Shown one piece after another: positions 1-64,000 of a DNA stretch of 64,000 bases. Source of the stretch: Oxalobacter sp. Its GTDB lineage: Bacteria > Pseudomonadota > Gammaproteobacteria > Burkholderiales > Burkholderiaceae_D. The notes beneath the pieces are model-generated. The model saw only the letters and a list, made by a program, of their open reading frames with translations. It had not been told where the DNA came from and did no database searches. Where the stretch lies: the NCBI GenBank assembly GCA_003605115.1, contig QZKY01000007.1, forward strand, positions 1 through 64,000. The letters run 5' to 3'. A program made the position numbers and the translations under genes. How positions within the stretch are numbered: the first letter of the stretch is position 1; every line of letters starts with the position of its first letter.

Positions 1-4
1 AAAA

Positions 5-32
5 AAAACCCGCCGATGCATCGGCGGTTTTT
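5..32 (-). terminator. intrinsic terminator after rhlE
   Basis: The perfect palindrome CCGCCGATGCATCGGCGG is flanked by an A run on the left and a T run on the right, so it can terminate in both directions. On the minus strand it lies just past the rhlE stop codon. Confidence 0.85.
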
Positions 33-49
33 TTATTGCATCATCTCAT

Positions 50-1435
50 TCAGTTGCTGGCAAATGCGCGACGCGCACTTTCCGTGCTGCGGCCATGTTT
101 GAAGCCGCTTTTCTTGGCTTGCGGACCGGGGTTCGCAAATGTGCGCTGGCTGGGCTTTTGGGCATTCGAGCGACGTTTGTCGCCAGGTTTCCAATCATCT
201 GATTTGCGTGCGCCGCGTGATGCGGGCGATTTTTTCGGTTCCAGCCCTTCAATGACGTTCACCGGTATTAACTGCTTGGTGAAACGTTCAATGCGCTTGA
301 CGTTTTGGCCTTCTGCGTGATTCACCAGCGAAATGGCGAGACCATTGCGTCCAGCGCGGCCGGTGCGACCGATGCGATGCACATAGTCTTCGGCGAATTT
401 CGGCAAGTCGTAGTTCACCACGTGCGTGATGGTTGGTACGTCGAGACCACGCGCGGCGACGTCGGTGGCGACGAGAATTTTTACATGGCCGCGACGCAGG
501 CTGTTCAGCGTGCGATTGCGCGCACCCTGATGCATGTCACCATGCAATGCAGCAGCGGAAAACCCGGCGATGTTCAGGCGATCTGCAATCATGTCCGCAT
601 CACGTTTGGTCGCGGTGAACACCATTGCCTGATCGATGGAAGAATCGCGTAACAAATGATCGAGCAATTTGTTTTTGTGTGAGAGGTCATCCACGAAATG
701 TACGCATTGCGAGATGTTTTCGTGTTTCGTGGAGGCCGTCGCGATGCGAACGACAACGGGGTCGCGCGTGATGCGCTTGGCCATGTTGCCGACGACGCCG
801 TCCAGTGTCGCGGAAAACAGCATGGTCTGACGCGCTTCTGGCGTGGCGGCGACAATTTTTTCGATATCGTCGATGAACCCCATGTCGAGCATGCGATCCG
901 CTTCATCCAGCACCAGCATTTGCAGTTGCGAGAAATCGATTTTGCCGGAGTCCATATGGTCGATCAGACGACCGGGCGTTGCAACCAGAATTTCCGGATT
1001 GCCGCTGAGCAGTTGTAATTGTTTTGGGTAAGGCATGCCACCGAGGATGGCGGCCACTTTCACGCGGCGCATGTGCTTGCCATAGACCTCGGTCGCATTG
1101 GTGACTTGCAGCGCCAATTCGCGCGTCGGTGTCAGCACCAGCATTTTCGGTTGCGCGGGCTTGAAGCGCGCGCGCTCGCCTTTGGCGCGGGCGGCTTGTT
1201 TTTCCTGATTGGGCGTTTTGCCGTTCGAGACCTGGGTTTCGGAGGCAAAGCGGTGGAGTGCAGGCAACATGAAGGCGGCGGTTTTACCGGAGCCAGTTTG
1301 CGAAGAAACCATGAGATCGGAACCGCCAAGCGCGGCCGGAATGGCCTGCAGCTGGACGGGCGTTGGTTCAGTGTAGCCGCTATCAGAAACGGCTTTCAGG
1401 ATGGCCTGATGCAGGCCGAGTGTTTCAAAGTTCAT
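50..1435 (-). CDS. rhlE: DEAD-box ATP-dependent RNA helicase, RhlE type
   Basis: This 461-residue protein is a cytoplasmic RNA helicase that remodels rRNA or mRNA with ATP. All family motifs are visible in order: an aromatic-Q motif region near residues 3-30, Walker A SQTGSGKTA near 45, PTRELAL near 102, DEAD near 178, SAT near 208, ATDVAARGLD near 325 and HRIGRTGRAGR near 355. The last 90 or so residues are basic and low-complexity, typical of an RNA-binding tail of the RhlE group. A helicase-core insert (around residues 68-95, rich in Lys, Arg and Ala) follows motif I and is common in betaproteobacterial members. It is a single-gene unit followed by a strong terminator. The exact RNA substrate cannot be told from sequence. 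Confidence 0.93.
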   Translation of the reverse strand: MNFETLGLHQAILKAVSDSGYTEPTPVQLQAIPAALGGSDLMVSSQTGSGKTAAFMLPALHRFASETQVSNGKTPNQEKQAARAKGERARFKPAQPKMLVLTPTRELALQVTNATEVYGKHMRRVKVAAILGGMPYPKQLQLLSGNPEILVATPGRLIDHMDSGKIDFSQLQMLVLDEADRMLDMGFIDDIEKIVAATPEARQTMLFSATLDGVVGNMAKRITRDPVVVRIATASTKHENISQCVHFVDDLSHKNKLLDHLLRDSSIDQAMVFTATKRDADMIADRLNIAGFSAAALHGDMHQGARNRTLNSLRRGHVKILVATDVAARGLDVPTITHVVNYDLPKFAEDYVHRIGRTGRAGRNGLAISLVNHAEGQNVKRIERFTKQLIPVNVIEGLEPKKSPASRGARKSDDWKPGDKRRSNAQKPSQRTFANPGPQAKKSGFKHGRSTESARRAFASN

Positions 1436-1661
1436 TAGATCTTTCAGTTCAAACGTCAGTGTTCATGCGCGTGCGCACGAACGGAAAATGCAACAACAAG
1501 CGGACGAAATGACTTGCGGAACAAGGAAACTTCGGCACAAAAGCTTTGCGCCGTGATAGTGCCAAAAAGGAAGGGCACAGGGGGCGGGAGGCTTTATTTA
1601 TTCTGCGGCATTCATGGAATGCCCGAAAGCTTGCGATGCTGCTCTAGTTACAAAACTACAA

Positions 1662-1688
1662 CTGTGCGCGATGGTTCATCGCGCACAG
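1662..1688 (-). terminator. probable fabI terminator hairpin
   Basis: CTGTGCGCGATG and CATCGCGCACAG form a perfect 12-bp stem around a 3-base loop, 39 bases past the fabI stop on the minus strand. The downstream tract (TTGTAGTTTTGTAA) is T-rich but interrupted, so termination is likely but not certain. The rest of the 291-base gap up to rhlE shows no gene. Confidence 0.6.
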
Positions 1689-1726
1689 CCGCCCATTATA
1701 GCGGATATTTCGGAATCAGTCGCGAA

Positions 1727-2542
1727 TCAATCGCCGCCGCCGCGTTTGATGACAAATTCCTGATCCGGGTTCAATCCCATCACATGCGAGAAGCCACCGT
1801 CCACATAGACAATGTCACCAGTAATACCGGAGGCCAGATCGGATAGCAGGAACGCTGCGGTGTTGCCCACTTCTTCAATCGTGATGTTACGGCGCAAAGG
1901 TGCATGTTCGGCAACGAAATTCAGCAGGATGCCGAAATCCTTGATACCGCTGGCGGCCAGGGTCTTGATTGGACCCGCCGAGACACCATTGACGCGAATG
2001 CCTCTTTTGCCGAGCGAATCGGCGGAATAGCGTACGCTGGCTTCCAGTGCTGCTTTGGCCAGTCCCATCGTGTTGTAGTACGGGATGGCGCGGATGGCGC
2101 CGAGGTAAGTTAGCGTCAGGCAGGACGACCCTGCCTTGAGTAGTGGCATGGCGGCCTTGATCATGGCCGGGAAGCTGTAGGCAGAGACGTCATGGGCAAT
2201 CTTGAAGGCTTCACGGGAAAGACCATCGAAGAAATCACCAGCAATGGCTTCGCGTGGGGCAAAAGCGATGGCATGCACCAAGCCATCCAGTCGATCCCAC
2301 TCTTTGCCTAAATCCGTGAATAGCGCGTTGATTTGCTCGTCACTGGTGACGTCACAGTCATAAATGAGCTTGCTGCCAAACTCCTTGGCGAATTCAGTGA
2401 TGCGCCCCTTGAAGCGTTCGCCGACATAGGTGAACGCGAGTTCAGCGCCTTCTCGATGGCAGGCTTGTGCGATGCCGTAGGCGATGGATCGGTTAGATAA
2501 CAATCCTGTAATAAGGATTTTCTTGCCTTGCAGAAATGCCAT
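1727..2542 (-). CDS. fabI: enoyl-[acyl-carrier-protein] reductase (NADH), FabI
   Basis: FabI catalyses the last reduction of each fatty-acid elongation cycle, turning trans-2-enoyl-ACP into acyl-ACP in the cytoplasm. The 271-residue length is normal. The N-terminal nucleotide-binding segment ITGLLSNRSIAYGIA and the YYNTMGLAKAA segment, with the catalytic Tyr-(X6)-Lys arrangement, are the hallmarks of the divergent SDR family to which FabI belongs. The end reads DIVYVDGGFSHVMG, also typical. It is encoded alone on the minus strand with its own downstream hairpin. FabI is the target of triclosan and isoniazid-like inhibitors in other bacteria; no FabK, FabL or FabV alternative is seen here. Confidence 0.95.
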   Translation of the reverse strand: MAFLQGKKILITGLLSNRSIAYGIAQACHREGAELAFTYVGERFKGRITEFAKEFGSKLIYDCDVTSDEQINALFTDLGKEWDRLDGLVHAIAFAPREAIAGDFFDGLSREAFKIAHDVSAYSFPAMIKAAMPLLKAGSSCLTLTYLGAIRAIPYYNTMGLAKAALEASVRYSADSLGKRGIRVNGVSAGPIKTLAASGIKDFGILLNFVAEHAPLRRNITIEEVGNTAAFLLSDLASGITGDIVYVDGGFSHVMGLNPDQEFVIKRGGGD

Positions 2543-2643
2543 TTTTTACTCCGAATACGGGATATGGGTTATTTTCAGTCGGAATTGTATGGTGTCCTTT
2601 CGGACGGAGCAACTATTTGTGCCTGTTTACGAAATGCGTTTAA

Positions 2644-4161
2644 TTAACCGGATTCCTTTTGGGTGGCCTTGGCCGCTGTTTTTTTCAGTGGCGTGGTTTT
2701 CTTTCTGTTTTTTGCCTGTTGCTTCTTGTGTTTCGCTATTCTATAGGGAACGTAGATTTCCAGGCGGGAACCGACAACGAGCTTGTTGCTTTCCAATCTA
2801 TTCCAGGATTTGATTTGTTCTGGGGTGACCCCCCGATAACGTCTTGCGATCGAGATCAGTGTGTCACGCTTTCTGACTTTGACCTTGATGCGTTTGCTGG
2901 GGGGGCCATCATAGATGGTGGCGATAGTGGCTTTTTCTGCCAGTTCCGGGGCAATGTCTTGATCTTGTGCCTGCTGAGGCGTTTTTTCAGATTTAGGTAC
3001 CAGCAGGGTGGAACCTTGCTTGAGCAACATCTTTGTGGGGATATGGTTGATTTCCCGCAGATTTTCTGGCGTGGTGTTGAATTGCGCGGCGACTTCCTCC
3101 ACTTTTTCGCGTGGTTTGGTCACGGTATAGGCAGTCCATGAGGAGAGCGGTTTTTTGGCGCCGTTCCATTTTTCCAGATTGGTTTTGAACGTGTCGGCAT
3201 TTTGTTTGGGGAGCAAAAGGATAGTTTTGCTGCCACCCGTGATGACGTGATATCCGAATTGCGGATTTAAAGCTCGGAAATCGTCAATGGGAAGTTCCGC
3301 CAGGCGAGCCGCCACCTGCACATCCATGTCGTGCGTTTTGTTGATGGTCACGAAGAAAGGTTGATTTTCTACCTTTGGCAAGGTGATGCCGTATTTTGCC
3401 GGGTTGAAAACGATGTCTTTGACCGCTTGCAGTTTCGGCACGTAATCACGTGTTTCGCGCGGCATGCGTCTGGCCAGGTTGTTGAACGTGATGGGCTTGC
3501 GCGCTGCGCGTGTCCTGCGAATGGCTTTCTGTACAGAGCCTTCGCCGCAGTTATAGGCTGCCAGGGCAATTTGCCAGTCGCCGAACATGTTGTACAGCTT
3601 TTGCAGATAGTTCAGGGCAGCCTCGGTCGATGCCAGCACATTGCGTCGTTCATCCTTGAGCGAACTCTGGTTCAGATTGAATTTTTTGCCTGTCCCGGGC
3701 ATGAATTGCCACATGCCGACGGCTTTGGCATGTGACCGTGCGTGTGGATTGAAGGCTGATTCAATAAAGGGCAGGAGCGCCAGTTCGGTCGGCATGCCGC
3801 GCGCTTCGAGTTCTTGCACGATGTAGAAAAGATAGCGAGAAGCACGCTCTGTCGTGCGCTGAATGTAATCCGGGCGGGAAGCGTACCATTTTCGTTGTGC
3901 CGCAACACGCGGGTTGCCTTCCAGATCCGGTATGGAATATCCCAGACGAATGCGTTCCCAGACGTCGAACTCCTGGATGGAAACGTCATTGAGGCCGTCG
4001 AGGGGGGCGTTTCCGGGGGTAGCAGGCGCAGGACTAAAAGCGACGAGGTGAAAGTTTTTGCCTTGCGGATGCAGAGAAAGATCGCTTGCGTACGCGAATG
4101 CGGCGGAGAACAGAAGCCCTGTCGCCAGCATGAAATGTTTGATTCTTGCGTGTTCCATCAT
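2644..4161 (-). CDS. mltD: membrane-bound lytic murein transglycosylase D with LysM repeats
   Basis: This enzyme cleaves peptidoglycan glycan strands, forming 1,6-anhydro-muramic ends, in the periplasm. I place the start at the ATG at 4161 because the residues after it (MEHARIKHFMLATGLLFSAAF) form a signal peptide, while the upstream extension does not. The SLT domain contains ESAFNPHARSHAKAVGMWQF, with the catalytic Glu in ESAF and the usual GMWQF element. Two LysM-like peptidoglycan-binding modules follow near residues 340-390 and 415-465, the second with VRKRDTLISIARRY. The C terminus is strongly basic (Lys/Gln-rich). No lipobox is obvious, so membrane anchoring as a lipoprotein is uncertain. 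It stands alone between fabI and rpiA. Confidence 0.88.
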   Translation of the reverse strand: MMEHARIKHFMLATGLLFSAAFAYASDLSLHPQGKNFHLVAFSPAPATPGNAPLDGLNDVSIQEFDVWERIRLGYSIPDLEGNPRVAAQRKWYASRPDYIQRTTERASRYLFYIVQELEARGMPTELALLPFIESAFNPHARSHAKAVGMWQFMPGTGKKFNLNQSSLKDERRNVLASTEAALNYLQKLYNMFGDWQIALAAYNCGEGSVQKAIRRTRAARKPITFNNLARRMPRETRDYVPKLQAVKDIVFNPAKYGITLPKVENQPFFVTINKTHDMDVQVAARLAELPIDDFRALNPQFGYHVITGGSKTILLLPKQNADTFKTNLEKWNGAKKPLSSWTAYTVTKPREKVEEVAAQFNTTPENLREINHIPTKMLLKQGSTLLVPKSEKTPQQAQDQDIAPELAEKATIATIYDGPPSKRIKVKVRKRDTLISIARRYRGVTPEQIKSWNRLESNKLVVGSRLEIYVPYRIAKHKKQQAKNRKKTTPLKKTAAKATQKESG

Positions 4162-4259
4162 GAATGTTCCGAGCGCCACTTTGCTGACAGGTTGCGATGA
4201 CAATGCGAGTGTAAGAAACCCTGCTCCAAGGCGTCAAGCGAAAGCAATCGTTTCTCCAC

Positions 4260-4943
4260 TTAACGGTCGAAGACCAGGACGTTGACACCGGAATTGGTGC
4301 CCAGCAGGCAAATATCGGCGCTCTGGCGCGCAAACAAGCCAACCGTTACCACGCCAACAATGTTGTTAATTTTTTCTTCCATTTCCGCAGGCTGGGTGAT
4401 TTCCAGCCCCATGAGATCAATGATCATGTTGCCGTTGTCGGTCAGGAAGGGGGAATTCTTGTCTTTGTTCAGTCGCAGGAAAGGTTTGCCGCCCAGTGCG
4501 GCAAGTTTGCGTTTCACGACCGAACGCGCCATAGGCACGATCTCGACGGGCAAAGGGTATTTGCCCAGCACATGCACCAGTTTGGAATTGTCCGCGATGC
4601 AGACAAATTTCTCTGCTGCCGAAGCGATGATTTTTTCACGTGTGAGCGCCCCACCACCACCTTTGATCATGGCACCATAGGTATTGATTTCATCTGCGCC
4701 ATCGATATAAACCGGGATGGAATCGACCTCGTTCAGATCCAGCACGGGAATATTGTGGCTGCGCAGGCGGGCAGCAGTGGCTTCAGAGGAGGCAACCGCG
4801 CCTTTGATGCGATGCTTGTTTTTGCCCAGTTCATCGATGAACATGTTGGCAGTTGAGCCAGTGCCGACACCAATGATGCCATCGTCGACGATGTAATCAA
4901 TGGCGGAGCGCGCTACGGAGAGCTTGAGTTGATCCTGGGTCAT
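4260..4943 (-). CDS. rpiA: ribose-5-phosphate isomerase A
   Basis: RpiA interconverts ribose 5-phosphate and ribulose 5-phosphate in the non-oxidative pentose phosphate pathway. The 227-residue protein shows the expected elements: [13 protein letters not shown] (phosphate binding), [20 protein letters not shown] with the catalytic acid, and [12 protein letters not shown]. It is divergently arranged from pgi, and tal lies beyond pgi on the other strand, so three enzymes of hexose- and pentose-phosphate exchange sit within 6.5 kb. The start follows the conserved N-terminal length; the ribosome-binding site is weak. Confidence 0.95.
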
Positions 4944-5039
4944 GGGGTCATAAATTGAAGAGACTGACGGATTTTATACCAATTCAGCATAAAACTTGAG
5001 GTTACTCAGGGATGCTCGTGAAGAAAGGATGCAAAAAAG

Positions 5040-5068
5040 TTCACAATCGGAGGGGTGGAATTTATAAT
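5040..5068 (+). promoter_or_regulatory. sigma-70 type promoter for pgi
   Basis: TTCACA and TATAAT are separated by exactly 17 bases, about 70 bases before the pgi start codon. A GAGGAG ribosome-binding site lies near 5121. Only the sequence match supports this. Confidence 0.65.
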
Positions 5069-5139
5069 GGAAAGCACAGAGTGCGGTTTTGCTCGTTCCA
5101 TTCGATTGAGGTGTAGTTCTCTGAGGAGTGTGACCCATC

Positions 5140-6783
5140 ATGCGACAACCGGCAATCAATCAGCTCGCTTCCTATCAACGGCTTCAGCAGCACGTGGCGC
5201 AGGCAAGAAATTGGCAAATGCGTGATTTGTTTACGCAATCCCCCGAGCGTTTTCCCGCCATGACGGTCTCGGCTGCGGGGCTCTTTCTCGATTATTCCAA
5301 AAACAGGGTGAATGGCACCACAGTGACGCTGCTCTGCGATTTGGCGCGAGAGCGGGGTCTGGAAGCACAACGCGATGCCATGTTCGCGGGTGAAAAGTTT
5401 AACAACACAGAAAAACGCGCCGTGCTGCACACCGCCTTGCGCGCCCCGCGCACACTCAAACTGAACATCGATGGCCAGGATGTTGCGCAAGACGTGCATG
5501 CGGTGCTGGATCGCATGGCGGCTTTCACGAAGCGCGTACACAGCGGACAGTGGCTGGGGTACACCGGCAAAAAGATTTCAGACATTGTGAACATCGGTAT
5601 AGGGGGTTCCGATCTCGGCCCCAAAATGGTGTGCCTCGGCCTTCGCATGTTTGCGCAACCGGGCATTCGCATGCATTTCGTTTCCAACGTGGATGGTCAC
5701 GACATGGATGCGACGCTCAAGCAGGTGAATCCTGAAACGACGTTGTTCATCGTGGCCTCGAAGACTTTCACCACGATGGAAACGATGCTCAACGCGAACA
5801 CCGCGCGCAGCTGGTTTTTGCGTAGCGGGAAGGAAAAGGATTTACCCAAGCATTTTGTGGCGGTTTCCACGAACACAGAAGGCGTCAAGGCTTTCGGCAT
5901 TGATACGGAAAACATGTTCCCGTTCTGGGATTGGGTCGGCGGACGCTATTCGGTCTGGTCCGCGATTGGTTTGCCGGTGGCGCTGGCGGTGGGATACGAA
6001 AATTTTGCGGCATTCCTCGCGGGCGCACATGCGATGGATGCGCATTTCCGCACCGCGCCGATGGAATCCAATATGCCGATGATCATGGGGCTTATCGGAT
6101 TGTGGAATCGAAATTTTCTTGGGTTGTCATCGCTCACGATTGCACCCTATCACCACGACCTCGCACGTTTCCCCGCGTATTTGCAGCAGTTGATCATGGA
6201 AAGCAATGGCAAAACCGTGATGAAAGACGGTTCGCCTGTCGGTGTGGCGACCTGTCCGGCGCTGTGGGGCGATATCGGCACCAACGGACAGCACGCCTAT
6301 TTTCAGTTGCTGCATCAGGGCGCGGATGTGATCCCGATTGATTTCATCGCCTCGCTCAAGGCAGGACACGCTTTGCCCGGACATCAAGACGCGCTGCTGG
6401 CGAATTGCTTTGCACAAGCCGAAGCCTTCATGCGCGGCAAAACGGCGGACGAAGTGCGCGACGATTTGCGTGCGCAAAAGTTGAGTGATGCAGATATTGA
6501 GATGCTGGTGCCACACCGCACCTTCCCTGGCAATCGGCCGAGTAACATGATCTTGATGGAGGAGCTCACCCCTTCAGCTTTGGGGGCATTGATCGCGCTG
6601 TATGAACACATCACCTTTGTGCAAGGCGTGCTGTGGGGCGTGAACAGCTTCGACCAATGGGGTGTTGAGCTCGGCAAGGTGCTGGCGCAAAACATTCAAC
6701 AGGAGCTGACGGGTGAAGTCATGCCGGAGCGGCACGACAGCTCGACGAATGGATTGATTGCGCGCGCACGCGCTGCAAAATAA
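5140..6783 (+). CDS. pgi: glucose-6-phosphate isomerase
   Basis: Pgi interconverts glucose 6-phosphate and fructose 6-phosphate. The 547-residue length and the segments NIGIGGSDLGPKMV, VGGRYSVWSAIGL (PROSITE-type isomerase signature), MESNGKTVMKDG and GTNGQHAYFQLLHQG are all characteristic. Start choice is backed by a good GAGGAG ribosome-binding site and the promoter upstream. The last ~320 bases of the gene recur at 9288-9615 as a frameshifted remnant, with a two-gene cassette in between; the copy here is intact and is surely the functional one. Confidence 0.96.
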   Translation: MRQPAINQLASYQRLQQHVAQARNWQMRDLFTQSPERFPAMTVSAAGLFLDYSKNRVNGTTVTLLCDLARERGLEAQRDAMFAGEKFNNTEKRAVLHTALRAPRTLKLNIDGQDVAQDVHAVLDRMAAFTKRVHSGQWLGYTGKKISDIVNIGIGGSDLGPKMVCLGLRMFAQPGIRMHFVSNVDGHDMDATLKQVNPETTLFIVASKTFTTMETMLNANTARSWFLRSGKEKDLPKHFVAVSTNTEGVKAFGIDTENMFPFWDWVGGRYSVWSAIGLPVALAVGYENFAAFLAGAHAMDAHFRTAPMESNMPMIMGLIGLWNRNFLGLSSLTIAPYHHDLARFPAYLQQLIMESNGKTVMKDGSPVGVATCPALWGDIGTNGQHAYFQLLHQGADVIPIDFIASLKAGHALPGHQDALLANCFAQAEAFMRGKTADEVRDDLRAQKLSDADIEMLVPHRTFPGNRPSNMILMEELTPSALGALIALYEHITFVQGVLWGVNSFDQWGVELGKVLAQNIQQELTGEVMPERHDSSTNGLIARARAAK

Positions 6784-6808
6784 AGGTGAGATGCGAGGAA
6801 CACGGCGT

Positions 6809-7744
6809 TCAGAATCCCATGACCCATTCGGCCTGCACATATTTGTAACGGTAGTCCGGTCCGTGGAATGAGGCGCTTTGGCTATATCCGCCGCGCAATC
6901 GCAAACCGTAATTGTCCTTCGTTCCGTTTTGCACACTAACTTCCAGAAGTTTTGTTGGCGAGAGATCGTCATCTTCCACTTTTTGCCTTCCGATACCGGC
7001 GCGCGCATTGGCCATCCATCCCAGGATGCGTTGGCGCCAGCCGATGAGCAACATGCCCTCGTCATAACGATCCGGGTTGAAATAGGCACCGTCAACATCT
7101 TCACGGGCGCTGGTGTAAACGCGATACTGTGCTTGCAATGTCAGGCCAAGATTAAGATCGGGTTGATAAATAAAACGTACGCGTCCGTGGTTGCGATGAT
7201 TGCCATCAGAAAAATCCTGATAGCCTGCGAGGCCTACGAGCGTGACATGTTGTCCCAGCCCTTGTTCGATACTGGCGCCGCCGTAAGTAAAGTTGATGCC
7301 GTTATCCAGAGCATTCGCCGTTTCCACCCAATTGCGGTTAATAAAAAATTCGATGTTGGTTTGTTTTGCGATGGGGGTGCGGAAGCTTCCATCCAGCGTC
7401 AGCAAGTCGCGGCTGTGCTGTTGAAAAATGCCGGCTTCCATTTGCCACCCGTAGGCTGTTTTGGGGTCAATATTTCTGTGCAGCACGCTGATTTGCTGGC
7501 CGCTACGAGACCAATCGTTTTGCTCGTAGGTGTAATGGCTGTATCGAACACCCGTCTGCGAATCGATATGCTGGAAGAGAGGGAGGTATTCGCCGCCAAT
7601 TCGTTGTGTATGAAAGTTTTCGCTGTCAGTTGAAAAAAACACGTCTGCGCCAACGCCAGTGCGGGTACTGTCGGCTGCGAAGATGGGCGGGCAGGCCAGT
7701 AGAGTCAGCAAGAATGCCCATTTCTTCTGTGGCGTGCATTTCAT
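6809..7744 (-). CDS. YaiO-like outer-membrane beta-barrel protein
   Basis: A 311-residue predicted outer-membrane protein. The start is fixed by an ATGA overlap with the stop codon of the upstream glycosyltransferase gene, which indicates translational coupling. A signal peptide (KKWAFLLTLLACPPIFAADS) is followed by alternating hydrophobic/polar strands and an aromatic C terminus (YVQAEWVMGF) ending in Phe, the usual barrel-assembly signal. The pairing of a family-2 glycosyltransferase with a YaiO-type barrel recalls the E. coli yaiO-yaiP pair. I infer a role in export or surface placement of the glycan made by the neighbour. Family membership is from memory of the pattern, so the name is tentative. 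Confidence 0.7.
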   Translation of the reverse strand: MKCTPQKKWAFLLTLLACPPIFAADSTRTGVGADVFFSTDSENFHTQRIGGEYLPLFQHIDSQTGVRYSHYTYEQNDWSRSGQQISVLHRNIDPKTAYGWQMEAGIFQQHSRDLLTLDGSFRTPIAKQTNIEFFINRNWVETANALDNGINFTYGGASIEQGLGQHVTLVGLAGYQDFSDGNHRNHGRVRFIYQPDLNLGLTLQAQYRVYTSAREDVDGAYFNPDRYDEGMLLIGWRQRILGWMANARAGIGRQKVEDDDLSPTKLLEVSVQNGTKDNYGLRLRGGYSQSASFHGPDYRYKYVQAEWVMGF

Positions 7745-9042
7745 TTTGTCCCCCAATCTTTTTTCAAGTTCAGCAATTCTGAGTAATAACCGATTACGGA
7801 TACGGCTTGCATGATCACGCCGTAGATGAGTGAATACGTGATAAAGCCGCGCACATTGGATCGAACGTGAAGCCCTCTGGTACGGAAGGTTTTTCTGCCA
7901 ATGATGAACATGATGTAATTCATGGCGATAGCCACAGGGATCAACGCGATGGTCAGTGGGCCTGCGATGTAGTAGTAACCAAAAAGCGCCAAAATAATTC
8001 CAGGCACAAAGGAAAGTGTGAAGATTAAATCCAGAACAGGAAAGAAAAAATTCCAGTAAATAAAATAGGTGGAAAGGCGTGGTTTAAACAGTATGCCCGG
8101 GTGCGTTTTGAACGCTTCAATGGCGCCACGCGACCAGCGTTTGCGTTGGCCGAAAAATTGTTTCATCGTGTCCGGTACATTCGTGAAGACATAAGCGTCT
8201 TCGGCGTGGCCGATGCGATGACCTGCTTTCAAAATTGCCCACGACAGCACGATATCTTCGCCGACGCAATCTGAAAAACCGCCTGACGTTTGCACGGTTT
8301 GCCGATCGTAAATCGAGAAGGCGCCTTGCGCGACCAAGGTTCCCTGGTACAGTGATTGCGTGCGTTTGATGGCCGAAATGCCGTGAAAATAATCCCACTC
8401 CTGAGCATTGGTGATCCAGTTCTTGCGCGAATTGCGAACGACGATTGCACCAGCTACTGCGCGAGTGTTTGGCGGGTCGTTTACATATCTTTCCACGAGA
8501 CGCTGCAGTGATTCTTGGTATAAAAATGAATCGGCGTCCAACGTGATGATTAAGTCGTGTCGTGCGTGTTCCAGTCCGAAATTTAAAGCACGCGCTTTGC
8601 CGCCATTCTTGGACATGTTGACGAGTCGCAGCCATGGATACCTGGCTTGCGTTGCTGTGATGAGCGCTGCAGTGGCATCATTGGAGCCATCGTCAACCAC
8701 AATAACGTCCAGTTCACCTCTGTAATCCTGTGCCCCAATGCTGTGGATGGTATCAACGATGGCGGAAGCTTCGTTGTAGGCTGCGACAAGAATGGTGATG
8801 GGAGGATAAGTCTCTAGTAACGTTCTCTTTGGTCGTTGATCAAGCAGAAGGCTTACCAGTAGAAAAGCACTCATGTATCCCGGGATGATGGCTATGCCGA
8901 AAATAACAATATAAGCAGGCACTTCCCCGATTACATCACTCAATTCATAAATCCATTTCAAGTCGAGATAATAAGAAAATATTCCCCAGAGAAGCGACAC
9001 GCAAAAGGCAATTGCAAATTTTATTTTTACTGGCATATACAT
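7741..9042 (-). CDS. processive family-2 glycosyltransferase, membrane-embedded
   Basis: A 433-residue inner-membrane glycosyltransferase, probably polymerising a surface polysaccharide from a nucleotide sugar. Two N-terminal membrane segments (about 7-27 and 43-66) precede a GT-A catalytic domain with VVAYNEAS-like start (ILVAAYNEAS), VIVVDDGSND, LDADS (the DXD metal site) and the QRKRW motif of processive synthases such as IcaA/PgaC and hyaluronan synthase. Three or four C-terminal membrane helices follow. No deacetylase (PgaB), PgaA or PgaD gene is nearby, so poly-GlcNAc synthesis is not supported. It overlaps the YaiO-like gene by 4 bases. The pair sits between pgi and a duplicated pgi tail, suggesting acquisition. 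Confidence 0.85.
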   Translation of the reverse strand: MYMPVKIKFAIAFCVSLLWGIFSYYLDLKWIYELSDVIGEVPAYIVIFGIAIIPGYMSAFLLVSLLLDQRPKRTLLETYPPITILVAAYNEASAIVDTIHSIGAQDYRGELDVIVVDDGSNDATAALITATQARYPWLRLVNMSKNGGKARALNFGLEHARHDLIITLDADSFLYQESLQRLVERYVNDPPNTRAVAGAIVVRNSRKNWITNAQEWDYFHGISAIKRTQSLYQGTLVAQGAFSIYDRQTVQTSGGFSDCVGEDIVLSWAILKAGHRIGHAEDAYVFTNVPDTMKQFFGQRKRWSRGAIEAFKTHPGILFKPRLSTYFIYWNFFFPVLDLIFTLSFVPGIILALFGYYYIAGPLTIALIPVAIAMNYIMFIIGRKTFRTRGLHVRSNVRGFITYSLIYGVIMQAVSVIGYYSELLNLKKDWGTK

Positions 9043-9287
9043 GATCTATCCTTCGTTAACACTTTAGCGGTAGGCGCGAAATGAAATTGCGTTACGTGGC
9101 GGCTTATCTGACGCACATCCTCCTAAAAATTGCGCTTGAACTGGCAGGTAAGCAATTCCGCCTGCATGTGCATCTAAAGGAATCCATATTTCTTTACGGG
9201 AGTATGGTTCTCAGTGTGGACGTCAAAAAATGGCGAGTCTGTGTGGTGGAACGCTTTCATGCATCAATTTGCGATTGGGTTCGCCAA

Positions 9288-9634
<347 letters not shown>

Positions 9635-9638
9635 TGAG

Positions 9639-9695
9639 CCGAAATAATGTCCAGCACGTGAAATACTCTCATCAAAACGGGATCAATTATTTCGG
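9639..9695. repeat. 10-bp inverted repeat in the gap before tal
   Basis: CCGAAATAAT at 9639-9648 and ATTATTTCGG at 9686-9695 are perfect inverted repeats 37 bases apart, just after the pgi remnant. They could be ends of a small decayed element or chance. The rest of 9616-10006 holds no supported gene; short open frames there lack ribosome sites and family resemblance. Confidence 0.4.
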
Positions 9696-10006
9696 ACTAG
9701 TGTTAGTGCAATAAATCACGATCAGTTAAGCCAACGGTCGGGTCATGCTGAAAGATTTTCTAATGAGCAACTTTTCATTGCAAAATGGCAATTCTGTTCC
9801 GCGTGGAAACTTTTGTGTGTGTGTTTATGACAATTTCATTGTTATCTCGCAAGAGCGTGGTGTTTGCGAGAAGTATCATGGTGCTGGAAACTGCCATGAG
9901 GAAATGGGTCATCGTCGATATACAAAGCCCGTGCGCATTGCGTAGAATGACCGGATACGAACTTCCTTTGCTTTGCAGTATTTGACCTGAATATTGAAGA
10001 GGGTTT

Positions 10007-10942
10007 ATGAATCAACTCGAACAACTCAAGCAGTACACGACCGTTGTTGCTGACACCGGCGATTTTCAATCGATCAAAGCGTTTACGCCGCAAGATGCGA
10101 CGACGAACCCCTCATTGATTTTGAAAGCAGTGCAGAAGGCGGATTACCAATCGCTGCTGGAAAAAGCGGTACGCGATCACAAGAGTAAATCGACCGAAGC
10201 CATCATCGACAATTTGCTTGTCGGGTTTGGCCAGGAAATTCTCAAGATCGTGCCGGGACGCGTGTCGACGGAAACGGATGCGCGCCTGTCCTTCGATACG
10301 CAAGGGACCATCGCAAAAAGTCGCGAACTGATCCGCCTGTACGAAGCAGCGGGCATCAAGCGTGAGCGCGTGCTGATCAAGATTGCGTCAACTTGGGAAG
10401 GGATCAAGGCAGCAGAAGTGCTGGAAAAAGAAGGCATTCGCTGCAATCTGACGCTACTGTTTTCGCTATCACAAGCCATCGCATGCGCGGAAGCGAAAGT
10501 ACAACTCATTTCACCCTTCGTCGGTCGCATTTACGACTGGTACAAGCAAAAAACCGGGCAGGAATACACCGGCGCGGATGATCCGGGCGTGCAGTCGGTC
10601 AAGCGCATCTATGCGTACTATCGCAAGTTTGGCTACAAGACCGAAGTGATGGGCGCGAGTTTTCGCAATACATCGCAAATTACCGAATTGGCCGGATGCG
10701 ATTTGCTGACGATCAGTCCGGATTTGCTGCAAAAACTTTCCGAATCCGAGGTGCCGATGCCGCGCAAGCTCAGCATGGAGATCGCCAAGGCCGATCCCAT
10801 CCAGAAAATCAATCTGGATGAAAAAACCTTCCGTCTCATGCTCAACGACGATGCGATGGGAACGGAAAAACTCGCCGAAGGCATTCGCGTCTTCTGTGCG
10901 GACATCGTGCAGCTGGAGCAGATGATCGAGAAGATGCGTTGA
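10007..10942 (+). CDS. tal: transaldolase
   Basis: Transaldolase moves a dihydroxyacetone unit between sedoheptulose 7-phosphate and glyceraldehyde 3-phosphate in the pentose phosphate pathway. The 311-residue protein matches the TalB-type subfamily: [12 protein letters not shown] near the N terminus, the Schiff-base lysine in [12 protein letters not shown] near residue 128, and CNLTLLFS after it. A GAAGAGGG ribosome site precedes the start. Together with rpiA and pgi it forms a sugar-phosphate cluster; the glycosyltransferase pair and pgi remnant appear to have been inserted between pgi and tal. Confidence 0.95.
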
Positions 10943-10999
10943 TGCTTTTGCGCGCTACAGTGTGCGCTAGCCTCAGGATGGCGCAGTAAAAACCGGAGG

Positions 11000-11061
11000 A
11001 AAAACCGGAGTCAGAGTCAAATATCGCGAAGCGAATTTTGACTCTGACCCCGAATTTTTCT
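11000..11061 (+). repeat. dispersed 60-bp palindromic repeat, copy 1
   Basis: Arms (G)GGAGTCAGAGTCAAA and TTTGACTCTGACCCC-like sequence surround a GCGAAGCG loop region; the outer flanks GAAAAACC and GAATTTTTC also pair in part. This copy is in the CCG-left/GAA-right orientation. It abuts the last attC site of the cassette array and follows tal. Confidence 0.9.
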
Positions 11062-11118
11062 GGTTAACGCCGAGCTAGCGGGCACGCTTGCGTGTCCGTG
11101 TTCAGCGACAGGTTAAAT
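11062..11118 (-). other. attC recombination site of cassette 3 (array A)
   Basis: Read on the minus strand, the 57-base site runs from the R'' core ATTTAAC to the R' end GTTAAC. Inner boxes GCTGAAC and GCTAGC pair with one extrahelical base, around the stem ACACGC/GCGTG(C). The R'' end (CATTTAAC) is the exact complement of the start of its own cassette (GTTAAATG at 11428-11435), which is the diagnostic property of an integron cassette. This is the last attC of the array; beyond it lies the dispersed repeat and tal. Confidence 0.8.
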
Positions 11119-11163
11119 GGCGGCGCGCTGTATTTCATCTCTCACCTCATTCGGCACGTTCGT

Positions 11164-11430
11164 CTAAGCCACATCGGGACTAAGCTGCAGCCGCAAGCCC
11201 ATCTCTTGGCCGGCAACGTTCACAATATGAGCAAACCACTTAGCGCATTGACTGTCCTTTTTCGTTGCGAACTTAAACGCTGCTCTTTCCTGATCCCAGT
11301 AAATTCCTGCTGCTGCGCGATACACGTATTGGTAAGAAGGACTCCCACCACTTGCTAATTGAAGAAAAAGTACACCGTCCTCCGACAACTCGACTCTGGA
11401 TATTTCTTCACTTTTCAATGGAGTAGCCAT
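11164..11430 (-). CDS. integron cassette protein of unknown function (88 aa)
   Basis: A small soluble protein whose ATG overlaps the recombination core itself (GTTAAATG), so the junction with the previous cassette supplies its translation signals. The middle (YQYVYRAAAGIYWDQERAAF) resembles a family of short proteins I remember from integron cassettes and metagenomes (a YRAA...WD pattern), but no function is known to me. It lacks a signal peptide and membrane segments. It is followed by 45 bases and then its attC. The boundaries are well supported by the matching cassette ends. Confidence 0.75.
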   Translation of the reverse strand: MATPLKSEEISRVELSEDGVLFLQLASGGSPSYQYVYRAAAGIYWDQERAAFKFATKKDSQCAKWFAHIVNVAGQEMGLRLQLSPDVA

Positions 11431-11446
11431 TTAACGTTGGTTAGAC
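11429..11446 (-). other. collapsed attC between cassettes 2 and 3
   Basis: On the minus strand GTCTAAC and GTTAAAT cores are only four bases apart (18 bases in all), whereas a working attC needs a hairpin of about 57 bases or more. GAGGTCTAAC at this end is the exact complement of the start of cassette 2 (GTTAGACCTC near 12195-12204), proving the boundary. The central stem appears deleted, which would lock cassette 2 in place. Confidence 0.75.
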
Positions 11447-11447
11447 C

Positions 11448-12191
11448 TCATTTCGTTTTGCCCTCCCTCATGTCCTTTTCAGCTTCGGCAATCACTTCAC
11501 GCAGAACTGCTGTAACTTCCCCCGGCTGAGATGCCAATTCCCTCTGACAAACTGCCATTACCGGCTTATGCTGGATAGCGTTTGAAATGAGTGACCATCT
11601 TGCGGCACCACCAACCAATAGACGGGAAGTGTCGCCACGGACGTTAATCCACGGTAGAGCTGAAATGATTCTGACTATCGGGGCGTCATCACCGGTTGCC
11701 ATGAAATCCCCCCAAAGTGCGTCAAGCACCCAGGAGCCTTTCTCTAACGGCAATTCCAGCAGACTTGGACGGTCATTGGCCAACAAGTGGTCAATCATCT
11801 TCTTGTGCTTTGACATTGATTGCGCAAGTCTCTTTAATAGCGGCTTTGCTTCGGGATAAGTCGAATACCAGATACCCAAGATAAGCACTGGTTGATCGAC
11901 TTCAGGAAGAGAAACGAGCTGTTCAGCGAGAGATTGAGCAGTTGAAGGATTCTTAGATATTACCCCGGCAACGAAACCGATAAACGGTGGGGCTCTCCGT
12001 CCGTCCTTCATGAAACCTTGGGAACTTGCAGCGCGGATCGCTTCGGCGACACGGTGCGGTTCAGGGTTCGAGTAGTAATACGTGATCCAATGCCCAAGTG
12101 AATTCGCATCGGAGAAATTTCCCTCAGCTGCAAACGCAAGGGAACACACCAAGAACCATGAAAAAAGAAGTGCCCGAACGAAAGTTTTCAT
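11448..12191 (-). CDS. exported integron cassette protein of unknown function (247 aa)
   Basis: I do not recognise this protein. It begins with a clear signal peptide (KTFVRALLFSWFLVCSLAFAAEG), so it should act in the periplasm or outside. The mature part is helical-looking with repeated short amphipathic stretches, which might form a helical-repeat fold, but this is a guess. The ATG lies 7 bases after the attC core of the previous cassette, with no convincing ribosome site, as in many cassettes. The stop codon is next to the collapsed attC. It is the middle gene of a three-cassette array read on the minus strand. Confidence 0.75.
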   Translation of the reverse strand: MKTFVRALLFSWFLVCSLAFAAEGNFSDANSLGHWITYYYSNPEPHRVAEAIRAASSQGFMKDGRRAPPFIGFVAGVISKNPSTAQSLAEQLVSLPEVDQPVLILGIWYSTYPEAKPLLKRLAQSMSKHKKMIDHLLANDRPSLLELPLEKGSWVLDALWGDFMATGDDAPIVRIISALPWINVRGDTSRLLVGGAARWSLISNAIQHKPVMAVCQRELASQPGEVTAVLREVIAEAEKDMREGKTK

Positions 12192-12197
12192 GATGAG

Positions 12198-12284
12198 GTC
12201 TAACGTAGAGCTAACCGGCGCTGCGCGGGTTTATCGCGCAGCGTCCAGCGACTGAAAGGAGCGAGGTTGAGCGTCGGGTTAGGC
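12198..12284 (-). other. attC recombination site of cassette 1 (array A)
   Basis: An 87-base site. On the minus strand R'' is GCCTAAC and R' is GTTAGAC; inner boxes GCTCAACC and GGTTAGC pair with a single extra base, and a long stem CGCTGCGCG/CGCGCAGCG closes on a short loop. GTGGTGCCTAAC at the R'' end exactly complements the cassette start GTTAGGCACCAC at 12951-12962. The upstream gene's TAA stop lies inside R'', a common cassette layout. Confidence 0.88.
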
Positions 12285-12935
12285 ACCACTTTTGCAGACC
12301 TCAAGGTTTTGATCCAACTCGGGAGACTGCGCAACTGCAACGAACGCGTTTCCTTTCGCCTGATGATGGGATAAGAAGGCCAAGAAATGGGTCTGATTTG
12401 TGTGCGAGGCAATGTGATGCTGACTCAATAGATTTGAGAATTTCATTCCCCAAGAAAGAGCTCGCTCCACGGTGGGCGGCTGCTTTGGCTTGGTTGAATG
12501 GAATATGCTGGAAAGGCTCCCGCGATGGAGGTGCCCCCCGCATTCGTGGTACAGCGCAATGAGCTCCTGTTTTGTGAGATAGCTGGACTCAACTCGCTCG
12601 ATATGAATGCTGCCAGGAGAAAATGTGCAAACAATTGGGTGGGGGTAGAAGTTCGGATGAAGCTGCTCTAGCTGCTTCAGGATGTCGTCAGCAGCGTACT
12701 GCTTCTGAAGTTTCTTGCTCTTGGTGGCATCAATGTCCCCGTGAGCGAGAAGGCATCCAATTGCGACTAGTTCGCAGAGCAAGCGGAGTTGTAGATAACA
12801 AAGTTCTGCCGACATCCAAGGTGGAAGTGATGCGGTCCCGGCAACGATGGTGTTAATCCCAAGGATTCGCGTGCGAATCTCGTCAAGAATATTGGCATAG
12901 GCGACTGCGTTAGGATTTCTGTCTCGCTGGGGCAT
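12279..12935 (-). CDS. integron cassette protein of unknown function (218 aa)
   Basis: First gene after the attI-like leader of array A. I recognise no family. It is a soluble protein without signal peptide; visible features are a His/Cys-containing stretch ECGGHLHRGSL near residue 131 and a mostly helical N-terminal half (LRLLCELVAIGCLLAHG). Its stop codon is within the R'' core of the attC. The start ATG is about 26 bases after the recombination point. Cassette location suggests an accessory, locally selected role; nothing in the sequence shows which. Confidence 0.72.
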   Translation of the reverse strand: MPQRDRNPNAVAYANILDEIRTRILGINTIVAGTASLPPWMSAELCYLQLRLLCELVAIGCLLAHGDIDATKSKKLQKQYAADDILKQLEQLHPNFYPHPIVCTFSPGSIHIERVESSYLTKQELIALYHECGGHLHRGSLSSIFHSTKPKQPPTVERALSWGMKFSNLLSQHHIASHTNQTHFLAFLSHHQAKGNAFVAVAQSPELDQNLEVCKSGA

Positions 12936-12956
12936 AAGCAGTGGGTTTTGTGGTGC

Positions 12957-13041
12957 CTAACGTGTTATAGATCGCAAAACCGCATAATAACATCGGCACT
13001 GCGTAATAACATGGAAATCCAAACCCTCTAAAACCCGCATG
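12957..13041 (-). other. attI-like leader of cassette array A
   Basis: Read on the minus strand this ends at the recombination point ACACG/TTAGGC, just before cassette 1. It contains two GTTATT(A) direct repeats 19 bases apart (CATGTTATTACGCAG and GATGTTATTATGCGG) before the GTTAGGC core. The layout matches, from memory, the paired GATGTTA...GCAG direct repeats of attI1 in class 1 integrons with the same 19-base spacing. The same leader, with an identical 17-base core TGCCGATGTTATTATGC, occurs at 41681-41765. No integrase gene is adjacent on either side. Confidence 0.75.
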
Positions 13042-13180
13042 GATACTGGCTTTCACTTCCCAATCGTCTGATATCAGCGCTCATAACAAACCCGCAAACC
13101 ACGCAGCGCATTTAGCCGGAACTGGTTTAATAAAAAATAAAATTGCCGTACATCAATGAATATTTCTGGCAGAAGACAAA

Positions 13181-13243
13181 GGGAAAATTCGGGGTCAGAG
13201 TAATTTACGATGCGCGTAAAAAAACTCTGACCCCGGTTTTCCC
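13181..13243 (-). repeat. dispersed palindromic repeat, copy 2
   Basis: Arms GGGGTCAGAGT and ACTCTGACCCC around AATTTACG-ATG-CGCGTAAA. The outer flanks GGGAAAATTC and GGTTTTCCC pair; left TTC and right CGG mark the reverse orientation. It lies between the attI-like leader and acrR. Apart from this copy and the leader, the region 13042-13334 holds no gene I can support. Confidence 0.92.
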
Positions 13244-13334
13244 GGAGCTTCGTTACGTAAGGTGCGTGTGATTGGGGGCTTCAGTTTTTCCAAAGCTTCG
13301 TTGAGACTCAGCAGCAATGCCAGGCGAACTTAGC

Positions 13335-13973
13335 TCAAACCTTTTTCCTCAACGCTGGATTCGTCCGCATGTTGTCGAGTGCCGCGTTGAGGATGATGTT
13401 GGCATCGTCGACCAGATCAAAACTATCCGGCATCAGCAACCAATTGCTCATCAAACCGCTGAAAGTGGTTTGCAGCATGAGCGCGCCCAAACGAAGGTCG
13501 AGATCATGGGGTAATTGATTTTTTGCGATAGCGTTGGCAAGAATGCGCTTCGTGGATTCGCGCGTGTGCATCAGCCAATCGCGCTGGTAGAGCAGGATCG
13601 GATCGTCGGCATCGGTGGCTTCGTAGCGATGATAGATGATGGTCATCACTTTACGAAAATTATGATTCTCAACCACGGATCGCCGGAAAGCGGAACCCAT
13701 GATGAGCAACTGGCCGAGCGGGTCGGTCGTTTTCTCACTGGAGACTTCTTCGACAAGGGCGTAGATAGGTTCTCTGACGCGATTGCACATGGCATCAAAC
13801 AGATCCGCCTTGTTTTTAAAATGCCAATAGATTGCGCCGCGTGTGACGCCGGCGGCCTGGGCAACGCCATTGAGCGAGGTGTTGGACACGCCGTTCTCAT
13901 AAAATACATCCGTTGCCGCATCGATAATGCGTTCACGGGTTTCTTGCGCTTTTTCTTTGGTATTGCGAGCCAT
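13335..13973 (-). CDS. acrR: TetR-family repressor of the adjacent RND efflux operon (AcrR type)
   Basis: A 212-residue regulator with an N-terminal helix-turn-helix (TSLNGVAQAAGVTRGAIYWHF) typical of AcrR/TtgR/MexL-like repressors and a ligand-binding C-terminal domain. I choose the ATG at 13973 (MARNTKEKAQ) because the alternative start at 14006 would lie inside the operator palindrome and adds residues foreign to the family. It is transcribed divergently from the acrAB-oprM-like operon and should repress it, and itself, until a toxic compound binds. Confidence 0.9.
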   Translation of the reverse strand: MARNTKEKAQETRERIIDAATDVFYENGVSNTSLNGVAQAAGVTRGAIYWHFKNKADLFDAMCNRVREPIYALVEEVSSEKTTDPLGQLLIMGSAFRRSVVENHNFRKVMTIIYHRYEATDADDPILLYQRDWLMHTRESTKRILANAIAKNQLPHDLDLRLGALMLQTTFSGLMSNWLLMPDSFDLVDDANIILNAALDNMRTNPALRKKV

Positions 13974-14002
13974 AAAGGGAGTGGGTCTATTGATAGAGAA
14001 CA

Positions 14003-14024
14003 ACATACATTCACGAATGTATGT
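14003..14024. promoter_or_regulatory. AcrR-type operator
   Basis: A 22-bp near-perfect palindrome: ACATACATTC then ACGAATGTATGT. From memory the E. coli AcrR site is TACATACATT-n4-AATGTATGTA, which matches base for base outside the centre. It sits between the divergent repressor and pump genes, next to TATAAT-like bases at 14023-14030. Confidence 0.88.
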
Positions 14025-14055
14025 ATAATATCACCTCCTTCGCCTGGATTGATCG

Positions 14056-14073
14056 GGGGGAAGCATAATTTAT
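14056..14073. repeat. half copy of a diverged dispersed repeat
   Basis: GGGGAAGCATAATTTA here is identical to the left arm of the diverged palindrome at 32290-32350. The matching right arm is absent, so only one arm survives in the acrR-acrA promoter region. Confidence 0.45.
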
Positions 14074-14140
14074 GTCTTACGTCTTTTCCGCTATATATTA
14101 GTTGTGATGTACGAGCCATCACTAAAATACAGAACCTCCC

Positions 14141-15379
14141 ATGAAACCTACTCTCCGATACACATTTCTCTTGGCGGCGATAGCTTCTGCCATGCTTGCC
14201 GGTTGTGGCGAAAAACCCAAAGGCGGGCAGCGTCCGAAGACGGAGGTGGCCATCGTCACCGTTTCTCCAGAACGCCTGGCATTGACGAATGAATTGCCGG
14301 GTCGGCTGGAAGCGAACCGCGTTGCGCAAGTGCGTGCGCGCGTGCCCGGAATCATCTTGAAGCGCGAATTCAGGGAAGGTAGTGAGGTCAAGGCAGGTCA
14401 GGTGTTGTTTCGCATCGATCCGGCAACGTATCAAGCCGCGCTCAATAGTGCGAGAGCGTCGCTGGCCAGAGCGGAGGCCAATCTCAACCAGGCCACATTG
14501 AAACTGGATCGTTATGCGCCGCTGGTGAAAATCAACGCCATCAGCAAACAGGAATACGACGATGCCAACGCGCTCAAGTTGCAGGCCGCCGCCGATGTTG
14601 CCGCAGCCAAGGCCGCTGTGACGACGGCCAGTTTGAATTTGGGATACGCGACAGTGACCGCACCGATTTCCGGTCGTATCGGCCGTGCCATGGTGACAGA
14701 AGGTGCATTGGTCGGACAAGGCGAAGCCACGCAGCTCGCGTTGATCCAGCAAATTGATCTTCTCTATTTAAATCTCACGCAATCCAGCGCGGAGTTGACG
14801 CAACTGCGTCAGGCGCTGATGAATGGCCAACTCAAGACGGTGTCCGAAGACGAAGCGCGCGTGTCGCTTGTGCAGGAAGATGGCAGTGTCTATCCGCACG
14901 ATGGTGCATTGCTCTTTTCCGACATCACCGTGGATGAATCGACCGGCTCGGTCACCATGCGCGCCAAGTTTCCCAACCCGGATCGTTTGCTGATGCCCGG
15001 CATGTTTGTGCGCGCGCGCTTGCAGCAAGCTGTGAATGAAGGCGCGCTGGCCGTCCCACAACAGGTTGTGCAGCGCACGAACGAAGGATCCATGGTGATG
15101 GTGGTGGGCGCAGAAGACAAAGTGGAAGCGCGTCCCGTCAAAACGATAGGTTCGCACGGTGATCGCTGGATCATTGGCGAAGGCTTGAAAGTGGGTGATC
15201 GCGTGATTGTTGAAGGCTTCCAGAAAATTCGTCCGGGCATGGTGGTCAAGCCGGTGCTGTGGAAGAAGGCAGACAAGCCAGCAGAAGAGAACGCGGCACA
15301 AAAACCAGCGGCTGCATCAACAGGCGCATCAGCAATAGGTACGTCAGCACCAGCCAGTCAATCGGCGAAAAATAAATAA
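14141..15379 (+). CDS. acrA: RND efflux periplasmic adaptor (membrane fusion protein), AcrA/MexA family
   Basis: A 412-residue lipoprotein that links the inner-membrane pump to the outer-membrane channel. A signal peptide ends with the lipobox LAGC (Cys at about residue 22). The lipoyl/barrel-sandwich halves flank a coiled-coil hairpin (about 95-170, rich in Ala, Leu and Lys), and YATVTAPISGRIGRAMVTEG is a strongly conserved segment. The C terminus is low-complexity Ala/Ser/Pro. It is the first gene of a three-gene operon with 12 bases to acrB, controlled by the operator upstream. Confidence 0.94.
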   Translation: MKPTLRYTFLLAAIASAMLAGCGEKPKGGQRPKTEVAIVTVSPERLALTNELPGRLEANRVAQVRARVPGIILKREFREGSEVKAGQVLFRIDPATYQAALNSARASLARAEANLNQATLKLDRYAPLVKINAISKQEYDDANALKLQAAADVAAAKAAVTTASLNLGYATVTAPISGRIGRAMVTEGALVGQGEATQLALIQQIDLLYLNLTQSSAELTQLRQALMNGQLKTVSEDEARVSLVQEDGSVYPHDGALLFSDITVDESTGSVTMRAKFPNPDRLLMPGMFVRARLQQAVNEGALAVPQQVVQRTNEGSMVMVVGAEDKVEARPVKTIGSHGDRWIIGEGLKVGDRVIVEGFQKIRPGMVVKPVLWKKADKPAEENAAQKPAAASTGASAIGTSAPASQSAKNK

Positions 15380-15391
15380 GGAAAATCGAAG

Positions 15392-18300
15392 ATGGCACAA
15401 TTCTTCATTGATCGCCCCGTCTTTGCATGGGTGATCGCGATTTTCATCACGCTGGGCGGCATTCTCTCGATCAAGGCGCTGCCGATTTCTCAATATCCGA
15501 CGATTGCGCCGCCACAGGTGGTGATCAATGCCACTTATCCTGGCGCCTCTGCACAGACGCTGGAAGACAGCGTGACTTCCCTCATCGAGCAGGAAATGAA
15601 CGGTGCGGAAGGCTTGCAGTACATGGAGTCGCAAAGTCAAAGCAACGGCCAGGCTGAAATTGTGGTGACGTTCAAGGCAGGAATGGATGTTGAGCTTGCG
15701 GCTGTGGATGTGCAAAACCGCATCAAGCGCGTGGAATCGCGACTGCCGCAAGCCGTGATACAACAGGGCGTACAAGTCAGCAAGGCACGCAGCAACATCC
15801 TGATGTTTGTGAACCTAGCCTCGACCGACAACAGCATGAGCCCGATTGATCTGGGCGACTACCTTGCACGCAATGTCGTCAATGAAATCAAGCGCGTGCC
15901 AGGCGTGGGCAATATCAGCATGTTCGGTACGGAAAAGGCGATGCGGATCTGGATCGATCCGGTGAAGTTGGCCGGGTTGAAAATTTCGCCAGCCGACATC
16001 AGCAACGCCATCAAGGCACAAAACGCACAGGTCGCATCAGGCTCACTGGCCGCCTTGCCCAACACAGGCAAGGAACCCATTACGGCGAACATCGTGGTCA
16101 AGGGACAGCTAACGACGCCGGAAGGGTTTCGCAATGTGATTTTGCGCGCCAATCCTGATGGCTCGGTCGTGCGACTCGGTGACGTTGCACGGGTGGAGAT
16201 GGGCGGCCAGACTTACGATACGAGTGCGCGGCTGGATGGAAAACAGATTTCCGCTTTTGCCGTGATGTTGACGCCAACGGCGAACGCGCTGGAAACCGCT
16301 ATCGCCGTGCGCGCGCGCATGGAAGAGTTATCGAAATATTTCCCGCCGGGCGTCAAGCACGCCATTCCTTACGACACCTCGAAGTTCGTGGACATTTCCA
16401 TCAAGGAAGTGGTCAAAACTTTGCTCGAAGCGATTGTGCTGGTTTTCCTCGTGATGTATTTGTTCTTGCAGAATATTCGCTACACCATCATTCCAACGAT
16501 TGTGGTGCCGGTTGCGTTGATGGGGACCTTCGCCACGATGAACGCTTTCGGCTATTCCATCAATGTGTTGACGATGTTCGGGATGGTGTTGGCGATTGGT
16601 ATTTTGGTGGACGACGCGATTGTCGTTGTTGAAAACGTCGAGCGCATCATGGCAACGGAAGGCTTGTCGCCGCGACTGGCTACGCGCAAGGCGATGGGGC
16701 AGATCACGAGCGCGATTGTGGGCATTACGGTGGTGCTGATTGCGGTATTTATCCCGATGGCATTTTTCGGTGGTGCGGTTGGTGCGATTTATCGGCAGTT
16801 TTCGCTGGCGATGGTGGCATCGATGGTGTTCTCCGCGATTATGGCCTTGTCGCTGACACCAGCACTGTGCGCAACGATTTTGAAGCCGGTGTCGGAGGGT
16901 GTGCATCACGAAAGAAAAGGATTTTTTGGGTGGTTCAATCGCCTGTTTTATCGCACCACGGTGGGTTATGAACGCACCGTGACGGGCATGCTTGGCAAGT
17001 TACCGCGCTGGATGATTGTCTATGGTGCGATTGCGGTGGCGATGACGGCCTTGTACTGGCGCTTGCCGACCTCTTTTTTGCCAAGCGAAGATCAGGGATA
17101 CATTTTGACAAACATCCAGTTGCCGCCGGGCGCTTCTGCCAACCGCACGGTGGAAGTGATTACTGAAGTTGAAAATCATTTCAAAAAGGAACCGGGTGTT
17201 GCGCACATCGTTGGCGTGACGGGGTTCAGTTTTTCAGGAAGAGGCCAAAACGCCGGATTGGCGTTTGTGCCACTGAAAGACTGGAGTGAGCGGGATGGCG
17301 CTAACTCAGCAGATGCCATTATTGGCAGAGCCTTCGCCAAACTGTTTCCGATGAAAGAAGCGATGGTGTTTCCGGTGAACCCGCCGCCGATTCGTGAACT
17401 AGGCAACGCGACAGGGTTTACTTTCCGCTTGCAGGATCGTAGCGGTCTCGGACATGAAGCGCTGTTGGCGGCGCAAAATCAATTGCTCGGCATGGCTGCG
17501 CAAAGCAAGGTGTTGGCAGGTGTGCGTCCGGAAGGGATGGATGATGCCCCGCAACTGGAAGTGCTTGTTGATCGCGACAAGGCGCATGCGCTTGGCGTGA
17601 CGTTTGCCGACATCAATACGACCTTGTCGAGTGCCCTGGGGTCGACCTACATTAACGATTTTGACAGTAATGGACGTCAGCAACGCGTGATCATGCAGGT
17701 CGATGCACCACAACGCATGCGTCCGGAAGATATCAACAAGCTATATGTGCGCAACAGCAAAGGAACAATGGTGCCGTTTTCCGCTTTCTCATCCAGCAAG
17801 TGGAATGTGGGCTCGGTGCAGTTGGTGCGTTACAACGGGTATCCTGCAATGAAAATTTCGGGACAGCCTGCGCCCGGTCAAAGTACCGGCACGGCGATGG
17901 ATGAAATGGTGAGCATGATGGATAAATTGCCACCGGGATTCGGCTATGAGTGGACAGGCCAATCGCTGGAAGAAAAAGTTTCCGGCTCACAGGCGCCGAT
18001 GCTGTATGCGCTTTCGACACTGGCGGTTTTCCTTTGTCTTGCGGCATTGTATGAAAGCGTTTCCATCCCCGTGGCCGTGATGCTGGTCGTGCCGCTGGGT
18101 GTGCTGGGCGCGCTGCTGGGTGTGACCATACGCGGCTTGCCGAATGACGTGTACTTCAAGGTCGGCTTGATTGCGACGATCGGTCTGTCTGCGAAGAATG
18201 CGATTTTGATCATCGAGTTTGCAAAAGATCTGGAGGCACAAGGCAAGGGCTTGATCCGTTCGACGCTGGAAGCGGTGCGCTTGCGTTTTCGACCCATCAT

Positions 18301-18538
18301 CATGACGTCGCTCGCGTTTATCCTCGGTGTCGTGCCGCTGGTGATATCGCGCGGCGCGGGGTCTGCGGCACAAAACGCCATCGGCACAGGCGTAATGGCG
18401 GGGATGATCGCTGCCACGGTGTTGGCCGTATTTCTGGTGCCGGTATTCTTTGTTGTGGTTCGTACGATCTTCAAAGGCAGTGATCGTCAGCGTCGCATGT
18501 ATGCGGCGAACGTGACGAAAGAAGAATTCAAGGATTAA
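15392..18538 (+). CDS. acrB: RND multidrug efflux transporter, AcrB/MexB family (HAE1)
   Basis: A 1048-residue proton-driven inner-membrane pump, full length for the family. It opens with the typical AQFFIDRPVFAWVIAIF. Proton-relay residues are present: the Asp pair in GILVDDAIVVVENVERIM near residue 407 and the Lys-containing late segment around KNAILIIEFAKDL near residue 935. Two large periplasmic loops and twelve membrane helices follow the family plan. The gene lies between the adaptor and the outer-membrane channel genes, so a complete tripartite pump is encoded. Substrates cannot be deduced, though the HAE1 type suggests hydrophobic or amphiphilic drugs. Confidence 0.96.
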   Translation: MAQFFIDRPVFAWVIAIFITLGGILSIKALPISQYPTIAPPQVVINATYPGASAQTLEDSVTSLIEQEMNGAEGLQYMESQSQSNGQAEIVVTFKAGMDVELAAVDVQNRIKRVESRLPQAVIQQGVQVSKARSNILMFVNLASTDNSMSPIDLGDYLARNVVNEIKRVPGVGNISMFGTEKAMRIWIDPVKLAGLKISPADISNAIKAQNAQVASGSLAALPNTGKEPITANIVVKGQLTTPEGFRNVILRANPDGSVVRLGDVARVEMGGQTYDTSARLDGKQISAFAVMLTPTANALETAIAVRARMEELSKYFPPGVKHAIPYDTSKFVDISIKEVVKTLLEAIVLVFLVMYLFLQNIRYTIIPTIVVPVALMGTFATMNAFGYSINVLTMFGMVLAIGILVDDAIVVVENVERIMATEGLSPRLATRKAMGQITSAIVGITVVLIAVFIPMAFFGGAVGAIYRQFSLAMVASMVFSAIMALSLTPALCATILKPVSEGVHHERKGFFGWFNRLFYRTTVGYERTVTGMLGKLPRWMIVYGAIAVAMTALYWRLPTSFLPSEDQGYILTNIQLPPGASANRTVEVITEVENHFKKEPGVAHIVGVTGFSFSGRGQNAGLAFVPLKDWSERDGANSADAIIGRAFAKLFPMKEAMVFPVNPPPIRELGNATGFTFRLQDRSGLGHEALLAAQNQLLGMAAQSKVLAGVRPEGMDDAPQLEVLVDRDKAHALGVTFADINTTLSSALGSTYINDFDSNGRQQRVIMQVDAPQRMRPEDINKLYVRNSKGTMVPFSAFSSSKWNVGSVQLVRYNGYPAMKISGQPAPGQSTGTAMDEMVSMMDKLPPGFGYEWTGQSLEEKVSGSQAPMLYALSTLAVFLCLAALYESVSIPVAVMLVVPLGVLGALLGVTIRGLPNDVYFKVGLIATIGLSAKNAILIIEFAKDLEAQGKGLIRSTLEAVRLRFRPIIMTSLAFILGVVPLVISRGAGSAAQNAIGTGVMAGMIAATVLAVFLVPVFFVVVRTIFKGSDRQRRMYAANVTKEEFKD

Positions 18539-18545
18539 GCCTGAT

Positions 18546-19961
18546 ATGAAAAAACATATTTTCCCAGGATTGATTGTTGCAGCCGTGTTAGGAGGATGCA
18601 GCATGGCGCCAACGCATGAACGCCCCACGTTGCCCGTGCCGGATGCTTTTGCTGGCAAGACAAACACCTCAGCTAAAAAAGCGACCGACATCGGCTGGAA
18701 AGAATTTTTCAAGGATGTGCGTTTGCAGGCTGTGATCCAAACAGCACTGGAAAATAATCGTGACCTGAAAATTGCGGCACTGCGGATCGAAGAATCGCGC
18801 GCCTTGTATGGCATCCAGCGTGCGGATCGTTTGCCGACCATCAATGCTGCTGCCGACGGTTCACGTGCGAGAACACCGGCTGATTTGTCGAGTTCCGACG
18901 CATCCACGATCAGCACGCGTTATGACGTTGGCGTGAGTCTGGCATCATATGAACTTGATTTCTTCGGGCGCGTCAAAAGTTTGAGCGACGCGGCGCTGTC
19001 GACCTATCTGGCAACGGAAGAAGCGAAACGCTCCGCGCATATTTCACTGGTAGCGGAGGTGGCGAAAGCGTATCTGGCTGAGCGCGCCTTTGCTGAACAA
19101 TATGCGCTGGCAGAAAAATCTTACGCGGCACGCGAAGAAAGTCTCAAACTGGCCAAGATGCGCTTCAAGGTTGGCGCGACTTCGGCACTTGATTTGGCGC
19201 AGTATGAATCCCTGATGCAGTCGGCCAAGGTGTCGTTGGTGACACTGGCACGACAACGTGCGCAAGCAGAAAATGCGCTGGCTGTGCTGACGGGCAAACC
19301 GCTGGCCGATTTGCCACCCGCACAAGCTTTGTCTGCTCAAGGTGTGCTGGGCGATATTCACGCGGGCTTGCCATCCGAATTGTTGAACAACCGACCCGAC
19401 TTGCGCCAGGCAGAGCAAAAGCTGATGGCGGCGAATGCGAATATCGGTGCAGCGCGCGCCGCGTTTTTCCCGCGCATTGCGTTAACGGGCAGTTACGGTA
19501 CGGCGAGCAGTTCGCTTTCCGGTTTGTTCGAATCCGGTTCGCGCGCCTGGTCTTTTGCGCCGCAACTCGTGATGCCGATTTTCGATACAGGTCGAAACAT
19601 CAATAATCTCGATCTCGCCTGGGCGCGCAAGAACATTGCTGTGGCTGAATATGAAAAAGCGATTCAAGTGGCATTCCGTGAGGTGGCCGACGCCTTGGTG
19701 GGGCGTAAGTTCTTGGTGCAACAGGTCGATGCGCAAGATGCCGTGATGAAGGCAGAAGCGGAGCGTTTGAAATTATCGGAGGCGCGTTACAACAGTGGCA
19801 TCTCCAGTTCGCTCGATGTGCTCGATGCGCAGCGCCAGCTTTTCTCCGCCGAGCAAGCACTGGTGCAAGCGCGATTGTTGCAATTGACGAATTCGATTGA
19901 TCTCTATCGTTCGCTTGGCGGCGGGATCAGCGACACCTTGCCGTTTGTGGAGAAGAAGTAA
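18546..19961 (+). CDS. oprM: outer-membrane efflux channel lipoprotein, OprM/NodT family
   Basis: A 471-residue channel lipoprotein completing the tripartite pump. The signal peptide ends in the lipobox LGGC. The family duplicates an alpha-barrel/beta-barrel half; here the repeated helical stretches (for example AALRIEESRALYGIQRADRL and LRQAEQKLMAANANIGAAR) are clear. It starts 7 bases after the acrB stop. The C-terminal KK after PFVE follows the usual family length. A dispersed repeat follows the gene. Confidence 0.93.
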   Translation: MKKHIFPGLIVAAVLGGCSMAPTHERPTLPVPDAFAGKTNTSAKKATDIGWKEFFKDVRLQAVIQTALENNRDLKIAALRIEESRALYGIQRADRLPTINAAADGSRARTPADLSSSDASTISTRYDVGVSLASYELDFFGRVKSLSDAALSTYLATEEAKRSAHISLVAEVAKAYLAERAFAEQYALAEKSYAAREESLKLAKMRFKVGATSALDLAQYESLMQSAKVSLVTLARQRAQAENALAVLTGKPLADLPPAQALSAQGVLGDIHAGLPSELLNNRPDLRQAEQKLMAANANIGAARAAFFPRIALTGSYGTASSSLSGLFESGSRAWSFAPQLVMPIFDTGRNINNLDLAWARKNIAVAEYEKAIQVAFREVADALVGRKFLVQQVDAQDAVMKAEAERLKLSEARYNSGISSSLDVLDAQRQLFSAEQALVQARLLQLTNSIDLYRSLGGGISDTLPFVEKK

Positions 19962-19994
19962 TCGAAAAACGTAGCGTGCTTTACGAAGCGTGCT

Positions 19995-20058
19995 GCAAAA
20001 AATAGGGTCAGAGTCAAAATTCGCTTCGCGATATTTGATTGCTGACCCCGGTTTTTCC
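19995..20058 (-). repeat. dispersed palindromic repeat, copy 3
   Basis: Arms AGGGTCAGAGTCAAA and the degraded TTTGATTGCTGACCCC around ATTCGCTTCGCGATA. Right flank CGGTTTTTCC marks the reverse orientation. It lies between the convergent oprM-like and yggX genes. Confidence 0.88.
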
Positions 20059-20078
20059 TTGTCCTGCTTTTGCGGGCA

Positions 20079-20354
20079 TTACCCACAGGACGGCGGCACA
20101 TACCCGCCCGCCACATCTGCGCCTTCGCCGAAGAAATGTTTTTCCACTTGCAGTGCCAGATACTTGCGCGCATTTGTGTCGGCCAGGTTCAGACGATACT
20201 CGTTGATCAGCATCGTTTGCAGCTTGATCCAGCCTTGCCAGGCTTCCCGCGAGACATTATCGTAAATGCGTTTGCCAAGTTCGCCCGGGTAGGGTGGGAA
20301 ATCCAGCCCTTCAGCTTCTTTGTTTAATTTGATGCAATGCACCATGTGAGCCAT
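20079..20354 (-). CDS. yggX: YggX-family Fe(II)-trafficking / oxidative protection protein
   Basis: A 91-residue protein with the near-invariant family sequence: MxxMVHCIKL with the single conserved Cys at position 7, [34 protein letters not shown] and FFGEGAD, ending in GYVPP. In enteric bacteria YggX protects iron-sulfur clusters and limits Fenton damage. It starts 9 bases after the argA stop and is very likely co-transcribed with it. Confidence 0.95.
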
Positions 20355-20363
20355 AATGATTCC

Positions 20364-21674
20364 TTAAAGTTTTTTGATGAGCACAAGTGACTTGCGCTGC
20401 CAGTTATACATTCGCTGACGATCCTTGGGCAATTCATCCACGCTGGCATAAACGAAACCTCGGTTCAAGAACCAGTGCGCCGTTTGGGTGGTCAGAATGA
20501 ACAGTTTGTTGAAACCCTGCGCGCGAGCGCGGTTTTCCATGTGACGCAGAATGCGTTCGCCATCGCCCTGCTTTTGTGCATCAGGGCTCACAATCAGACA
20601 AGCCATCTCGGCCATTTTTTCGGCTGAGAAGGGGTAGAGTGCGGCGCAACCGAAGATGACGCCATCGTGTTCGATCACCGAGAAATTGCCGATTTCGCGT
20701 TCCAGCAATTCACGACCGCGTTTGACCAATACGCCCGACTCTTCAAACGGTTCGATAAGCTGGAGAATACCGCCCACGTCCTGAACCGTCGCTTCGCGCA
20801 GGCTCTCCAGATTTTCGTAGGAAACCATGGTGCCCACGCCGTCATGGGTGAAGAGTTCCAGCAACACCGCACCATCCATTTCAAAAGGAACGGTGTGTAC
20901 GCGTGGAACGCCAGCCTTGCTGGCAGAAATCGCATAACGCAGATTAAACGCTTGTTGCTCTGGCAGGAAACCGGCTTGCAACACGGCTTCTGCCTGATGC
21001 GAAGACAGTTCGCGAATATCTTCGCCAGCCTGATCTTTCATGACGGGGGATTCGGTGAGGAAGATCAGCTTTTCAGCATGCAGGGCAATGGCGGCGTTGA
21101 CGGCCACGTCTTCCATGGTCAGGTTGAAAGCTTCTCCCGTCTGTGAAAAACCCAGTGGTGAAAGTAAAACGATGGCTTCTGCGTTCAGAATGGGTTCAAT
21201 GGTTTCGTGCGCGATGCGACGCACCCTGCCGGTGAGTTGCAGGTCAACGCCATCGATGACACCAACGGGACTTGCCGTGATGAAGTTGCCGGAAATGATG
21301 CGGATTGCTGCGTGTGCCATCGGCGTGTTCGGCAAGCCTTGGCTGAAGGCGGCTTCAATGTCGAGGCGGATTTCCCCGGCGGCTTCCTTGGCGCATTCCA
21401 ACGCAGCCGGATCAGTAATACGAATGCCTTTGTAAAAATTGCACGAGGCGTTGCGCAGCTCAAGCTGTTCTGCGACCTGGGGACGCGACCCATGCACGAT
21501 GACGATCTTGATACCCATCGCATGCAGTAGCGACAGGTCGTGCGCCAGCACAGGCAGTTTGCCCGCCATCACCAAATCGCCCGGAAACGCAATCACGAAG
21601 GTCTTGCCGTGGAATCGATGAATATAGGGGGCGACAGAGCGAAACCAGCTAATGAATTGATCGGGATTTTCCAT
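20364..21674 (-). CDS. argA: amino-acid N-acetyltransferase (N-acetylglutamate synthase)
   Basis: ArgA makes N-acetylglutamate from glutamate and acetyl-CoA, the first step of arginine synthesis. The 436-residue protein has the classic two-domain form: an amino-acid-kinase-like domain (KTFVIAFPGDLVMAGKL at the start, VIVHGSRPQV near 58) that senses arginine, and a C-terminal GNAT acetyltransferase domain (MACLIVSPDAQKQGDGERIL; note QGDGER where QG-x-G is the acetyl-CoA signature). It is divergent from hrpA with only 24 bases between start codons. Confidence 0.94.
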   Translation of the reverse strand: MENPDQFISWFRSVAPYIHRFHGKTFVIAFPGDLVMAGKLPVLAHDLSLLHAMGIKIVIVHGSRPQVAEQLELRNASCNFYKGIRITDPAALECAKEAAGEIRLDIEAAFSQGLPNTPMAHAAIRIISGNFITASPVGVIDGVDLQLTGRVRRIAHETIEPILNAEAIVLLSPLGFSQTGEAFNLTMEDVAVNAAIALHAEKLIFLTESPVMKDQAGEDIRELSSHQAEAVLQAGFLPEQQAFNLRYAISASKAGVPRVHTVPFEMDGAVLLELFTHDGVGTMVSYENLESLREATVQDVGGILQLIEPFEESGVLVKRGRELLEREIGNFSVIEHDGVIFGCAALYPFSAEKMAEMACLIVSPDAQKQGDGERILRHMENRARAQGFNKLFILTTQTAHWFLNRGFVYASVDELPKDRQRMYNWQRKSLVLIKKL

Positions 21675-21698
21675 GCACGGGATTATAATTCACCCGCC

Positions 21699-25673
<3,975 letters not shown>

Positions 25674-25704
25674 GATTGCTGATAGGCAAAACTGTTGCGC
25701 TGGA

Positions 25705-25768
25705 GAGAAAACCGGGGTCAGCAGTTTTATTTCGCGTAGCGAAATTTACTCTGACCCCGAATTTTCTC
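25705..25768 (+). repeat. dispersed palindromic repeat, copy 4
   Basis: Arms GGGGTCAGCAGTTT and AATTTACTCTGACCCC around ATTTCGCGTAGCGA. Flanks GAGAAAA/TTTTCTC pair perfectly. Left CCG and right GAA give the forward orientation. It follows hrpA; the rest of 25674-25978 shows nothing I can name. Confidence 0.92.
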
Positions 25769-25978
25769 GGATTTGCAGGTGACTATATATGGCAATGTTA
25801 ATGTGGGGCGACATATAGCTATGGCTGTTTTGTTGGGAGTCGTTATGGGAGCAGATAGGTTCAGCCTCGAATATTTTTCACGAAGACGAATATATCAAAA
25901 AGAGAATTCAAACGCCCCTATCAATCTTTGACACCGTAATAAGGGACCCCGTTTTTTTCATCTTTAAAAAGTGAATTT

Positions 25979-26488
25979 ATGCGCGCATTCAAATCTGAAA
26001 CAGCTCGTTTTTTCCTCGCTTCCGGCTTTGGGCTGTTGTCGGGATATTTGTTGTGGAGAGGACTGGTACTTTTGCCTGTCGAATGGGTCACGCCTGTTAT
26101 GCCACACATTGCAAAGGCGTTTTCCAGCTACGGTAATGACTGGGGCAGAAACATGGCCTATGCCATGACCATGTTGTTGATGGCAATTCCCAATACGATA
26201 ATTCTCTCTTTATTGGGCGCGTGCATCATACGTTTTACGAAAGAGCCACGCGCCACCATCTATGCATCGCTCCTGTGGCCGCTAATCGTATATGCTTCAT
26301 ATTGGTATCGCGTCTCATACGCGGCTGGTGTTCTCTCAATCGGTGGAGTCGATTCGGCAAACATTTTCAACGTCGCAAGAATGGAGTTTGCTCCCAAAGC
26401 CATTTTCATGTGCGCCGTTTATTCAATATATGTGTTGCTGGTGTGTGTATTCTTGAAAATTTTGTTGAAGCACACACAAAATAAGTAA
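25979..26488 (+). CDS. small integral membrane protein, unknown function
   Basis: I do not recognise this 169-residue protein. Four hydrophobic segments are visible (about 10-32, 62-88, 92-115 and 138-160), separated by short polar loops. The gene follows an AT-richer stretch with no strong ribosome site, so the start is only moderately certain. It stands between hrpA and dsdA on the same strand without evident linkage to either. A quite ordinary orphan membrane protein is the simplest reading. Confidence 0.6.
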   Translation: MRAFKSETARFFLASGFGLLSGYLLWRGLVLLPVEWVTPVMPHIAKAFSSYGNDWGRNMAYAMTMLLMAIPNTIILSLLGACIIRFTKEPRATIYASLLWPLIVYASYWYRVSYAAGVLSIGGVDSANIFNVARMEFAPKAIFMCAVYSIYVLLVCVFLKILLKHTQNK

Positions 26489-26568
26489 ATGCTTCATCCT
26501 GGGCGCATGCTGCCAGGAAATCGCATCGGATGTATATTAGAACATCCAGAACTGAAAAACGATCGTTT

Positions 26569-27810
26569 ATGTCCAGCTTCCCCTTTCTTCCCGAAGCTAT
26601 TCTCCGCGGAGAACCCACTTTATGGTGCAATCCGGCATGGAGACCGTCCAGCCAGACACTGCCGCTTACCAAGCGCAGCCAGACGCTGATGACCGCTACG
26701 GCCTTGCGCTGGCAGCGATTCGCCGGTTTGTTGTCGCGCTGCTTTCCTGAAAGCGTGCGGGCGGATGGGCGCATTGATTCGCCGCTGCTTGAGCAGCAAG
26801 ATGAATCGGGCGAAACGCTTTGGGTGAAGGCCGATCATGCATTACCTGTGACCGCTTGTATCAAGGCACGTGGCGGTGTGTACGAAGTTTTGTGTCATGC
26901 TGAAAGACTGGCGATGAAGGTGGGGTTGCTCGAATTGAATGAAGACTATGTGGTGCTGGCCGACATCGCGGCGCGCCAGTATTTTGCGCGGCATCGCATT
27001 CTGGTGGGGAGTACGGGTAACCTCGGGTACAGCGTCGGTGTGATCGCGCGTGCGCTGGGGTTTGAGGTGGAAGTTCACATGTCGCGGGATGCGCAGGAAT
27101 GGAAGAAGCAACGTCTCCGTGGGTTGGGGGCGCAGGTGGTGGAACATCACGGCGATTTTATTCAAGCCGTTGCAAGCGCGCGCGAGATCGCGTCTCAGGA
27201 AGCAAGAAGTTATTTTATTGACGATGAAGATTCTACCCTCCTTTTTTTCGGTTACGCTACGGCAGCGCGCGATTTGCAAAGCCAACTGAAAGCGGCGGGT
27301 GTTTTGCCAACACTGGAAAAACCGCTGCGTGTTTATCTGCCTTGCGGGGTGGGCGGTTCACCTGGCGGGGTGGCATTGGGTTTGCGCTGCCTGTATGGCG
27401 ATGCGGTGCAATGTGTGTTTGTTGAGCCGGTTGCTTCACCCTGTTTCTTGCTGCGCTTGGCAAGTGGTGACGACAATCTGACCGTTTACGATATCGGTTT
27501 GAATAATCAGACGGTGGCCGATGGACTCGCCGTGCCCCGAGCTGCTTCGACGGTGGCGCGCATCGTGCAGCCCATCGTGGATGCGATCATCACGGTGGAC
27601 GATGCGTCCCTGTTGGCGGAAGTGCGGCGGCAGTGGCATGCATATGGACAGCGACTGGAACCTTCTGCCGCCGCAGGCTTTGTTGCGCATCGTATGGCAA
27701 AAACACGATGGCTGGACGTTGGCGAAAAGGATGTCATCCCCGTTGTCTGGACCACAGGGGGTAACGGTTTGCCAGATGATGTTTTTCTGCCCTTGGTGGC
27801 CAATCCTTGA
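26569..27810 (+). CDS. dsdA: D-serine ammonia-lyase (D-serine dehydratase)
   Basis: A PLP enzyme that converts D-serine to pyruvate and ammonia, detoxifying D-serine. From the ATG at 26569 the protein has 413 residues. The PLP lysine is K99 in ACIKARGGVYEV; VGSTGNLG and LPCGVGGSPGG bind the cofactor phosphate, and DIGLNNQTVADGLAV and VWTTGGNG match E. coli DsdA closely. It is slightly shorter than the E. coli enzyme (442) at the N terminus. No DsdC regulator or DsdX permease is next to it. Diaminopropionate ammonia-lyase is a more distant alternative. Confidence 0.88.
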   Translation: MSSFPFLPEAILRGEPTLWCNPAWRPSSQTLPLTKRSQTLMTATALRWQRFAGLLSRCFPESVRADGRIDSPLLEQQDESGETLWVKADHALPVTACIKARGGVYEVLCHAERLAMKVGLLELNEDYVVLADIAARQYFARHRILVGSTGNLGYSVGVIARALGFEVEVHMSRDAQEWKKQRLRGLGAQVVEHHGDFIQAVASAREIASQEARSYFIDDEDSTLLFFGYATAARDLQSQLKAAGVLPTLEKPLRVYLPCGVGGSPGGVALGLRCLYGDAVQCVFVEPVASPCFLLRLASGDDNLTVYDIGLNNQTVADGLAVPRAASTVARIVQPIVDAIITVDDASLLAEVRRQWHAYGQRLEPSAAAGFVAHRMAKTRWLDVGEKDVIPVVWTTGGNGLPDDVFLPLVANP

Positions 27811-27861
27811 TTTCAGGTTCGCGGCGACATGAAGCTGGGACTTAGATGTTCAATCGCGCGC

Positions 27862-27880
27862 ATTTTTACACAATTTTTAC
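27862..27880 (+). promoter_or_regulatory. candidate KdpE/OmpR-family operator before kup
   Basis: Two ATTTTTAC direct repeats start 11 bases apart, the spacing used by tandem OmpR-family dimers, in a T-rich tract that recalls the KdpE site of E. coli. It is 70 bases before kup, and kdpDE follow kup. This is a sequence-pattern inference only. Confidence 0.45.
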
Positions 27881-27949
27881 TTTTGCATCGCTAGGATGAG
27901 CCCATGACAAATCCAGGCCGTCGGTAGCACCGGCGTCCCCAATGTTGAT

Positions 27950-29836
27950 ATGCGTTCATCTCCTGAAGAAAGCGGAAGCAAAAGATTGCCGGTCTTGGTG
28001 CTGGCTGCCATTGGTGTTGTCTATGGTGACATTGGCACCAGCCCGCTTTACGCACTGAAAGAGTGTTTTAGCAAGGAACACGGCATACCCTTGACTCAGG
28101 ACGCCATCTTTGGTGTGTTGTCGTTATTGTTCTGGTCGATTTTGATAGTGGTGACCGTCAAATATCTCATTTTCATTCTGCGTGCGGACAACAATGGCGA
28201 AGGCGGTATTTTGGCATTGATGGCGCTTGCCTTGCGCGGAGTGATGAACCTTAAGGGGCGCTGGTGGATTGCTGCATTAGGCATGTTCGGTGCAGCCATG
28301 TTTTATGGCGACGGCATGATCACGCCGGCCATCTCTGTTCTCTCTGCCGTAGAGGGGCTTGAAGTCGCGTCGCCCTTGTTCAGTAAATATGTCTTACCCA
28401 TCACGCTCATGATTTTGCTTGTGCTGTTCTATTTTCAGCGGCATGGTACGGCGGCGATTGGCAGATTATTTGGGCCGATTACTTGCGTTTGGTTTGCCGT
28501 GCTGGCGACGCTGGGGATTTACCATATAGTCGGTACGCCAGAAATTCTGAAGGCAGTCAGCCCGCATTACGGCTTGCGTTTTGCCATTGAACACGGATGG
28601 CAAGCTTTCATTGTGCTTGGTTCGGTTTTTCTTGCCGTGACGGGTGCCGAAGCATTGTATGCCGATATGGGGCATTTCGGTTCGAAGGCGATCCGCATTG
28701 CCTGGTTGGCCTTGGTGATGCCAGCGTTGTTACTCAATTATTTCGGTCAAGGCGCTTTGGTGTTGAAAGCGCCGGCGAGTATCCAGAACCCCTTTTACAT
28801 GATGGCACCGCAATGGGCAGTCATTCCGCTGGTGGTGATAGCCGCGCTTGCCACCGTCATCGCTTCACAGGCAGTCATCACGGGAGCACTTTCATTAACG
28901 CGTCAGGCAATTCTCATGGGGTATTGTCCGCGCATGAAAATTGTTCATACCTCCGAGCAGGAGATTGGGCAGATCTATATCCCTGCCGTGAACTGGATGC
29001 TGCTGGTCTCTGTCATTGGCTTGGTACTGTATTTTCGCAACTCAGGCCAACTTGCTGCGGCATATGGCATTGCGGTAACGACAACGATGGTGATTACCAC
29101 TTTGCTGGCATACATTGTCATGAAAAGAGTTTGGCAATGGCATGCAGCCTTGGTGATTGCTTGCGCGGTATTGTTCCTGTTGATTGATGTGGCATTTTTC
29201 TTGGCAAATGCCACCAAAATCGCGGAAGGAGGATGGTTTCCATTGGTTATTGGCGCGGGTGCTTTTGTCATGCTCAGCACTTGGAAACGCGGGCGAGGCA
29301 TTCTGCTCGAACGCTTATCCGCTGAAGCCATTCCGGTCGATACTTTTCTGTCCAGCTTGAAACGGGCGCCGCTTCAAGAGATTGATGGCACGGCTATTTT
29401 CATGACTAGCAGTAAAATCGGCATTCCTCATGCGTTCCTGCATAATCTCAAACACAATAAGACTTTACATGAGCGCAATATTTTATTGACCATCAGCTTT
29501 GCAGACATTCCTTTCGTGAAAGAAACAGACCGGATCAAGCTTGAACAGTTGGACAGCAAGGTATGGCGCATGGAGGCTAATTACGGCTTCAAGGAAGATC
29601 CAAACGTAAGTGAAATATTCCGCTTGTGTGAAAAAAATCATGGCATGGCGTTTGATATGATGGACACGTCTTTCTTCCTGACGCGGGAAATTCTGGTTGT
29701 TGACCAAGGAAGGCATATGGCGACTTGGCGTAAAAGACTGTTTGCGAGGCTCACAAGAAATGCAACCAGGCCAACAGACTTTTTTGGAATTCCTTCCAAT
29801 CGGGTGGTGGAGTTGGGGGCGGTGATCGCGTTATAA
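27950..29836 (+). CDS. kup: low-affinity potassium transporter Kup
   Basis: A 628-residue inner-membrane potassium uptake protein, probably K+/H+ symport. It starts with the highly conserved LVLAAIGVVYGDIGTSPLYALKE, then AMFYGDGMITPAISVLSAVEGLE and TGAEALYADMGHFG, with about twelve membrane helices to residue 440 and a cytosolic C-terminal domain. The following kdpD/kdpE pair suggests that here the K+-sensing two-component system controls Kup rather than, or besides, a KdpFABC pump; no kdpA, kdpB or kdpC is present in the window. Confidence 0.95.
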   Translation: MRSSPEESGSKRLPVLVLAAIGVVYGDIGTSPLYALKECFSKEHGIPLTQDAIFGVLSLLFWSILIVVTVKYLIFILRADNNGEGGILALMALALRGVMNLKGRWWIAALGMFGAAMFYGDGMITPAISVLSAVEGLEVASPLFSKYVLPITLMILLVLFYFQRHGTAAIGRLFGPITCVWFAVLATLGIYHIVGTPEILKAVSPHYGLRFAIEHGWQAFIVLGSVFLAVTGAEALYADMGHFGSKAIRIAWLALVMPALLLNYFGQGALVLKAPASIQNPFYMMAPQWAVIPLVVIAALATVIASQAVITGALSLTRQAILMGYCPRMKIVHTSEQEIGQIYIPAVNWMLLVSVIGLVLYFRNSGQLAAAYGIAVTTTMVITTLLAYIVMKRVWQWHAALVIACAVLFLLIDVAFFLANATKIAEGGWFPLVIGAGAFVMLSTWKRGRGILLERLSAEAIPVDTFLSSLKRAPLQEIDGTAIFMTSSKIGIPHAFLHNLKHNKTLHERNILLTISFADIPFVKETDRIKLEQLDSKVWRMEANYGFKEDPNVSEIFRLCEKNHGMAFDMMDTSFFLTREILVVDQGRHMATWRKRLFARLTRNATRPTDFFGIPSNRVVELGAVIAL

Positions 29837-29909
29837 GACAAGCGGATATGTCTGTGCGAATGCGCGATTTGCTTTGAAAATATCATCAAAAAGGTTCTTC
29901 AAAAACGCC

Positions 29910-31565
29910 ATGAAAGCCGGTAAAAAAATTCAGGTGTGGTGGGAGCGGTGGTTTTCAACTTTTATCGGTGTTGATAATGAAACCATTGAACCTGCTCGGC
30001 ACCTAAGCCATCCAGAGTTTGGTGATGAAAAAGTGCGGCCGCATGATTACTGGTATGCCGCGTTCATTTGCGCGGCTGTAACCGTTTTCACGGTGGCGCT
30101 TCGCGATTGGCTCGCCCCGGCGAATTTGTTACTGGCGTACTTGATTGCTGTCGCTGGTGTGGCTGTCAAGTTGGGGCAACGCCCCGCCATCCTGGCGTCG
30201 TTTCTTTCTGTGCTGGCCTTCGATTTTTTTCTGGTGCCACCGTATCACTCCTTGCGTGTTGAGGACACGCAGTATTTGCTCACGTTTGCCATCATGCTGG
30301 TTGTGTCCCTTATTATCAGCACGATGACCTCGAACCTGCGGCGTTTAGCGAGAGTGGCACATTACCGTGCCCGTCGTGCCAGCGCATTGTTTGCACTTTC
30401 CCGGGAATTGTCAGCGGCGCTGACTTATGAAGAAGTCATCGATGTTGCGCAAAGACATTTGAAAGGGATGTTTCAGGCTGAAGTCGCCTTTTTTCTGCCG
30501 GATAAGCAGGGAGCTATCAATATTGTCCATGCTGAATCGCTCTCGCCAAGCTTCCTGTCGTTGATCGTTCCAGGCGCGGCGCAGGGAGCATATGATCAGA
30601 CTTCATCTCCGGAAATGCTTGAGATTAAAGAAGAGTGGCCGCCTGCCGAGGTAGTGAATTATGTGACATTGCGTGCACCCATGCGCAATCGTGGCGTGCT
30701 TTGCATCATGCCGGAGAATCTTGAGCAATTTTCACATCAAGAACAACAGCGGCTGCTACAGACCTGCGCGTCACAAATTGCCTTGGCCATTGAACGAGTG
30801 CATTACGTTGAAGTGGCGCAGGAAACGGAGATTGCGATGAAGTCAGAGCAATTGCGCAATTCGTTGTTGAATGCGCTTTCGCATGATGTCCGCACACCCA
30901 TGACGGCGATTATTGGCCTGTCCAGCACGCTATCGAACCGCCACGTTTTTTTGACGGAGGAAAATAGGCAGGAGTTGGTTGAGGCCATTCAGGAAGAGGC
31001 GCAACGGATGAGTGGGCTGGTGACAAATCTGTTGGATATGGCCCGACTTCAATCCGGCACCATCAAGCTGAACCGGCACTGGCAATTGCTTGAAGATGTT
31101 ATTGGGAGTTCCCTGGAACTTCTGAGGCGTACCCTATCTACTCGCACGGTGGATGTTTTGTTGGCGGATGATTTACCTTTGCTGGAATTTGATGCAGTGC
31201 TAATTGAACGCGTGTTTTGCAATCTGCTTGCGAATGTGGCGAAATACACGCCTGCCAACAGTCACTGCCAAATCAAGGCGCAGTGTATCGACGATGAGGT
31301 GCAGATTGCCGTGGTTGACAATGGCCCCGGGTTACCAGCAGGAATGGAGAAAGCTATATTCGAAAAGTTTGCCCGTGGGGAAAGCGAATCTTCACGCTCA
31401 GGGATCGGACTTGGCTTATCCATATGCCAAACGATTGTGGCAGCGCATGGCGGCAGAATGTGGGCTGAGAATGTTCAAGGTGGTGGCGCACGCTTTGTCT
31501 TTACCTTGCCGGTTGGAAGGCAGCCTAATGACGAAAAACTGCATATTAAGGGAACGTTTGCTTGA
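29910..31565 (+). CDS. kdpD: N-terminally truncated KdpD-type sensor histidine kinase
   Basis: This 551-residue kinase keeps the KdpD membrane block (DUF4118, four helices about 45-135), a GAF-like domain (about 165-290), the phosphoacceptor His in LLNALSHDVRTPMTAI near residue 323 and an ATPase domain with VDNGPGLP and GIGLGLSI. It lacks the ~350-residue N-terminal KdpD sensor with its Walker site and universal-stress-like domain present in the ~895-residue E. coli protein. I place the start at the ATG at 29910; a TTG at 29874 is possible. The stop is 14 bases before the kdpE ATG, so the two genes form one unit after kup. Confidence 0.88.
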   Translation: MKAGKKIQVWWERWFSTFIGVDNETIEPARHLSHPEFGDEKVRPHDYWYAAFICAAVTVFTVALRDWLAPANLLLAYLIAVAGVAVKLGQRPAILASFLSVLAFDFFLVPPYHSLRVEDTQYLLTFAIMLVVSLIISTMTSNLRRLARVAHYRARRASALFALSRELSAALTYEEVIDVAQRHLKGMFQAEVAFFLPDKQGAINIVHAESLSPSFLSLIVPGAAQGAYDQTSSPEMLEIKEEWPPAEVVNYVTLRAPMRNRGVLCIMPENLEQFSHQEQQRLLQTCASQIALAIERVHYVEVAQETEIAMKSEQLRNSLLNALSHDVRTPMTAIIGLSSTLSNRHVFLTEENRQELVEAIQEEAQRMSGLVTNLLDMARLQSGTIKLNRHWQLLEDVIGSSLELLRRTLSTRTVDVLLADDLPLLEFDAVLIERVFCNLLANVAKYTPANSHCQIKAQCIDDEVQIAVVDNGPGLPAGMEKAIFEKFARGESESSRSGIGLGLSICQTIVAAHGGRMWAENVQGGGARFVFTLPVGRQPNDEKLHIKGTFA

Positions 31566-31579
31566 AGGACTTGCGCAAC

Positions 31580-32275
31580 ATGAAAGAAGCGACGACGCAC
31601 ATCGTTTTGATCGAGGATGAAGTGCAAATCCGGCGATTCCTGCGCATGACGCTGGAAAGCGAAGGTATACGTGTAATCGAAGCAGGAAACGGAAAACAAG
31701 GGTTGGCTGAAATCAGTGCCAGACAACCGGATATGGTGCTCCTGGATTTGGGGCTGCCTGACATGGATGGTGTGGACGTGGTAAGGCAATTGCGGACATG
31801 GTCTTCCGTTCCGATTTTGATACTGTCGGCGCGTAGTGATGAGTTGCAAAAAGTTTCTGCGCTTGACGCGGGCGCAGATGATTACCTGACCAAACCATTT
31901 GGCGTCCCTGAAATGATGGCACGCATTCGCGTTCACTTGCGCAGGCGAACCTCAACTGCCGAAACGACTTCGCCCATATTTAATTTCGGGGAAGTGACCG
32001 TCGATTTTCCGCAAAGGAGAATCATGCGCAGCGGGCAGCAGGTTCATCTTACCCCCATCGAATACAAGCTGTTGTCCGTGTTGATTCGCAACGCGGGAAA
32101 AGTGGTCACGCATTCGCAACTGTTGCGCGAAGTGTGGGGGCCCGGGCATATTGAACATGGCCATTATGTGCGCGTTTACATGGGGCATTTGCGGCAAAAG
32201 CTGGAAAGTGATCCTGCACGACCCGCACATATTTTTACGGAAGCAGGGGTGGGTTACCGTCTCATTAAGGGTTGA
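31580..32275 (+). CDS. kdpE: KdpE-type response regulator
   Basis: A 231-residue OmpR-family regulator: receiver domain with acidic pair IEDE near residue 9-12, the phosphoacceptor Asp in VLLDLGLPDMDG, Lys in YLTKPFG, and a winged-helix DNA-binding domain ending GVGYRLIKG. The start ATG at 31580 is preceded by AAGGA; an upstream TTG overlapping kdpD is less likely. It should be phosphorylated by the neighbouring KdpD and may act on the repeat operator before kup. Confidence 0.92.
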   Translation: MKEATTHIVLIEDEVQIRRFLRMTLESEGIRVIEAGNGKQGLAEISARQPDMVLLDLGLPDMDGVDVVRQLRTWSSVPILILSARSDELQKVSALDAGADDYLTKPFGVPEMMARIRVHLRRRTSTAETTSPIFNFGEVTVDFPQRRIMRSGQQVHLTPIEYKLLSVLIRNAGKVVTHSQLLREVWGPGHIEHGHYVRVYMGHLRQKLESDPARPAHIFTEAGVGYRLIKG

Positions 32276-32289
32276 GGCCGAGGCGGTGG

Positions 32290-32350
32290 TGAAAAATTGG
32301 GGAAGCATAATTTACGGCTCGCGCAAAAATGCTGCCCCGCATTTTTTCGA
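32290..32350. repeat. diverged relative of the dispersed palindrome
   Basis: GGGGAAGCATAATTTACG and CAAAAATGCTGCCCC form an imperfect stem with A-rich and T-rich outer flanks (AAAAATT, ATTTTTT). The inner AATTTACG is shared with copies 2 and 6 but the arms carry GCAT/ATGC instead of TCAGAGT. It separates the convergent kdpE and ppc genes and may serve as their terminator. Confidence 0.65.
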
Positions 32351-32402
32351 AGTGAAGCGTGATCCTCGCGCCTTCCCTTTTTGCTTGATGCTGTTGAGCG
32401 CA

Positions 32403-35276
32403 TCAACCCGTATTGCGCAAGCCCGCAGCAATGCCGTTGATGGACAAGTGGATTCCGCGACGCGCGCGCGCGTCGGCCGTTTCCGGCGCATCCATCGTCG
32501 CTTTGCGGTAGCGCTTGAGCATTTCGACTTGCAGGTAGTTGAGCGGGTCGATGTAAGGCAAACGATGCCGCAAGGAACTGGCCAGCAAGGGGTTGCTGAG
32601 CAGGCGTTCCTTGTCGCCAGTGATCAGTTCCAGATATTCGGTGGTGCGTTCCAGTTCGGCGGTGATTCTGTCGAAAATCTGCGAACGGAGTTTTTTGTCC
32701 GTAACGAGTTCGGCATAGCACGCGGCGATGCCGAGATCCGTTTTGGAGAGCACCATGTCCATGTTCGAGATCAGCGTGGCGAAGAACGGCCACTCGCGTG
32801 CCATCGCTTGCAGTGTGGCGATTTTTTCGCTTCGTTTTCTCGGTTCTTCGTCCTTCAGCCAGGCGGTGATGGCGCTGCCGAAGCCGTACCAGCCGGGAAG
32901 CAGAAGGCGGCATTGCCCCCACGAGAATCCCCAGGGAATGGCGCGCAGGTCTTCAATGCGACGTGTAGATTTGCGTGAGGCCGGGCGCGAACCGATGTTC
33001 AGTTCGGCGATTTCTTCAATCGGTGTGGCGATGTAAAAGTAATCGGTGAAGCCGACGGTTTCATAAACCAGGTTGCGATAAGCCTTGTAGGCATGATCGG
33101 AAAGTTCCGAGAGAACCTGTTCATATTGCGCGAGTTGTTTGGCAAAGGCGCTTTCCGGTGCATGCGGCATGAGGCTGGTTTCGAGCGTGCCAGCGACTAG
33201 CAATTCCAGATTGCGTGCCCCGATTTCCGGATGTGAATATTTAGACGCGATGATTTCGCCTTGTTCCGTTAGGCGAATCTGGCCGTTCACCGTTCCAGCG
33301 GGTTGCGCGAGAATCGCTTCATAGCTCGGGCCGCCACCGCGACCGACGGTGCCGCCGCGACCGTGGAAGAGGCGCAGCTTGACGCCGTATTGATCGAATA
33401 CGGTGACCAATTCTTTTTCTGTTTTGTAGAGTTCCCAGTTGGAGGTCAGGAAGCCGCCATCCTTGTTGGAGTCGGAGTACCCCAGCATGACTTCTTGCAG
33501 GTCGCCCTGTTTTTTGATCAGGTGGCGCACCAGTGGCACGGACATCCAGCGTTGCATGATTTCGGCGGCGTGCTGCAAGTCAGGGATCGTTTCGAAGAGC
33601 GGTACGACCATGAGTTCGTTTTCCGCGTCTTTGGGGCCGAGCGACATGTCGTCATCGTCATCCCACTTTTCCCAGAGCAGACCGGTTTCCTTTTGCAGCA
33701 GCAAGACTTCGAGCATGTCCGAGAGGTTACGGGTGTGCGAGATGATGTAGTTGCGGATGGAGCGTTCGCCGTAGCGCTGGCGAATTTCTTTCGCTGTGCG
33801 GAGAATTTCCAGCTCTGATGCGGTTTCCGGCGAGTAGCGGATGAACGGGGAGTACAACAGGCGTGGTTGCTTCAGTTCATTCAGCAGCAATTGGACTTTG
33901 CTGTCTTCATCCAGTTCACCGTAGTTGAGTTCAACCTTGGCATTGGAAAACAGTTCAGCAAGCACATGTTCGTGAATTTCGGAGCTTTGACGCATATCGA
34001 GGGTGGCCAGGTGGAAACCGAAGATATCGACGGCGCGACGAATGGATCCCAGTCGTGGGCGAATCAGTGGCATGCCGGCATTGGATTTCAGCGAGTCGAT
34101 AATGGTTTGCAGATCGGCGCCAAATTCTTCCGGCGTTGAATACGGCGCGCCCGTACCAATTTCATGACGCATGATGTTGGTGGCGCCCAGTTGTCGCGCC
34201 GTAGCAGCGAGTCGCGTATACACGCCGATAAGCGCACGGCGATAGTGTTCGTCCACGCGATGCGGTGAGTTGTCGGGCGAGGCATCGGCGAGTGCCATCA
34301 GCTCCGGGCTGACATTGGTCAACAAAGCGGACATGGACAGCTCAGCGCCCAGCGCATGCACCTGTTCCATGTAGTAATCCAGAATGACGGAGGATTGTCG
34401 CACCAGCGCATCGCGCATGGTGTCGCCGTTCACGTTCGGGTTGCCGTCACGGTCGCCCCCAATCCAACTGCCCATTTGCAGATAGTTCGAGGAAGAGAAA
34501 GCAGCGTCTTTGCCTTCTGAAGGGAAAACTTCCATGAACTCCGATTCGATGGTGTCGAACAGTCTGGGGATTTCTTGCAAGAAGGTGAGCGGATAATAAG
34601 AAAGCCCATTGTTGATTTCATCCACCACCGTCAGTTTGGAATAGCGCAGCATACGGGTTTGCCAGAGCGTAGCAATTCGTGCGTAAAGCATGTCCGTGTT
34701 TTCTGCGAGTTCGCGTGGCGTGAGTGCACGGTCGCGTTCTGTCAGCAGTCGTGCAATTTCGCGTTCGGCGTCCAGTGTGCTTTTGCGTTGTACTTCGGTC
34801 GGGTGAGCCGTCAGAACGGGTGTCATCAGGGCTTCGCTAAAGAATTTCTTGATTTCTGCACCAGATACGCCTGCTTCCTTGAGTCGTCTGAGGGCGAGTG
34901 CCGCGCTGCCGGGTTCCGGCGGCGCACCGGAAATCAGTTTTTTGCGGTGGCTAATGTTTTGGTGCTTGTCTACGGCAATGTTGGCCAGATGGGAAAAGTA
35001 AGAGAAAGCACGCACCACCGCAATGGTTTGTTCCTTCGAGAGTTCTCGGAGCATTCTGCCGAGCTTTTTGTTTGATTGCCCGGTTGGTTCGCGGCGAAAA
35101 CTGATGGCCGTTCTGCGGATGGTTTCGATGATATCGAAGATTTCAATGCCTTCTTTTTCACGCAGGACATCGCCCAATATTCTGCCTAATAGACGAATGT
35201 CTTCTCTCAAAGGGCCATCGATGTCGCTGGTCGACTTTTTGGCGAAATTTTTCTGTTCCGAGGGGACGTTAGCCAT
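32403..35276 (-). CDS. ppc: phosphoenolpyruvate carboxylase
   Basis: PEP carboxylase makes oxaloacetate from PEP and bicarbonate, refilling the TCA cycle. I use the ATG at 35276 (MANVPSEQK), giving 957 residues; the longer frame adds a hydrophobic stretch not found in the family. Signatures: TAHPTEVQRKS with the catalytic His near residue 157, GSWIGGDRDGNPNVN, GYSDSNKDGGFLTSNW near 600, FHGRGGTVGRGGGPSY, and the strictly conserved C-terminal SINGIAAGLRNTG. It is convergent with kdpE and divergent from hemX. Confidence 0.96.
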   Translation of the reverse strand: MANVPSEQKNFAKKSTSDIDGPLREDIRLLGRILGDVLREKEGIEIFDIIETIRRTAISFRREPTGQSNKKLGRMLRELSKEQTIAVVRAFSYFSHLANIAVDKHQNISHRKKLISGAPPEPGSAALALRRLKEAGVSGAEIKKFFSEALMTPVLTAHPTEVQRKSTLDAEREIARLLTERDRALTPRELAENTDMLYARIATLWQTRMLRYSKLTVVDEINNGLSYYPLTFLQEIPRLFDTIESEFMEVFPSEGKDAAFSSSNYLQMGSWIGGDRDGNPNVNGDTMRDALVRQSSVILDYYMEQVHALGAELSMSALLTNVSPELMALADASPDNSPHRVDEHYRRALIGVYTRLAATARQLGATNIMRHEIGTGAPYSTPEEFGADLQTIIDSLKSNAGMPLIRPRLGSIRRAVDIFGFHLATLDMRQSSEIHEHVLAELFSNAKVELNYGELDEDSKVQLLLNELKQPRLLYSPFIRYSPETASELEILRTAKEIRQRYGERSIRNYIISHTRNLSDMLEVLLLQKETGLLWEKWDDDDDMSLGPKDAENELMVVPLFETIPDLQHAAEIMQRWMSVPLVRHLIKKQGDLQEVMLGYSDSNKDGGFLTSNWELYKTEKELVTVFDQYGVKLRLFHGRGGTVGRGGGPSYEAILAQPAGTVNGQIRLTEQGEIIASKYSHPEIGARNLELLVAGTLETSLMPHAPESAFAKQLAQYEQVLSELSDHAYKAYRNLVYETVGFTDYFYIATPIEEIAELNIGSRPASRKSTRRIEDLRAIPWGFSWGQCRLLLPGWYGFGSAITAWLKDEEPRKRSEKIATLQAMAREWPFFATLISNMDMVLSKTDLGIAACYAELVTDKKLRSQIFDRITAELERTTEYLELITGDKERLLSNPLLASSLRHRLPYIDPLNYLQVEMLKRYRKATMDAPETADARARRGIHLSINGIAAGLRNTG

Positions 35277-35699
35277 GGCGAATGTACAAAAATAAAAAAT
35301 TGATCGAAAAGGGATTAACAATAGCGGTGAAACGAATGAAAAGTGCCGGAATAGTCCCGCGCGCGTTAGGTTAGTCAAAGCCCCGCATCTGACACGGAAC
35401 ACATCTGAACCCCGTGCATTTCGGCGACGTATTGAACTTGCGCCTCACTTGTTCCAAGGCTTGCCTGAACGCCAGTTTGCAGCGTAGCGGATGGCACGCG
35501 TCGAAGGCAGCATCTTATCATTATTTGTGCGGATGACTTCGTTCGTGGATGTGCGGAGCCTGAGAGGAGTGTGGTCTGGTTGCCATTCGTGCAACAAGTC
35601 GGACTTATTTTCGGCCAACCAGCAGATTTCAATATTTGCATTAAAAACAGTGATATTTGCTATATTCGCTGATGCGGTACGATCGCAGGCTGCGCTACA
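35277..35699. other. 423-base gap between ppc and hemX
   Basis: No gene here is convincing. In relatives I know, hemC and hemD often lie between ppc and hemX-hemY; here there is no room for them and I see no recognisable HemC or HemD sequence. A possible promoter for hemX is TTGCAT near 35635 with TATATT near 35660 (19-base spacing). Confidence 0.5.
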
Positions 35700-36854
35700 A
35701 TGTCAACCATGAATGATCCCGCAAAATCTCCCGAATCAAGCCAAGCCCGAGAGGCTTCTGTTCACGCACAGTTGGCGGCACCTTCTTCGTTTGTCGCCTC
35801 GCCACAGTCTTCCGTTCAAAAGTTTTTGATCGCCGCCGTGGTCATTTTGGCGGTATTGCTGGGCGTGCAATGGTGGAGCTCCCGGTACGAAACCGGGAAG
35901 TTGAAGAAAGAACTGGCGCGGCGTTTGCAGGCGGGCGACACCACGAATGTCGAAACGAAGAATTTGACCAGTAGCTTGCAAGAGGGCATGAAGCAGTTGC
36001 AAACCCGGGTGGCCGGTCTGGAAGCCAAACAAGTTGAGGCGCAGGCGCAACAGCTGGCCTTGGCTGAGCTTTACCAGGAATTATCCAAGAGCCGAGACGA
36101 CTGGGTGCTGTCCGAAATCGAGCAAGTCCTCACCACGGCTAATCAGCAGTTGCACTTGTCGCGCAATGTGCAGGGCGCGCTGATTGCCTTGCAAAATGCG
36201 GATCGCAGTCTCGCCAGGCAGGACAAACCCCAATTCACGGCTATCCGACGTGCCATTGATCGGGACATCAACCGACTCAAATCCTTGCCGAGCGTGGATA
36301 TTACTGGGACAGTGCTGCGGATCGACAGCGTCATTGGCCAGATCGACCGTTTGCCGCTCTATGCTGACGAGAAACCCGCGATTCCTCCCTTGGCGCTCAA
36401 GAATCAGCAAATCGTGACGCCTGCGCAGACCGGCAAGCCGACAGCAGGGGAGTCGGTCAGGATGAAAACAGGCGAATTCTGGAACAGCGTGCAAAACAAG
36501 TGGCAGAGTTGGTCAAGTGAAGTCTGGCAGGATCTGCGTCAACTGGTTCGGGTACGCAACGTAGAACAGCCGGATGCCTTGCTGGTGTCACCGGAACAGG
36601 CCTACTTCATTCGGGAAAACCTCAAGCTGCGACTGCTCAATGCGCGTCTGGCGCTGCTTTCGCGCAGCGAGGCAACCTTCCGTAGCGACATGGTGATTGT
36701 GCAGGAGGCTCTCAACAAATATTTTGATCCGCTCGCGAAGCAAACGCAGGCGGCTCGAACCATTTTGAAACAGGTGCAATTGACCAATGTGTCGATTGAA
36801 ATGCCAACGCTGGAAAGTCTGGCGGCGGTTCATAACTTCAAGACGAAGCCTTAA
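35700..36854 (+). CDS. hemX: HemX-like membrane protein (uroporphyrinogen-III methyltransferase-like fold family)
   Basis: A 384-residue protein of the HemX family linked to haem synthesis operons; its exact role is unclear. A short Ser/Pro-rich cytoplasmic start is followed by one membrane helix (about 41-58, KFLIAAVVILAVLLGVQWW) and a long periplasmic coiled-coil region. WVLSEIEQVLTTANQQLHLSRNVQGAL is the conserved core. Start could also be the second ATG at 35709. It overlaps hemY by one base (TAATG). Confidence 0.88.
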   Translation: MSTMNDPAKSPESSQAREASVHAQLAAPSSFVASPQSSVQKFLIAAVVILAVLLGVQWWSSRYETGKLKKELARRLQAGDTTNVETKNLTSSLQEGMKQLQTRVAGLEAKQVEAQAQQLALAELYQELSKSRDDWVLSEIEQVLTTANQQLHLSRNVQGALIALQNADRSLARQDKPQFTAIRRAIDRDINRLKSLPSVDITGTVLRIDSVIGQIDRLPLYADEKPAIPPLALKNQQIVTPAQTGKPTAGESVRMKTGEFWNSVQNKWQSWSSEVWQDLRQLVRVRNVEQPDALLVSPEQAYFIRENLKLRLLNARLALLSRSEATFRSDMVIVQEALNKYFDPLAKQTQAARTILKQVQLTNVSIEMPTLESLAAVHNFKTKP

Positions 36855-38050
36855 TGCGAATATTTCTCTGGGTTCTTGCGCTGTTCGCGTTAGCCGTCGG
36901 GTTGGCGGTCTCGGCGCATTTCAATGTCGGGAACGTGGTGTTTTTCTATCCGCCCTACCGGATAGATATGTCGTTCAATCTGTTTCTCTTCCTGCTGATT
37001 GCTGTCTTCTTTGGCTTGTATGCCGTGATCAGGGTGATCCGGATCGCACGCCGCATGCCTGCACGCGTGGAAGCCTATCGCAAGAAAAAACGTGAAAACG
37101 AAGCGAATGTCGCCCTTCGCGAAGCGGTCAAAGCTTTATATGAAGGACGGTTTGTTCAGGCTGAGAAATCGGCAGAGGTCGCCGCTGCCTTGCCGGAAAA
37201 TGCCGGCTGCGCGGCGCTCCTCGGTGCGCGTGCGGCGCACGCCATGCGTCAGCATGATCGCCGCAATGCGTGGCTGGCCAAAATCGAAAAAGATCCTGCG
37301 TTCAGAACGGCACGCTTGACGACAAAAGTGGAATTGCTGGTGGACGATCACCAGACCAAAGCGGCATTGGAAGCGGTGGGCGAGTTGACAGCAAAAGGCG
37401 CGCGCCATGTTCACGCGTTGCGTCTGGCACTCAAGGCGAATCAGCAGGCGAAAAATTGGGACGAAGTGCTGAAGCTGGTGAAAACGCTGGACAAACACGA
37501 TGCCGTTCACCCTGCGCTATCCAGCCGTTTACGTGAGTTGGCATACGAAGACATGCTGTCGTCACGTGCGCATGATGCCGAATCGGTGCGTCGCGTCTGG
37601 AACAAGATACCCTCAGATGACCGCAAACGTCCTTACGTTGCCGTGCGCGCCGCCAGGGCTTTCAGCGAGTATGGTTTGCACGACGACGCACGTTCGCTGG
37701 TGGCCAGGGCGCTTCAAACCCAGTGGGATGAACGCTTGTTGCGTTCATTTCGCGATGCCGCTGCCGAAGAAGGAACGCCCGCCTTGCGTACCCAGATTGA
37801 ACAGTGCGAGGAGTGGGCAAAGAAGCACCCCACCGATCCAGAGTTGGCTTTGACGCTGGGCGCCTTGTGCCTGAAACAAAAGCTGTGGGGCAAGGCGCAA
37901 GTGCATCTGGAGCATGCGGTATCCGGCCAACCTGATCCCCAAGTGGCGCACGAAGGGCACTATCTCCTGGCGCAAATGCACGAGCGCTTGAATCGGCCGG
38001 AAGAAGCCGCGCGCCATTATCGACAATGTGCGCTGGCGTCGAAGCCTTAG
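36854..38050 (+). CDS. hemY: HemY-type TPR membrane protein
   Basis: A 398-residue inner-membrane protein with two N-terminal helices (about 3-22 and 38-58) carrying the HemY_N pattern, then TPR-like helical repeats that probably mediate protein contacts. Not to be confused with Bacillus HemY (protoporphyrinogen oxidase). It is co-translated with hemX through the TAATG overlap. The conserved basic RRMPARVEAYRKKKRE segment follows the second helix. Confidence 0.88.
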   Translation: MRIFLWVLALFALAVGLAVSAHFNVGNVVFFYPPYRIDMSFNLFLFLLIAVFFGLYAVIRVIRIARRMPARVEAYRKKKRENEANVALREAVKALYEGRFVQAEKSAEVAAALPENAGCAALLGARAAHAMRQHDRRNAWLAKIEKDPAFRTARLTTKVELLVDDHQTKAALEAVGELTAKGARHVHALRLALKANQQAKNWDEVLKLVKTLDKHDAVHPALSSRLRELAYEDMLSSRAHDAESVRRVWNKIPSDDRKRPYVAVRAARAFSEYGLHDDARSLVARALQTQWDERLLRSFRDAAAEEGTPALRTQIEQCEEWAKKHPTDPELALTLGALCLKQKLWGKAQVHLEHAVSGQPDPQVAHEGHYLLAQMHERLNRPEEAARHYRQCALASKP

Positions 38051-38092
38051 GCTTTTACGCAGGCTTCACTTAGCGCGCTTTTTTCATCTTTC

Positions 38093-39091
38093 ATGACGCT
38101 TCCCAAACGTTCCAAGCGCACCATCAGCGTTGCGCCGATGCTGGATTGGACCGACCGGCATTGCCGCAGGTTCCATCGCCTGATTACGCGCCATACCTGG
38201 CTGTATACCGAAATGGTGACCACGGGCGCGCTCGTCCATGGCGATGTTGAGCGGCATCTGAATTTCAACGAAGCTGAACATCCTGTGGCGTTGCAATTGG
38301 GAGGCAGTGATCCCAAGGATCTCGCGCATGGCGCGAAACTGGGGCAGCAATGGGGCTACGATGAAATCAATCTGAATTGTGGCTGCCCTTCCGAACGCGT
38401 GCAAAAAGGCGCATTCGGCGCTTGCCTGATGGCGGAATCTAATTTGGTAGCAGATTGCGTGAAAGCGATGCGCGATTCCGTATCGATTGATGTCACCGTC
38501 AAACACCGGATCGGTATCGATGCGATTGAAACCTACGATTTCGTGCGCGATTTCATTGGTACTGTTGCGCAGGCGGGTTGCACCACCTTCATCGTGCATG
38601 CGCGCAATGCGATACTCAAGGGTTTGAGTCCCAAGGAAAATCGCGAGATCCCGCCGCTTCGATATGAAGTCGCCTATCAACTCAAGCGGGATTTCCCGCA
38701 GCTTGAAATCATCCTCAACGGCGGCATCACGACGCTCGAACAGATCGATCACCATTTGCAACAGGTGGATGGCGTGATGATCGGGCGCGAAGCCTATCAC
38801 CATCCTTATCTGATGGCGACTTTCGATGCGCGATATTACGACGATGCGGCACCGTCTAAAACGCGCGAAGAAATCATCTGCGCGATGATTCCCTACATTC
38901 GTGAACAACTCGACAAATATGGTGTGGCCGCTGGCGGTGGATTGCGGCTTAACAGCATCACGCGTCACATGCTCGGACTGGTGCATGGCTTGTCCGGTGC
39001 GCGCGGTTTTCGTCAACTGCTCTCCGATCCTGCCAAACTCAAAACAGGCGACCCGGCCATCTTGCTGGAAGCGCTGGCCAGGTTGCGCTGA
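38093..39091 (+). CDS. dusA: tRNA-dihydrouridine(20/20a) synthase
   Basis: DusA reduces uridine 20/20a in the tRNA D-loop using FMN and NADPH. The 332-residue protein begins with the family signature VAPMLDWTDRHCRRFHRL, has LQLGGSDP, the catalytic Cys in NLNCGCPSERVQKGAFGA, the FMN-phosphate loop ILNGGI and VMIGREAYHHPY. Length and order are normal for the DusA subgroup. It is transcribed alone, 42 bases after hemY. Confidence 0.93.
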   Translation: MTLPKRSKRTISVAPMLDWTDRHCRRFHRLITRHTWLYTEMVTTGALVHGDVERHLNFNEAEHPVALQLGGSDPKDLAHGAKLGQQWGYDEINLNCGCPSERVQKGAFGACLMAESNLVADCVKAMRDSVSIDVTVKHRIGIDAIETYDFVRDFIGTVAQAGCTTFIVHARNAILKGLSPKENREIPPLRYEVAYQLKRDFPQLEIILNGGITTLEQIDHHLQQVDGVMIGREAYHHPYLMATFDARYYDDAAPSKTREEIICAMIPYIREQLDKYGVAAGGGLRLNSITRHMLGLVHGLSGARGFRQLLSDPAKLKTGDPAILLEALARLR

Positions 39092-39120
39092 TCCCGTCGT
39101 CCCTGATGGGCGGCTGCATT

Positions 39121-39150
39121 TTGCGCAAATGCCCTTGATTTGCGTACAAT
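39121..39150 (+). promoter_or_regulatory. candidate promoter for ftsH-type gene
   Basis: TTGCGC and TACAAT with an 18-base spacer, about 95 bases before the ftsH start. A possible 16-codon leader frame (ATG at 39179) lies between, without a strong ribosome site. Confidence 0.45.
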
Positions 39151-39245
39151 CATCCTTAAATGATTGAGGCGTAAGCCTATGGCATCCACCCGCATCAACC
39201 AGACCCTTATCCGACAAGACAGCCACTGACAGGAAGGATCGCACT

Positions 39246-41078
39246 ATGGAAAAAAATAACGGGCGCAAGCAGCAAATGATGGTGTGGTACATCGTGATGG
39301 CTGTCGTTGGCGTATTGTTCTTCCGGGGTTTTTATCAGGATTGGCAATCCGTCGAGCCGATGCCGTACAGCGATTTCCTGACGCAGCTGGAAGCAAAAAA
39401 TGTCAAGGAGGTGCGCATTTACGGCGAGCAGATTCGTGGCGAACTGATCCGACCCGGTGCAGATGGCAAAAAACAGTTTACCGTGACGCGCGTGGATAAC
39501 CGCCTGGCAGACGTGCTGGCTGCGCACAAGGTGAAGTTCACCGGCGTCATTGAAAGCACCTATTTGCGCGACATCCTGGGATGGGTTTTGCCGACCATTT
39601 TTTTCTTTGGTGTCTGGATGTTTTTGATGCGGCGCATGGCGGAGAAAGGTGGCGGCATGGGAGGCATGGGCGGTGGCTTCATGTCCATTGGCAAGAGCAA
39701 CGCCAAGGTTTATGTTGAAAAAGACATCGGCGTGACCTTCGATGATGTGGCGGGTGTGGATGAAGCAAAAGAAGAATTGCAGGAAGTGGTCGGTTTCTTG
39801 CGCGACCCGGTGTCGTATGGGCGCTTGGGTGCGCGAGTACCGCACGGCATTTTGCTGGTGGGACCGCCGGGAACGGGCAAGACCTTGCTCGCGCGCGCCG
39901 TAGCAGGTGAAGCAGGCGTGCCATTCTTCTCGATCAATGGTTCCGAGTTCGTTGAAATGTTCGTCGGCGTGGGCGCAGCGCGTGTGCGCGATTTGTTCGA
40001 GCAAGCGCGCAAGCAAGCGCCTGCGATCATCTTCATCGATGAGGTGGATGCGCTGGGCAAGGCACGCGGCAGCTTTGGTCTGGGCGGGCATGACGAAAAA
40101 GAACAAACGTTGAATCAATTGTTGGCGGAACTCGACGGTTTCGATTCGGCGTCCGGCTTGGTGCTCTTGGCGGCGACCAACCGACCCGAAATTCTTGATC
40201 CGGCGCTGTTGCGCGCGGGGCGCTTTGACCGGCAGATTCTGGTGGATCGGCCAGACAAGAAAGGCCGCATCCAGATTCTCGATGTGCACTTGAAAAAAGT
40301 GAAGTTGGCGGTGGATGTGGATCGTGAGCAGATTGCGGCCTTGACACCAGGCTTTTCCGGAGCCGACTTGGCGAATCTGGTCAATGAAGCAGCCACGCTG
40401 GCCACGCGACGCAATCATACGGCCGTTACGCTGGATGATTTCACCGGTGCGGTGGAGCGTATCGTCGCAGGGCTGGAAAAGAAAAACCGCCTGATCAACC
40501 CGATGGAACGCGAAGTGGTTGCTTACCACGAGATGGGTCATGCGCTCGTGTCGATCCATTTGCCGGGCAGCGAAGCCGTGCATAAAGTATCGATCATCCC
40601 GCGCGGGATTGGGGCGCTGGGTTATACGATTTCGCGTCCGACCGAAGATCGTTATCTGATGACGCAAGAAGAACTGGAACGTAAGATGGCGGTGCTGCTC
40701 GGTGGTCGTGCAGCCGAACAATTGATCTTCAACCGCGTGACGACGGGTGCGGCAGACGATCTGGTGCGCGTTTCCGAAATTGCACGCAGCATGGTGACGC
40801 GTTACGGCATGAGCAAGAAGCTCGGACAACTGGCGTATGAAAATGGTGGCCATAGTTTTCTGGCGCAGCCCGGCGCGATGCCGCCGGAATATCGCACGTA
40901 TTCCGAAGATACCGCCAAGGAAATCGATCAAGCCGTGCGAGAAATTGTTGACGCGGCCTTTAAGCAGGCAACGCAGATTCTTCAGGAAAAACGTGATGCG
41001 CTTGTAAGCGGCGCGAAGATTTTGCTGGAGAAGGAGACGTTGACGGAAGATGAAGTGCTGGCGATTGCAAAAGGCTGA
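39246..41078 (+). CDS. ftsH: FtsH-type ATP-dependent zinc metalloprotease
   Basis: A 610-residue inner-membrane AAA protease that degrades damaged membrane proteins and some regulators. Membrane helices at about 12-27 and 103-121 flank a small periplasmic domain. Walker [10 protein letters not shown] near 200, Walker [12 protein letters not shown], the SRH ([19 protein letters not shown]) and the zinc site HEMGH near 430 are all intact. HEMGH has Met where most FtsH have Ala. It is not beside rlmE/ftsJ, the usual neighbour of the main FtsH, so it may be a second paralogue. An AGGAAGGA ribosome site precedes the start. Confidence 0.93.
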
Positions 41079-41103
41079 ACAGAGCCAAAGACGGAACGGA
41101 GCC

Positions 41104-41168
41104 CGTAAAAAAACAGGGTCAGAGTTTTTTTACGCGAAGCGTAAATTACGCTGACCCCATTTTTCGCG
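41104..41168. repeat. dispersed palindromic repeat, copy 5
   Basis: Arms AGGGTCAGAGTTTTTTTACG and CGTAAATTACGCTGACCCC around CGAAG. Outer flanks CGTAAAAA and TTTTTCGCG pair nearly fully. It lies between ftsH and the cytosine deaminase gene. Confidence 0.92.
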
Positions 41169-41212
41169 TAAGCCAATTTTTTGCTGTTTTTTGACGAAGG
41201 AAACAGGCTTTT

Positions 41213-41656
41213 ATGGACTACAAATCTTTGCTGTCGGTAGCGCTTGAAGAAGCGAAACAAGGATTGGCCGAAGGCGGCGTGCCGGTGGGCGCAGCATTGT
41301 TCGATGCGCAGGGCAAGGTGCTCGGGCGAGGACACAACCGTCGCGTGCAGGAAGGCGACCCATCGATTCATGGAGAAACCGATGCCTTTCGCAAGGCAGG
41401 GCGACAGCGCACCTACCGAGACAAGATTCTGGTGACGACGCTCGATCCCTGCTGGTATTGCAGTGGACTGATTCGCCAGTTCAACATCGGCACGGTGATT
41501 GTTGGTGAATCGGTCAACTTCAAGGGCGGATCGGATTGGCTGCGCGAAAACGGCGTGAACGTGATTGATCTGGCCGATGCTGAATGCATCACAATGATGC
41601 GGGATTTCATTGCGACGCATCCGGAGCTGTGGAACGAGGATATTGGGGTGGATTGA
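41213..41656 (+). CDS. cytosine deaminase of the yeast FCY1 type
   Basis: A 147-residue zinc enzyme expected to deaminate cytosine to uracil for pyrimidine salvage. Zinc ligands are H53 and the PC80xxC83 pair, with the proton-shuttling E55 (HGET). The protein resembles yeast Fcy1 all along: EGGVPVGAALF, GRGHNRR, IVGESVNFKGG and a C-terminal WNEDIG matching WFEDIG. It is not the larger amidohydrolase CodA of enteric bacteria. A tRNA adenosine deaminase (TadA) is less likely because that family lacks the C-terminal match. An AAGGAAA ribosome site precedes the ATG. Confidence 0.87.
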   Translation: MDYKSLLSVALEEAKQGLAEGGVPVGAALFDAQGKVLGRGHNRRVQEGDPSIHGETDAFRKAGRQRTYRDKILVTTLDPCWYCSGLIRQFNIGTVIVGESVNFKGGSDWLRENGVNVIDLADAECITMMRDFIATHPELWNEDIGVD

Positions 41657-41680
41657 AAGCGTCGTCGATGAGCCAATAAG

Positions 41681-41765
41681 CATGCGCGATTTAGGTGGTT
41701 AAACTTTCCATTTTATTGTGTACTTGCCGATGTTATTATGCAATTTAGCGATTTACAACACGTTA
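41681..41765 (+). other. attI-like leader of cassette array B
   Basis: This leader matches the one at 12957-13041 (on the opposite strand), sharing TTTCCAT, the 17-base core TGCCGATGTTATTATGC, then GCGAT-TA-AACACGTTAG. It ends at the recombination point ACACG/TTAGAG before a cassette. The similarity fades before position 41681. No integrase gene is upstream: the neighbour is the cytosine deaminase gene. Confidence 0.75.
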
Positions 41766-41773
41766 GAGCGCGT

Positions 41774-42442
41774 ATGCCGACAGTTAGCCGAGCCGTAGAA
41801 GTAAAGTTGGACGAAGCAGACATTCTTGCCGACCTGTACAGCATTAGTTACGACCTTGGCTTGGCGACACACCTCGCCAAGGCGGCGCGAAAGGCTGCGG
41901 CAGACGGGGAAGATTCGATAGTTGTTGAAGGCATTTTCACTGCCTCGCTAATCCGCTATTTCCGTTGCTTCGCTACGAATGTGCGCCTTGGTCTGGTGCG
42001 CTTCGATCTCGCTGAACTCAGCGACGAGCTATTGAAGCAGCACGACTACTTTAAAGACCTTCGAGACAAGTTTGTTGCCCACTCAGTTAACCCTTTTGAA
42101 GAAAATTGGGTGACCGCGACCGCGATCGTCCGTGATGGTGTTCAGCAACCCATCACTGCCTTGGGTCATGGATGCCATCGTTTGGTGTTGCACGTCCGGG
42201 AGGCTCGCGGCTTAAGCGCCTTGATCAAGCAGGTTCGGTATATCGTTGAAGGAAAGATAAAGGCTGAAGAGCAACGTTTGCTCGTCGTGATTCAAGCATT
42301 ACCTCCGGATTTCATACATGGCTCAGACCTCCGCTCTCCAGCCCGTTTTTCGTTAAACGATGTTGGGCGCAGTCGGCAACAGACTCGCGCTCTAACATCT
42401 CGCTCAACACGGAAGCGCGCAAAAACAGCGCGCGACGGTTAG
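41774..42442 (+). CDS. integron cassette protein, possible HEPN-like fold
   Basis: A 222-residue protein starting at the ATG just after the cassette boundary. I do not recognise the family. The helical region around residues 85-110 contains DLRDKFVAHS, an Arg-x5-His arrangement like that of HEPN ribonucleases and related helical-bundle proteins, so a nucleotide- or RNA-linked role is possible but unproven. The frame runs into the attC, so the last ~17 residues (LTSRSTRKRAKTARDG region, very basic) are encoded by the recombination site. Cassette ends CGCGCTCTAAC and GTTAGAGCGCG match perfectly. Confidence 0.75.
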   Translation: MPTVSRAVEVKLDEADILADLYSISYDLGLATHLAKAARKAAADGEDSIVVEGIFTASLIRYFRCFATNVRLGLVRFDLAELSDELLKQHDYFKDLRDKFVAHSVNPFEENWVTATAIVRDGVQQPITALGHGCHRLVLHVREARGLSALIKQVRYIVEGKIKAEEQRLLVVIQALPPDFIHGSDLRSPARFSLNDVGRSRQQTRALTSRSTRKRAKTARDG

Positions 42443-42453
42443 CTCAACCTTAC
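42389..42453 (+). other. attC site of the cassette in array B
   Basis: R'' GCTCTAAC is complementary to the cassette start GTTAGAGC at 41762-41769 over 11 bases. Inner boxes GCTCAAC and GTTAGC pair with one extra base; the stem is GCGCGC/GCGCGC. The R' side is degenerate (CTTACCA rather than GTTRRRY), so the cassette may have joined a non-standard site or the next cassette has decayed. Confidence 0.75.
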
Positions 42454-42468
42454 CAATGGGAACTCTCT

Positions 42469-43050
42469 ATGCGTTTTCTCTCACTATCTTTTTTCTTTTT
42501 CACCTCGTTGGTTTGTGCCGGAACAATCCAACTACCATCAGCATCGGATTCGCCGTCGTCTCGCGCCGCTCGCCAAGTGGATGAGAGAACCAATGGTTTT
42601 ACTGTTGTTATTCCTGAGGGTTGGGTGCGTCGAACAGATCTACAAATGCCGGGAGTAGTTTTGATCGTTCAGGCAAAAGCGAAAGTGAGGGTCGCAAACT
42701 GCAACGTCCGTTCCATTTACAACGACCGTCTCCTTGGGGTTTCCAACGCTGAATATCTTCAGAGAGCATTTCCCGCAGATGACCCTTCGGAATTCTTGGC
42801 CTCATACAAAGCCTCTGGACTGAGTCCGCAGCTTTTACGATCAGGGCGCGTTCCAATAGCTGGAACACAGGCTATGTTCGTAGAGTTCGACTTTTTTCGC
42901 GGTTCAAGCAAGCTACGAACATTCAATGTGCAATTCTTGGGAAGGGGTTTTCTTTACACACTCGGATGCACGGACGTTCCCGAAAGATATTCGAGTTCGC
43001 TACCGGAGTTTGGGCTATTCCTCTCGTCTTTTCGATCTGTTGGACGATGA
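42469..43050 (+). CDS. exported protein of unknown function (193 aa)
   Basis: Signal peptide MRFLSLSFFFFTSLVCAG is followed by a mature domain of about 175 residues; RTNGFTVVIPEGWVRR suggests a beta-rich fold and NCNVRSIYNDRL plus LGCTDVPERY carry two cysteines that might form a disulfide. I know no function. It directly follows the attC of array B and may be the next cassette, but no matching cassette end is found downstream; GCCTAACG at 43155-43162 could be a remnant core of a lost site. Confidence 0.65.
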   Translation: MRFLSLSFFFFTSLVCAGTIQLPSASDSPSSRAARQVDERTNGFTVVIPEGWVRRTDLQMPGVVLIVQAKAKVRVANCNVRSIYNDRLLGVSNAEYLQRAFPADDPSEFLASYKASGLSPQLLRSGRVPIAGTQAMFVEFDFFRGSSKLRTFNVQFLGRGFLYTLGCTDVPERYSSSLPEFGLFLSSFRSVGR

Positions 43051-43207
43051 TGGGCTCGGTTTCCTAATATCTCAAACTCAAGCGTCGCAACTTACATGTC
43101 AGCCTGGCATTCCTCTAAAAATTATTTCTGCGCACCCATCAATTTGCCATAGCTGCCTAACGATGAATCCAACAAAAGCGAAGCAAAAAGTTGTTTTGAT
43201 CAGCCGT

Positions 43208-43229
43208 ATGGGGGATAATTGCCCCCCAT
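43208..43229 (+). promoter_or_regulatory. hairpin covering the DUF3297 start codon
   Basis: ATGGGGG and CCCCCAT are perfect inverted repeats around an 8-base loop. The right arm includes the first two bases of the start codon at 43228, so the mRNA start could be hidden by this stem. No other ribosome site is evident. Confidence 0.5.
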
Positions 43230-43476
43230 GAACGATACGACACACCGCCCCCTGTTCCCCGATCGACTCTCCATCGATCCACGCAGTCCTTACTACAATG
43301 CTGCCATATTCGAACACGATGTGGGCATCAAGCTGAATGACAAAGAGCGCTCTGATGTTGAAGAATATTGCATCAGCGAGGGCTGGGTGAGAGTTCCCGC
43401 CGGGAAGGCGCTGGATCGCAAGGGCAATCCCTTGCTCATGAAAGTCAAAGGTAAGGTCGAGCCTTACTATCGTTAG
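43228..43476 (+). CDS. DUF3297 family protein
   Basis: A small 82-residue conserved proteobacterial protein of unknown function. The core RLSIDPRSPYYN, GIKLNDKERSDVEEYCISEGWVRVPAGKALDRKGNPL is the recognisable family pattern. I start it at the ATG at 43228 because the family begins close to PPDRLS. It follows array B and precedes a nested repeat cluster. Confidence 0.85.
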   Translation: MNDTTHRPLFPDRLSIDPRSPYYNAAIFEHDVGIKLNDKERSDVEEYCISEGWVRVPAGKALDRKGNPLLMKVKGKVEPYYR

Positions 43477-43483
43477 GAATAAA

Positions 43484-43610
43484 AAACAGGGTCAGGGAAA
43501 AATTCGGGGTCAGTGCCCGCAAAAATGGGGTCAGAGTAATTTACGCTGCGCGTAAAAAAACTCTGACCCCATTTTTGCTAATAGTTGACTCTGCCCCCGG
43601 TTTTTCCGGC
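43484..43610. repeat. nested dispersed repeats, copy 6 inside an older copy
   Basis: A complete palindrome (43519-43578; arms GGGGTCAGAGTAATTTACG and CGTAAAAAAACTCTGACCCC, flanks GCAAAAAT/ATTTTTGC) interrupts an older copy whose halves remain as GGAAAAATTCGGGGTCAG before it and CTGCCCCCGGTTTTTCC after it. A further half copy (ACAGGGTCAG) lies at 43487-43496. This shows that these units insert as whole modules. Confidence 0.85.
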
Positions 43611-43634
43611 AAACGCCGCGCTATTTTTCGGGCA

Positions 43635-44504
43635 TCACCCCCAAATATTTTCTTTCTGTAGCGGATTGGCCTTGACGATTTGTTTTTGTTCGCCCAATCC
43701 CTGAATCCCCGCAACCACCACATCACCCGGCTTCAGGAAGATTTGCGGGTCGCGCGCGAGTCCTACGCCAGCGGGGGTGCCGGTGCAGATGATGTCGCCC
43801 GGTAGCAGTGTCATGAAGTGGCTCAGGTAGCTGACGATTTTCGCGCAGGAAAAAATCATGTTTTTCGTGTTGCCGTTCTGCATGCGCGTGCCATTCACGT
43901 CGAGCCAGACGGCGAGGTTTTGCGGATCTTTCACTTCATCGCGCGTGACCAGCCAGGGACCGACGGGGCCGAAGGTGTCGCAGCCTTTGCCTTTGTCCCA
44001 CTGCGGACCGCGTTCAATCTGGAATTCGCGTTCGGATAAATCATTGGTTGTGCAGTAACCGGCAACGTAGTCCAGCGCTTCTGCTTCGCTGATGTACTGT
44101 GCTTTCTTGCCGATGACGATGCCGAGCTCGATTTCCCAGTCCGCCTTTTTGGAATCCAGGGGCAAAATGATGTCGTCGGTTGGTCCGCACAGGCAGGAGA
44201 CTGCTTTCATGAACACGATGGGTTCTTTCGGCAGGCGCAGTTTGGTTTCTTCGGCGTGATCGGTGTAGTTCAGGCCGATGGCGATGTATTTGCTGACAAA
44301 GGCAATGGGCACACCCAGGCGCGGATTGCCGGGCACGAGCGGTAGCGAGGCGGGATCAATTTTGGCGAGTTTGGCCAATCCTTCGTCGGACAGTTGATCG
44401 GCGGTGAAATCCGCAATGATGCCGGAGAGATCGCGCAGTTTGCCATCTTGATCGACGATGGCAGGTTTTTCGGCACCGGGTTGGCCGTAGCGAGCCAGTT
44501 TCAT
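43635..44504 (-). CDS. fumarylacetoacetate hydrolase (FAH) family enzyme
   Basis: A 289-residue FAH-fold protein, probably a hydrolase or isomerase acting on a 2-oxo or beta-diketo acid in aromatic or ureide breakdown. The metal-binding acidic residues are in DWEIELGIVIG, and GLNYTDHAEE, FMKAVSCLCGP, GKGCDTFGPVGPW and GDIICTGTPAGVG match the FAHD/HpcE-type group. Substrate cannot be told; ureidoglycolate lyase and 2-hydroxyhepta-diene-dioate isomerase are common guesses. It is convergent with DUF3297 across the repeat cluster. Confidence 0.85.
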   Translation of the reverse strand: MKLARYGQPGAEKPAIVDQDGKLRDLSGIIADFTADQLSDEGLAKLAKIDPASLPLVPGNPRLGVPIAFVSKYIAIGLNYTDHAEETKLRLPKEPIVFMKAVSCLCGPTDDIILPLDSKKADWEIELGIVIGKKAQYISEAEALDYVAGYCTTNDLSEREFQIERGPQWDKGKGCDTFGPVGPWLVTRDEVKDPQNLAVWLDVNGTRMQNGNTKNMIFSCAKIVSYLSHFMTLLPGDIICTGTPAGVGLARDPQIFLKPGDVVVAGIQGLGEQKQIVKANPLQKENIWG

Positions 44505-44718
44505 ACGTTCTCCTTCAATAGGATCAGGTTGAGCAATCCCGAAATTGTAGCCGAGTTTTCAGTGGCGGAACGATTTGCGCTGAACGCTGGCAAGATGTCT
44601 GCTTTTCGCCAACGCTTCTGATGGCAGACTGAAGAAAAGCGTACGGAACATGCTGCGAAGGCAGAGGCAGGCGTTACAATGAAAGTCGAAAAACGCGCTT
44701 GTGAGCCATTGCGATTAC

Positions 44719-45234
44719 ATGAAAACGCCGATTGTACTGACGAAAGTGTCTTTGAATTATTCGCCTGTCGAAGACAGAATTCGCATGACTGGACAGGTCA
44801 GCGAATCGGAGACGCGCGTTCTCTGGCTGACCTTGCGCATTTGCCAAAAGCTGGTCGGTGCGGTGCTCAATTTTGTTGAAAAAGCGTCTGCCGTTCCCAC
44901 GGGGTCTGACAAGGAATTGGTGCTCTCTTTCAAGCAAAGCGCTGCGATGGTGAGAAAAATGCCTGCTGATCCGGTGCTGCCCCAGCAAGACACACAATTT
45001 TCTCTGGTGGAGAGAATTGACGTGAGCTATCGGAAAGAGCAGGTGTTGCTCAGTTTTTTCCTGCCTGATGAGGGTGTGGCGCAATTTGCTCTGTCCATTC
45101 AGCAAGCCAGGCAGTGGCTGGGCATTGTGCGTAACCAGTACAGGCAAGCCGCATGGCCCATGGAAATCTGGCCTGCCTGGATTGCCGGTGCCGAAGACAA
45201 ACCCATGTCATCCGGGCATCATCAGGTGCATTGA
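44719..45234 (+). CDS. conserved protein of unknown function (171 aa)
   Basis: I recognise no family. The protein is soluble and mixed alpha/beta, beginning KTPIVLTKVSLNYSPVEDRIRMTGQVSESETRVLWLT, which reads as beta strands, then a helical half. A start a few codons upstream (GTG at 44701) is possible; neither has a strong ribosome site. Its position between an FAH enzyme and the DUF898 operon gives no hint. The codon use looks like that of its neighbours. Confidence 0.6.
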   Translation: MKTPIVLTKVSLNYSPVEDRIRMTGQVSESETRVLWLTLRICQKLVGAVLNFVEKASAVPTGSDKELVLSFKQSAAMVRKMPADPVLPQQDTQFSLVERIDVSYRKEQVLLSFFLPDEGVAQFALSIQQARQWLGIVRNQYRQAAWPMEIWPAWIAGAEDKPMSSGHHQVH

Positions 45235-45394
45235 TTGGGTCGCGACGGATCGGCTCGAGGATGATTGATTTACGAAAAAATGTGATACAACGTCACAGGC
45301 GTCTCGCGAAAGTGAAATTGGACGTCGTTGACGTGGACAGCGTCCGCGGCTAAAGTGAGTTGTTCATTTTACAAACGCAACCGTTCCGATCACT

Positions 45395-46582
45395 ATGAGC
45401 GATAACCATGACTTTGCGCCGACCGTGCTGTTGGGGGTAAATTCGCCGCAAACACCGCAATTATCAGACCCCCCGCCGCCGCGCACACCGCCGCCTTTTA
45501 ATCCTCCGCCGTCTCCGCCCGCTTCCTCGTTCCCATCCGATTCGGGAGAAGCTTCCGGGCCTGAACGGTTGATCTTTACCGGAACTGGCGGAGAGTATTT
45601 CCGCATCTGGATCGTCAACCTGTTTCTCAACATTTTGACCTTGGGCATTTATTCGGCCTGGGCCAAGGTGCGCAAGATGCGCTACTTCTACGACAGTACG
45701 CACCTGGCGGGGTCGTCGTTTGAATACCACGGCAAGCCGTCTGCCATTCTGAAAGGCAGGTTGATTGCAGGCGGACTTTTGGTTGCCTATAACTTTGTGC
45801 CAAAGGTTTCCATCAAGGCCGGCTACGCAATGATGTTGCTTCTGGCGGTGGTGATGCCGTGGCTGATTTGGAAAAGTCTGCAGTTTAAATTGCACAATTC
45901 CAGTTATCGCGGCATTCGTTTTGGCTTTGACGGAACCTGCGGGCGCGCATACAAGGTGTATATGCTCTACCCGTTTCTCTCAGCGCTGACCTTCGGCTTG
46001 CTGACGCCATTCACGCATCAACGCATCAAAAAATTTCAGCATGATGAAAGTCGGTATGGCACCAGTCCGTTTTCGTTTCACGCATCCGTCAAAAATTTTT
46101 ACGGCGCTTATTTTCTCGCCTTCGTGATTTTTGTTGTGGGGATGCTGGCGCTGACCTTTTTGGGCGGCGCATTTGGATCCAGCATCTTGAAGAGTGCAGC
46201 CAACACAAAAGGCAAGCAGGCGGTGTTTGGGATTCTCATGGCCTTCGTCATTTTCGCCTGGGGGCAGATGGTGTACAGCATTTTCATGACCATGCTCCAG
46301 AACCTGATCTGGAACAATACGCAGCTTGGCGATCATGCCTTCACGAGCGACATGAAAGGCACGAGTGTCATGTACATTGCGCTAACGAATATTTTGTTCA
46401 TCGCACTGACGCTGGGGCTCTATACGCCTTTTGCCAAAGTTCGCATGTTGAAATATCGCGTGGAATCCATGACGCTGATCCCTTCCGGCAATCTGGATGG
46501 ATTTGTGGCGAACACGGCGGCCGAGGTGTCAGCGACCAGCGAAGGCGTAACCGATTTACTGGATTTCGATTTCGCGCTGTAG
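45395..46582 (+). CDS. DUF898 (YjgN-type) multi-pass membrane protein
   Basis: A 395-residue membrane protein with a Pro-rich cytosolic N terminus (residues 24-45, PPPPRTPPPFNPPPSPP) followed by two similar halves, each beginning with NLFLNILTLGIYSAWAKVRKMRYF-like or NILFIALTLGLYTPFAKVRMLKYR sequence typical of DUF898. Six or so membrane segments are visible. The gene ends two bases before the M48 peptidase gene, and such pairings of DUF898 and M48 proteins are common in proteobacteria, so a joint role at the membrane is likely although unknown. Confidence 0.83.
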   Translation: MSDNHDFAPTVLLGVNSPQTPQLSDPPPPRTPPPFNPPPSPPASSFPSDSGEASGPERLIFTGTGGEYFRIWIVNLFLNILTLGIYSAWAKVRKMRYFYDSTHLAGSSFEYHGKPSAILKGRLIAGGLLVAYNFVPKVSIKAGYAMMLLLAVVMPWLIWKSLQFKLHNSSYRGIRFGFDGTCGRAYKVYMLYPFLSALTFGLLTPFTHQRIKKFQHDESRYGTSPFSFHASVKNFYGAYFLAFVIFVVGMLALTFLGGAFGSSILKSAANTKGKQAVFGILMAFVIFAWGQMVYSIFMTMLQNLIWNNTQLGDHAFTSDMKGTSVMYIALTNILFIALTLGLYTPFAKVRMLKYRVESMTLIPSGNLDGFVANTAAEVSATSEGVTDLLDFDFAL

Positions 46583-46583
46583 C

Positions 46584-47585
46584 ATGATCATTCAAGCCGC
46601 CTATTTCGACGGAAAGACGTCGCGTCGTCATGCGGTGGAATTGATGCACCGAAACGGTGTCATGGTCTTGCATGGCGATGTGCGTCGTGCATTCAATCTT
46701 GCGGAGGTGGTGGTGCTTGAGCGTGCAGGCAACCGCACGCGCAAAATCGCTTTTTCTGACGGCGCGTATCTCGAGGTGAGCGATGCCGCGTCCTTTGATG
46801 CGCTCATGGCGGAAGCGGGTTATCGCGAACCGATTGCGATTCGCATGCACCACAGCTGGCGCTGGATACTGGTTGCCGCCGTCATTCTCATTGCGATCGT
46901 CGTGCCCGGCTATCTTTATGGCTTGCCTGCCGCCTCCAAGATGATTGCCAAGCGTTTGCCGGAAGCGGCACAACACGCTATTGGCCGCGAGGCCTTGAGT
47001 TTTCTCGACCAGCGAATTTTTGCGCCAAGCACGCTGTCGCCGGAACGCCAGCAAGCGATTGTCGACAGATTCAAGACACTCAGATTCCCTCAAGCTGGCG
47101 CGCCCCAATACGAAATCCTGTTTCGTAAAAGCGGCATTGGCCCCAACGCGTTTGCGCTTCCCTCCGGGCAGATTGTGATGACGGACGAACTGGTGAAGTT
47201 GCTCGGCGATGATGATGCCGTCATGGGTGTGCTGGCGCACGAATTAGGACATTTGCACGAACGCCATTTATTGCGGCGCGTCATTCAGGGGTCGGTGGTC
47301 GGCTTGGTGACGCTGGTGATTTTTGGTGACGCATCCTCGGTGGTGACAGCCATCCCGACGGCGATGCTGGATATGAAATATTCGCGCGATGCAGAACGCG
47401 AAGCGGACAGCTATGCCATCGCCATGATGCAGGCCAATGACATTCCTCTTGATGGATTGAAGTTGACCTTTGAAAAACTGGGCAAAAAGTCACTGCAAAT
47501 GGGCAGCTATCTGTCCAGCCATCCGCCTGCCGCAGAACGGCTTGAAAGAATCCGGTTGGCAGAGCGCGATTCAGTCGGGCGGTGA
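46584..47585 (+). CDS. M48-family membrane zinc metallopeptidase
   Basis: A 333-residue protein with one membrane helix (about 93-112) between a small N-terminal domain and a periplasmic M48 peptidase domain. Zinc site HELGHLHERH near residue 220 and the downstream EREAD near 275 are present, so it should be active. It resembles the HtpX/Oma1 class broadly. It is translationally close to the DUF898 gene (start 2 bases after that gene's stop) and ends at a strong terminator. Confidence 0.87.
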   Translation: MIIQAAYFDGKTSRRHAVELMHRNGVMVLHGDVRRAFNLAEVVVLERAGNRTRKIAFSDGAYLEVSDAASFDALMAEAGYREPIAIRMHHSWRWILVAAVILIAIVVPGYLYGLPAASKMIAKRLPEAAQHAIGREALSFLDQRIFAPSTLSPERQQAIVDRFKTLRFPQAGAPQYEILFRKSGIGPNAFALPSGQIVMTDELVKLLGDDDAVMGVLAHELGHLHERHLLRRVIQGSVVGLVTLVIFGDASSVVTAIPTAMLDMKYSRDAEREADSYAIAMMQANDIPLDGLKLTFEKLGKKSLQMGSYLSSHPPAAERLERIRLAERDSVGR

Positions 47586-47615
47586 AGCAGGAGCGGCGGG
47601 TGTGAGCAAAAAAGC

Positions 47616-47657
47616 AAAAATGGGTTGCGCGTAAACAACGGCAACCCATTTTTTTGT
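47616..47657. terminator. bidirectional terminator between M48 gene and tRNA-Lys
   Basis: TGGGTTGC and GCAACCCA flanked by an A run and a T run, with a 13-base loop. It lies after the M48 gene (plus) and after tRNA-Lys (minus). Confidence 0.8.
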
Positions 47658-47663
47658 CTTGAT

Positions 47664-47739
47664 GGTGGGCTGTGTAGGGGTCGAACCTACGACCTACGGA
47701 TTAAGAGTCCGCTGCTCTACCAACTGAGCTAACAGCCCA
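47664..47739 (-). tRNA. tRNA-Lys (anticodon CUU)
   Basis: On the minus strand a 76-base cloverleaf reads GGGCUGU...ACAGCCCACCA with encoded CCA. D-arm GCUCAGUUGGUAGAGC, anticodon arm GGACUCUUAAUCC with CUU, and T-arm GUAGGUUCGAACCCCUAC pair well. A terminator follows. Confidence 0.97.
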
Positions 47740-47903
47740 TCGAGCCCGAGATTATAGCACCGTTCATGCGGTTTTGCGCTATGCCCTGCCTGGTTTAAGT
47801 TCTATGCATGGATTCGCTGTGTACAGAAGCACGAAGCGCATATCGGACGTTTGTGCCGTCGCAGCCTTTGTTTGAATCGGGACAAGTGAGAATTTTTAGA
47901 GCG

Positions 47904-48002
47904 CCTCATTTATATCGTTTTACCGTGGTTGACTGCGCTACCACCGATGGCGATGTCAACGACAATAAGGCGCGGCTCATCAATCATTTCTGCGCGACAA
48001 AC
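47904..48002 (+). pseudogene. decayed SET-domain fragment
   Basis: The frame here reads HLYRFTV..., then TTDGDVNDNKARLINHFCATN. It clearly corresponds to the SET core of the two genes downstream (for example HVYLFTVSSRTIIDGGVDGN and DARFINHSCEPN). Catalytic-site residues are altered (NHSC has become NHFC) and the flanks have no family match, so it is a relic of a third copy. The rest of 47740-48121 shows nothing further. Confidence 0.75.
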
Positions 48003-48121
48003 AGCAGCGGCGCGACGTGGGCATGGCCGAAGAGGAAAGACAAAAAACTTGACGGCCTCTGGAAATGCGGACGGCAACATGGTAGCCTTCCGCTTTACCT
48101 GATTTCCCCGAACGAAATATC

Positions 48122-48628
48122 ATGCAAAACCCCTACTTGGAAGTTCGTGCTTCCGCCATTGAAGGCCGTGGCGGCTTCGCCAGACAACGCATCCCCAAGG
48201 GAACGCGCATCATCGAATACCTTGGCAAGCGTATCACCCAGGCGCAAGCCAACCGTCTTTATGGCGATGAAAATTGTGATGATGAAGTTGGGCACGTTTA
48301 TCTGTTTACGGTGAGCAGTCGAACCATCATTGACGGTGGGGTCGATGGCAACGATGCACGGTTCATCAACCACTCGTGCGAACCTAACTGCGAGTCCGTC
48401 GTCAAAAAGGGACGGGTTTACATCGAAGCGATACGGACGATTGAAGCGGGTGAAGAGCTGAACTACGACTACCAGTTGGACATCGGCGAAGACGTAACCG
48501 AAGAAGACAAACAGCGCTATGCTTGTCTGTGTGGTTCGGCTTCCTGCCGGGGCACGATGCTGGATGTGCCGAAGCCGAAGCGTGCGCGCAGCAAACGCGC
48601 AGCCACTGAAAAGCAAAAGGCAGCCTGA
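48122..48628 (+). CDS. SET-domain protein-lysine methyltransferase-like protein 1
   Basis: A 168-residue single-domain SET protein expected to transfer methyl groups from S-adenosylmethionine to protein lysines. The first motif is RGGFARQRIPKGTRIIEYLG; the cofactor motif NHSCEPNC spans residues 83-90; GEELNYDY at 110-117 holds the catalytic Tyr. A post-SET zinc cysteine cluster follows (C135, C137, C142 with NHSC Cys). A basic tail (KPKRARSKRAATEKQKAA) may bind nucleic acid. Target unknown; bacterial SET proteins of this size are widespread. One of three related copies in 2 kb. Confidence 0.9.
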   Translation: MQNPYLEVRASAIEGRGGFARQRIPKGTRIIEYLGKRITQAQANRLYGDENCDDEVGHVYLFTVSSRTIIDGGVDGNDARFINHSCEPNCESVVKKGRVYIEAIRTIEAGEELNYDYQLDIGEDVTEEDKQRYACLCGSASCRGTMLDVPKPKRARSKRAATEKQKAA

Positions 48629-48760
48629 AGCAAGGGTTGGGTATAGGTTCTCGCAACTGCCCAGATTTGTGCGCAGCCATCGGGGGCGCTGCCGATACAC
48701 TTATCGGCTCGACAGCGTCACGCGTCGATTTGATGACACAACCTTAAAGAAAGCTTGTGC

Positions 48761-49360
48761 ATGATTGAAATTCGCTGGCGATGGATTGTCATCGTTCTGG
48801 TGGTGGCGTGTGCCTGGAAGTTTTGGCCATCCCGAGCGCTCAAGGTGCCGCCGGGCAGCGTGACGCCGAGCGAGCCTGTGCAGATGAAGGTTGACGCGAA
48901 AACCATTCACCAGCATGGTCAATATGCTCTCGAAGTGTTGGCCGATTTCGAGATCGAAGCGCGTGTTCTCAGCAAGGAACTGTATAGCTCTGGTCGGGAA
49001 TCGGAACTTTCCCCGGTTGACCTCGCCTTGGGGTGGGGAGCGATGTCGGACTCCTCCGTGTTGGAAAAATTGTCGATCAGCCAGGGCGGGCGTTTCTATC
49101 ACTACCGCTGGGAAAACGAACCGCCCATACCGGTATCAGAAATCGTGCGGAGCAGTGCCAACATGCACCTGATCCCCGCTGATTCTGCGGTTGAAAAGAA
49201 GATGAAGAGCATTCGCGCAGGCGAGGTGGTTTATATTGTTGGGCAATTGGTCGAAGCGCGTGCGCCAGATGGATGGCGTTGGCGTTCTTCCCTCACGCGT
49301 GAAGACAGTGGCGCTGGTGCATGTGAGGTGGTTCGGGTTGAATCGATCGATGTTCGCTAG
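48761..49360 (+). CDS. membrane-anchored protein of unknown function
   Basis: A 199-residue protein with an N-terminal membrane anchor (residues 7-24, WIVIVLVVACAWKFW) and a periplasmic or cytosolic domain containing DLALGWGAMSDSSVLEKLSISQGGRFYHYRW, a pattern I have seen in unannotated proteobacterial proteins without assigned function. The start ATG at 48761 is preceded by AAAGAAAG. It lies between the two SET genes on the same strand, 132 bases after the first and 34 before the second, so a joint transcript is plausible. Confidence 0.75.
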   Translation: MIEIRWRWIVIVLVVACAWKFWPSRALKVPPGSVTPSEPVQMKVDAKTIHQHGQYALEVLADFEIEARVLSKELYSSGRESELSPVDLALGWGAMSDSSVLEKLSISQGGRFYHYRWENEPPIPVSEIVRSSANMHLIPADSAVEKKMKSIRAGEVVYIVGQLVEARAPDGWRWRSSLTREDSGAGACEVVRVESIDVR

Positions 49361-49394
49361 CGCCGTTCCCCATTTTTTATGTCATTGACGCATC

Positions 49395-49859
49395 ATGGAA
49401 AATTTGTATCTCGAAGCACGCGCTTCGGAAATTGAAGGCACAGGCTGTTTCGCAAAACAGCGCATCCCCGCAGGCACGCGCATCATCGAGTATTTGGGTC
49501 AGCGCATCCCGCAATCGGTGGTCGAAGAGCGCAGCATGGTAGAGGTTGATGATTTAGGTGAAATCATCAAGGACTCGCACGTGTACATGTTTTACGTAGA
49601 CTGGCGCACGACCATCGACGGTGCGGTGAACGGTAACGACGCGCGCTTCATCAACCACTCGTGCGCGCCCAACTGCAAATCGACGGTTGAAGACCGGCGT
49701 GTCTTCATCGATGCCATACGGGATATCGCGCCTGGCGAGGAACTGACTTTCGATTACAAACTGGATGTGAACGCATCATCAGAGCAGAAAAAACGCTATG
49801 CCTGCCGCTGCAAAGCACCGAACTGCCGCGGCACGATGTTGGCCTTGCCCAAGCCTTGA
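49395..49859 (+). CDS. SET-domain protein-lysine methyltransferase-like protein 2
   Basis: A 154-residue paralogue of the SET protein at 48122, sharing EGTGCFAKQRIPAGTRIIEYLG, NHSCAPNC at residues 87-94, GEELTFDY at 114-121 and a post-SET CRCKAPNC cluster. It lacks the basic C-terminal tail and has a longer acidic insert (VEVDDLGEIIKDSH) before the core, so the two copies likely methylate different targets. They arose by tandem duplication long ago, judging by divergence. Confidence 0.9.
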   Translation: MENLYLEARASEIEGTGCFAKQRIPAGTRIIEYLGQRIPQSVVEERSMVEVDDLGEIIKDSHVYMFYVDWRTTIDGAVNGNDARFINHSCAPNCKSTVEDRRVFIDAIRDIAPGEELTFDYKLDVNASSEQKKRYACRCKAPNCRGTMLALPKP

Positions 49860-49988
49860 ATCTGTGGGGGGCGTTTTGCGGTGTTGTGACATTGCTTGTG
49901 TAGGGCGGGGTGGGGGGATGCGGTGTGCCGCATCATGGGCAGACACCGTGTATCATGAGCCGGAATCTCCAACCACGTGGAGGACACA

Positions 49989-50366
49989 ATGAACCAGAAA
50001 TCCGACCCCAGAGTATTTTTTGCAGCAGAGCGCACTTTGCTTGCTTGGCTTCGTACGGGCATCACGATCATTGCGCTTGGGTTTGTGGTCTCTCGTTTCG
50101 GTTTATTTTTGCGAATACTCTCCATCCAATCCGTGCGTGCAAACCAGGTCGGGGAAGGCATGTCGGCGATCCTGGGCATGGTTTTTGTTCTGGCGGGGGC
50201 TTTGTCCATTCTGATGGCCGCCATTCAGCACAGACGATACATCCGTTCCCTGCCATCGGAAGATTTGCCAGAAGGCTATTCGACCCAGGCGGCCATTGTG
50301 CTGTCGGCCGCTGTGGCCGCATCCGGAATCCTCTTGGCGGGATACCTGTTCATTTCCCGTTATTGA
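49989..50366 (+). CDS. DUF202 (YidH-type) inner-membrane protein
   Basis: A 125-residue protein with three membrane helices and the family opening FFAAERTLLAWLRTGITIIALGFVVSRFGLF. A GGAGGA ribosome site 5 bases before the ATG at 49989 decides the start over a GTG at 49977. The function of DUF202 proteins is not settled. It ends 41 bases before the convergent diguanylate cyclase gene. Confidence 0.85.
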   Translation: MNQKSDPRVFFAAERTLLAWLRTGITIIALGFVVSRFGLFLRILSIQSVRANQVGEGMSAILGMVFVLAGALSILMAAIQHRRYIRSLPSEDLPEGYSTQAAIVLSAAVAASGILLAGYLFISRY

Positions 50367-50407
50367 AAATAAAGAGATCAGGCGTCGCGAAGTAAGGCGA
50401 GGCCTAT

Positions 50408-51967
50408 TCACTTCTGGTCGGCGCGCATTTTCTTTTCCTGTTTTACGCGATACATTTTCTCGTCGGCTTCGGCTATCAGATCATCCGGCGTTGCATGGCG
50501 ATCCGCTGCATATTCTGCGATCCCGCAACTGATGGAGTACACGGCTTGATGTGGGGTGCCATCATTGAGCGAGTTCATGAAATGCTCAAGATTGTCGACA
50601 ATTTTTTGGGCACCCCGTAATGGGCAGTTGGGCAGAATGATCAGGAATTCATCGCCGCCGAGACGCGCCGCAAAATCAGAGGTACGGATCAACCCCGTTA
50701 CGGCTTGCGCGGCTGTACGCAGCAGGCGATCACCTTCAGCGTGGCCAAAAGTATCGTTCGCTATTTTCAAACCATCGAGGTCGGCAAAGATGACGGCCAA
50801 CAAGGTTTTATCGCGCTTGGCTCTTGCCATCGCATTTTCCAGAAACATCAAGCCGGTACGTCGGTTCACAAGACCCGTCAAGGCATCATAAGTGGCGTGG
50901 TACTCCAAACCTTGCTGTGCAATTTTCAATTCATGGATGTTGGTGAATCCAAGTACGTAAACGAAGCGCCCCGCAAATTCAACAATACGGGAAGACACCA
51001 GCGACTCAAGGACATCATGGTTTGTGTCGAGTAAAGTGATTTCAAATTCATTCAGTACTTTATCGCCACGCAATTTTTCCAGAAAATTCCGGTTGGCGTC
51101 GTAGCTTGAATCCAGCAGGCTTCCAAGGGGTTGTTGCAGCAGGGCGTCGTACACAAGCTTGGTCAACTCCAGCGCTTTCTGGTTTGCCCTGAGAATCGTC
51201 AGGTCATTCATGTCGACCATCATCATCGCTATCGGACTGGCATCAAACAGGCGCGCCAAGTCTTGTTCGCGTTCGGCCAAATTTTGCATGTCGCGGCGAA
51301 TGCGGCGGGTGGCGGGAGCAAAAATCAGGACAGCCTCAAGAACCAGTACGACCAACGTCGTAAGCATCAGCGCCAGTTCAAGCCAGCGCGCCACTTCAAT
51401 TTTGTCCTTGGCTTCCTTATCGAAGCGAAAAACGATGGCGTCCATGCCGAGGAGAAAATCTGACTCGTTTTGCTGGATTGTGTTGATGGCTCTTTTCAAG
51501 GTGCTTGCGTTATTGGGCGAAGCAATAATCGCATCGGCCGCCCTGATAATGGCTTGATGATTCGATTCAATTTTTTGAAACAAAAGTTTAATTTCCCGGC
51601 TGTTGTCTCCGGGGAGCCCCATTTCCTGATCACCATTTTGGAGGCCATTGTGTGAGCGTTTCCAGAGCGCCAGCGCCTCAGCCAATTGCTTGCGAAACGT
51701 GTTGGATGCTTCCGCAGATTCCGCATTGGCGATGTAAAAGCTCGTCTTGGTGATTTTCTGGCTCAGCATGCGCTGACGTCCGGCGATGTTTACCACACGC
51801 GAATCATGCTCTTGATCGGCAATCAGGTATTGTATGAAGGCTTGCGACACGATGGTCAGCAGTGCGATCAAGGAGAGCGCGACGATGTAACGGCGATGCA
51901 ATTGGCGTGCAGACAAGCCGGCAGGTTTTGATGGAGTGCTGTCGATGGCGGAATCCGGCTTGTGCAT
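50408..51967 (-). CDS. diguanylate cyclase with type IV pilus MCP-like sensor and PAS
   Basis: A 519-residue membrane sensor making c-di-GMP. Helices at about 27-47 and 198-218 bracket a helical periplasmic domain with NIAGRQRMLSQKI, the PilJ/type IV pili methyl-accepting pattern also seen in nitrate sensors. A PAS segment (about 240-340) precedes the GGDEF domain. The active motif LGGDEF is intact and RTSD five residues upstream is the RxxD inhibitory site, so the enzyme should be active and product-inhibited. No EAL domain is fused. It is divergent from the toxin-antitoxin island. Confidence 0.9.
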   Translation of the reverse strand: MHKPDSAIDSTPSKPAGLSARQLHRRYIVALSLIALLTIVSQAFIQYLIADQEHDSRVVNIAGRQRMLSQKITKTSFYIANAESAEASNTFRKQLAEALALWKRSHNGLQNGDQEMGLPGDNSREIKLLFQKIESNHQAIIRAADAIIASPNNASTLKRAINTIQQNESDFLLGMDAIVFRFDKEAKDKIEVARWLELALMLTTLVVLVLEAVLIFAPATRRIRRDMQNLAEREQDLARLFDASPIAMMMVDMNDLTILRANQKALELTKLVYDALLQQPLGSLLDSSYDANRNFLEKLRGDKVLNEFEITLLDTNHDVLESLVSSRIVEFAGRFVYVLGFTNIHELKIAQQGLEYHATYDALTGLVNRRTGLMFLENAMARAKRDKTLLAVIFADLDGLKIANDTFGHAEGDRLLRTAAQAVTGLIRTSDFAARLGGDEFLIILPNCPLRGAQKIVDNLEHFMNSLNDGTPHQAVYSISCGIAEYAADRHATPDDLIAEADEKMYRVKQEKKMRADQK

Positions 51968-52125
51968 GAGGCAGAGGGCGATAACTGAGCTGCGCGCATT
52001 CTCTCACATTTGCCTGCGAGCAAGTATCAACAAACCAGTCATATGAGATAGATCAATTCCGACGATTGGATGGGGGATTTGCAAACCCATTCGTGTCTAA
52101 GGATGCCGTCGGAAGCGGAGCGGGA

Positions 52126-52184
52126 GGAAACCGGGGTCAGCAGTTTATTTTGCGAAGCAAAATTACGCTGACCCTGAATTTTCC
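52126..52184 (+). repeat. dispersed palindromic repeat, copy 7
   Basis: Arms GGGGTCAGCAGTTTATTTTG and CAAAATTACGCTGACCCT around CGAAG; flanks GGAAA/TTTTCC pair; left CCG and right GAA give the forward orientation. It lies between the divergent cyclase and toxin genes; the rest of 51968-52236 shows no gene. Confidence 0.92.
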
Positions 52185-52236
52185 TTATGCACAAAACCCT
52201 GGTGACAAAAGGCACACACTATCGTAACATACCAAA

Positions 52237-52530
52237 ATGAAGCCATTTCGCTGGAATCCAGACAAGAGCGCAGCCCTTAAAGCGGAGCGAGGCATCTCTT
52301 TTGAAAGTATCGTGGTGGCTATTGAAGCGGGCGGCCTGCTGGATGTGCTGGAACATCCGAACAAAGCGAAGTATCCGAATCAGCGTGTGTTGGTGGTGCA
52401 ATGCGATAGCTATGTTTATCTTGTTCCGTATGTCGATGAGAAAGACCACTTCTTTCTGAAAACGGCGATTCCCAGCCGCAAGGCAACCAGAGATTATTTG
52501 AATCAGGGTGATGACCATGGCAAAGATTGA
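52237..52530 (+). CDS. BrnT-like toxin
   Basis: A 97-residue small protein opening KPFRWNPDKSAALKAERGISFE, a pattern of BrnT-type toxins (a RelE-related ribonuclease fold) that start with a W-D/N-x-x-K motif. KTAIPSRKATRDYLNQG at the end also fits. It overlaps the antitoxin gene by 14 bases, the usual toxin-first order of brnTA. A BrnT toxin cleaves RNA and is neutralised by its partner. Family assignment is by pattern only; catalytic residues were not verified. Confidence 0.75.
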   Translation: MKPFRWNPDKSAALKAERGISFESIVVAIEAGGLLDVLEHPNKAKYPNQRVLVVQCDSYVYLVPYVDEKDHFFLKTAIPSRKATRDYLNQGDDHGKD

Positions 52531-52825
52531 CGCTTACGAAAAAGAAGTGCTGAGCGCCTACGAGAAAGGCAAGCTCAAGTCTGTTGCGACCAAGTCCGAG
52601 CTGGCCAAATTCAAGGCGGCCGCACGCGCGACCGGCATCAAGGACAAGCGCGTCAACATTCGGCTCTCATCAGGTGATTTGAACGACATCCAGGTCCGGG
52701 CATTGGAAGAAGGCATTCCGTATCAGACATTGATTGCCAGCGTCTTGCACAAGTATGTGACGGGGCGTTTGGTTGAACAGCCGGAAAGCACGGTCAAGCA
52801 GGTGCGCGGGAAGTATAAGCCTTGA
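52517..52825 (+). CDS. antitoxin of the BrnT-like toxin (CopG/BrnA-type)
   Basis: A 102-residue protein. The second half, RVNIRLSSGDLNDIQVRALEEGIPYQTLIASVLHKYVTGRL, is a ribbon-helix-helix DNA-binding domain as in CopG/BrnA antitoxins; the first half is a charged helix that would wrap the toxin. I start it at the ATG at 52517 after AGGGTGA. It probably binds its own promoter with the toxin. Confidence 0.82.
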   Translation: MAKIDAYEKEVLSAYEKGKLKSVATKSELAKFKAAARATGIKDKRVNIRLSSGDLNDIQVRALEEGIPYQTLIASVLHKYVTGRLVEQPESTVKQVRGKYKP

Positions 52826-52854
52826 GTTCATCTCAGCATAACAACGAAGCGAAA

Positions 52855-52914
52855 GGAAAACCAGGGTCAGTAGTTTATTTTGCGAAGCAAAATTACTCTG
52901 ACCCTGAATTTTCC
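52855..52914 (+). repeat. dispersed palindromic repeat, copy 8
   Basis: Nearly identical to copy 7 (arms AGGGTCAGTAGTTTATTTTG and CAAAATTACTCTGACCCT, loop CGAAG). Flanks GGAAAACC/GAATTTTCC pair partly. Copies 7 and 8 frame the toxin-antitoxin pair in the same orientation. Confidence 0.92.
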
Positions 52915-52967
52915 GCGGGGTGGGATGTGATGGGTGAAGTGGCGTGAAACCGTGATCTGTCCCCATT
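52915..52967 (+). pseudogene. relic of an XRE-regulator 3' end
   Basis: GGGGTGGGATGTGATGGG then TGAAGTGGCGTGAAACCG repeats, with a few changes, the end of the intact XRE gene and its flank at 53265-53315 (GGGGTGGAATGAGATGGA, TGAGGCGGCGTGAAACCG). It starts exactly where repeat copy 8 ends, so the upstream part was lost at that junction. Confidence 0.7.
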
Positions 52968-52985
52968 TACTCTTAAAGACGTTGC

Positions 52986-53017
52986 GGGACAGAGTTTAGC
53001 TATGCGTACTCTGTCCC
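52986..53017. promoter_or_regulatory. inverted repeat before the XRE gene
   Basis: GGGACAGAGT and ACTCTGTCCC are perfect 10-base inverted repeats 12 bases apart, 20 bases before the start codon at 53037. It may be the operator for autoregulation or a hairpin of a second repeat family with CTGTCCC ends. Confidence 0.55.
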
Positions 53018-53036
53018 AAACAGATTGGAGCATGAC

Positions 53037-53294
53037 ATGAAGAACTTTCGTCCAGCCAAAAAACGCGTTGAAGTGACGGTTGGTGAATCCTTGCGCATCC
53101 TGCGCGAGTTGCAGGAGCTCAGCCAGACGCAATTGGCCGCATTGACTGGCATTCCGCAGGCCACCATTTCAGCGATTGAGAATGACAGGGTGAATCTCGG
53201 CGTGGAGCGCGCGAAAGTGTTCGCCCGTGCGCTGAAGTGTCATCCAGCAGTGTTGTTGTTTCCGGGGTGGAATGAGATGGATGAGGCGGCGTGA
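53037..53294 (+). CDS. XRE/HigA-type helix-turn-helix regulator
   Basis: An 85-residue single-domain protein. SQTQLAALTGIPQATISAIENDRVNLGVERAKVFARAL is a complete Cro/C1-type helix-turn-helix. Such proteins are often antitoxins of HigBA-like pairs, but no toxin gene of that kind is beside it, so it appears orphaned. The start at 53037 is preceded by GGAGCATGAC. A relic of the 3' end of a second copy lies upstream. Confidence 0.85.
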   Translation: MKNFRPAKKRVEVTVGESLRILRELQELSQTQLAALTGIPQATISAIENDRVNLGVERAKVFARALKCHPAVLLFPGWNEMDEAA

Positions 53295-53364
53295 AACCGT
53301 GGTCTGTCCCATCTATTCCTGCTTTTAATGTTGTCTATTTCCAGTCGTTTGTGAAGAGTCTGCA

Positions 53365-54300
53365 ATGGCATATCAACTTAACATAAAAGAAAATGCTATC
53401 GATAGTTTCAATGAGGCACTTGAAAAATATCATATTGGTGCGTCAGGAAACGTTCGTGCATACAAATTTGCCATCTTGCATATGGCACATTTTCTAGAGC
53501 TAGTTCTCAAAATGTATGTGCAAACGCTAGACTTGAATCTGATATATTGGACAAACTTCAATCAGCTTCAGAAGGAAGCTGAGAGAGTGCCCCTCGATCT
53601 ACTCAAATGTTTGCTGAATAAGCAAGAAGCTAATTATTCATTTCCTCTGCCGCAAGCTACTCAGCGCCCTCCTAGAACTATCACCGTTGATAATGCGTTA
53701 GCGCTAGCGAAGCTTGAGCGATGTGGTGTTACAGGAGAATTGTTTTTAGATCAGGAATTTATTGACGACATAAATTGGTTAAAGGGAATCCGTAATAATA
53801 TTGAGCATTACCAGTTTGAGCTTAACCCCAAAGACGTTCGCTTGTGTATTGGGCGTATTGTGCGATGTGCTCAAGAGTTTTGCGATATTTTTAGCTTGCT
53901 TGAGTTGGCGGAAACGATTAGTAAGGAGAACTTAGAACTTTATCGTTTATTGGCAGATGAATATGAACACAGGCTTCATGAGGCAAAACTCGAAGTAAAA
54001 GAGAAAGAGTATTTGGCTTTTAAAGGCATTAGGTATAAATACTACAATTTCGTCGATTGGCGTGTGTATGAATGTCCTGAGTGTAATGAAGAGACTCTGA
54101 TCCCTGAAGAAGAGTCAATTACTGGTTATAGGTGCACTCATTGTGGGAACGAGGAAAGTGAGGATCTCGATGTCGACTGTGACTGTTGTGGTGCGCCAGC
54201 ACCACAGTGCGAAATGGAACAGTTCGAGGTTGAAGATGGAAGTCTTGAATGGAGATGTTATTACTGTTCAGGAGCTTACGCAGCAGACAGAGACTCGTAA
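53365..54300 (+). CDS. HEPN-like protein with C-terminal zinc ribbons
   Basis: A 311-residue protein, visibly AT-richer than its surroundings, suggesting recent transfer. The N-terminal two-thirds is helical and contains LKGIRNNIEHYQFEL with R143 and H148, the R-x4-H arrangement of HEPN ribonucleases. The C terminus holds three cysteine-rich ribbons: YECPECNEE with RCTHCGNEE, DCDCCGAPAPQC and RCYYCSG. A zinc-ribbon plus HEPN architecture fits a nucleic-acid-binding nuclease or defence protein, but I know no characterised homologue. It is next to the XRE regulator and the toxin-antitoxin pair. Confidence 0.72.
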   Translation: MAYQLNIKENAIDSFNEALEKYHIGASGNVRAYKFAILHMAHFLELVLKMYVQTLDLNLIYWTNFNQLQKEAERVPLDLLKCLLNKQEANYSFPLPQATQRPPRTITVDNALALAKLERCGVTGELFLDQEFIDDINWLKGIRNNIEHYQFELNPKDVRLCIGRIVRCAQEFCDIFSLLELAETISKENLELYRLLADEYEHRLHEAKLEVKEKEYLAFKGIRYKYYNFVDWRVYECPECNEETLIPEEESITGYRCTHCGNEESEDLDVDCDCCGAPAPQCEMEQFEVEDGSLEWRCYYCSGAYAADRDS

Positions 54301-54402
54301 TGACGGATTGCTTAAAAAATGTAAAAGCCGTAGTGAATTGCTGAACGACGCGCTGCGTCCAACGAAAAATATTTTATGAAGCTCTTTGAGTAAAGGCAGT
54401 TT

Positions 54403-54425
54403 AAAGGGAGGCGTCGCCTCCCTTT
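54403..54425 (-). terminator. terminator after htpG
   Basis: AAAGGGAGGCG and CGCCTCCCTTT form a perfect stem with a one-base centre, 24 bases past the htpG stop. On the minus strand it ends in AAACTGCC rather than a long T tract, while on the plus strand CTTTCTTATTTC follows, so it may serve the HEPN gene too. Confidence 0.6.
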
Positions 54426-54448
54426 CTTATTTCAACCATCAGCAAAGC

Positions 54449-56362
54449 TTATTTGCTCGCCCCATCCAACAACATCTGATTAATCCGTTTCACAAACGCG
54501 GCCGGGTCGGCGAGGCCGCCGCCTTCGGCGAGCAGCGCCTGATCGAAGAGCAGGTGCGACCAGTCGTCAAACTTCGCGTCTTCATACTTCAGGCGTTGCA
54601 CCAGCGGGTGGTTCGGATTGATTTCCAGAATCGGTTTGGTATCCGGCGCTTTCTGTCCGGCGGATTTCATCAAGCGTTGCAGGTTGCCGGAAATGTCGTG
54701 CTCATCCGCTACCAAACAGGCCGGTGAATCGGTGAGGCGGAAGGTCACGCGCACATCCTTGGCTTTCTCTTTCAGCACGGTTTTCATCTTGTCGATGAGT
54801 TCCTTGTAACCCGCTTCGGTTTCTTCGTGTTGCTTCTTCTCGGCTTCATCTTCCAGCTTGCCGAGGTCGAGCCCGCCTTTGGCCACCGATTGCAGTGACT
54901 TGCCATCGAATTCGCGCAGGAAAGAGAGCATCCATTCATCCACGCGATCCGTGAGGAGCAGCACTTCCACGCCTTTCTTGCGGAAGATTTCGAGATGCGG
55001 GCTGCTCTTCGCCGCCGTGTAATTTTCTGCAGTGATGTAGTAGATCTTGTCCTGGCCTTCTTTCATCCGCTTCACGTACTCTTCCAGCGAGACATTTTCC
55101 ACGTCGGTGTCGTTGTGGGTGGAAGCGAAACGCAGCAATTTGGCGATGCGTTCCTGATTGGGATGATCTTCGCCAATGCCTTCCTTGAGCGCCTGGCCAA
55201 ATTCTTTCCAGAAGCTCGCGTACTTGTCTTTCTTTTCCTGTTCTTCGGCGTTGGCCAGTTCTTCCAGCATGCCGAGCACGCGGCGCGTGGAACCGTCGCG
55301 GATGACTTTCACATCGCGTGATTCTTGCAGGATTTCGCGGGAAACATTCAGCGGCAAGTCGTTGGAATCGATCACGCCTTTCACAAAGCGCAGATACACC
55401 GGCATCAGTTGCTCGGCATCGTCCATGATGAAGACGCGTTTGATGTAAAGCTTGATGCCGCCGCGCTGGTTGCGATCCCACAGATCGAAGGGGGCGCGAG
55501 AAGGAATGTAGAGCAGTTGGGTGTATTCGCTGCGGCCTTCCACGCGGTTGTGCGTGTACGCCATCGGTTCGGCGAAGTCGTGCGAGACGTGCTTGTAAAA
55601 CTCCTTGTACTGTTCTTCGGTAATGTCGGCCTTGTTGCGCGCCCACAGCGCGCTGGCTTGATTGACAGTTTCAGTCTCGTCGCGCATCACCATCGCTTTG
55701 GCATCGTTGTCCCATTCTTCCTTTTGCATCAGGATGGGCAGCGAGATGTGATCGGAATACTTGCGGATGATCGATTTGAGTTGCCAGCCAGAGAGCAGTT
55801 CGTCTTCGCCTTCGCGCAGGTGCAGGATGATTTCTGTGCCGCGCGAGGGCTTGTTGATTGTCTCGACCGTGAATTCGCCGGTGCCATCCGATTCCCAGCA
55901 CACGCCTTGATCGGCAGGCAAGCCTGCGCGGCGGCTGTTGACGGTGATCTTGTCTGCCACGATGAAGGCGGAATAAAAGCCCACGCCGAACTGGCCGATG
56001 AGGGCCGCATCCTTTTGTTGATCGCCGGAGAGCTGTGAAAAGAATTCGCGGGTGCCGGATTTGGCGATGGTGCCGAGATGCTCGACGGCTTCGTCGCGGC
56101 TCATGCCAATGCCATTGTCGGAGACGGTGATCGTGCGGGCATCCTTGTTGAAGGCCACGCCGATTTTCAAATCCGGGTCGCTTTCAAAGAGCTCCGGCTT
56201 GGCGATGGTTTCATAGCGCAGCTTGTCGGCGGCATCGGAAGCGTTGGAGATCAGCTCCCGCAGGAAGATTTCCTTGTTGGAGTAGAGCGAGTGAACCATC
56301 AAGTTCAGCAGTTGCTTTACTTCAGCCTGAAAGCCCAGGGTTTGTTTTTCGGTTGCGGCCAT
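54449..56362 (-). CDS. htpG: molecular chaperone HtpG (Hsp90)
   Basis: A 637-residue cytosolic Hsp90 chaperone. I choose the ATG at 56362 ([15 protein letters not shown]), with AGAGGA before it. The GHKL ATPase is intact: [24 protein letters not shown] and [11 protein letters not shown]. Middle-domain landmarks include [12 protein letters not shown] and [12 protein letters not shown]. The dimerisation domain ends [22 protein letters not shown]. It is transcribed alone. Confidence 0.97.
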
Positions 56363-56459
56363 TTTTTCCTCTTGGAACAAGCGTTGTTGACAATAATGAC
56401 AGGCAAATGGGGATTGTACGGTGGATTTCAAGGGGGAAGTTAAGTGCCTTCTCACATGC

Positions 56460-56527
56460 ATGGGAAAATTCAGGGTCAGAGTCAAAAATTCGCTTCGCGA
56501 TATTTGACTCTGACCCTGGTTTTCCCA
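56460..56527 (-). repeat. dispersed palindromic repeat, copy 9
   Basis: Arms AGGGTCAGAGTCAAA and TTTGACTCTGACCCT around AATTCGCTTCGCGATA; flanks TGGGAAAA/TTTTCCCA pair perfectly. Left TTC and right TGG give the reverse orientation. It lies between the divergent htpG and UPF0016 genes, unlike most copies. Confidence 0.92.
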
Positions 56528-56587
56528 TTCAAAGTTCCCGGTTTCCCCCATTTTTCCCGGTAAAATTCCATTCTTACAGGAAAAAAC

Positions 56588-57160
56588 ATGGAAGCATTTC
56601 TTCTCTCAACGGGTATTGTCGCGCTGGCTGAAATGGGCGACAAGACCCAATTGCTGGCCTTCATCCTGGCCGCGCGTTTCAGAAAACGCACGCCTATTGT
56701 GGCGGGCATTTTTGTGGCGACCTTGCTCAATCACAGCTTGGCGGGGGCATTGGGAAGCTGGATCACGACGATGCTTTCGCCCGATATATTGCGCTGGGTG
56801 CTGGGGTTTTCCTTTATCGCCATGGCGGTCTGGACGCTGATTCCGGACAAGATGGATGAGGAAGAGGTGGTGTCTATCCAGCGTTTCGGCATATTCGGCA
56901 CGACCCTGATTGCTTTTTTCCTTGCCGAGATGGGCGACAAGACGCAGGTTGCGACCATTGCCATGGCGGCACACTATACGACACCGCTCTGGGTGGTGGC
57001 AGGCACGACCTTGGGCATGTTGATCGCTGATGTGCCAGCAGTATTCGTTGGAAAAAAATTCGCGAGCAAAATTCCGCTCAAGCTGGTGCACATGATTGCC
57101 GCTGCAATTTTTGCGGCATTGGGGATGGCAGCTTTGCTACAGCTAGATAAATTCTTTTAA
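56588..57160 (+). CDS. UPF0016/GDT1-TMEM165 family Mn2+/Ca2+ exporter (MneA type)
   Basis: A 190-residue membrane protein with six helices in two repeats, each carrying the cation motif E-x-GDKT ([11 protein letters not shown] near residue 15 and [12 protein letters not shown] near 115). In other bacteria members export manganese. No yybP-ykoY manganese riboswitch is visible upstream. It overlaps the convergent gene at 57157 by 4 bases. Confidence 0.9.
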
Positions 57161-57558
57161 CAACAGCCGCATTCGCCTTGCATTGCCTGTTTCTCCCGAA
57201 TCAGTTCCAGCAAAGGTTCTGCGCCGTGCTCGGTGAGCATGCTGACAAGCATGTTGTGGACTTCCATCGCTTCGTCCCACGTGGAGAGACTCCATTGCGG
57301 GCGTAATTCCTCGGGCAAGCCGAACACGACTGTTTCAAACAGGAGTGGCTGATCACTTTCCCAGTTGGTGTCGATGCCGGTGAAGATAGAGGAAACCTGC
57401 CACTCGCCCACCATGTTTTGCGCCACAACACGATTGGCGTCTTCTTTCATGGCTTCCGCAAATTCAGCAAAGGTGCAGCGCACAGGCGTGCGATCAACCA
57501 ACTTGTAGAAACGGTCGTCGATGGGGGTGGAAATGTCGTTAATTTCGCTCATATGCAT
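57157..57558 (-). CDS. conserved protein of unknown function ending in a Cys cluster
   Basis: A 133-residue soluble protein. I recognise no family. It ends in GECGCC, a C-terminal cysteine cluster that might bind metal. Start may be the ATG at 57558 or at 57552; neither has a clear ribosome site. It is convergent with the UPF0016 gene (4-base overlap) and divergent from ridA, separated by about 50 bases and three short tandem repeats. Confidence 0.7.
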   Translation of the reverse strand: MHMSEINDISTPIDDRFYKLVDRTPVRCTFAEFAEAMKEDANRVVAQNMVGEWQVSSIFTGIDTNWESDQPLLFETVVFGLPEELRPQWSLSTWDEAMEVHNMLVSMLTEHGAEPLLELIREKQAMQGECGCC

Positions 57559-57608
57559 TGGATTGTATAACGGGCGGGGCTGGGGTTTGGGGTTTTTCCC
57601 GGTTATTA

Positions 57609-57640
57609 TTGTACGAATGTTGTACCGATGTTGTACGATG
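57609..57640. repeat. three tandem TTGTAC-(C)GA-TG repeats before ridA
   Basis: TTGTACGAATG, TTGTACCGATG and TTGTACGATG lie back to back about 27 bases before the ridA start and close to the divergent gene. Such iterated half-sites often bind a regulator; none is known to me for this motif. Confidence 0.65.
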
Positions 57641-57666
57641 TAGGCCTCATTGCAACAGGAATGCCC

Positions 57667-58128
57667 ATGTCCGTCTACGAAAATCTCAAAAAACTGAAAA
57701 TTGACCTGCCAACGGTAGCGGCGCCCGTCGCTGCTTATGTGATGTACGTACAAACTGGCAATACGGTCTTCCTCTCTGGTCATATTGCCAAAAAAGACGG
57801 ACAAGCCTGGGTGGGGCAGTTCGGCAAAAACATCACGGTGGCTGAAGGGCAGCAGGCGGCGCGCAGCATTGCCGTCGATTTGACCGCGACATTGCAAGCT
57901 GCGTGCGGCGGCGACTTGAACCGCGTGAAACGCATCGTGAAAGTGATGAGTCTGGTGAATTCCACCGGCGATTTCACCGAACACCATCTGGTGACGAATG
58001 GCGCGTCGGAAATGCTGGTGGAGATTTTCGGCGAGAAGGGCAGACACGCACGCTCTGCATTTGGCGTTGCGCAAATTCCGCTGGGGTCGTGTTTGGAAAT
58101 TGAATTGATTGCGGAGTTGAATGACTAA
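57667..58128 (+). CDS. RidA-family protein (enamine/imine deaminase type)
   Basis: A 153-residue RidA/YjgF-YER057c-type protein. AGGA six bases before the ATG at 57667 favours this start over the ATG at 57661. The core FLSGHIAKKDGQAWVGQFG and IVKVMSLVNSTGDF are family-like; RidA proteins hydrolyse reactive enamine intermediates. The protein is somewhat longer than classical RidA (about 130), as in the larger YoaB-like branch. The active-site Arg of canonical RidA was not confirmed, so the activity is only inferred. Confidence 0.8.
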   Translation: MSVYENLKKLKIDLPTVAAPVAAYVMYVQTGNTVFLSGHIAKKDGQAWVGQFGKNITVAEGQQAARSIAVDLTATLQAACGGDLNRVKRIVKVMSLVNSTGDFTEHHLVTNGASEMLVEIFGEKGRHARSAFGVAQIPLGSCLEIELIAELND

Positions 58129-58167
58129 GCTGAATAACTGCGTAGGTTTTATTTCTTCCCCATGGCA

Positions 58168-58266
58168 GCGGGAGGGTTAGGGTGGGGGTGTTACCTTAGA
58201 TCTTAGGTGCGGCTTGCGAAATAGCCATTCACCCCCTACCCAGCCTTCCCCCTGCTAGGGGGAAGG
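58168..58266. repeat. GC-rich hairpin cluster between ridA and parC
   Basis: CCTTCCCCC and GGGGGAAGG form a perfect 9-base stem at 58244-58266 around TGCTA. GGGTGGGGGTG near 58180 and CACCCCCTACCC near 58230 add a longer outer pairing. It resembles intergenic G/C-rich repeats I have seen in other proteobacterial genomes and may block read-through between the convergent genes. Confidence 0.6.
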
Positions 58267-58280
58267 TGTGTTTCGTCCCT

Positions 58281-60602
58281 TTACTCAGCTTCACGCAAGG
58301 CCTCAGGTGTAAATTTCACGCCCACTTTCCGACCCTTGCGCGCGCGCGCACCGGCATGACTGGCGATTTCAGCGTGCGACAGTTTGTGTTCCTGCTCTTT
58401 GCCGGTACGCCCCTTCCCTGACACGACGACCCCCTTCCGGCTGATGGCTTGTGCCGCCATGAGCGTTTCCTGTTCGTCGAGCCCCATCAAGATCACGCCG
58501 CGTCCGCCATTGCTCAGCATGCGCAATTCATCCAGTCCGAAAATCAGCATCTTGCCTTTTTCGGTAAGACAGGCAATTGCACTGGCGTTATCCGCAATCA
58601 CGCGCGGCTTCAGCAATTCTTCACCTTCTTCGAGCGAAATGAAGGCTTTGCCGCCTTTCACGCGACTAGTCATGTCTTCCAGTTTTGCACCGAATCCGTA
58701 ACCACCGCTGGATGCAAGCAGCAAGGTGGTGTCACCCGTGCCGACATGAAAGTGCACGATGCGTTCGCCGGGAGCCGGTTCGATCAAGGTTGTGACGGGC
58801 ACGCCATCTCCGCGTGCGCCGGGCAGTGAAGCGACGGGTACCGTATAGACACGTCCGGTTGAACCGAAGGCGAGCAGGTGATCAACGGTGCGGCATTCGA
58901 AGGTGCCGTACAAAGTATCGCCGGATTTGAAATTGAATTGCGCAGGATCGTGACCGTGTCCGGATCGCGCACGCACCCAACCGCCATGCGAGATGACAAC
59001 GGTGACCGGTTCATCGATGACTTTTTGTTCGACGGCGGCGCGTTCCGCTTCTTCCATCAGCGTGCGGCGCGCATCGCCGAATTGTTTGCGATCCGCTTCG
59101 ATTTCCTTGATGATGGCTTGCTGCAAGGTGGCTGGGCGTTCGAGCAGTTCGTGCAGGGTTTTCTTTTCCTTGCGCAGTTCGGAGAGTTCCTGCTGAATCT
59201 TGATGCCTTCGAGTTTGGCCAGTTGGCGCAAACGAATTTCCAGAATGTCTTCGGCCTGACGTTCGGAAAGCTTGAAGGTTTTCATCAGCGCCGGTTTCGG
59301 TTCGTCCGAATTGCGGATCAAACGGATGACCTTGTCGATGTTGAGCAGTACCGATTCACGTCCTTCGAGAATGTGGATGCGGTCATCGACCTTGCCCAAG
59401 CGGAATTGTGTGCGGCGGGTCACAGTCTCGAAGCGGAAGCCGACCCATTCGTACAGAATTTCCGTCAATGACTTTTGACGCGGGCGACCGTCGGTACCGA
59501 TCATCACCATGTTGATTGAGGCATTCGTTTCGAGCGAGGTATGCGCCAGCAGGGTTTGCATGAATTCTTCTTGATCCTGGTTGCGCGAGCGCGGCTCGAA
59601 GACCAGACGCACCGGCGCATCGCGACTGGATTCGTCGCGCACGGTATCGAGCACCGAGAGGATGAATTGCTTTTGCGAGAGCTGTTCCGGCGAAAGGGTT
59701 TTTTTGCCCGTGCGAACTTTCGGATTAGTGAGCTCTTCGATTTCTTCCAGCACTTTTTGTGCAGAGGTGGCGGGCGGCAGTTCGGTGACCACGGCTTGCC
59801 ATTGGGCGCGCGCCAAATCTTCGATGTGCCACCGTGCGCGCACCTTGATGCTGCCGCGACCGGAGGCATAAATATCCGCAATCGCCGCCGGTGGCGTGAT
59901 GATTTGTCCACCGCCGGGGAAATCGGGCCCCGGCACAAGGCGCATCAACTCATTATGTTTGAGCTTGGGATTGCGAATGAGGGCAATCGCGGCGTTCGCG
60001 ATTTCCGTGAGATTGTGCGAGGGAATTTCGGTGGCCATGCCGACCGCAATCCCGGAAGAACCGTTTAGCAAGACCATCGGCAAACGTGAAGGAAGCAGTT
60101 TGGGTTCCTGGAAAGAGCCATCGTAGTTCGGCTGAAAATCGACAGTGTCGGCATCGATTTCGTCGAGCAGCATCTTGGCGATGGGGGTGAGGCGCGCTTC
60201 GGTGTAGCGCATTGCTGCGGCACCATCGCCATCGCGGGAACCGAAATTGCCCTGACCATCGATCAGCGGATAACGCAGGGTGAAATTCTGTGCCATGCGC
60301 ACCAGTGCGTCATAGACGGATTGATCGCCGTGCGGGTGGAGCTTGCCGAGTACATCGCCGACAACCGCTGCCGACTTGCGCGGTTTGGCGTTGGCGCTCA
60401 AGCCCAGTTCATTCATCGCATACAGGATGCGGCGTTGCACGGGTTTTTGCCCGTCAGATACGTCCGGCAGGGCGCGGCCTTTGACGACGGAGACGGCGTA
60501 GTCGAGATAGGCGCGCTCGGCAAACGCTGCCAGTGTCAGCGTATCGCCACCGGGTTGGGCGTTGGCTTGTTCAAAGAGGTTGGCTTGTTTTTTCTTGCTC
60601 AT
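58281..60602 (-). CDS. parC: DNA topoisomerase IV subunit A
   Basis: ParC cuts and rejoins DNA to decatenate daughter chromosomes. I start at the ATG at 60602 ([12 protein letters not shown]), giving 773 residues; the upstream extension is not conserved. Markers: [31 protein letters not shown], the [15 protein letters not shown] element, and the catalytic Tyr in [11 protein letters not shown] near residue 132. C-terminal beta-propeller-like repeats are fewer than in GyrA, as for ParC. It follows parE by 63 bases, so parE-parC form one operon. Confidence 0.95.
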
Positions 60603-60665
60603 GTATGTAGTTAGTACCTGAAAATATTCATCTCGCACAATTCATGCTGATTGCTCAGCGTTTCC

Positions 60666-62645
60666 TTAAATATCCGCTTCGATGTCGTTCCCATGCTCCT
60701 CCATCCACGCGCGCCGTGCAGCCGCTTCGCCCTTACCCATCATCATGTTGAATCGCGCTTCCGATGCTTTTTGATCAAAGTCGCCCAGCGCAACCGGCAA
60801 AAGGCGGCGCGTGTCCGGGTTCATGGTGGTTTCCCACAACTGTTCTGCATTCATTTCGCCCAAGCCTTTGAAACGCGAGATGGCCCAGGAACCGTCTTTT
60901 GCGCCTTCCTTGCGCAGCTTGTCTTCAATGGTGCCAAGTTCGCTGTCATCCAGCGCATAGAGTTTCTGAATCGGTTTCTTGCCACGTGCCGGTGCATCCA
61001 CGCGGTAGAGCGGCGGACGCGCTACGTGAATGTGGCCGTTCGCAATGAGTTTAGGGAAATGACGGAAGAACAGCGTAAGCAGCAAGACCTGAATGTGAGA
61101 ACCGTCTACGTCTGCGTCTGCAAGGATGCAGATTTTGCCGTAGCGCAGGTTGCTTAAATCGGGGGTGTCTTTCAGGCCGTGCGGATCCACGCCGATGGCG
61201 ACGGAAATGTCGTGAATTTCATTATTGGCAAAGAGTCGATCGCGATCTGTTTCCCAGGAATTCAACACTTTGCCACGCAAGGGCAGGATGGCCTGGAATT
61301 CCTTGTCGCGCCCCATCTTTGCAGAGCCGCCTGCGGAATCGCCTTCAACGAGAAAAAGTTCATTGCGCGCGATGTCGTCAGATTCGCAATCGGTCAGCTT
61401 GCCCGGCAATACCGCAACGCCGGAAGATTTTTTCTTTTCGACTTTTTGCGAGGAGCGCACACGCGCTTGTGCCTGACGAATCACCAGCTCCGCGAGTCGG
61501 CGGCCATGATCGACGTTTTGATTCAGCCACAATTCAAGTTGTGGACGAACGAAACCGGAGACGAGTCGCACCGCATCACGCGAGTTCAAGCGTTCCTTGA
61601 TCTGCCCTTGAAATTGCGGATCCAGCACTTTGGCGGATAGCAAGAAGGAAGAGCGCGCAAACACGTCTTCCGGCAAGAGCTTCACGCCTTTGGGCAGCAT
61701 GGAGTGTAGTTCGGCAAAGCTGCGCACCGCGTTGAACAAGCCGTCGCGCAAACCGGATTCATGCGTGCCGCCTGCGGTCGTGGGAATCAAGTTCACGAAG
61801 GATTCGCGTACCGGCGAGCCATCCTCGGTCCAGGCGACAACCCAGGCCGCCCCTTCACCTTCGGCAAAGCCTTCCGTGTCCTTGCCGGCATAGTGCTCCC
61901 CTTCAAACAGGGGGATGACGGTCTCGCCACTGCTTGTTTCCGCGAGGGATTCAGTCAGATAGCCGCGCAAGCCTTGTTCGTACTGCCAGGTGTAGCTGTC
62001 ATTTTTTTTGAGTGCGTTCAGTGTGACTTTTATGCCGGGCAATAAAATGGCTTTGGATTTAAGCAGATGCTGCAAATCCTGCATCGGGATCACGGCAGAG
62101 TCGAAATATTTCGGATTCGGCCACACGGTGACGCAGGTGCCGGAAGATTTTTCGCCTTTTGTTAGTGCACGCGATTTCAGCGCCTTACTGACTTCACCAT
62201 CAGCAAACGTCATTTGGTGCGCGCGGCCATCGCGCCAGACGGTGACTTCCAGTTGTTTGGAAAGGGCATTCGTGACGGAGACGCCCACACCATGCAAGCC
62301 GCCGGAAAACGCATAGGCGCCTTCTACGCCTTTGTCGAACTTGCCGCCCGAATGCAGGCGCGTGAAAACAATTTCCAGTGTGGATACTTTTTCATCCGGG
62401 TGCATGCCAACCGGAATGCCACGACCATCATCTTCCACACTGATGCTGCCGTCGGGGTTTTGCGTCACAACAATGTGCGTGCAATGTCCGCCGAGCGCTT
62501 CGTCGGAGGCGTTGTCGATCACTTCCTGGATGATGTGTAGGGGATTGTCTGTCCTCGTGTACATGCCCGGGCGTTGTCGCACCGGTTCCAGTCCTTTGAG
62601 TACGCGGATGGAAGATTCGCTGTAGGTTGGTTTGCGGGTTGCCAT
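60666..62645 (-). CDS. parE: DNA topoisomerase IV subunit B
   Basis: ParE supplies the ATPase for topoisomerase IV. The 659-residue protein has the GHKL site (EVIDNASDEALGG, DDGRGIPVG, GGLHGVGVSVTNAL), the transducer domain with a Lys in QTK-like position, and the TOPRIM metal site with EGDSAGG and ADADVDGSHI. PLRGKVLNSWETDRDRLFANNEIHDI is ParE-like rather than GyrB-like. It is first of the parE-parC operon on the minus strand. Confidence 0.95.
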   Translation of the reverse strand: MATRKPTYSESSIRVLKGLEPVRQRPGMYTRTDNPLHIIQEVIDNASDEALGGHCTHIVVTQNPDGSISVEDDGRGIPVGMHPDEKVSTLEIVFTRLHSGGKFDKGVEGAYAFSGGLHGVGVSVTNALSKQLEVTVWRDGRAHQMTFADGEVSKALKSRALTKGEKSSGTCVTVWPNPKYFDSAVIPMQDLQHLLKSKAILLPGIKVTLNALKKNDSYTWQYEQGLRGYLTESLAETSSGETVIPLFEGEHYAGKDTEGFAEGEGAAWVVAWTEDGSPVRESFVNLIPTTAGGTHESGLRDGLFNAVRSFAELHSMLPKGVKLLPEDVFARSSFLLSAKVLDPQFQGQIKERLNSRDAVRLVSGFVRPQLELWLNQNVDHGRRLAELVIRQAQARVRSSQKVEKKKSSGVAVLPGKLTDCESDDIARNELFLVEGDSAGGSAKMGRDKEFQAILPLRGKVLNSWETDRDRLFANNEIHDISVAIGVDPHGLKDTPDLSNLRYGKICILADADVDGSHIQVLLLTLFFRHFPKLIANGHIHVARPPLYRVDAPARGKKPIQKLYALDDSELGTIEDKLRKEGAKDGSWAISRFKGLGEMNAEQLWETTMNPDTRRLLPVALGDFDQKASEARFNMMMGKGEAAARRAWMEEHGNDIEADI

Positions 62646-63036
62646 TTCGAAAAGTTGGGTTACGAGTTACTCACAAATATTGTGGATAAGAATTTGCGAT
62701 AGGTCAAAATTATGTGTTTTATCAAGGCGCTTATCGGCATGCACAACAAATCGGCAGGGTTATTACCGCTGTGATCACAATGAATAAGTGCGTGCATATT
62801 TTTTGTTCGTTCTCGTGAGCAAGATTCTTTTGCTATGCCGAAATATATTTCACACGAATATTTATTTTTTGGCGAAAGAGAATTTTTGAGCCTGGAAATC
62901 GGCTCAGTATAAGCGAGAATGTTTGTCAGACTTTCGCGTTGTGCGGACAAGCAACGTGTCCCTGTGGCTTTGTGTGGCGCGACAGGTTGTTATATGGGCA
63001 ACAACTGTGGTAATTCAGTCATCCCGGGCGCCATCG
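62646..63036. other. AT-rich gap between parE and the rimP promoter
   Basis: No gene is supported here. A 96-codon frame on the minus strand (62660-62950) lacks any family resemblance and a credible ribosome site. The stretch is AT-rich and probably holds the parE promoter and upstream elements of rimP. Confidence 0.5.
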
Positions 63037-63065
63037 TTGCTATGAGGGGGGGAATGGACTATAAT
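63037..63065 (+). promoter_or_regulatory. strong sigma-70 promoter of rimP-nusA
   Basis: TTGCTA (63037-63042) and TATAAT (63060-63065) are separated by exactly 17 bases. Transcription from about 63072 gives a leader of roughly 140 bases before rimP. Confidence 0.75.
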
Positions 63066-63142
63066 GCCGCCATTATAAGAAGTTGGCTCACAATGGTTAA
63101 CGAGTTTCAGGTTGCCGGGTTTCAGTTTGCGTAATGACGAAG

Positions 63143-63167
63143 ATGGGCGGCAGCCCATTTTTTTTTT
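63143..63167 (+). terminator. leader terminator (possible attenuator) before rimP-nusA
   Basis: ATGGGC and GCCCAT around GGCA are followed directly by nine T residues, a textbook intrinsic terminator, 47 bases before the rimP start. It lies downstream of the promoter at 63037, so it should stop most transcripts unless antitermination occurs. A 13-codon frame (63093-63134) ends just before it. Confidence 0.8.
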
Positions 63168-63213
63168 CCTGTTTGAAAATTGCATTGCCACTGATAAAGG
63201 TAAAGGAAAGATT

Positions 63214-63699
63214 TTGCAACTACAGGCGTTGATCGAAAAAACCGTTTCCGGCCTCGGATACGAACTCGTGGATCTTGAGCGAGCTGGACGAGGACTGTTG
63301 CGTGTGTATATCGATTTCCCGCCGGAAGAGGCTGTGAAAGCTTCCATTGCCGTCTCCGATTGCGAGAAAGTGAGCCATCAACTGTCCCATGTTTTGACGG
63401 TTGAGAATGTCAATTACGACAGGCTCGAAATTTCATCGCCGGGGCTGGATCGCCCGCTGAAAAAGTTGTCGGATTACGTTCGTTTTGCAGGGCGTGAAGC
63501 GACAGTGAAATTGCGTACGCCCATACCGGGAACGTCTAACCGCAAATCGTACCAGGGAATCTTGCATGAACCAGAAGGGGATAATTTGAGGCTGGAATTT
63601 GAAGGAAAAGAAGGAGCAGCGATGCTGGAGTTCGTTCTAGCCGATGTGGACAAGGCACGATTGGTGCCGCAAGTGGACTTTAGGAGCCGAAAAGCATGA
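63214..63699 (+). CDS. rimP: ribosome maturation factor RimP
   Basis: RimP assists 30S subunit maturation. I place the start at the TTG at 63214, preceded by AAAGGAAAG; this gives 161 residues beginning [27 protein letters not shown] as usual for the family. An upstream in-frame extension would run into the leader terminator. [11 protein letters not shown] is the strongest family signature. It overlaps nusA by ATGA. Confidence 0.92.
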
Positions 63700-64000
63700 G
63701 TCTCGAAATTCTGCTGATGGTTGATGCGCTGGCGCGCGAAAAGAACGTTGACAAAGATGTGGTCTTTGGCTCGTTGGAACATGCGCTCGCATTGGCAACC
63801 AAAAAGCGTTATGAAGGTGACGCCGACATTCGCGTCGCCATTGACAGAGAGTCCGGGGAATTTAAAACCTTCCGGCGTTGGCATGTCGTGCCTGATGAGG
63901 CAGGACTGCAATTGCCCGATCAGGAAATTCTGTATTTCGAAGCGAAAGAGGAATATCCGGACATTGAAGTGGACGAATATATCGAGGAAGAAGTCGAATC
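63696..64000 (+). CDS. nusA: transcription termination/antitermination factor NusA (partial)
   Basis: The first 101 codons of NusA, cut by the window edge. [38 protein letters not shown] is the typical N-terminal RNA-polymerase-binding domain. The ATGA overlap with rimP and TAGGAG upstream fix the start. In bacteria infB normally follows further downstream. Confidence 0.95.

Follow-up and report, generated by a model that had tools for sequence, protein, structure and literature searches.

An integron normally combines one integrase gene (intI), one adjacent attI site and one cassette array. The repeated leader sequence analysed here resembles the attI sites of class 1 and class 3 integrons in being a short site beside a divergent intI with a LexA-type box, with presumed insertion at G^TT and candidate repeats upstream of the core. 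It departs from them in that most copies lack intI in cis and no intI was detected in the genome, in that many copies occur per chromosome, and in that the leaders tested other than the one at 12957 are not clearly similar to those sites in sequence.

Arrays without an integrase are known as CALIN, as defined in the IntegronFinder 2.0 paper (PMC9024848). The arrays considered here share with CALIN attC cassettes without intI, but differ in that a recognisable attI heads short arrays and one repeated sequence is found at many loci. A precedent for an attI-headed array lacking an integrase comes from a Shewanella prophage, where the array similarly lies apart from the integrase-bearing integron (PMC9892861); two attI copies are reported there, whereas here there are a dozen in one genome and leaders in at least 15 of 44 genera, with intI-less copies that appear to multiply. 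Pieces of attI moved away from intI are also represented by the delta-attI-type cassettes of class 1 and 2 integrons; PMC12901181 reports that IntI1 can cut these units out and insert them. In them, the attI piece replaces the 3' attC in an integron cassette, whereas here it heads dispersed chromosomal arrays. By analogy with this activity of IntI1, movement of an attI unit by an integrase would be possible in principle. Finally, attG sites (Loot et al. 2024, as cited in PMC12444791 and PMC12901181) similarly receive cassettes at many chromosomal places; these sites are described there as divergent from classical att sites, whereas the leaders described here are mutually homologous over 95-220 bases. 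In the open-access literature, which leaves subscription papers largely outside, we found no account of attI dispersing as an independent unit throughout a family, with a dozen copies in a genome.

Two leaders and their cassettes in the window

The window is the whole stretch of 64,000 nucleotides of Oxalobacter sp. DNA that was analysed. In it, the first-pass annotation had noted two attI-like leaders in opposite orientation that share a 17-base core, and both observations hold: the window contains two exact occurrences of the core TGCCGATGTTATTATGC and no more, one on the forward strand (Table 1) and one at 12982-12998 on the reverse strand, and the two leader copies, denoted 41671 and 12957 below, are about 28.7 kb apart. 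By itself, the 17-mer is weak evidence, given that about 0.5 identical 17-mer pair is expected by chance in 64 kb (by arithmetic); when shuffled sequences were searched with the core, permitting three mismatches, at least two matches were found in 2 of 100 shuffles. Over the full leaders, 74 of 96 positions are identical (41671-41766, forward strand, aligned with 12957-13051, reverse strand), and a genome search with the 41671 leader recovered the 12957 leader with E=6.4e-14. The bounds originally assigned to the former, 41681-41765, require revision: the start lies at about 41671, and the end is the GTTAG of the insertion point (41762-41766). Two repeats of the ATGTTATTA type are located upstream of the GTT core in the 12957 copy and one clear repeat in the 41671 copy. 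The latter is preceded by a deaminase ORF (41213-41656). Around the start of the 12957 array, no sigma-70-like promoter was found in 12900-13200.

The two leaders could, as considered in the first-pass annotation, represent the ends of one larger duplicated region. This possibility is ruled out because the 3-kb surroundings of the two copies detectably share only the leader and a dispersed palindrome (E<=1e-3).

Each leader is directly followed by a cassette start, as originally proposed, and the first seven bases of the cassette are complementary to the R'' of its own attC, namely, GTTAGAG to CTCTAAC at 42390 for the 41671 copy and GTTAGGC to GCCTAAC at 12284 for the 12957 copy. At each of the four attC sites in the window, the R'' heptamer is the exact complement of the seven bases that open its own cassette, as would be expected of a cassette that had formerly been a circle. 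The R' of the attC of the 41671 cassette looks mutated. Among the cassette proteins, that of cassette 3 in the 12957 array shows a weak match to the Pfam family Hfx_Cass5 'Integron Cassette Protein' (22.8 bits, with a cut-off of 25), and nothing was found in Pfam or PADLOC for the other three or for the product of a longer ORF of the 41671 cassette that starts at 41738. With two full attC sites and a collapsed one, the 12957 array qualifies as CALIN (at least two attC, without intI), whereas the 41671 array, with one attC, lies below the usual CALIN threshold, and for neither window array was the intI in cis that characterizes a complete integron found.

Table 1. Coordinates of the leaders, cassettes, attC sites and palindromes in the window
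Feature	Position	Strand	Details
orphan attI leader, left-truncated copy	41671..41766	+	R1 E=3.5e-18 (copy among the ten in the model); profile E=4e-21; insertion point GTTAG 41762-41766
17-base core, contains DR1-like repeat CGATGTTATTATGC	41725..41741	+	alignments
single cassette of 41671 array	41762..42449 (end approximate)	+	ORF 41774-42442, 222 aa
attC of 41671 cassette	42390..42456	+	R'' CTCTAAC complementary to GTTAGAG; R' = CTTACCA
orphan attI leader, full length	12957..13106	-	R1 E=4.4e-34 (copy in model); DR-like repeats CATGTTATTACGCAG, CGATGTTATTATGC; GTTAG 12961-12957
left flank common to other intI-less genus copies	13107..13173 (end approximate)	-	no intI similarity found
cassette 1, 12957 array	12205..12961	-	ORF 12279-12935, 218 aa, without Pfam/PADLOC match
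attC of cassette 1, 12957 array	12198..12284	-	R'' exact complement of cassette start
cassette 2, 12957 array	11436..12204	-	ORF 11448-12191, 247 aa, without Pfam/PADLOC match
attC of cassette 2, 12957 array	11429-11446	-	collapsed to R'' + R'
cassette 3, 12957 array	11069..11435	-	ORF 11164-11430, 88 aa
attC of cassette 3, 12957 array	11062..11118	-	R'' exact complement of cassette start
palindrome, 1 base past last attC of 12957 array	10998..11060	.	
palindrome, ~10 bases outside left end of 12957 unit	13182..13242	.	
palindrome, left of 41671 unit	41108..41162	.	
palindrome, right of 41671 unit	43525..43577	.	
further window palindromes	25707-25765, 52128-52183, 52856-52913, 56463-56525		

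The leader as an attI site and the distribution of its integrase

Its homologues identify the leader as an attI site. Several relatives carry this sequence between a divergent intI and cassettes, which substantiates the attI-like identity suggested in the first-pass annotation. The divergent intI is directly adjacent to the leader in four cases (G018:C84, G199:C1, G242:C178 and G347:C47; intI E 6.7e-126 to 8.5e-133), with 24-27 bases between the leader and the matched start of the gene. With the integron integrase model, whose cut-off is 265 bits, these integrases reach 420-443 bits, and the one from G199 (Noviherbaspirillum massiliense) shows 64% identity with IntI1 and 69% with IntI3 (plasmid-borne). 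This adjacency is a property of the homologues and not of the window copies. All four aligned intI-linked copies contain, inside the leader and near the integrase start, a CTGT-N8-ACAG box, which we take to be the LexA box of other integrons; given this box and the position of the leader beside a divergent intI, the leader probably combines the integrase promoter with attI. GTT is present at the core in 39 of 45 profile matches.

Direct comparison of seven leaders with attI1 and attI3 yielded one high score, for the 12957 copy against attI1 (z 3.8, with the alignment better than those of 500/500 shuffles); in the remaining 13 comparisons, z ranged from -1.3 to 2.7. Thus, the sequence kinship of the leaders to clinical attI sites appears weak although the integrases are close. 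The possibility that the leader is an attC-type repeat was rejected because it aligns to the intI-linked attI instead. Searching Rfam at the gathering threshold with five sources detected two tRNAs only and no match to an attC or attI family. N. massiliense has another intact intI as well, which differs in sequence (G199:C2:288667; L153 18168-19109, reverse strand) and beside which no R1-type leader was found.

To survey the leader, we used a model (R1) built from ten copies by sequence only. In the 2.32 Mb genome, 12 copies were detected with E<1e-4, six of which are in the model, and these occupy 12 places followed by differing first cassettes, in agreement with the earlier proposal of a dispersed attI element rather than one decayed integron. 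In the family, R1 has matches in at least 33 of the 392 sampled genomes, from at least 15 of 44 genera. The exact core is present in six named Burkholderiales, listed here with the genomes that probably correspond to them in brackets: RIFCSPLOWO2_02_FULL_57_36 (G018), N. massiliense (G199), N. galbum (G059), Oxalobacteraceae bacterium OM1 (G242), Janthinobacterium fluminis (G353) and Collimonas sp. OK607. The genomes are drafts, and some copies lie close to contig ends, including two weaker ones in this genome (C17 and C8). Recent carriage of the leader by plasmids or phages was rejected: plasmid searches with two leaders each yielded a single short piece, of 28 bases in one case and of 38 bases, at a umuD gene, in the other, and no exact match to the core pattern was found in viral contigs.

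This genome, which is 99.94% complete and consists of 17 contigs, has no protein that exceeds the integron integrase cut-off, the best match scoring 83.6 bits; the same search produced below-cut-off matches in 14 of 14 control genomes, as expected of XerC/XerD-type recombinases. None was detected in the two other genomes of the genus at E<=1e-30, and we see no sign that an integrase moved the unit; the original suggestion of a mobile unit moved by an integrase encoded elsewhere is without support in that form. Gaps in the draft may hide an integrase. No intI similarity was detected upstream of any of the 12 copies (tblastn E<=0.01, 1.8-3 kb examined). Among 45 copies from 13 genomes, for which 0.5 to 3 kb of upstream sequence was examined depending on the locus, four adjoin a full-length intI (one with a stop), eight adjoin a pseudogene or remnant, and for 33, none is detectable. 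Outside the genus, these form a series of decay, from an intact intI to one with a single stop (G018:C84), a pseudogene (G199:C2:272k), short remnants (G199:C2:860k, G018:C140, G026:C41, G085 and G059) and, ultimately, none. Some of the orphan copies in other genera thus plainly appear to be integrons that lost intI in place. Together with five N. massiliense copies that do not group in the tree of leaders, this series indicates that the orphan copies probably have more than one origin.

Probable spread of the unit within the genus

In a tree of 36 rows, a branch with support 100/99 separates ten leaders of the genus (eight from this genome and two from G001) from the other rows; nine of the 45 copies, four of them from this genome, were omitted as very short or degenerate. 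The midpoint root was used for drawing only, and a genus clade presumes a root outside the genus; with such a root, the genus copies would stem from copying inside the genus or in its ancestor rather than from repeated import. Five genus copies (12957, C1:335 kb and C11:78 kb in this genome and two in G001) have a common left flank that extends about 50-110 bases past the leader, to about -212 to -267, and in which no intI was found. This shared non-intI flank suggests that the copied unit had already lost intI, so that the intI-less attI unit itself would have multiplied. A second common-flank group consists of six copies from G018 and G004, with similarity to about -185 or beyond, and a third group joins G347 and G353; there is no left end common to all genus copies.

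At the 12957 locus, both genus relatives encode a transaldolase and TetR/efflux proteins in the same order, with a P-type ATPase in between (Pfam), and lack the leader. The P-type ATPase gene of the relatives (L197, L198) is missing here, and the attI array takes its place (window 10943-13340). Because the relatives hold this gene instead of the leader and cassettes, the 12957 copy would be a lineage-specific insertion or replacement, as judged from this one locus. Around 41671, no comparable synteny was found in the relatives, and a reciprocal empty-site search with the G001:C73 copy returned mainly leader pieces and short repeats.

Several repeats occur around the leaders. A dispersed palindrome of about 60 bases (GGGGTCAGAGT...ACTCTGACCCC) is represented by 20 copies in the 221 kb of the genome examined, 12 of which lie within 2.5 kb of a leader. 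In G018 and G004, the shared unit has an inverted attI core (ATGTTATAAAT versus ATTTATAACA) at its left boundary, about 190 bases ahead of the core itself (loci L142, L143, L071, L144 and L145 in G018 and L166 in G004). The reversed left-flank profile of this group matches positions from about -20 to +1 of many leaders, each match being weak (E 0.3-2.6) and the leaders not independent. As clues to the mover, we treat the inverted core and the palindrome enrichment considered below as leads, not results. A second repeat, of the CTGCCAGTGCAGCAAAAGCGGG type, closely precedes the shortest leaders (C5:10 kb, C5:36 kb, C14 and C17; L061, L062, L065 and L163) and seems to have cut them down. In G001, a 389-codon ORF, by eye presumably an IS30-type transposase, ends just left of the C49 leader (L068 11497-12666, reverse strand), and similar DNA is placed likewise in another genus, in G347:C69 (start of L160).

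Proposed cassette capture and the origin of the orphan sites

Collecting the leaders and comparing what follows them, a check proposed in the first-pass annotation, showed that each precedes a different cassette: a first-cassette ORF, defined as the longest one with 60 or more codons and a start no further than 450 bases from the core, was obtained for 44 of the 45 copies in 13 genomes, and none of the 946 ORF pairs are similar (E<=1e-3). Even copies that are near-twins in leader and flank carry unrelated first cassettes. The cassettes would thus have arrived after the leader copies were made.

The attC of the first cassette was sought for 39 of the 45 leaders, the six without GTT at the core being left out. 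A strict test was passed by 15 of the 39 copies, compared to 7 of 780 dinucleotide shuffles; with the fold threshold at 0.5, the count was 14 of 39, and the threshold was lowered to 0.45 after that result. The exact R'' heptamer is present in 23 of the 39 copies and in 37 of the 780 shuffles. An opposite-strand control, with 12 matches in 123 at 0.5, was set aside in favor of the shuffles; its matches are mostly attC sites or leader cores read from the other strand, and the upstream control points yielded 0 of 3. A score based on arm alignment separated attC sites poorly. The remaining 24 of the 39 copies fail the strict test, which means either that decay is common among the arrays or that the test asks too much. 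The two window copies are among those that miss the fold criterion despite an exact R'', seemingly due to a long branched stem in one and the mutated R' in the other. Cassettes after the first are mostly doubtful and were not used; those in the window were re-derived by hand.

Two of the cassette genes at orphan attI sites are defence-like, encoding a TIR-domain protein (PF13676, E=1e-12; L064 ~11100-12030, reverse strand) and a NucC-like nuclease (PADLOC NucC E=2.2e-20, Pfam DUF6602; L062 ~6516-7389, forward strand). Homologous DNA (61% over 426 bases) occupies the second-cassette position in N. massiliense (L154, about 611 bases past the core) and the first in G026 (L156, from about 14820 on), which suggests cassette exchange between orphan sites of the two genera. 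An attC-like stretch of the C4 array (L060 ~11616-11682) is 84% identical over 67 bases to an attC of G001:C73 (L067 113-178), so attC sites appear to be related across orphan arrays of the genus.

The scenario that we favor, with a probability of roughly 0.62, is that an intI-less attI unit was copied to a dozen places and then loaded with cassettes by an integrase acting in trans. Under this scenario, the leader would derive from the attI of an integron lineage of the family (Oxalobacteraceae-type Burkholderiales), the full copies also holding the neighbouring integrase promoter and the first few integrase codons. In this genus, the attI unit, already without intI, would have been copied to a dozen chromosomal places, each copy would then have served as a landing pad where an integrase in trans inserted different cassettes at G^TT, and the integrase would since have been lost from the genome or missed in the draft. 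We infer the capture in trans and the order of events from the combination of an intI cut off before copying with unrelated cassettes on near-twin copies, which implies either an integrase at another locus or later exchange by other means. The integrase elsewhere that was invoked in the first-pass annotation thus survives in a different role, not as the mover of the unit but as the probable agent of cassette insertion. What counts against this scenario is the apparent lack, today, of an integrase that could act in trans.

The decay series in the relatives, the failure of the N. massiliense copies to group and the persistence of a LexA-box-like CTGT...ACAG in the C11:84 kb copy of this genome all speak for a different history, in which complete integrons, with intI, attI and cassettes, were inserted at many places and each lost intI independently, leaving orphans that are fossils without a partner in trans. 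For this genus, we consider such a history unlikely, given that none of the 12 copies retains a detectable intI remnant, that the common non-intI left flanks and the grouping of the genus indicate that at least these copies multiplied without intI, and that, in addition to the common flanks, the empty sites at one locus speak against it. The attI unit could also have been a passenger of other repeats, moved, for example, by a transposase acting on the GGGGTCAGAGT palindrome or on flanking insertion sequences, with the cassettes travelling along. The 12957 unit is indeed bracketed by palindromes within about 10 and 1 bases, and there are 12 palindromes within 2.5 kb of the 12 leaders, where sets of 12 random intergenic points have 6.9 on average (p=0.049), with palindromes on both sides of four of the 12 leaders, compared to 1.33 expected (p=0.036). 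This enrichment is modest, however, with p 0.03-0.05 at 1-2.5 kb and no significance at 500 bases (p=0.23); no palindrome comes within 2.5 kb of C4, C11:78 kb or C17, the only one at C1 is 2.7 kb away, and the 8-base palindrome half occurs only twice in six leader-bearing loci of G001 and G018. Moreover, the first cassettes differ between copies, so that the cassettes did not travel with the leader, and we regard passenger transport as improbable.

It is conceivable, at clearly less than even odds, that the integron is split, with attI having turned into a non-autonomous repeat, about 0.2 kb long, which spreads through the chromosome independently of intI and provides many pads for one integrase in trans, the G018/G004 unit being bounded by the inverted core. 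If so, the inverted core would let the integrase act on both ends of that unit, and captured genes would be spread over the genome rather than queued in one array. Homology to intI-linked leaders offers a means of recognising attI sites outside the clinical classes, and what appear to be real attI copies stand at the head of some integrase-less cassettes. These findings suggest that the docking site has spread by itself and that a distant integrase formerly served it; with the site repeated and no longer tied to an integrase gene, a single integrase, resident or visiting, could load cassettes at many places in the genome.
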